Below are positions 1 to 24,044 of a DNA stretch of 24,044 bases, in pieces (position 1 is the first letter of the stretch; every line of letters begins with the position of its first letter). The notes below the pieces were generated by a model. It made no database searches. It was not told the origin of the DNA and saw only the letters and a program-made list of their open reading frames with translations. Made by a program: the position numbers and the translations under genes. This stretch comes from a virus. The stretch covers positions 1-24,044 of IMG/VR virus record IMGVR_UViG_3300032401_000085; one strand, written 5' to 3'.

Positions 1-405
1 ACCGAGCATAAGTATCGAATCTTCAAGTTCTGAAACATTAACGCCCCAACCTTTAACGATAGCGATAATATCTGTTACCCGACCACCAATGGCAGCAAGA
101 ACTTCTAAATAGGTAATTTTTTGTCCTGCCTGTCCTTTCTTAATTAGATCGCCAAGGATGTTATTTGCAGTTTCAATCATTGGCAGAACTTTTAGCTTCC
201 AATCGTTCTTATACTGTGGGTTTTTCTCAACCATTGCAACAGTTAGAATAGCGACATTCTTCAAGGACGATTGGGTTTGCTTAACAATGATTCTCGCCCT
301 CTCGTCATCCGTGGCCTTCTCCCATTTCTGTTGAAGAGTGGCACATCCCATCAACCCTACCAATAACACCAACGATAAAATTCCAATCAAAACTTTCCTT
401 TTCAT
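1..405 (-). CDS. Lipoprotein in the lysis cassette (3' end cut by window edge)
   Basis: The reading frame is open for 135 codons and runs off the left edge of the window. The N-terminus is a lipoprotein signal: a basic start (MKRK), a hydrophobic stretch and the lipobox L-M-G-C at residues 18-21, so the mature protein should be lipidated and membrane anchored. The rest is mostly helical and hydrophilic with no domain I recognise. The start at 405 is preceded by an AGGAGG site that overlaps the end of the holin-like gene, so the two are probably co-translated. Its position beside a holin-like gene and an endolysin suggests a role in host envelope disruption, for example an outer-membrane spanin-like part, but it is longer than typical small o-spanins. 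That role is inference only. Confidence 0.75.
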   Translation of the reverse strand, partial: MKRKVLIGILSLVLLVGLMGCATLQQKWEKATDDERARIIVKQTQSSLKNVAILTVAMVEKNPQYKNDWKLKVLPMIETANNILGDLIKKGQAGQKITYLEVLAAIGGRVTDIIAIVKGWGVNVSELEDSILMLG

Positions 406-416
406 AAATCCTCCTT

Positions 417-611
417 TCATGGTTTTACCCCTATTGGTGGAGGGGTCTGTTTAACATAAAGGAAAAATGAAATTATAGTGGGAACAAGAGCAATCATAAT
501 TAATTCCCTGAAAGTTGTCTTCCCAGGAATAATTGTAATCGTTCCCAATGCTGTAATAATCCCACTTGCCAATGCCGAAATAAGTCCCTGACACCATGCT
601 CCCCAATTCAT
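417..611 (-). CDS. Small two-helix membrane protein, probable holin
   Basis: The 64-residue protein has two predicted membrane segments (about residues 7-28 and 36-53) separated by a short polar turn with Pro-Gly-Lys, and a proline-rich tail. Size and topology match small phage holins, which form pores that let endolysin reach the murein. It sits directly downstream of the M15-type endolysin gene, which strengthens the call. The ribosome binding site AAGGAGGTGAT is almost a perfect complement of the 16S rRNA 3' end, four bases before the ATG. Holins share little sequence, so the assignment rests on context and topology. Confidence 0.7.
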   Translation of the reverse strand: MNWGAWCQGLISALASGIITALGTITIIPGKTTFRELIMIALVPTIISFFLYVKQTPPPIGVKP

Positions 612-623
612 AATATCACCTCC

Positions 624-968
624 TTATCCCTCGAAGTGCCCTTTGTCCCATTCGATCATCGACTTACCTCTATAGGCATCCGTCCATCGTTTATGCCAAT
701 ACTCAAAACCCTTTTTAGGTGGTAGTAATTCATCTTTATCTAAATCCTTATCAATATCACCTAAGTCTGGAAAGTATATATCTACCGCCTTTCCCCTCTG
801 GTGTTGGGAAATGTTGTTAATTCCATCACACTTTGATTTACCGAGTCCAAAAAGTCTTTTTTGTTCTTCATCTGATCTCTTCACATAGTCAATAATGGGA
901 TTCTCATCTTCCTTAAACATCTCAATAATCAACTGGCAAATATTGTAGGTAAATTCAACTCGGTTCAT
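624..968 (-). CDS. M15-type peptidase endolysin (D-Ala-D-Ala carboxypeptidase/VanY-like fold)
   Basis: This is a 114-residue single-domain enzyme. It contains the M15 zinc-site signature S-Q-H-Q-R-G-K-A-V-D (SxHxxGxAxD) near the middle and a C-terminal W-D-K-G-H-F-E that supplies the second histidine. M15 peptidases cut peptide cross-links or stems of murein, and small stand-alone versions serve as phage endolysins. No signal peptide is visible, so it would need the neighbouring holin for release. I chose the ATG at 968 because it overlaps the end of the upstream small gene (ATGAACCGAGTTGA). A longer frame starts with TTG at 995 and has no better ribosome binding site. Confidence 0.87.
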   Translation of the reverse strand: MNRVEFTYNICQLIIEMFKEDENPIIDYVKRSDEEQKRLFGLGKSKCDGINNISQHQRGKAVDIYFPDLGDIDKDLDKDELLPPKKGFEYWHKRWTDAYRGKSMIEWDKGHFEG

Positions 969-1131
969 ACTTCCTATGCCTTTCCATGTAGTCAATCATC
1001 GCGTCGACGTGCTTTTTTAAGGCCCATAATTGAATGATAGCCAGATCAACGTTCTCCCGCTTCTCATGGAGTATTCTGACGCATTCCCGAACAATATCAA
1101 TCTGGGCATGAAGCCAATCGTAGATGTTCAT
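955..1131 (-). CDS. Small helical protein of unknown function in the lysis cassette
   Basis: This 58-residue frame starts with an ATG that overlaps the stop of the upstream gene as ATGA (1131-1128) and ends inside the start of the endolysin gene with a 14-base overlap. Such tight coupling on both sides argues that it is translated. The protein is highly charged and probably all helical, with one cysteine at residue 17, no membrane segment and no recognised motif. It might be a small accessory of lysis or simply a linker gene. Confidence 0.65.
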   Translation of the reverse strand: MNIYDWLHAQIDIVRECVRILHEKRENVDLAIIQLWALKKHVDAMIDYMERHRKYEPS

Positions 1132-1439
1132 TTTATCCCATTGATGTGCTTATCAATTCTGTCCATAACCTGAGATTGCCTTTCCAAAATTAAATCCACC
1201 TTTTCTATGACTTGATCAAATCTTAAATCAATATTTTTATCTATTCCTGATGCCTTTTCAATTCTCAATAAAGCACATTGAGTCCTTATCTCCTCACAGG
1301 CCTCTATGGTCTGCTTCTCTTCAATTTCTCTCATGACTCTACGCCCCGTATTCTTGTAAAAGAACATCATAACTACAAAAAATATCCCCAGCACAATTAT
1401 GTCTCCTGGTAGTATCCATCTTAGCCATTCCGGATTCAT
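1128..1439 (-). CDS. Membrane-anchored coiled-coil protein
   Basis: The 103-residue protein has one strongly hydrophobic segment (about residues 12-28) followed by a basic stop-transfer patch (KNTGRR) and a long charged helix with heptad-like spacing, likely a coiled coil. N-out, C-in topology is expected. It is the first gene of the probable lysis cassette and is coupled to the next gene by an ATGA overlap. A GGTGAG motif lies just upstream of its ATG. Single-membrane-helix plus coiled-coil proteins next to endolysins can be inner-membrane spanins or antiholins, but an i-spanin would need the coiled coil in the periplasm, opposite to the topology predicted here. I therefore leave the function open. 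Confidence 0.7.
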   Translation of the reverse strand: MNPEWLRWILPGDIIVLGIFFVVMMFFYKNTGRRVMREIEEKQTIEACEEIRTQCALLRIEKASGIDKNIDLRFDQVIEKVDLILERQSQVMDRIDKHINGIK

Positions 1440-1483
1440 TTCGTCTCACCATGATGAAGAAAATATCATCCCCTCTCTATTTG

Positions 1484-4195
1484 TTATGATCCGATAAATT
1501 TAATCGCTGAAATTTCAAATTTTTGTAATTCAGGAATTTCTCTGACATCTAAGACTCTCCATAGATCACCTTCCCAATCCGCAACAGGACAATCGATAAG
1601 GGTGAAATAATCATCCCGCTCTAATTTTCTGACCAATCTATTACAGGCAATTTCGACTATCGGGATTAGATCCTTTTCCTGAGTAAGTTTCCACTGCAAG
1701 ACATCCTTAACCATATCTGCGTCGCGGACAGCAGGAAATGTGAGTTCTTCCGGCAGTTCCCCGTATTTTGTGATTGACGTGGAGTCAGGGATCTCGATCT
1801 GCTCGAAGTAGTCTCCAAATTTTTTCCTTTCGCCATTATTCCCGTGGTCGAGATCGAAGGAGGCCCGCAACACGTTTTTGATCTCCACAGACGGCGTCAT
1901 TTTGAAGACGGGCTCGCCGATGAAGATGGTTTTATCAATCGTCATCACGGGTGTTGGGTCTGAGGGCGCCGACCAGATTACTTCCATTAATTCCCATTCC
2001 ACCACGGTTACGGCATTAGCCATATCGGCCCAACTATTTATCACCACCAACCGATAATATCGATATGGCGTAAAATTGGTGAAGGCATATGATTGGACAT
2101 TGTTGTTATCAGCTTGCTGGCCGATGCAAAGGACCGTCCACGTCGTTCCATTGTTTGACCCGGAGAGGGAAAAGTCCTTTGCACGGGCGTGACCGTCAAG
2201 TAGATCGGTTTTGATGGTCAGTTTGCGTGCGATATGTGTAATCCCTGCCCCGGCATCATGCTGGACCCATTCTGGAAATGTTGCCACTCGCCCATGCCAA
2301 TATGTTGAATTCGAGTTGTCGCAAGAATTTGAAGGATAATATGTGACGTAGTAACCACTTGCCGTAATTCCGGTACCGTCCGATGGCAAGAAATCGCTTC
2401 CATAGGCTCCATTCGGGCCGGGATGAAAGCTGAGCTCGAATTTTCCGCCGTCTTCACGCATCTGTGAGCGCGTCTGCTCGTCGAGGCGTTTAAATATTTC
2501 AGATGCGATTAGACCGACTTTGGGCAGATTCATTGCCAGTTTGTAGGGAACGATCCTCCCATTATAGATCGTTCTCATGTCTCCCAAGAACGATCCGATG
2601 TCCGCAGAGGTCCGTCCCAACAGAGCCATCAATATATATTTTCTCGCATCCGAAGGATTCTCGATCAGGGCATTGGCGACTCCGGTATAGGTTCCGGAGC
2701 CATCGTCTGCATAGCCTTCTCCGTCTATGGTTACGAGAGGAGCCAGGACTTCGTCGGCAGATCCCGAAGGATTGCTGGCCCATCGTTCCACTTCAAGCCA
2801 AACTTCGGCTACATCAAATTCGGCAAACCCACCAGATACAGCGTGATTTGTATTGCCCCTGATTTTTACCTGCGTTGGAACGGTGGTAGTCGATAATTTC
2901 AATCTCACGGTTATCTGGGTGTTTGTGTCTCCGATGTCGATTTGTTCCGGTGTTTGAAGCCTAAAATACTCGCCGAAAGAACCCGTGAAGTTGCATTTGA
3001 CGACAGCTACCACATAGACCGCATCTGGTGCATCGCCATTATAAGAAGGAAAATTGAGTATAAAATCCCCGCACTTTTGTTCTGGAATTACTCCCGAGTA
3101 AGCGAATCTTTGCCACGTTGAATCATATAAATCGTACATCGATACATCATATCCCTGCCAGGTGATCGTTCCAACAATATCTTGATGACTGGCTGAAACC
3201 GGATGCATTTCATAGGTCGATTTTTGACCGTGCCCATGTTTATTCAGGGCCTTTTTCGTCATGGCGATCGTTGATTTTCCGTTATCGTTGAGATTGATCG
3301 TATAGTCTGATGGGTTTATGCGTGTTTGAGAGATGTAGACATCCGAAATCGATTTCATCTGTCCTATATCGGCAAGGTATTTGTATGAGTTCTGGATCAC
3401 CCAGACGACATCTCCCGCCTTATGGTTTGCAACAAGGGTCGAGCTGACGCCCCTTGTTAATCCTGTCAGTTTTTTGTTGATGGAGTCTTTCCCAGTATAG
3501 GTCATTTTTTCTTCATTGATCTGGATTGTTCCAGGGAATGGAAAGGATAGCGGAAATTCGACATCGCTCAAATAGATTTCTGTGGCAATATCGGTGAGAT
3601 TTGTATAGAGCGTCGAGGTTGCGCCGGTATCCACGCAGGGGCAGGGGATCCCCCGAACCGCTCCTATTAATCGATTTTCATATTGTCCGATGGCCTGGGG
3701 TGCGGCATTGGGCCAGTTGGCGCGGTTGATCTGTGTGAAGAGTTTCTTGGAATCGAGGGTGTGGAGGATAGAGAAAAGCTCGAAGTCAAAAAAATCGCCT
3801 TTTATTGTTTTTGGCTCTCCGAAGGCAACCCTATGAAGTTTGGTCGAGACATCGAAGCCAGGGATCACATGATCCTGAATATAGAGAACATAAATATCCA
3901 TTTCCCGCTTTGTGATGGGATTTTGAAGAAGGAAATCGAAAAGTTTATTATATGATCGGAAGGACTGATTTCTGAACGTGAGCTGGGCATTTAGGTTCAA
4001 GTATCCCCCAAACCTCTCTATCGAGTGGAGAGTTTCGGGGATATCGAGAAGATAATCTTCATAATTGTGTCCATTGAAGGCGAAATTTCGATCCGAAAAA
4101 TAAAGGGTTTCGCCTGGCAACGAGATATGGACAAAATAGAGTGGTTCAGGATCTCGTTCATATTTTTGGATCTGATCGGCAGAAAAAGATTTCAT
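1484..4195 (-). CDS. Large tail-tip/hub protein with discoidin-like domain
   Basis: The 903-residue protein is the last and largest tail gene, the position of central tail-tip (gpJ-like) proteins. The N-terminal 150 residues look like the DUF2163-type start of phage tail-hub proteins. A middle segment (about 500-600) resembles the J-like hub stretch that repeats 'A-L-I-E-N-P-x-D'. Residues about 600-740 look like an F5/8 type C (discoidin) jelly roll: W-V-Q-H-D-A-G early and R-Y-Y-R-L-V-V near the end. The remainder returns to hub-like sequence. The discoidin module could bind host-surface glycans. I chose the ATG at 4195 because it overlaps the upstream stop as ATGA and has GGAG eight bases before it. 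A TTG at 4231 would add 12 residues from inside the previous gene and is less likely. Confidence 0.8.
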   Translation of the reverse strand: MKSFSADQIQKYERDPEPLYFVHISLPGETLYFSDRNFAFNGHNYEDYLLDIPETLHSIERFGGYLNLNAQLTFRNQSFRSYNKLFDFLLQNPITKREMDIYVLYIQDHVIPGFDVSTKLHRVAFGEPKTIKGDFFDFELFSILHTLDSKKLFTQINRANWPNAAPQAIGQYENRLIGAVRGIPCPCVDTGATSTLYTNLTDIATEIYLSDVEFPLSFPFPGTIQINEEKMTYTGKDSINKKLTGLTRGVSSTLVANHKAGDVVWVIQNSYKYLADIGQMKSISDVYISQTRINPSDYTINLNDNGKSTIAMTKKALNKHGHGQKSTYEMHPVSASHQDIVGTITWQGYDVSMYDLYDSTWQRFAYSGVIPEQKCGDFILNFPSYNGDAPDAVYVVAVVKCNFTGSFGEYFRLQTPEQIDIGDTNTQITVRLKLSTTTVPTQVKIRGNTNHAVSGGFAEFDVAEVWLEVERWASNPSGSADEVLAPLVTIDGEGYADDGSGTYTGVANALIENPSDARKYILMALLGRTSADIGSFLGDMRTIYNGRIVPYKLAMNLPKVGLIASEIFKRLDEQTRSQMREDGGKFELSFHPGPNGAYGSDFLPSDGTGITASGYYVTYYPSNSCDNSNSTYWHGRVATFPEWVQHDAGAGITHIARKLTIKTDLLDGHARAKDFSLSGSNNGTTWTVLCIGQQADNNNVQSYAFTNFTPYRYYRLVVINSWADMANAVTVVEWELMEVIWSAPSDPTPVMTIDKTIFIGEPVFKMTPSVEIKNVLRASFDLDHGNNGERKKFGDYFEQIEIPDSTSITKYGELPEELTFPAVRDADMVKDVLQWKLTQEKDLIPIVEIACNRLVRKLERDDYFTLIDCPVADWEGDLWRVLDVREIPELQKFEISAIKFIGS

Positions 4196-5001
4196 GCAAG
4201 GATCTCCAGAACATTTAGGGTCAATCCCCAACGATTTATCTGCTCAGAGCGAAAATCTCCTAACCCTTCCGGGAGTTCCACAAAAAAAAGTTCTCCCTCT
4301 ACATCTTCAATGTAAAAGTTTTTCCCATAAATGAAGGTTCTAAAAATTTCGAGTTCAATTCTTTGTTCGTTAGAAATCTTTGTCAGATCGTAACGGCGCC
4401 TTTTCCTCTCCAAACCCCAAATCGTTTTCTGGGATTGGCCTGATTTTGATTCGATTCGATTGATATTGTCCTTCATCCCGCGATCATATCCATAGGAAGG
4501 GCCACGTTCAAATTCATAACTCTTTCCGAGCCAGAGTTCCGAGAATTCGGGCGCGCTCGAGGGACTATCGATCCCGAATCTCCAGTACCGTTTTTCAGTG
4601 TATGGAAGATCTTTTTCATATCGATCCGAGGGCATGACCCAGGCAAGAATCTGCTCATAAGTAACGCCATCGAGCGAATGATAAAGCCTCACGGTTTTGC
4701 CAGAGAAGTTATGACCCGATGGGATGATGATCTTGTCGACGCCGGGATTGATTGCATAGACGCCCTGGTCTATGTTGATCTGAAATTGCGAAGGTGTGGA
4801 ATTGCCCTTAAAAAGCAAACCGATATCCCGATCGTAAAGCCGATATTTTGGATAGGATGTATTTTCGGTGGTGACGGTTACGGCGCCGTTTTCCAGAATA
4901 TTTTTATAAAAGATTTTAATCCTCTTGTCAGAGGGCGTTGGAGCGTCAAAAGGGAAAAATCCTCCCAATGGAAGGCTGCCGTAAGGGGATGAACCGTACA
5001 T
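4192..5001 (-). CDS. Tail protein with jelly-roll-like middle domain
   Basis: The 269-residue protein lies between the small tail genes and the tail-tip gene, with a TAATG junction to its upstream neighbour and an ATGA junction downstream. The N-terminus is glycine/proline rich. Residues about 45-155 show a beta-rich pattern like carbohydrate-binding jelly rolls (Y-R-L-Y-D-R-D, R-L-Y-H-S-L-D-G-V-T-Y, R-Y-W-R-F-G-I-D). The last 100 residues are charged and helical/beta mixed and could be a tail-docking domain. By position it may take the distal-tail (Dit-like) or minor tail (gpL/gpM-like) role. I do not recognise a specific family, so the specific role is uncertain. Confidence 0.7.
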   Translation of the reverse strand: MYGSSPYGSLPLGGFFPFDAPTPSDKRIKIFYKNILENGAVTVTTENTSYPKYRLYDRDIGLLFKGNSTPSQFQINIDQGVYAINPGVDKIIIPSGHNFSGKTVRLYHSLDGVTYEQILAWVMPSDRYEKDLPYTEKRYWRFGIDSPSSAPEFSELWLGKSYEFERGPSYGYDRGMKDNINRIESKSGQSQKTIWGLERKRRRYDLTKISNEQRIELEIFRTFIYGKNFYIEDVEGELFFVELPEGLGDFRSEQINRWGLTLNVLEILA

Positions 5002-5198
5002 TATTCTCCCTCTTTATTCGGGATGACACGGTTGATCATCTCTGAAAGGGCGAACATCAATCCGTTTAGGGCGAAGACAGAGAGCTTATTGCCCGCCTCC
5101 TGCTCTCCAAAGTTCGTCAAGATGTTTTTAATTTCACCCCTGACCTGATCTTTTAGATTCCCCGGAATCTCAAAATCCTTTTTTCCTTCTTCGTTCAT
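5001..5198 (-). CDS. Small tail-region protein of unknown function
   Basis: The 65-residue protein is helical and charged at its N-terminus, with a more hydrophobic C-terminal half (about 38-58). I place the start at the ATG at 5198 because GAGAGGG lies seven bases upstream. The frame stays open to 5258, but that extension (starting at an ATG in the 46-residue cysteine protein gene) has no good ribosome binding site. The stop and the next ATG share one base (TAATG). No motif is recognised. Confidence 0.6.
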   Translation of the reverse strand: MNEEGKKDFEIPGNLKDQVRGEIKNILTNFGEQEAGNKLSVFALNGLMFALSEMINRVIPNKEGE

Positions 5199-5310
5199 AG
5201 TAACCCTCTCGATAATCGCAATCGAGGATTTCGGTATCCGAGTCCTCGATGTCTCCACATGGCCAGTGGATACACCCTTTGCAAAATTCAGACTTGATTA
5301 TCTTAATCAT
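5170..5310 (-). CDS. Short cysteine-rich protein overlapping both neighbours
   Basis: This 46-residue frame begins with ATGATTAA, so its ATG overlaps the stop of the tail fibre gene, and ends 29 bases inside the next gene. It contains cysteines at 10, 13, 19 and 31 in the pattern CxxC-x5-C-x11-C, which could bind a zinc ion, and ends in a basic tail (R-R-R-K-K). A GGTGG stretch lies about eight bases before the ATG. Without it there would be a gap of about 100 bases in an otherwise packed operon. The frame is short and untested, so confidence is moderate. Confidence 0.5.
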   Translation of the reverse strand: MIKIIKSEFCKGCIHWPCGDIEDSDTEILDCDYREGYYERRRKKGF

Positions 5311-6751
5311 ACCAAACCACCAGGTTAATATTTTTTGCGTTGCCCAGCCTGTTTCTAATCGTCAGCGGCTCCTGGGTTGCGGCCGTGCCGATGCAGAGTT
5401 TTGCGTCGGTGTCCGCATTGGCGACCACGTTGGCCGAGTTGGAGATGAGCGTCACCGTGCCAGTGGCGTTGATGGTAAAGAGGGTTCTTTCTTCATTACT
5501 CCCAGCTGTGACCCATCCGAAGGCTGAGTTTGTGATCGCCGGGAGATCAAATGTCGCATCATCCACCACGGACCCCTGGTAGGTCCACTGTTTGAGCGTG
5601 CCCTGGCGGAGATATGAGACCGTTCCAGGGAAAGAAAGGCCGCTCCCATCGTTATTGAGTTGTAAAAGCGTCTGGTTAATAGCATTATTTACGAACTGAA
5701 TTCCGGATGTTCCGCCTTTCATCCTTAGCCACGGGCCGCCGCTATCCGCCCAGATGGCGCCCGAATTTCCTGCTTGCATGACAAATTCGACGAGGTTGCT
5801 GTTTCCGAAGACCAGACCTCCGCCCGCATTGAAGTAGCTCTTCATCGCACCCAAAGACGTACCTATTCCAAAGATCATCTGGGTCGCGTCATATCCGCCG
5901 CCTTCCGGAGTCTCGATGAAAATTGCTTTTCTGTTCGCCGTAAATTTCTGGAGAACATGATCGTTGTTTAGATTGCCCTGTTTTTTGAGATAGATGGCGC
6001 ATGGGCCTCCCGAAATATTTGTAGTTGACCAGTCATAGATCTGGATTCCAAAGCCCGTATAGAGGTTCGAATTTTCGGCATCTGATGGGCCACGGTTGAG
6101 ATCCAAACCGATGCCCGTAGGCGATGAAGCCACGGCTCCAGCCTTGCCCTTGATACTTAGGTAAATTGAATCGCATTTACCGGAGTTCGTAATGCCGATG
6201 GCGCCCCCAACATCGAGAGCGTCCGAATCATGATTTAGGACGATTCCCCAGAAGAAGGACCCCGCGGGCGTTGTTTCGTTATTTTTGAAATTGAGATTAA
6301 TGAACGAGAGGTTCTGCCCCGCATCCACCTCGCAGGCATATTGAGAGGCATGTTTTAGAAGGACCCCGTCTCCCACCTTAACGGTCGGATTATCGAGCTG
6401 GAGGCGCTTGAATTTGCCGTCATTGATATCGTCATAAGTTTTTTTTGTTAAGACAATGGCCATTTGGTAGACCTTACCGCCGGTATTGTGGGTCTGTGAG
6501 GCGATCCCCTCCTGGCCGCGGGTCACGGTGAGGGTATCTGTCGATCGGGCCGTGCATCTTACGATTTCTACGTTCGGATCGTCGGAGGGGTCGGCATAAT
6601 CGGTCCCATTGAACCAAACCAGGTTGAAGGCTCCCTCGGTCGCCGGATCGGGAAACTTCGCCCCGTGGCCCGTGGTTAGAACAATAGTGACCGCCGATTC
6701 GTTATATCCGGTTGAAACCGTAACTTTAGCAAAGTTTTTTACAGAATCCAT
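5303..6751 (-). CDS. Tail fibre-like protein
   Basis: The 482-residue protein follows the tape measure gene. Its N-terminal 100 residues have a pattern seen in phage fibre and structural adaptors: a small beta domain ending in 'L-T-V-T-R-G-Q-E-G' with a threonine/histidine turn and G-G-K-V-Y. The rest is low in charge, rich in glycine, asparagine and serine and beta-strand dominated, as expected for a trimeric fibre shaft and tip. No peptidase or chaperone domain is visible at the C-terminus. A GGAGGGAG site lies just before the ATG. It probably contacts the host surface. The exact attachment point on the virion is unknown. Confidence 0.7.
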   Translation of the reverse strand: MDSVKNFAKVTVSTGYNESAVTIVLTTGHGAKFPDPATEGAFNLVWFNGTDYADPSDDPNVEIVRCTARSTDTLTVTRGQEGIASQTHNTGGKVYQMAIVLTKKTYDDINDGKFKRLQLDNPTVKVGDGVLLKHASQYACEVDAGQNLSFINLNFKNNETTPAGSFFWGIVLNHDSDALDVGGAIGITNSGKCDSIYLSIKGKAGAVASSPTGIGLDLNRGPSDAENSNLYTGFGIQIYDWSTTNISGGPCAIYLKKQGNLNNDHVLQKFTANRKAIFIETPEGGGYDATQMIFGIGTSLGAMKSYFNAGGGLVFGNSNLVEFVMQAGNSGAIWADSGGPWLRMKGGTSGIQFVNNAINQTLLQLNNDGSGLSFPGTVSYLRQGTLKQWTYQGSVVDDATFDLPAITNSAFGWVTAGSNEERTLFTINATGTVTLISNSANVVANADTDAKLCIGTAATQEPLTIRNRLGNAKNINLVVWYD

Positions 6752-6767
6752 ATCTCCCTCCGTTCAA

Positions 6768-8468
6768 TTATTCTTCCCCTTGAACCTCTCTAACCATTTC
6801 CATAAACCTTGATCTCTTGTTTTGCGCGAGATTCGTAAATTCATTGTCGATTTGATAAATATTGGTGACTCCCGCCTTCTCCCCTCCAACGATTGAGATC
6901 CGGAGAGGATAGGTCTGATTGGTCAGGGACTCCATTTTTTGACGCAATATGTCTATCCCTTGGCTAACGGAATCGAATTGAGATGTATCGATCGTTATTT
7001 TTTGTGGGCCAGTTAATGATTCCATCTGTCTCTGCATCCGGTTGAGTTCCTCAATGCTCTTCTCTACCATTTCCTCTACATTTCGGGTCAATTCATCTTT
7101 CGCCTTATTACTCTTAACCCCGATATCCTCGATCCATCTCCAGTCGGATTCCCAGGTAGTCCTGGCCCTGATTCCGGAGATCTCTTTCCCAGATGGGACC
7201 ATCGTCTCTTCCCAATGCCCCCCGGGCCCCTCTTCGGCAGGCTTCATCGAATATTTTTCCTGAATCTTTTTTAGTTCCTCGGTGAGTTTCTCTTTGGCTT
7301 TCGCCATCTCTTCAGTGCTGTATCCTTTCCCAATGAGCATTTGAAACTTTTTCTGAATGGCTGCGACTTCCTCTTCCGCTCCTTTTTTGGTCTTAACTCC
7401 GAGTTGTTCCATAATCTCCATGGCCTTCGCCCGCCGCTCCTCCATCCCGGCCATGCCCTTTAAAACGTTGGCTTCATAATCATATAGATCGCTGAGCTTA
7501 TAGTTCTGCTCAATGATCTTATCATTTGCCTCTTTTATGGCCTTGAGAGCTTCCGAGCTCTGACGAAGATAAGCTGGAGTCTCACCAAGCCCTTCTAAAC
7601 CTGTATCTCCGACCGAAAACATGGACACGGGAGATTTCTTTCCAAACAACTTTTTCCACGGAGATATTTCCAAATCCTTCGTAAAAAATTCTCCATGTTT
7701 CTTGCGAAGCTTTTCTATGGCTTCAATAGCCTCGTAAGCTCCGACGACGATTTTTTGAAAGAATGCCGTCCACCAGGCAGAGGCTTTTTTGAAATGGTGT
7801 TCCAGTTCCGATCCTTTTTTGATCAGTTTTTCGTCAAGAACGATTCCAAGCCTTTCCGCCTCTTGATAAAATTCTTTCAGTCCTGCACTACCCTTATTGA
7901 GCGTCGGAATCAAATTTTGTCCTGTTTTCCCAAACAGATCGACGGCCAGTGCGACTTTATCCACACCATCGGGCATCATCTTGAATCGGTCTGCGATATT
8001 CCCAAGTATCTCATCAAAGGATTTTGTCTTCCCTGCCGCATCTTTTGTCTCAACTCCGATGCTCTTAAAGAGAAAAATGGCCTCATCCTTTCCCTTACTC
8101 ACGTCATCCATGTGGCCGGCCAGGATCTTCATCCCTCTTCCGAGAGATTCGACATCGACATCCGTCATTTTTGCCGCATAGCTCAATTTCTGAAACGCAT
8201 CGCTCGATAGACCGGAAATCTTGGCCATGCGGTCAATCTCATTGATCGATTTGGCCGTTTCCTTTGCCATATTATAAATCTGCTCTCCGGTATGAAAAGC
8301 CCTTGCTCCGAGATTGACAATGGAATCGAGTTTGATCAGGCCCAGGGATTTGTTCATTCCCTCGACATGACCGGCTGTCTGCTGGATCTTGCCCGCAATT
8401 TTATCGAGAACGATGGAGCCATCATCATTGACCTTAAAACGAATGCTAAGTATGCTTTCGTCACCCAT
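6768..8468 (-). CDS. Tail tape measure protein
   Basis: The 566-residue protein lies directly after the frameshifted chaperone gene, the fixed position of tape measure genes. The N-terminal 230 residues carry the usual tape measure pattern (S-G-L-S-S-D-A-F-Q-K-L near residue 78, then a predicted helix-rich region with F-G-K-T-G-Q-N-L near 175). The rest is a long charged helix region and coiled coil. At about 1.5 angstrom per helical residue it would set a tail of roughly 85 nm, which is short to medium for a siphovirus. No lytic transglycosylase or peptidase domain is seen. Its ATG shares one base with the stop of the chaperone extension (TAATG). Confidence 0.9.
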   Translation of the reverse strand: MGDESILSIRFKVNDDGSIVLDKIAGKIQQTAGHVEGMNKSLGLIKLDSIVNLGARAFHTGEQIYNMAKETAKSINEIDRMAKISGLSSDAFQKLSYAAKMTDVDVESLGRGMKILAGHMDDVSKGKDEAIFLFKSIGVETKDAAGKTKSFDEILGNIADRFKMMPDGVDKVALAVDLFGKTGQNLIPTLNKGSAGLKEFYQEAERLGIVLDEKLIKKGSELEHHFKKASAWWTAFFQKIVVGAYEAIEAIEKLRKKHGEFFTKDLEISPWKKLFGKKSPVSMFSVGDTGLEGLGETPAYLRQSSEALKAIKEANDKIIEQNYKLSDLYDYEANVLKGMAGMEERRAKAMEIMEQLGVKTKKGAEEEVAAIQKKFQMLIGKGYSTEEMAKAKEKLTEELKKIQEKYSMKPAEEGPGGHWEETMVPSGKEISGIRARTTWESDWRWIEDIGVKSNKAKDELTRNVEEMVEKSIEELNRMQRQMESLTGPQKITIDTSQFDSVSQGIDILRQKMESLTNQTYPLRISIVGGEKAGVTNIYQIDNEFTNLAQNKRSRFMEMVREVQGEE

Positions 8469-8746
8469 TAAAATACCTTCATCTTAATTTCCATCAATTC
8501 TGTCACAAGGCCCAGGTCTTCCCAAACCGAAATAGAAAGATCATTTTTTTCCATGGGATAACCTCCCTTAATCAACCGTTTCAACCAGAGCAGGTGATAT
8601 GTATATTTCCCGATCTCTATTCTTTTTTTCTTTTCGCATTTTGAACAAGCCCAATCAATAAAATCTGGGAATTCAAACTTACACCTTGCCTCTTCTTCGG
8701 GTGTGCAGACATTCAGGCCGCAATAAACCTCAATGTCTGCCGCTAT
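8468..8746 (-). CDS. Frameshift extension (T domain) of the tail assembly chaperone
   Basis: This frame continues the upstream chaperone gene after a -1 slip on the A-run and adds 92 residues, giving a 218-residue fusion. It has no ATG, GTG or TTG start near its beginning, so frameshifting is the natural way to express it. The extension contains cysteines at 9, 14, 22, 34 and 37, the last two as C-S-K-C, and an aromatic/helical tail ending with W-E-D-L-G. In lambda the equivalent gpGT bridges the tape measure and the tail tube subunit. A 28-residue inner frame starting at the ATG at 8554 has a strong GGGAGG site and could add a separate short product. Confidence 0.8.
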   Translation of the reverse strand: MAADIEVYCGLNVCTPEEEARCKFEFPDFIDWACSKCEKKKRIEIGKYTYHLLWLKRLIKGGYPMEKNDLSISVWEDLGLVTELMEIKMKVF

Positions 8747-9123
8747 TTTTTTTCTGGACTAAAACTCCCTCCCCCGAACGCCTCGGCTCCAAGCCAGATA
8801 ATCAGTTCAGGCGCACGTTTGCTTATTTTCTCCTTCCATTCAGAATCAAAATCAGAAGATTCTGGATCTGAAGAGATATTGATCGGTATCCCATTTGCCT
8901 CAATACCCTTTAGCACCGAAAGGCCGAACTCGAAATCTGCATTCTGAATCTCTTCGGCAGGAATTTCCTCAATTTCTTTACCGCGATAAAACGAGGCGAT
9001 CCTGCAACGATATTTAATTTTTTCAGAAGCCTCCGGTTCCCGATAAAACAACTTAATCTCCTGGCCGGAAATCTCTCCCGTGAACAAAAGAACCCTATCC
9101 TTCTCATTAAAAATAAAATCCAT
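8743..9123 (-). CDS. Tail assembly chaperone, short form (gpG-like)
   Basis: The 126-residue protein sits between the major tail protein and the tape measure, where dsDNA phages keep the gpG/gpGT pair. The C-terminal part with K-R-A-P-E-L-I-I-W-L resembles the end of this family. The gene ends with GAA AAA AAA TAG, an eight-adenine slippery run immediately before the stop. A -1 slip there enters the open downstream frame. The ribosome binding site AGGAG is five bases from the ATG. Function is inferred from position, size and the frameshift, not from strong sequence identity. Confidence 0.8.
   Translation of the reverse strand: MDFIFNEKDRVLLFTGEISGQEIKLFYREPEASEKIKYRCRIASFYRGKEIEEIPAEEIQNADFEFGLSVLKGIEANGIPINISSDPESSDFDSEWKEKISKRAPELIIWLGAEAFGGGSFSPEKK
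8746..8754 (-). promoter_or_regulatory. Probable -1 programmed ribosomal frameshift site
   Basis: On the coding strand the site reads G followed by eight A, then TAG. Reading GAA AAA AAA and slipping back one base gives ATA GCG GCA and an open frame to the tape measure start. A-runs of the form A AAA AAA are efficient slippery sites in bacteria. No obvious stimulatory hairpin was identified. Confidence 0.78.
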
Positions 9124-9131
9124 AAAATCTC

Positions 9132-10424
9132 CTATGTAGCGTATGTGGCTACTTTGTTTTTGATATAGAGCACGACGCTCCCGTATACGTCATCTTCCAA
9201 AATTTTAAATTCCGCCTTTTCCGTCAGACGATTTCCGGTCCTTCCATAAGGATCTCGGAGAATGCAAACCTTCGGAAAGACGATCTCTACCGTATATTTG
9301 TGACCGGCTTCATATTCCGGTCCCTCGGCCTTGGCATAAAGAACGAAAGTAGAGAGATCATAAAATCTTTGGCCAACGATGAATTCCTTAAATTGGCGAT
9401 CAAGAGCGATGGTCTGCGTACGTCCATCCCTCAATGCCTGGTTTGCATAGGAATAAGTACCGCCGCCGGGAGTAAAGGCTGGAGTAATCCCATTATTTAA
9501 TGTCCAATCGATGGAATTGATATCCGCCGACATGGGATGACCACCTGTAAGAACAGTTCCATCCCATTTGCCTCCCATATTGACGAGAAAATCAGAGCAC
9601 CGCAGCGGAGGTTCAGAAACCCTGGAGGGGAAGGCTCCCCAGGCATAAACTCCAGTTTCGGCCTGGTTATAGATGATCTCATAAGTTGTAGATGTTGCGG
9701 CTCCTCCAGGAGCGGTGATCGTCACGATGGCGGGAGTTGCACCAGAAACCGCCGAGAAAACAACATCAACCCACTGGCCATTTACGGGATCGAGGGCTCG
9801 GATATAGTGACAGTTATCAAGCCTTTCTTGGGCTGTGGACCCTGATGCAGCTGCCGTAAGGGTAAGTGTAGTCGCATTCCAGGCGGCTGTTATCGAATCC
9901 TTTAGCAATGTCGTTGAGTTTTTGCCAGTTCCCTTGATTGATGCCTTCATAGAAGCAAAAGAGTCTTTCTTGAGTGAGAGAGTGAAGCTATCAATGAACA
10001 TACTCGCAAAGCGCCTCTTCTCAAGCCACTTCCCGTATCTCATCCCAAGAGTGAAGCAGGGATTTGATCGAAGGGCATCGAGGTCTCCAGTAATCGGAGT
10101 GATGGTATGCCGATAGCCCGTTGATCCTGCGGCAACGGTCGATCTCACTCCAAGACCAAAAGCTCCGACAATGGCCATGTGTTGAGCCTGCATTTTTGAA
10201 AACGAAAGGTCAGCGGTCGAGAGACCTCCAAGATCATAGAGGGCATCTGGTTCCTCTTTCCCTGTCGCCTCGTCGGAATTATCTTCGAGTCTCCTATCCC
10301 AGATAGCGATGCTTTCAAGGTCAGCGAGAATCCCTGTGTCAAGGGTCTGCTCGGTATTGAGTGCCGTCTCTTTATTATTTGCTGAGATGGCCACCAAGTC
10401 ATTTTTCACGAATTGTGATCTCAT
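9132..10424 (-). CDS. Major tail (tube) protein
   Basis: The 430-residue protein precedes the chaperone genes, the standard place of the tail tube subunit. The N-terminal 160 residues and the C-terminal 100 residues are beta-rich and low in cysteine. The middle (about 180-265) is a threonine- and alanine-rich stretch with T-A-A-A-S-G-S-T and S-G-A-T-P-A that looks like an inserted domain exposed on the tube surface. Most of the mass is consistent with a tube fold plus one added domain, larger than the 250-residue lambda gpV. Its ATG overlaps the stop of the preceding small gene as ATGA. Confidence 0.8.
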   Translation of the reverse strand: MRSQFVKNDLVAISANNKETALNTEQTLDTGILADLESIAIWDRRLEDNSDEATGKEEPDALYDLGGLSTADLSFSKMQAQHMAIVGAFGLGVRSTVAAGSTGYRHTITPITGDLDALRSNPCFTLGMRYGKWLEKRRFASMFIDSFTLSLKKDSFASMKASIKGTGKNSTTLLKDSITAAWNATTLTLTAAASGSTAQERLDNCHYIRALDPVNGQWVDVVFSAVSGATPAIVTITAPGGAATSTTYEIIYNQAETGVYAWGAFPSRVSEPPLRCSDFLVNMGGKWDGTVLTGGHPMSADINSIDWTLNNGITPAFTPGGGTYSYANQALRDGRTQTIALDRQFKEFIVGQRFYDLSTFVLYAKAEGPEYEAGHKYTVEIVFPKVCILRDPYGRTGNRLTEKAEFKILEDDVYGSVVLYIKNKVATYAT

Positions 10425-10567
10425 TCTTCCTTCACCTCCTCAAATTTATTCTGATCCTCTTTTGGGATCAGGGCATAGACCTCACTATGCCGGAAGGTGT
10501 GATATTCAAATACACCTTCCCGCGTCACCTGAAACTCATTCTCTTCTTTCCTAAGTTTCCATGCCAT
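10421..10567 (-). CDS. Small protein between tail terminator and tail tube genes
   Basis: This 48-residue protein is highly charged (E-E-N-E-F-Q-V-T-R-E) and is translated from an ATG with a strong GGAGGAG site supplied by one copy of the GC-rich junction repeat. Its stop overlaps the next start as ATGA. The pattern Y-H-T-F-R-H-S-E-V-Y may be a small beta hairpin. No family is recognised. Its conserved slot between tail terminator and tube protein suggests a tail assembly role. Confidence 0.75.
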   Translation of the reverse strand: MAWKLRKEENEFQVTREGVFEYHTFRHSEVYALIPKEDQNKFEEVKEE

Positions 10568-10572
10568 TGCTC

Positions 10573-10612
10573 TCCTCCCTCCAGGCCAGAAGCCTTCCAG
10601 GCCGGTGGCCTT
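10573..10612 (-). repeat. GC-rich junction repeat, copy A (39-bp form)
   Basis: Read on the coding strand it is AAGGCC-A-CCGGCC followed by TGGAAGG, TTCTGGCC, TGG and the GGAGG site. It starts at the stop codon of the tail terminator gene and supplies the ribosome binding site of the next gene. It differs from copy B at three of 39 positions. Confidence 0.85.
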
Positions 10613-12038
10613 ATCCCTGTGTATAGGGATCGCCCAAGATTGTCCTGTATTCTACGGTCATCATGATTTTACTTGCCACGAAGATATCTTCTTTCTGTTC
10701 AATTTCCGTGTCGTTGCTGTCAAGGTCGGTAATTAAAGCTAATCCCCCCCAGGTCTCATCGTTAAAGATGGCCACCTCTAAATCGGCGATACATTCTCTG
10801 ATCTCGGCTGCGGTATTCGCATAGATTTCTATCTCTAATGAAAGTTTGTTTTCATAGATTCCCCACCCAGGTTCTTTTGTCTCGGTTCGATCCCGATAAA
10901 CCAAGGCGGGGATCTCCGAGGATTGAATCGGAGTTGTTCTCCAAGCGAAGACATTGCTTCCAAGGTTCATTTTGTAACCTCCCGCTGTGAGGATGGTCTT
11001 GCACCTCGAATCTATGGCATCGACAATGCGTTGACGGATTGCATTAAATGTGTCTGGGGTGACAATCGTTTTGAATCTTGTATCGATTGCGGTGAGAATA
11101 AGCTCCCGAATTGTATAGGTAGGTATGGGAGGCCCTCCAACGATGGGCCACATGGAGAAAAATGACCCAGATTGGATAGCTCTTGATAAAATTGCCTTGA
11201 TAAAAAGACGGTCTGGAAATTGACCGATCCATTTGTCGAGAGTGATAGTCTCCTTACGGGGAATGTCCGCCCAGAAGAGCGACCCGGCTTGTATTGCTCG
11301 AGATAGGGTGGGCTTAGGAAAATAATCAGGATATCGGCCCAGCCACTTATCCGCAGTGATTATTTCGACGCTGGGAGGAACCCACAAGAAGGGAGGATCT
11401 GGTTGTCTAAATTTTGATATGGCAGATTTTAAAAGAAAATCCGGATACTCTGATTGCCACTTGTCAATGGTTATGGTTTCCAGAGCACTCGCAGCATTCC
11501 AAGGGGTTCCTTTGAATAAAGACCCTGATTGAATGGCCCTGGATAGACTTACTTTGGGCAACAGTTGGTTTGGGTAATTGGGAAGCCACTTGTCAGTGGT
11601 GACAATCTCTGTGGGAGGCCAGTAAACCCAGAATAGTGAACCAGACTGTATTGCCTTTGAGAGAAATGGTTTTTGATAATGATAATCAACGTATGTTGGT
11701 TTCCACTTATCAATGGTAATTCTTTCTTCCCAGTTTGATGGGGCAACGGGGGGAACTATAACGGCATTGGTAGGTTGATTGGCTCTGGAAAGTTTAGGTT
11801 TCTGATAGTGATAATCAACATAGGTTGGCTTCCACTTATCGGTAAGCGCAGGGTCACTAAAGTTCTTTCCATAGGAAGGAGGAACCAAAAAGCAGGCCCC
11901 CGCAAGGATGGCTGTGGAAAGAACGAGGCCAACACCTCTCTTCATAGGTGGATATTTAGGCTCCCACTTATCGAGAGTTATCGTCTCTTTTCCAGTGGAG
12001 ACGACCTCAGCCTTCCCTTGATATTGCCATCGTGCCAT
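10611..12038 (-). CDS. Tail terminator-like protein with seven N-terminal DKW repeats
   Basis: The 475-residue protein has two parts. Residues 1 to about 300 carry seven degenerate repeats of 38-44 residues with the core E-T-I-T-x-D-K-W-x-P-x-Y-P-D and a tail L-S-R-A-I-Q-S-G-S-L-F-W. The D-K-W triplets begin at residues 23, 67, 110, 149, 192, 230 and 268. The C-terminal 170 residues look like a phage tail terminator/completion protein (gpU-like): a helix with I-D-S-R-C-K-T-I-L-T-A-G-G-Y, then N-V-F-A-W-R and beta strands. It precedes the tube protein gene, as gpU does. The ATG at 12038 overlaps the upstream stop as ATGA, with GGAG seven bases before. The repeats' function is unknown. Confidence 0.8.
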   Translation of the reverse strand: MARWQYQGKAEVVSTGKETITLDKWEPKYPPMKRGVGLVLSTAILAGACFLVPPSYGKNFSDPALTDKWKPTYVDYHYQKPKLSRANQPTNAVIVPPVAPSNWEERITIDKWKPTYVDYHYQKPFLSKAIQSGSLFWVYWPPTEIVTTDKWLPNYPNQLLPKVSLSRAIQSGSLFKGTPWNAASALETITIDKWQSEYPDFLLKSAISKFRQPDPPFLWVPPSVEIITADKWLGRYPDYFPKPTLSRAIQAGSLFWADIPRKETITLDKWIGQFPDRLFIKAILSRAIQSGSFFSMWPIVGGPPIPTYTIRELILTAIDTRFKTIVTPDTFNAIRQRIVDAIDSRCKTILTAGGYKMNLGSNVFAWRTTPIQSSEIPALVYRDRTETKEPGWGIYENKLSLEIEIYANTAAEIRECIADLEVAIFNDETWGGLALITDLDSNDTEIEQKEDIFVASKIMMTVEYRTILGDPYTQG

Positions 12039-12295
12039 CAAACATCTCCGAGACGAAACCGTTTCTCAATCATATCCATTTTCTTCTCAATCGGGATGCA
12101 CCGATCACAATCAGGATGCCCGCAGGTGACGGCCATGCAGTTCATACAGAACCCCCTGCGAGCGCCCGATCCCACCACGCTTAGGAAATGTCCTCCACAG
12201 TGTGGGCATTGAAGAGTCGTGCCCACCTGGACGCCGTCAACGATGAAGGCGCCATGCTCCTTGCGCTCGTATTTGGAGCTTTTGTAATCCTCCAT
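12038..12295 (-). CDS. Cysteine-rich zinc-binding protein
   Basis: The 85-residue protein has C-P-H-C-G-G-H-F near residue 30 and a C-terminal cluster G-F-C-M-N-C then C-G-H-P-D-C-D-R-C. Eight cysteines and two histidines could hold two zinc ions. Similar small CPHCGGH proteins occur in phage head-tail regions, as I recall, but their role is not known to me. The gene follows a long hairpin and lacks a strong ribosome binding site close to the ATG. Its stop overlaps the next start as ATGA. Confidence 0.75.
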   Translation of the reverse strand: MEDYKSSKYERKEHGAFIVDGVQVGTTLQCPHCGGHFLSVVGSGARRGFCMNCMAVTCGHPDCDRCIPIEKKMDMIEKRFRLGDV

Positions 12296-12308
12296 CGTTC
12301 GCTCTCTG

Positions 12309-12363
12309 GGGACACCTCCCCCGTGGAGTGGCGGCTTCGCCTACTCCACAGGGGAAGTGTCCC
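12309..12363 (-). promoter_or_regulatory. Long RNA hairpin in the intergenic region
   Basis: In the minus-strand transcript GGGACAC..GUGUCCC, then UUCCCC../GGGGGA and GUGGAGU../ACUCCAC stack into about 21 pairs, followed by a one-base bulge and GGCG/CGCC with a four-base loop. The two positions that are A-C mismatches on the plus strand become G-U pairs on the minus strand. No U tract follows, so it is not a standard terminator. It lies about 13 bases before the start of the zinc-binding gene. Confidence 0.7.
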
Positions 12364-12368
12364 TTATT

Positions 12369-12821
12369 TTACTCATTAAAAATGAGTGTGCCTTCCATCG
12401 TGAAGGTTGCATTGGCGGTCGGGTTCATCAGAACCAATCCTGCCGCTGCACCTGCGAGAGAGACGATCTCGGCTCCCGGAGCGGCAACCCATCTGAAGGT
12501 TGCCCTCTGGTTCTGACCCCACTGAAGCAGGGCAGGAGTCGTCAATGTCCCGCCGCCCGTTCCACCGTAGCCACCGGCACAAACGGACGCTACATCTCCT
12601 GCGTCCAGAGCAATAGGGGTCACGCCCGTGCCGCCTGTGACGAGGGAGGTGATCCTGTTGATTGCGAATCTCGCAGCGTTATCAGCAGGAGCGCCCGTTG
12701 AACCGACCATGAGGTCAAAAAGTCTGGCCCGGACAGCGGCGGTCGCATGAATATACATCGCCGCAAGGGTCGCACTGTTGGGGGTTGTCAGATTTGCTGG
12801 AATTGCATAGTTCTTTGGCAT
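12369..12821 (-). CDS. Putative virion structural protein, unknown
   Basis: The 150-residue protein is rich in alanine, threonine and glycine with few charges and a helical N-terminal third (S-A-T-L-A-A-M-Y-I-H-A-T-A-A-V-R). The composition suggests a stable shell or decoration component. The ribosome binding site GGAAGGAGG comes from junction repeat copy B. It lies between head-tail joining genes and the tail terminator. I know no family for it. Confidence 0.65.
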   Translation of the reverse strand: MPKNYAIPANLTTPNSATLAAMYIHATAAVRARLFDLMVGSTGAPADNAARFAINRITSLVTGGTGVTPIALDAGDVASVCAGGYGGTGGGTLTTPALLQWGQNQRATFRWVAAPGAEIVSLAGAAAGLVLMNPTANATFTMEGTLIFNE

Positions 12822-12829
12822 GTTCGTAT

Positions 12830-12868
12830 CCTCCTTCCAGGCCAGAGGCCTTCCAGGCCGGCGGCCTT
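12830..12868 (-). repeat. GC-rich junction repeat, copy B (39-bp form)
   Basis: On the coding strand it reads AAGGCCGCCGGCC, TGGAAGG, CCTCTGGCC, TGGAAGGAGG. It contains two direct copies of GGCCTGGAAGG and two small palindromes. It supplies the ribosome binding site of the next gene and begins shortly after the stop of the previous one. Confidence 0.85.
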
Positions 12869-12880
12869 TTAGTTTATTGT

Positions 12881-13471
12881 TTAGTACCCGATTATTTCTA
12901 TTTTCTCCCTAATGCGTTGCTGAATTTCAGGATGCCAACTATCGGCATAGACTCCACCTGCTATCGCCTGATAAACCGCATAAGCACCCATATCGGTAGT
13001 TGTATCTACATGAGTGTGCCATTCTGTATCGGTCGGCCAAGTTGGATAAGTGCTGGTAACTTGTCTCATACTTGTTCCGCCTGTGGTTGCAACATAGTCC
13101 CAATTAATGTTGGCATCGTCTTGAAACATTGCCAACCAATAATAGGACTGCCCCACTACTATTGGTTTCGTTCCTATTGTTCCATATCTTGCAAGAATAC
13201 TTACATCGGAAACTGAAATTTCCCCTGCATCAGAATTGGCAACAATGGTCGAGGGACAACCATTTCCTGCATCATGATCAAAAATAGCAAGACGAAAAAG
13301 TCCTGTTGTAGCAGCATCGGCACTCGCATACCACCCAACTTCGGTTACCTCATAATTAACGCCGTTAGTCCCAGGATGTTGAAACCTCTGGGTATATATA
13401 CGGTCAGCAACCGAAGGTTGAACACTTGCCCCTGGCCTTGCTGGTCTCGATGTTTGAAAACCATTACCCAT
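12881..13471 (-). CDS. Unknown beta-rich protein in the neck region
   Basis: The 196-residue protein is beta-rich and aromatic (E-V-G-W-Y-A-S-A-D, S-Y-Y-W-L-A-M-F-Q-D-D, T-E-W-H-T-H-V) with a jelly-roll-like rhythm. The pattern resembles choice-of-anchor or lectin-like domains of surface proteins, but I cannot name a family. No signal peptide is visible. The ATG has no clear ribosome binding site and directly follows a short frame ending in tandem TGA codons, so it may rely on coupled translation. It lies between two GC-rich junction repeats with nothing else, which makes it a candidate exchangeable module. Confidence 0.65.
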   Translation of the reverse strand: MGNGFQTSRPARPGASVQPSVADRIYTQRFQHPGTNGVNYEVTEVGWYASADAATTGLFRLAIFDHDAGNGCPSTIVANSDAGEISVSDVSILARYGTIGTKPIVVGQSYYWLAMFQDDANINWDYVATTGGTSMRQVTSTYPTWPTDTEWHTHVDTTTDMGAYAVYQAIAGGVYADSWHPEIQQRIREKIEIIGY

Positions 13472-13474
13472 TCA

Positions 13475-13560
13475 TCACACCATTTCAGAAGAAGTATCTG
13501 CTATGTCCATTTCGTCTTTCTGGAAATTGGCAATCACATAGGGCGGAATTGTGTTTTCAT
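13475..13560 (-). pseudogene. Short frame with a likely one-base frameshift or leader ORF
   Basis: The ATG at 13560 has a very strong GGAGGAG site from junction repeat copy C, but the frame stops after eight codons. One more A in the run of four A (13554-13557) would give an uninterrupted 28-residue frame ending at 13475. The alternative is an 8-codon leader coupled by a GTGA overlap to a GTG-started frame. It could be a decayed gene, a sequencing error in an A-run or a translated leader. Confidence 0.4.
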
Positions 13561-13568
13561 GCCTTTCT

Positions 13569-13591
13569 CCTCCTTCCAGGCCGGCGGCCTT
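13569..13591 (-). repeat. GC-rich junction repeat, copy C (23-bp short form)
   Basis: It reads AAGGCCGCCGGCCTGGAAGGAGG on the coding strand and equals copy B with 16 bases removed between its two direct copies of GGCCTGGAAGG. It follows the stop of the Fn3-like gene at once and supplies a ribosome binding site. Confidence 0.85.
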
Positions 13592-13948
13592 TCAAAAAAT
13601 TATCATTAATCCTGTTGGTTTTGCAGGTGGAATAAGATCATAGGGCTTGCTTGCTGCAATACTGTCTAAACTCTCATTTCCTGTCGTATCCACCGCAGTC
13701 AGCACAAACGTCATCGTTCCGCTTGAATTATCAGGAACGTTTACACTAAAGTTATATGGTAGGACTGGTGGATGAGAAATCAATGTGGGATTTAATTTTA
13801 ATCTTGTCCCATCAGTTCGGTAGAGATTGTAACCCGCCATATCTGTCTCTGTGTTAGCTGTCCAAGTCGCTTTGAGATTGATGATCGCCCCAAAAGCACA
13901 ACTCGCCATCAACATCATAGCCAATACCATCAATATGATTCGTTTCAT
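13592..13948 (-). CDS. Exported fibronectin type III-like protein
   Basis: The 118-residue protein begins with a clear signal peptide (MKRI, hydrophobic core, then M-A-S-C-A-F-G-A near residue 14-21), fitting either signal peptidase I or a degenerate lipobox. The rest resembles one fibronectin type III domain (W-T-A-N-T-E-T-D-M-A-G-Y-N-L-Y-R, later V-L-T-A-V-D-T-T-G-N-E-S). It ends in P-P-A-K-P-T-G-L, the usual beginning of the next Fn3 domain, and then stops just before junction repeat C. A secreted protein in a virion operon suggests a moron-like cell-surface function. GGAGG precedes the ATG. Confidence 0.75.
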   Translation of the reverse strand: MKRIILMVLAMMLMASCAFGAIINLKATWTANTETDMAGYNLYRTDGTRLKLNPTLISHPPVLPYNFSVNVPDNSSGTMTFVLTAVDTTGNESLDSIAASKPYDLIPPAKPTGLMIIF

Positions 13949-13958
13949 GTTTCCTCCC

Positions 13959-14249
13959 TCAATCTTTTGATAATCTTAAAATCATCATCCCTGTTCCGTC
14001 GGGTTCAATTGCCGTGATGTGATAGACTACAGCATTAATCGTCACTGTGGACGTATGGGTAATGGCTGAGAAATCCGCTTCCATCACCTCGACAAAAGGA
14101 TTCTTCGATTCGATCTCACCCGCAAAAAGAGTGACCGCCTCATATTCATTATGAAATATTCCCTTATAGGTGACGGCGTTCCAGAGAATATCATCCCAAT
14201 CGGCCAAAATTCTTGGGAGGTCTGAAAGTGCAATGCTTCTTATGGACAC
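13959..14249 (-). CDS. Head-tail joining protein (gpFII-like)
   Basis: The 96-residue protein starts with GTG, five bases after GAGGG. The pattern in the C-terminal half, I-T-A-I-E-P-D-G-T-G-M-M-I-L-R-L, matches the end of lambda gpFII (a beta barrel that closes the head for tail attachment), and its length fits that small family. It follows the capsid genes and an intrinsic terminator, and leads into the tail operon. The similarity is weak but the position is right. Confidence 0.65.
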   Translation of the reverse strand: MSIRSIALSDLPRILADWDDILWNAVTYKGIFHNEYEAVTLFAGEIESKNPFVEVMEADFSAITHTSTVTINAVVYHITAIEPDGTGMMILRLSKD

Positions 14250-14263
14250 TTAAACCCTCTTTT

Positions 14264-14301
14264 AAAAAGTAAGGGAAGGTAAGTTTTTTACCCTCCCTTA
14301 C
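14264..14301 (-). terminator. Intrinsic terminator after the head genes
   Basis: In the minus-strand transcript GUAAGGGAGGGUAA pairs with UUACCUUCCCUUAC around a five-base AAAAC loop, with one G-U pair, and is followed by UUUUU. It lies between the last head gene and the FII-like gene and would limit transcription after the abundant capsid products, with read-through into the tail genes. Confidence 0.85.
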
Positions 14302-14321
14302 CTCATGTTCTCAACTCATTC

Positions 14322-14702
14322 TCAGGTCGTATATTTTGGATGGAAATGGGCTGTCACACTCAGGAGGACTGGTCCCGTTGTGACGGTTCCGACATACTGG
14401 ATCCATCCAAGATTCTGACTCGAATCGATAAATGTTTTCTGGACGGTGTTGGCTGTGTTCGCTGCTACCAAGGCCCCACCAGCTGGAACGACAGCCGAGT
14501 TTGATGCCCCGTTGGCGTAAGCGCTGGTGTTGAAGGTCCCAAGAACACTTCCCGTCACTGCTCCAATGGCCTGGGTGACCATGATGTCCCCGACAGCCGT
14601 CCGGCAATCCACCCATCCACCCGTCCCCAATACCGTATTGGTAGCGCTGATGGGTGGAAGCAATTCCACTTGTGTCGCTGCTTTTGCACTCGGATTAATC
14701 AT
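14322..14702 (-). CDS. Putative head decoration or structural protein
   Basis: The 126-residue protein is low in charge and rich in alanine, threonine, valine and glycine, with an apparent beta fold ending in W-I-Q-Y-V-G-T-V-T-T-G-P-V. Proteins of this kind often follow the major capsid gene and bind the capsid surface. It lies immediately before the terminator, in a block expected to be highly expressed. The ATG overlaps the upstream stop (ATGATTAA), with AAGGAGG eight bases before. No firm family is recognised. Confidence 0.65.
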   Translation of the reverse strand: MINPSAKAATQVELLPPISATNTVLGTGGWVDCRTAVGDIMVTQAIGAVTGSVLGTFNTSAYANGASNSAVVPAGGALVAANTANTVQKTFIDSSQNLGWIQYVGTVTTGPVLLSVTAHFHPKYTT

Positions 14703-14934
14703 TTTTTTTGCCTCCTTTTCTTGAAATTGTTTTTGCTTCAGCTTCCGCTTCCGGCTGGATCGTTTCCTCTTCTGGAATATCCGGCGCCTGGATAACTGCT
14801 TCGGGCGGGATAAGTTCCGCCTTGCCTCCTGAAATCATTTCCAATGCAAAAATCCTCGAGACCTCAAATACGGTCCCTTTTTCCATAATGACCTTGTTAT
14901 ATTGGAATGGTCTCAAAACTCTGATCGTGATCAT
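14695..14934 (-). CDS. Small head-region protein with acidic tail
   Basis: The 79-residue protein has a compact N-terminal beta unit (M-I-T-I-R-V-L-R-P-F, G-T-V-F-E-V-S-R) resembling small phage proteins found near capsid genes, followed by a proline/glutamate-rich tail and a basic end (R-K-G-G-K-K). I prefer the ATG at 14934 with AGAGG five bases upstream. The ATG at 15006, overlapping the capsid stop, would add 24 residues, but that stretch can form a strong hairpin. Function unknown. Confidence 0.65.
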   Translation of the reverse strand: MITIRVLRPFQYNKVIMEKGTVFEVSRIFALEMISGGKAELIPPEAVIQAPDIPEEETIQPEAEAEAKTISRKGGKKND

Positions 14935-14957
14935 AGGTTCCTCTCTCTCTTTATTCA

Positions 14958-14991
14958 GAGAACCGCCGAAGACGAGCGCTCCGGCGGTCTC
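14958..14991 (-). promoter_or_regulatory. Stable hairpin just after the capsid gene
   Basis: On the minus strand GAG-ACCGCCG pairs with CGGCGGT-CTC around a 13-base loop with one bulged base. No U tract follows, so it may protect or punctuate the capsid mRNA rather than terminate it. It lies in the gap between the capsid stop and the preferred start of the next gene. Confidence 0.5.
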
Positions 14992-15005
14992 GACATCCAA
15001 GGTCA

Positions 15006-16316
15006 TTATGCTGTCACCGTTGCAGCCCAGGAAAAGGCCACGATCCGTCGGACAGCAGAATCAACAGAATACATTGCCCGGATTCCAACAACCCCTGCGG
15101 CAAAGTTCGCATAGGGATTCACTTCCACTTCCAAAACACCCCATTCGCCGACGACGATTTCACTCCAATCACCAAAAACACAACCACCAGCCGGCATCTG
15201 GTTCGAACTCATGGCCGGGAATCCGATGACCTTCCCGTTCCAGATGTTTCCATCCCAAACAGGAGTATCGGTATTTGCAAATCTTGATTTTGCCATCAAG
15301 ATCGCCGCCACGGCGGGAGTTGATACATACCCCCCTGATATGGGAACGACGTTTGCCGTTGCCACATCTGATTGCGATTCGAGAAGAAGTGCATAAGTGA
15401 TGTTCGTTCCGGTAAAGGTTCCGATGCCCGTTGTCCCAAGAAGGCCCTGCGGCTGCGCACCGCCAGAACCGTTAAGGACACCAAGATCCACGCCTATTGC
15501 AACGACTGAGGATAGGTCAGCCGTAACCAATCCCTCTATACCGGGAGAACTTTGGAGAAGGAGCTGTCGGCTGAACTCGGTGTAAGCCCCGCAGTTTTTC
15601 GGTGACAATGCCACCTGAATGAAGGTCGGCTGGCTCTCGGTGGCTGCCGTGGCCTCTGTCCCAAGCCAGTAAGCCGTCGCGGCTGCCGACTGCTTCGGAA
15701 TGGTCACGTTTCCCTGAAGGCCTGACAGTCTTCTCGCACCCATTCGGAAAATCACGGACCGATTCCTCAGCATCTCGATGAAACCCACGTTGTCGGTTTG
15801 GACCAGATACCCACCGCCCGATGCCGCAACGGAGACATCGCGTTGCTGTCGCAAAAGGCTGGTATCTACCGGTCTTTCCATCACGTCGAATGGAATGAAG
15901 AACCGATTCGGGTCGAGGGTCTTGTTAAATTTTTTCATCACCTCACGGGAACAATCCAATTCGAACGGAGCATTCGTCCAGTTGTTTCCCGCACAGGCCA
16001 GGATCGCCCTTGTCAGGCTGTATCTCTGGACTTCCTTGGTGGGGATGTCGAGATGGCCGAGGGGTTTCTGTGTCTTTGATCTTTCCTCTACTAACTGTTC
16101 CATTTCTTTTGCTATTTCTCCGAATGGAAGGCCGGAATAGATCCAGTGTTCTTTGGCCCGGTCATCGAATCTATTCATCTTGCACAAAGTCTCGATTGCC
16201 CGAATTCGCCCCTGCTCGATTTCTAAGGCACTCAAGGATTTCTTCTCTTTATCGGGGTTGCATTTTTCGCATCTCCCCTCGACAAGTTCAATACCGCACT
16301 TTTCGCATTTTTCCAT
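15006..16316 (-). CDS. Possible stand-alone major capsid product from an internal start
   Basis: The ATG of residue 186 of the protease-capsid fusion is preceded by GGGAGG with eight bases between, as strong as the sites of normal genes here. Translation from it would give a 436-residue protein beginning M-E-K-C-E-K-C with a zinc ribbon, a helical delta-like region and the HK97-fold capsid domain. This would let the phage make many capsid subunits per protease. The inference rests on the ribosome binding site and domain boundary. Confidence 0.55.
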   Translation of the reverse strand: MEKCEKCGIELVEGRCEKCNPDKEKKSLSALEIEQGRIRAIETLCKMNRFDDRAKEHWIYSGLPFGEIAKEMEQLVEERSKTQKPLGHLDIPTKEVQRYSLTRAILACAGNNWTNAPFELDCSREVMKKFNKTLDPNRFFIPFDVMERPVDTSLLRQQRDVSVAASGGGYLVQTDNVGFIEMLRNRSVIFRMGARRLSGLQGNVTIPKQSAAATAYWLGTEATAATESQPTFIQVALSPKNCGAYTEFSRQLLLQSSPGIEGLVTADLSSVVAIGVDLGVLNGSGGAQPQGLLGTTGIGTFTGTNITYALLLESQSDVATANVVPISGGYVSTPAVAAILMAKSRFANTDTPVWDGNIWNGKVIGFPAMSSNQMPAGGCVFGDWSEIVVGEWGVLEVEVNPYANFAAGVVGIRAMYSVDSAVRRIVAFSWAATVTA

Positions 16317-16871
16317 TTTTCTTTCCTCCCTTTTTGGTATTTTCACTTCTATCTCTTTTCCGCCATCTTCGCTTCTTCCTATGCCAACATTAATATCAGC
16401 GGGCACGGAGACGAGCGAGATCTCATAGGGTTCCCATCGTGTCGCCCTATAGGTGCTGAGATCTCCCTTCTTTTCTTCTTCCAGCACCAATTCTTCGATC
16501 TGATAACCCATCGAAACGTTCGTTCTGATCTCATCGAGGACATCCTGAAATATTTCTTCGGCCCTGGCACTCCGCCCGAACCGCACGAGGGCGCGGCCCT
16601 TCCGGTCAGCCTCATCGACCCAGACTTTCTCAATGACCCCGACCTGATTTGCCATTTCGTGGTCTATCAGGAGAGCTCCACCCCTTTTCAAGCGGCGGAG
16701 GCTAACAGATTTGACGTTGTGGTCGAGGATCTCCCTTCCCCACCATCTTTCCACAGGTTCCTCAGACGAAAATGCGAGAGGAACAATCCTTTTTTCTTTG
16801 TCTATGCCAGTTCTTTCGATCAAAAATGATCTGAATTGTTTTCCAATTTTCACCTTGTTTAGAATTTCCAT
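15006..16871 (-). CDS. Prohead protease-major capsid protein fusion (HK97 type)
   Basis: The 621-residue protein joins two usually separate head genes. Residues about 1-165 are an S78-type prohead protease, with probable catalytic His71 (L-L-I-D-H-E) and Ser120 (N-V-S-M-G-Y). A linker holds a zinc ribbon (C-E-K-C ... C-E-K-C, residues 189-204) and a helical delta-like region to about 330. The rest is the HK97 capsid fold; the stretch S-V-A-A-S-G-G-G-Y-L-V near 347-357 looks like the start of the mature subunit. The protease should cut the delta part during prohead maturation. The ribosome binding site is GGGAGG. Fusions of this kind are known in some phages. Confidence 0.88.
   Translation of the reverse strand: MEILNKVKIGKQFRSFLIERTGIDKEKRIVPLAFSSEEPVERWWGREILDHNVKSVSLRRLKRGGALLIDHEMANQVGVIEKVWVDEADRKGRALVRFGRSARAEEIFQDVLDEIRTNVSMGYQIEELVLEEEKKGDLSTYRATRWEPYEISLVSVPADINVGIGRSEDGGKEIEVKIPKREERKMEKCEKCGIELVEGRCEKCNPDKEKKSLSALEIEQGRIRAIETLCKMNRFDDRAKEHWIYSGLPFGEIAKEMEQLVEERSKTQKPLGHLDIPTKEVQRYSLTRAILACAGNNWTNAPFELDCSREVMKKFNKTLDPNRFFIPFDVMERPVDTSLLRQQRDVSVAASGGGYLVQTDNVGFIEMLRNRSVIFRMGARRLSGLQGNVTIPKQSAAATAYWLGTEATAATESQPTFIQVALSPKNCGAYTEFSRQLLLQSSPGIEGLVTADLSSVVAIGVDLGVLNGSGGAQPQGLLGTTGIGTFTGTNITYALLLESQSDVATANVVPISGGYVSTPAVAAILMAKSRFANTDTPVWDGNIWNGKVIGFPAMSSNQMPAGGCVFGDWSEIVVGEWGVLEVEVNPYANFAAGVVGIRAMYSVDSAVRRIVAFSWAATVTA
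16325..16330 (-). promoter_or_regulatory. Strong internal ribosome binding site
   Basis: GGGAGG on the coding strand, eight bases before an in-frame ATG at the protease-capsid boundary. It encodes Lys-Arg-Glu-Glu of the linker, so the codons may have been selected for this second role. Confidence 0.6.
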
Positions 16872-16883
16872 ATAAACCTCCCT

Positions 16884-18431
16884 TTATTTCGCTACCCGGT
16901 AGGGCAGAACTTTCTTTTCATCAGGTTTCGGAGGAGCCGTTTCTCCCTGCGGGAACGTCGTTTTAACTTTAGTCTCCACGAGCGATGGATCCGTATCAAA
17001 GACCAATTTCTTCTCCTCCATCATGTCGAGCTCGTGGCGCCGATCGTCGAGAACATCCTCAATGTCTTTCCCTCCGCCGGTGAGGGCAATGACCTCGGTG
17101 GTGGAGGTGAATCCGGCTTTGATGGCCTCTTTATAGGCCTGGACCTCTTTTTCGGGATCGATCCATGTCCAGCCGCGGGGTTTAAAGCGGATGGCCAGGA
17201 ACTTCTGTGGATCCATGCCGAACTGTTCGGCAGAGATCGTCTTTAAAGAATTAGATAGAATGGCCTGCATCATCCAATCTCGGTGGATAAGGTTCCTGAA
17301 GTTTCGGATGAACCAGAGCTGGATCACCCTCCAGAGATCCCGGTCGTCGAGAAGGGCAAGGCGACTCGATGAATAATTGCTTTGTGAATAGTCCCTCGAA
17401 AGGGATTCATAGGAGGTCCCGACGCCAGCGGCGATCTCCCTTAGTAAGAGGCGCATAAAGGGATCGATGTTAGAGTTGGGGCGATTCGGTGAAATGAAAT
17501 TGAATTTGTCACCCGGATCGAGCCGTTCCACAATACCAGGTTCAAGGGTGATTTCCTTCGAACCCGTTTCGGTGGTCTGACCGTATTCTTCACGAGTCTC
17601 GATAATGCCCATATAGGAAGCAGCGGCGCGGGCGGCAATGATCTCGGCTTCGGTATAGCCGTCGATGTCGTTTAATTTTCTGATAACGGAATGAAGCCAG
17701 GGTTCGCCTCTCGTCTGCGGCCAGCGGTCCGTCACTTTGAGATGGATGATCTGGTCAGCGGGAACCCTTTCAATACGATCGGTCTCGGAAGCGGAATACC
17801 TGATTTCTCCCGGATGAAGACGCCTGATCCAATAGGCCAGGGGCCTTCTGAATTCATCCGATTCGACTCCTAACCTTACAACGGCATCAGGCATGAGCGC
17901 CGACGGCTGAAATTCGTCAATTACCCTTTCGGGCTCTATCACTTCGAGGGCAAATGGTATGGATGATCCACCAAATCGGCGGTTATATTTTCGAATGAAT
18001 ATTTCTCCCGTCTCAAAGACCTGACCCATGGCCAGCCGTTCGATGTCTGGAAAATTGAGGACCCCTCCTGTATGGCAGGAATCGGCGTTCGCCCATTCCT
18101 CCCAGGTAGATTCGATGTCATCGTTGATCCGGTCGTTAAGGACATTTCTAACCGTCTTGACCTGGGCCTGCATCCCGATCCCTGGCCCCACCACATTGTT
18201 GACGACGATGACTTTTGCCCGTTTCGCATAGGAAGCGTCACGGATCAGAGATCTCGATCTCGCCCGAAGGATGCGGAGACTGGTTGAGAGTTCTGAATCG
18301 GCGCTGGTAACGGTCTGACCCCATCCCGCCGTCAAGCGGGACTGCTTGGCGCCAGCATACATTCTCATGCCGTCGGTCTTAGGTCGTGGGCTATATTTGG
18401 AAAATAATTTTTTCAGAAATTTATCAAACAC
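16884..18431 (-). CDS. Portal protein (lambda gpB family)
   Basis: The 515-residue protein matches lambda-type portals in length (lambda gpB 533) and in motifs: an N-terminal R-A-R-S-R-S-L-x-R-D-A-S-Y-A, the middle A-A-R-A-A-A-S-Y, and the hallmark G-W-T-W-I-D-P-E-K-E about 75 residues from the end. It forms the dodecameric ring at the head vertex through which DNA passes. It lies before the protease-capsid gene, as in lambda-like phages. The start is GTG at 18431, seven bases after AAGG and overlapping the stop of the gpW-like gene. The acidic C-terminal tail ends in a basic patch. Confidence 0.93.
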   Translation of the reverse strand: MFDKFLKKLFSKYSPRPKTDGMRMYAGAKQSRLTAGWGQTVTSADSELSTSLRILRARSRSLIRDASYAKRAKVIVVNNVVGPGIGMQAQVKTVRNVLNDRINDDIESTWEEWANADSCHTGGVLNFPDIERLAMGQVFETGEIFIRKYNRRFGGSSIPFALEVIEPERVIDEFQPSALMPDAVVRLGVESDEFRRPLAYWIRRLHPGEIRYSASETDRIERVPADQIIHLKVTDRWPQTRGEPWLHSVIRKLNDIDGYTEAEIIAARAAASYMGIIETREEYGQTTETGSKEITLEPGIVERLDPGDKFNFISPNRPNSNIDPFMRLLLREIAAGVGTSYESLSRDYSQSNYSSSRLALLDDRDLWRVIQLWFIRNFRNLIHRDWMMQAILSNSLKTISAEQFGMDPQKFLAIRFKPRGWTWIDPEKEVQAYKEAIKAGFTSTTEVIALTGGGKDIEDVLDDRRHELDMMEEKKLVFDTDPSLVETKVKTTFPQGETAPPKPDEKKVLPYRVAK

Positions 18432-18990
18432 GGTTGAACCTTATCCCAATTGGGTTTGAACTTGGCTTCCCCTGACTCGTATTTAGATCATCTAATTCCT
18501 TTTGGTATTCGGATTTCCAAATGTCTCTTTCTTTAAAAAGTTCCTGCCTACTCCATCTCGACAAACTGCGGCCTCCTATTGAGTAATTCACTATGTCCGG
18601 TGATGTATTTCCAGAAAGGCAGGCTTCAATCATGTCAAGATTTTTCTTGGCGGTTGACCGATTATCTGTGGATGAAGTGGCCTGTGTTAGATCGGGAAGA
18701 ATGGTGACTTGTCCGACTTCAACAGTGTGCTTTTCTGTAAATGTGGGAGGAGTTCCCTTATAGACATAAGCCTGCCAATCGTACTTGCCCGCCACCCATG
18801 TCTTCGTCACGGCAGGAAGAACTGAAATGGCATAATCAGATCCGGAAGTGGTGGCAGTAATGACGACCGTGGTCTTACCAAAAGCAGTCAGCGAAAAGGC
18901 GAGGCTCCATCCTCCAGTGGCAGGATAATCCGAGATGGATTCAGTCCATGCGATGGTATCGCCAGCCCTTAACGTGGCAGGGATATTCAT
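18424..18990 (-). CDS. gpW-like head-tail joiner with an added N-terminal domain
   Basis: The 188-residue protein has a beta-rich N-terminal domain (about 1-100: A-G-D-T-I-A-W, G-K-Y-D-W-Q-A-Y-V-Y-K-G) like an immunoglobulin-type phage module, a helical middle (about 110-135) and a C-terminal segment Y-S-I-G-G-R-S-L-S-R-W-S followed by a charged helix that resembles gpW-like joining proteins. Its place, directly before the portal gene, is that of lambda gpW. I start it at the ATG at 18990; a TTG at 19014 gives eight extra residues. No strong ribosome binding site is seen. The function of the extra domain is not known. Confidence 0.7.
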   Translation of the reverse strand: MNIPATLRAGDTIAWTESISDYPATGGWSLAFSLTAFGKTTVVITATTSGSDYAISVLPAVTKTWVAGKYDWQAYVYKGTPPTFTEKHTVEVGQVTILPDLTQATSSTDNRSTAKKNLDMIEACLSGNTSPDIVNYSIGGRSLSRWSRQELFKERDIWKSEYQKELDDLNTSQGKPSSNPIGIRFNRV

Positions 18991-18994
18991 TTGA

Positions 18995-19030
18995 TGTAGC
19001 AGTATGCTAAACAAAAAGTAAAGTCAAATT
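18995..19030 (-). promoter_or_regulatory. Possible promoter for the head operon
   Basis: The coding strand carries TTGACT (19027-19022) and, 15 bases later, CATACT (19006-19001). Spacing is short and the -10 box matches only four of six bases. It lies between the 11-bp repeats and the gpW-like gene, so it could be a regulated start of head-gene transcription. Confidence 0.35.
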
Positions 19031-19040
19031 GGGATTATAT

Positions 19041-19084
19041 GGAAAATCTATGGTAAAATTGTAGAAAAACTATGGAAAAACTAT
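19041..19084 (-). repeat. Four 11-bp tandem repeats
   Basis: On the plus strand the units are GGAAAATCTAT, GGTAAAATTGT, AGAAAAACTAT and GGAAAAACTAT; units two and three are more diverged. Eleven bases is about one DNA turn, so equal factors could bind on one face. They lie just after the HTH gene and before the possible promoter. Confidence 0.75.
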
Positions 19085-19311
19085 GTCTTTTTACACCTCA
19101 TTCCCCATTGGTCTATTTCGGAGGGAATGCCAAAAATTTTGTTCTTGTTGGGAAACCGGTGAATCGGGAATTTACTCTCGCTGACGTACTTCCTAACCGT
19201 GACCACATCGCAACCGATATAATTGGCAATATCTTTCCATCCGTAAAGCCACCCGCTCACGGTCTTACTCATCGATTTTTCCTTCGGAATATTTTTCTTT
19301 GCACTCATCAT
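19081..19311 (-). CDS. Small HTH DNA-binding protein, excisionase-like
   Basis: The 76-residue protein contains a helix-turn-helix (G-W-K-D-I-A-N-Y-I-G-C-D-V-V-T-V-R-K-Y-V, about 24-43) followed by F-P-I-H-R and a short beta wing I-F-G-I-P, the pattern of excisionase/MerR-like DNA-binding domains. The start at 19311 has AGAAGGAG close upstream; an ATG at 19272 (ATGAGTAA overlap with the previous stop, AAGGA upstream) would give 63 residues. It sits next to the 11-bp repeats, so it may control the head operon. No sensor domain is visible. Confidence 0.75.
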   Translation of the reverse strand: MMSAKKNIPKEKSMSKTVSGWLYGWKDIANYIGCDVVTVRKYVSESKFPIHRFPNKNKIFGIPSEIDQWGMRCKKT

Positions 19312-20218
19312 AGAAACTCCTTCTGATTTTTTCGGGACTAAAATCCTTCATCAGATGAGGATCTAAAAATAATTTCTCATTCGTTACAAGGAAAATTCCA
19401 TATCTCGCAGCGATTTGATTCCTGAATCTCTGGTCTTTATAGGCTGCCATCTCTTTGAGACACAGGTCCGGCTGAAGATTGCTTATCTCATATTGGCCTT
19501 TCTTGATTTTGGGAGACCATTCTTCCAATCTTTTCAAATTCCCCGGAGAGATATCATCCTTCCCATCTATGCTCTGCCTTCTCGTTAAAGGCATGGCGCA
19601 ACCGCACTTCGGGCAATATTCCTCCATCTGCTCAGTGAAATCCTTGGGCGTCCTCATCCACCATTCGGATTCAACCTTCCACGATTTATCGGAATCGAAG
19701 AGGATTGCCATGGCCGCAGCGATCTCGCAGAAGAAAGCCCCTTTTGGATTGATCGAGGCGCTCCAGTTTTTTTGAAGCCAGCATTCATTGATCAGCATGA
19801 ACATTCTTCCCTTATGGGGAATCATCTCTTCTGCTGCGACGAGGACGGGGCAATGATAGATGTCCTCTCTTGTATGGTCATTCAAAAAGATATTTCCGAA
19901 AGTGCGACATATTGTCTCTCTATGTTTTTCAAGGCCCTTCGGAAAACAGGACCAGAGGCCGAGCTGCTCCCTGGGGATTTTTGACAAAGCATAATCACAG
20001 AATTTTTCAAAATCAGGATGAAGAAGGGGCTCACCCCCCATGAAGCCCGTCATTTTTGGGAATCCCACCATGGAATCCAGGGCCTCCCTGAATTGTTCGA
20101 AACTCATGAAATAGGGTTTGGGATAGTGTCCGCAGAAGCGTGTGCAGTTGGAGCAGGAATGGATACAGGCGTTGGTGATCTCGATCTGGATGGTGTCCAT
20201 ATCGAAGACCTGTCTCAT
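19265..20218 (-). CDS. Radical SAM protein with C-terminal cysteine (SPASM/twitch-like) cluster
   Basis: The 317-residue protein has the radical SAM site C18-x3-C22-x2-C25 (A-C-I-H-S-C-S-N-C), an extra Cys29, and G-G-E-P at 61-64 that holds the SAM amine. Cysteines at 146, 164, 202, 205, 207 and 253 with G160 resemble an auxiliary iron-sulfur domain of SPASM type. Such enzymes modify peptides, sugars or nucleosides through a 5'-deoxyadenosyl radical. Its start overlaps the methyltransferase stop (ATGA), so the two probably act together. The substrate is unknown. Confidence 0.85.
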   Translation of the reverse strand: MRQVFDMDTIQIEITNACIHSCSNCTRFCGHYPKPYFMSFEQFREALDSMVGFPKMTGFMGGEPLLHPDFEKFCDYALSKIPREQLGLWSCFPKGLEKHRETICRTFGNIFLNDHTREDIYHCPVLVAAEEMIPHKGRMFMLINECWLQKNWSASINPKGAFFCEIAAAMAILFDSDKSWKVESEWWMRTPKDFTEQMEEYCPKCGCAMPLTRRQSIDGKDDISPGNLKRLEEWSPKIKKGQYEISNLQPDLCLKEMAAYKDQRFRNQIAARYGIFLVTNEKLFLDPHLMKDFSPEKIRRSFYDECKEKYSEGKIDE

Positions 20219-20745
20219 AAATTAACCTCCCAAATATTTGGTAGGGGACGTTTATAAATTTCCCCAAACATCTCGGTCACAGCTCTCCCTACACCCGGAA
20301 GGACAAAGTCGTGGCCGCAGATCAACGTTTTTGTCTTGGGCAGCCACAGCTTGATGTCAACCAAAATTTCCCAGTAAAGGTGCCCGGCATCGATGAAGAC
20401 CATATCGACAGATTTATCACCGAATTGATTTGACGCTTCCTCACTCCTCATTTCAAGAAGAACGAGATTTGTTAAACGCCCCACATTATCCAAAAATACC
20501 TTCTTTCCATTTTTGTGATAAGTTTGATCGTTGGGGTCGGAGCTCCCCTTGAAATGATCGACGGCAAAAACCTTTCCCGAACATCCAGTTAATAAAGCAT
20601 GAGTGCTTTTCCCCTGGAAGGATCCCAGCTCCACGATTGAAGTCATGGTCCGGGACTTTTCATAAAGCCAGAGAGCCTCTTCATCGGAGACCGAGATTCC
20701 ATCTTTTATGTTTAGTGGGATATACTTATCTTCCCTTGGTTCCAT
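20215..20745 (-). CDS. Class I SAM-dependent methyltransferase
   Basis: The 176-residue protein has the Rossmann-type SAM site E-L-G-S-F-Q-G-K-S at 39-47 (motif I), the acidic D63 after V-F-A-V, and V-F-I-D-A-G-H at 116-122 followed by C-G-H-D-F at 143-147. The H-D pair is the pattern of Methyltransf_24/TylF-like families, many of which methylate sugars or natural products. It follows a zinc-ribbon gene and precedes a radical SAM gene in a compact operon. The ATG at 20745 has AGAGG before it; a TTG at 20751 would add two residues. The substrate cannot be told. Confidence 0.85.
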   Translation of the reverse strand: MEPREDKYIPLNIKDGISVSDEEALWLYEKSRTMTSIVELGSFQGKSTHALLTGCSGKVFAVDHFKGSSDPNDQTYHKNGKKVFLDNVGRLTNLVLLEMRSEEASNQFGDKSVDMVFIDAGHLYWEILVDIKLWLPKTKTLICGHDFVLPGVGRAVTEMFGEIYKRPLPNIWEVNL

Positions 20746-20926
20746 GGGCAACCTCTCTCGCCGTCAGACCACTCGCTTTTTTGGTCACTTCTTTGGACAT
20801 CTTTTCCCATTTGTCGGCCTGTTCTTCAGTCGGTTTGCAATCGCATAACCAGAGGCAAGACCATTTCCCCTCAATCTTCGCCGAAACCCTAATCATCGCT
20901 CTTCTACAATCTGGACAGATAATCAT
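20726..20926 (-). CDS. Small zinc-ribbon protein
   Basis: The 66-residue protein has C-P-D-C near its start and a second cysteine set (W-S-C-L-W-L-C-D-C) near 24-30, forming a likely zinc ribbon, followed by a charged helix. The ATG at 20926 overlaps the glycosyltransferase stop as ATGA and has GGAGG five bases upstream, which decides the start over an ATG at 20938. It may assist one of the surrounding enzymes, but its role is unknown. Confidence 0.7.
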   Translation of the reverse strand: MIICPDCRRAMIRVSAKIEGKWSCLWLCDCKPTEEQADKWEKMSKEVTKKASGLTAREVAHGTKGR

Positions 20927-21645
20927 GCCAGCCTCCATATTTTTAACGCCTCCTTCATTCGTATTACTTTTTCGTCAATCGGGACCATGTGGTGATGCCA
21001 GAAATACCGATCATCTTTATAATCGAATATTTTCAAAATATCGCGGATTGTGGTGAATTTCAGGCCATATTTGGCAATGTTTCTCGACATGGTATAATCA
21101 TCGATCAGGTGTTCAGGAATAATAACGGAGTTGAGTTCCTCCACTATCGGAAAAATCCTCTGAACAGCCTCTTCCAGGGTCATATCGTCGAGGGGCTTCC
21201 AGAGTTCTATGCACCAGTCCGAGGCAATGGTGAACCAGTTCCCCGAACCGATGTGACGCCCGTCCCTGTAAAAGAACCGATCGTATTTCCATCGATGGCC
21301 CGCCGGATCTTTACCATAATTGGCTACCGTATCTTTATGAAGGTGGTTCGTCATGTCGATAAAATCGGGATGAATGAGTGTGTCGGCATCCAGATAGATG
21401 TTCCAGTCATTCTCCATCTCTTGTGCAAGTTCATAAATTTGGAATTTTTCATAGACCGGGGGCCATTCCTGGAACTTCCTCTCCTTAATTTCATAAAAAT
21501 CCGCCCCGATTTTGTGGGCATAATGTTTGATCAGGGGATAGGTGATTTCTGTGATTTCTGGCGCATAATTATCGACATTCAAAACGAAGATTGTTTTTTT
21601 AATCGGCTTTTCCCACATAGTTTTAATTACCATCCCTTGATCCAT
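20923..21645 (-). CDS. Glycosyltransferase-like protein with DxD motif
   Basis: The 240-residue protein begins with a beta strand (K-K-T-I-F-V-L-N-V-D-N-Y), then Y-E-K-F-Q-I-Y-E-L and N-I-Y-L-D-A-D-T-L at 82-90, where D86-x-D88 is the metal/nucleotide-sugar site of GT-A enzymes. The later half has a W-F-T-I-A-S-D-W-C stretch and H-H-H-M near the end, as in capsule/LPS glycosyltransferases. It would use a nucleotide sugar, but the donor and acceptor cannot be told. The start at 21645 overlaps the terminase end by 19 bases and has GAGG five bases upstream. Its location between terminase and portal marks it as an added gene. Confidence 0.75.
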   Translation of the reverse strand: MDQGMVIKTMWEKPIKKTIFVLNVDNYAPEITEITYPLIKHYAHKIGADFYEIKERKFQEWPPVYEKFQIYELAQEMENDWNIYLDADTLIHPDFIDMTNHLHKDTVANYGKDPAGHRWKYDRFFYRDGRHIGSGNWFTIASDWCIELWKPLDDMTLEEAVQRIFPIVEELNSVIIPEHLIDDYTMSRNIAKYGLKFTTIRDILKIFDYKDDRYFWHHHMVPIDEKVIRMKEALKIWRLA

Positions 21646-23510
21646 CCACCCCTCTGCTTTTGAGTCATGGGGTTCACGGGTTTGTCTTGCTTCTGTTCTT
21701 CTTCCTTGGTCCGAATGAGTTTAACCCCTCCGTATAGTTCGGGGTCAGCAACAGCATAGGCGCCGACTGTCGCATCGAGCCAGTGATTCGCTTTCCTAAG
21801 TCGAATCCATTCCGATTTTCCAGTCCTGAAATCAGTCCTCTTTTCCTCTGCCAGAAGGTGAGATACATAATCCATCCCCGTTTCTTTATGAAAAGTGAAT
21901 CTTCCTGGATCACCCTCCTTGATCTGGAGCCGATAATGGATGGCATCTTTGAGGGAATCGGTATCAAGTGTGAGTAATACAATCCCCCCTGGGATAGGCT
22001 GTCCCTTGGGCATCTTATCGATCATAGAGATCTTCACCTTCCGCATCTGAGGGTTTGAGGATCCTTTTGTGCCGAAGCATTTTCTCTTTCCGTATTTTCT
22101 CAACCAGTCATAGGCTTCCTCTGTCATGGTCAGGTTATGATATTCTCTTTCCCCGCCGCCAGTATCCAGGGCAAGCCTCCAGATCGGGAATCTGATATTC
22201 CCTCCCTCTATCTGGTAAGTCGTCTCCCAGATAAAAGATGTCACAGCATCCCACCCGACCATGTACCCATAATGGATGAGGTGAGGCGACATATCCCTTC
22301 TCCATGCCAATACAACAAACCAGAACCCGTCAACGCTTGGGTCAATACCACAGGTCAAACCGACGGCATCCTTGGGAACAATAAACGGATCGATATTGAT
22401 GGCATTGGCGAGAATCTCTTTCTCGGATTTTGTCTCATATCTTTCAACCCAGGGCTCGGCCATCCATGAGTTCTTCCAGTTCATCAACTTTTCCGGGTAG
22501 TCCTTCGATTCAAGGAATTCTCTTGCAACCATCCCTAAGGTATGCCAGGGAGAATAGAGGCGGTTGATCTGAAAGCCGATCCTCTTTGGCCTCAATTTCT
22601 CAATACATTCTGAAAACTCCAATCCCGAATTTAGGTCGAACCACTTACCCCGACGCATAATCTCCGCCTTCTGGTCGTTATAAATCTTCCCCTTGCAGGA
22701 TTCGCATTCATAGTGGGCTTGGTCCTCAACTTTCTGAAGATCATCCTTAAATTCTTCAAATTTGACCTGATCAAAAACTAAGACCTGTTTCGCACCACAA
22801 TGGGGGCACGGAACCTGATAGCGAAACCTTGCCTCACATGATTCCTCCCCTTTTGTGATATATCCCAAATCGGTTGTAGGTGTTGAAACGTGGACTATTT
22901 TTCGAGTGAAAATAAAGGTGTTCGTCCTCTCCTTCCCGAGGGCAATAGGGGAAGCCTCCTCTCCGGTAAATTTTTTATATTTATCAACTTCATCAAAAAA
23001 ACAATACCGGATCGGCCTTGAAGCCAATGATGTAGGACTGTTCGACCATGCAAAATAAACAGACATAGAGGAGAAGGATTTTTTCTTCTTCGTCATGTCA
23101 TCGGGATGAAAACTTTTTACTTCTCTTAATTGATCGCAGGTCTCGATCATCAGATCAATCCTATCCTGGGATATCTCATCGGCCAATGCTTCGGTCGGCT
23201 CCACGATCATGGCAGGTCCGGGATCTTGAAGGATCGCATAGAGAAGCATATTGAGAATGCTCTCGGTCCCACCGGATTGTGTCGGTTTGATGAGCCATAT
23301 TTCCTCGATGCAATCTATGGAAAAGGAATCCATTACTTCTCGCATAAAAGGAACGAAATCGGTCTCCCATTGACCGGGTTTAGAAGATCCTCTTCCCAGA
23401 ACTCGATGCTTATCGGCGCACTGGCTCACCGTGATCTCCTGCGGGGGTCTCCAGGCCTCTCTCTCTTCCTGAAACCAATTAGTTCTTTTTCTTGCCGTGA
23501 CTTGAAGCAA
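21627..23510 (-). CDS. Terminase large subunit (lambda gpA family)
   Basis: The 627-residue motor/nuclease packages DNA into the head. The ATPase half shows an ATP-binding P-T-Q-S-G-G-T-E-S (76-84) and Walker B C-F-F-D-E-V-D (170-176). A zinc ribbon lies between (C-P-H-C at 235-238, C-E-S-C at 269-272). The nuclease half has C-G-I-D-P (388-392), L-A-L-D-T-G-G-G (447-453) and H-W-L-D-A-T (576-581), the acidic residues of the RNase H-like site. The frame opens with TTG at 23510, ten bases after AGGAGG and 32 bases inside the small subunit gene; I accept this start. Length and motif order fit the gpA family. Confidence 0.94.
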   Translation of the reverse strand: MLQVTARKRTNWFQEEREAWRPPQEITVSQCADKHRVLGRGSSKPGQWETDFVPFMREVMDSFSIDCIEEIWLIKPTQSGGTESILNMLLYAILQDPGPAMIVEPTEALADEISQDRIDLMIETCDQLREVKSFHPDDMTKKKKSFSSMSVYFAWSNSPTSLASRPIRYCFFDEVDKYKKFTGEEASPIALGKERTNTFIFTRKIVHVSTPTTDLGYITKGEESCEARFRYQVPCPHCGAKQVLVFDQVKFEEFKDDLQKVEDQAHYECESCKGKIYNDQKAEIMRRGKWFDLNSGLEFSECIEKLRPKRIGFQINRLYSPWHTLGMVAREFLESKDYPEKLMNWKNSWMAEPWVERYETKSEKEILANAINIDPFIVPKDAVGLTCGIDPSVDGFWFVVLAWRRDMSPHLIHYGYMVGWDAVTSFIWETTYQIEGGNIRFPIWRLALDTGGGEREYHNLTMTEEAYDWLRKYGKRKCFGTKGSSNPQMRKVKISMIDKMPKGQPIPGGIVLLTLDTDSLKDAIHYRLQIKEGDPGRFTFHKETGMDYVSHLLAEEKRTDFRTGKSEWIRLRKANHWLDATVGAYAVADPELYGGVKLIRTKEEEQKQDKPVNPMTQKQRGGWIKGW

Positions 23511-23964
23511 ATATCCCAGACCTCCTGCTGAATTTATTAAGCAACTGCCATGTGTACCCTTTTAAAATGCCAGCCATTTCTCTCGGTTCCTTCCCAAACA
23601 ATATCGGAGGTAACGACCGATGAAGGGACATTAATCCCTGTTTGACAATCGCTATCCTCGCAAGGAATTCACTCAGGATTTCCTCTTTGGGGATCAAATC
23701 TTTCATCTCCATCATATATTCAAGTTCCTTTAGTTTCCGTTCAACTTGAACCTTCAACTTCCTTTCTTCTGTCAGCGTGCTCTCATTGGGATCAACGGCT
23801 ATATTATTTTTCCACCAAATGAAAGAAGCCACCAAAGAATAATATCCCCTTTTGTTAGATGGCATTCCTCTCTGTTCCCAATTCCGAATCGTTTCTCGTG
23901 AGACGGCCATAAGAAAAGAAAAATCTTTTTGTGAGAGTTCAATTTCTTCAATCTTTATTTTCAT
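23479..23964 (-). CDS. Terminase small subunit (Nu1-like)
   Basis: The 161-residue protein has an N-terminal helix-turn-helix (L-S-Q-K-D-F-S-F-L-M-A-V-S-R-E-T-I-R-N-W-E, about 10-30) and a long helical region with K-V-Q-V-E-R-K-L-K-E-L-E-Y and A-I-V-K-Q-G-L-M-S-L, as in small terminase subunits that recognise the packaging site and recruit the large subunit. It directly precedes the large subunit gene, with a 32-base overlap. The ATG is preceded by only a weak ribosome binding site. The 80 bases upstream are AT-rich with no clear promoter. Confidence 0.8.
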   Translation of the reverse strand: MKIKIEEIELSQKDFSFLMAVSRETIRNWEQRGMPSNKRGYYSLVASFIWWKNNIAVDPNESTLTEERKLKVQVERKLKELEYMMEMKDLIPKEEILSEFLARIAIVKQGLMSLHRSLPPILFGKEPREMAGILKGYTWQLLNKFSRRSGIFASSHGKKKN

Positions 23965-24044
23965 TTCTGTTTAATATTCTAAACCTAAAGATTAATGCTA
24001 ATGTGAATTTTATATATTACACGTCTAAGGCCTGCGCTCGCCAC

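Follow-up and report, generated by a model that had tools for sequence, protein, structure and literature searches.

Why would the gene of a phage tail terminator begin with seven copies of a short, tryptophan-containing repeat? The question is raised by one gene in the window, the whole stretch of DNA analyzed here, which is a 24,044-base virus record from an uncultured virus of bacteria. On the minus strand, the gene order is terminase, portal, protease-capsid protein, a gpFII-like head closure protein, a short accessory island, the fused gene, a gene at the tail-tube position, one further small gene, and then tape measure. The left flank of the island is the head closure protein, which resembles gpFII of lambda (13959-14249, minus strand; PF05354, E=3.8e-11, and phrog_82). 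The right flank is the tail-tube-position gene (9132-10424, minus strand), which is assigned by its place between terminator and tape measure and by a homolog in equal order in contig L112. The tape measure protein (6768-8468, minus strand) matches phrog_8462 (E=1.8e-28) and other profiles. The interval between terminase and portal (19265-21645) harbors radical-SAM-, methyltransferase-, and glycosyltransferase-like genes, which are named by sequence reading only.

The fused gene occupies 10611-12038 on the minus strand and encodes 475 amino acids in an open frame starting at ATG 12038, which forms a TGATG overlap with the stop codon of the zinc-ribbon gene before it. If it is started at TTG 12041, the frame (10611-12041, minus strand) comprises 476 uninterrupted codons. 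The N-terminus MARWQYQGKAEVVST is conserved in the related contig L002, and an N-terminal leader, M-A-R-W-Q-Y-Q-x3-E-x-V (11988-12038, minus strand), is conserved in the alignment of array proteins. The first repeat unit begins near residue 19, and DKW is found at residues 24, 68, 111, 150, 193, 231, and 269, corresponding to spacings of 44, 43, 39, 43, 38, and 38 residues. On the minus strand the units take up 11856-11987 (unit 1, then a hydrophobic LSTAILAGACF stretch that is typical of first units), 11727-11855 (unit 2), 11610-11726 (unit 3), 11481-11609 (unit 4), 11367-11480 (unit 5), 11253-11366 (unit 6), and 11154-11252 (unit 7). The strongest degeneration is seen in units 1 and 2. At least three DKW were never reached in 20,000 shuffles of residues 1-300, and the repeat profile gave none or at most one weak match on reversed decoys and none in its final model. 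The original prediction of seven repeats of 38-44 residues was right in coordinates and counts, and a chance origin of the repeats is rejected, as the decoys gave no matches.

The array had also been predicted to be old and retained by selection, which agrees with the divergence of its units. Pairwise identity inside the fused gene is 17-57% at the amino acid and 30-59% at the DNA level, and in the more alike pairs the differences at third positions are about twice those at first and second positions. Between this array and that of the L002 protein, pS is 0.80, at which synonymous sites are saturated, and pN is 0.28. These observations identify the array as an old one that is maintained by purifying selection; a recent slippage product is rejected, as the units are too diverged. 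The AlphaFold check that had been proposed for the repeats was carried out on the fusion, and the AF2 model (mean pLDDT 31 with six sequences) leaves the repeat region without a confident fold. Since the alignment comprises six sequences, this low confidence is not proof of disorder.

By profile match and gene order, the C-terminal domain is that of a tail terminator, as predicted. Residues 334-472 (10626-11042, minus strand) match the “tail terminator” profile phrog_4204 (E=5e-9) over positions 3-144 of 147, and a second, weaker terminator match is to phrog_20428 (E=0.005). Synteny leads to the same assignment, as the gene lies between the gpFII head closure gene and the tube-position and tape measure genes, flanks that are repeated in L112 around a homolog of the domain. 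The AF2 model has a pLDDT of about 40-52 over the terminator region with the six-sequence alignment, and no convincing PDB match by sequence was obtained.

Between unit 7 and this domain lies the terminator's own leader (WPxxGxPxxPTxTIR) together with an extra copy of the first helix (11043-11153, minus strand), with the fusion joint at the 5′ edge. The stretch after unit 7 matches a 91-aa ORF of L112 (45% identity, E=5e-15), which ends in WPxxGxPxxPTxTIR and two helix copies; the DKW array thus continues in frame into the leader that belongs to the terminator itself. The duplicated first helix of the window is located at 10980-11120 (TIRELILTAIDTRFKTI and AIRQRIVDAIDSRCKTI) and resembles that of the 91-aa ORF. 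In L112 (2636-5390), the terminator gene looks split: the 91-aa ORF, in which YWQ-type repeats accompany two copies of the terminator first helix, precedes by 2.1 kb a terminator of 119 aa that lacks this helix, and ORFs of 527, 77, and 64 aa separate the two. In L113 (240-2303), a 687-aa glycosyltransferase-like ORF lies directly after a terminator that matches that of the window almost perfectly over 178 bases. The fused array-terminator gene is a single case in one contig. Its exact joint sequence was absent from the other contigs in an IMG/VR search, a search with the terminator alignment gave no relatives beyond the two already found, and a fusion query against 84,980 species genomes returned no close relative.

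The repeats are found well outside of terminators. In the nearest relatives (L002/L003, L030, L015, and L029) the DKW array is encoded as a separate protein, and in L002/L003 this is a 329-aa protein with seven units and no terminator. A Mu gp37-like gene is separate in L002/L003/L014, two genes downstream of the array (PF08873, E=6e-17 in L002/L003). A DNA pattern of one unit added three arrays (L014, L015, and L016). With the repeat profile, 59 array ORFs with 2-25 units each are found on dozens of environmental phage contigs, which are partly redundant, so that family and locus counts overstate independence. The median unit spacing across the family is 37 residues. Two unit cores fall within one profile, DKWxPxYPD and D[KR]W[FH]xxLSEPVRxKP; a pattern for the latter was found on 20 contigs, every one with 2-25 units in one ORF. 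Some arrays are fused to LamG or Gly-rich domains. The DxW array family is defined by at least two tandem W-x3-[YL]-[PS] units at a spacing of about 37 residues, with a gene termed A1 upstream on the same strand. The fused protein belongs to it with 7 units and an A1 gene (12369-12821) two genes upstream.

The fused protein and 46 other array proteins gave no convincing Pfam or PHROG match to the unit, and the same holds for NCBIfam (three tried), in line with the earlier remark that no named domain is known for the repeat. Array matches were absent from the phage and plasmid records searched, and a literature search found no mention of the repeat motifs. The repeat family and its cassette appear undescribed in the libraries searched. 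Two scans meant to type array-phage tails were uninformative, as PF12236 had no match anywhere, controls included, and PF10145 matched one record only. The original prediction is not supported where it assigned the repeats to the terminator, as relatives have separate arrays and 0 of the 46 other array proteins scanned have a terminator match. It also pointed to repeats beside tail tube genes in metagenomic phages; the arrays found follow A1 instead, and an association with the tail tube is rejected.

The DKW array belongs to an exchangeable cassette that includes A1, a zinc-ribbon protein, and DxW-tagged fiber-like proteins. In the window, all of these genes lie on the minus strand. The 85-aa zinc-ribbon-like protein (12038-12295) is recognized by its CxxC pattern, and A1 (12369-12821), the cassette hallmark, is a 150-aa β-sandwich protein with a NQRATFRWVAAP motif that is identified by its IMG/VR relatives and by AF2. 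The fiber-like protein (12881-13471) consists of 196 aa and carries a single C-terminal DxW tag (YADSWHPEIQQRIREKIEIIGY, 12884-12955). The left gene of the exchanged segment encodes a 118-aa protein with a signal-like N-terminus (13592-13948), which is common to contig L004 up to a boundary at 13959.

A1 has 171 relatives among IMG/VR contigs. The A1 family (about 105 ORFs in the loci examined) shares an invariant NxR..RWV..P motif and recurs widely on contigs of environmental phages. The window's A1 has no informative match in Pfam, PHROGs, or NCBIfam, and a search of species genomes for A1 gave only seven loci, all on MAG contigs. AF2 predicts a β-sandwich (pLDDT 93.9), for which the best PDB structure matches are jelly-roll capsids, all weak and none with E below 0.001, while the close matches in BFVD are uncharacterized predicted phage proteins.

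An array ORF is present in 32 of 87 A1 loci, in all 32 downstream of A1 and on the same strand. Among 20 records found by the repeat pattern alone, which contain near-duplicates and amount to roughly a dozen independent ones, all have at least two units per ORF and 16 have A1. Three of the four records without A1 (L122, L127, and L132) have the array at the contig edge; the fourth, G021, has an array with no A1 within about 4.7 kb upstream. As A1 often occurs without an array, arrays depend on A1 and not the reverse. In 50 of 80 distinct loci, A1 is followed by a zinc-ribbon ORF, compared to 9 zinc-ribbon ORFs among 3,321 others of this size; in many phages, as in the window, the zinc-ribbon gene stands between A1 and the array. 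C-terminal DxW..[IV]xY tags occur in 11 of 506 ORFs near A1 and in 1 of 414 elsewhere (p=0.016, a weak test), and the tagged fiber-like neighbors mostly lie immediately upstream of A1; one of them has a β-helix domain. With the repeat profile, the window's tag ranks with the top scorers among 2,467 ORF tails, where tag scores are modest (1-11 bits).

That the cassette is exchanged between phage backbones is illustrated by two comparisons. L004 is identical to the window over 1,540 bp (11736-13275), and the similarity stops at 13959, beyond which L004 continues with a Mu gp36-type head gene. L112 has the window's gpFII, terminator, tube, and tape measure genes, with a different island between gpFII and the terminator. 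One cassette is thus found in differing backbones and one backbone with differing cassettes. Beside the 1,540 identical bases, a patch of about 200 bases (13276-13482) inside the gene of the 196-aa tagged protein shows 30 differences to L004 and looks like local recombination.

The explanation that we favor, and hold to be somewhat probable, is that a DxW docking-unit array, normally a separate virion-accessory protein, is here fused to the terminator's own leader. Within a mobile structural cassette consisting of tagged fiber-like protein, A1, zinc-ribbon protein, and array protein, the array protein would be encoded last. In the window this cassette lies between the head closure gene and the tail terminator, and its array is fused in frame to the terminator leader. 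Each unit would act as an extended peptide, rich in Trp and Pro, with a shared receptor on the virion, most likely A1, so that a single DxW unit would attach one fiber-like protein and arrays would bind many receptors together. The unit is short and not confidently folded, and its single and tandem use, its varied folded partners, and the nearly constant company of A1 fit a docking peptide, for which A1 would be the likely receptor. Tail terminators form a hexameric ring. Up to six flexible seven-unit arms, with 42 units in all, could accordingly be carried at the neck. The sequences demonstrate the repeats and their family, the cassette and its exchange, the terminator assignment, and the fusion in this contig; we infer that these proteins are located in the virion, that the units dock there with A1 as receptor, and that the fused array is placed at the neck; a neck arm is possible in this one phage, as an outcome of the fusion.

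The array could instead be a host- or surface-binding adhesin that is displayed by the terminator fusion, as the LamG and Gly-rich domains fused to arrays and the β-helix domain of one tagged neighbor might suggest. This is unlikely: the units are constant whereas the folded partner domains vary, which fits an anchor better than an adhesive end, and single units occur at the extreme C-terminus, like attachment tags.

Still less probable is a specialized terminator arm that evolved with the terminator and wraps the neck or decorates the tail tube. The array is a separate gene in relatives, the other array proteins lack a terminator match, and L112 has no DKW units next to its matching terminator, although the fusion is in frame to a full terminator domain and the L112 terminator also has a W-rich leader (GYWQSTYWQDSYWQQDFWPEYG before the first helix). 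Of the repeat arm that had been proposed for the terminator, the real terminator and the in-frame fusion stand, but the repeats are not the terminator's by nature, as they form separate genes elsewhere. The same low probability is given to the array as a passenger without a role at the neck, in which case the fusion would be tolerated and perhaps cleaved, or the terminator would be made from an internal ATG at 11153. This in-frame ATG lies exactly at the joint and the fusion is rare, but no Shine-Dalgarno precedes it (TTTTTCTCC), and seven of seven units are intact.

Least credible is an assembly chimera in which two cassette-sharing phages were joined within the repeats. In its favor, the L004 contig stops within the array, L014, which has the same metagenome number, starts within another one, and the joint is found in no other contig. 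Against it, the frame is open across 476 codons, the leader immediately past the joint is the terminator's own, and the gpFII left flank and the terminator, tube, and tape measure right flank co-occur in L112, an independent contig, so that the two backbone halves in the window belong together.

With the docking-array explanation, what looked like an isolated curiosity becomes one instance of an undescribed repeat family that recurs in environmental phages, within an exchangeable structural cassette that offers a testable partner gene. In a wider form, which is offered tentatively, the DxW unit would work as a plug, used singly as a C-terminal tag or in arrays with up to 25 copies, by which exchangeable accessory proteins are attached to A1 as the conserved socket in many uncultured tailed phages; here the plug array would be wired to the terminator, gathering such proteins at the neck. 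If the units dock on virions, this would account for the exchange of surface proteins among unrelated phages in the absence of matching folds, and the unit might be used as a display tag. As the array is tied to the terminator, the fusion provides a natural experiment that would locate it on the particle.

Compared to known systems, the locus can be related to four groups. Caudoviricetes sp. cthkR962 (MW202566.1) has a 40% identical A1 relative amid structural genes, which is annotated as a hypothetical protein, and no DKW array was detected in it. Tail terminators of the gpU-like class (phrog_4204) are matched over 142 of 147 profile positions and share the place before the tail tube gene, but the fused protein has about 330 extra N-terminal residues with seven DKW units, the leader, and the extra first helix. 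A typical terminator is a single domain of about 120-180 aa, a size that is not essential, compared to 476 aa in the fused protein and 119 aa in the L112 homolog. The separate DKW-array proteins (L002, L015, L029, and L030) share the QYQ N-terminal leader, the unit, and the A1 and zinc-ribbon neighbors, and differ in having short unrelated tails instead of a terminator domain. The SEPVR-form arrays (L056, L061, L079, L088, and L131) share the profile, the spacing, and the A1 cassette with the DKW array, but they are built on the core D[KR]W[FH]xxLSEPVRxKP instead of DKWxPxYPD, reach up to 25 units, and in other members of the family are fused to Gly-rich or LamG domains.
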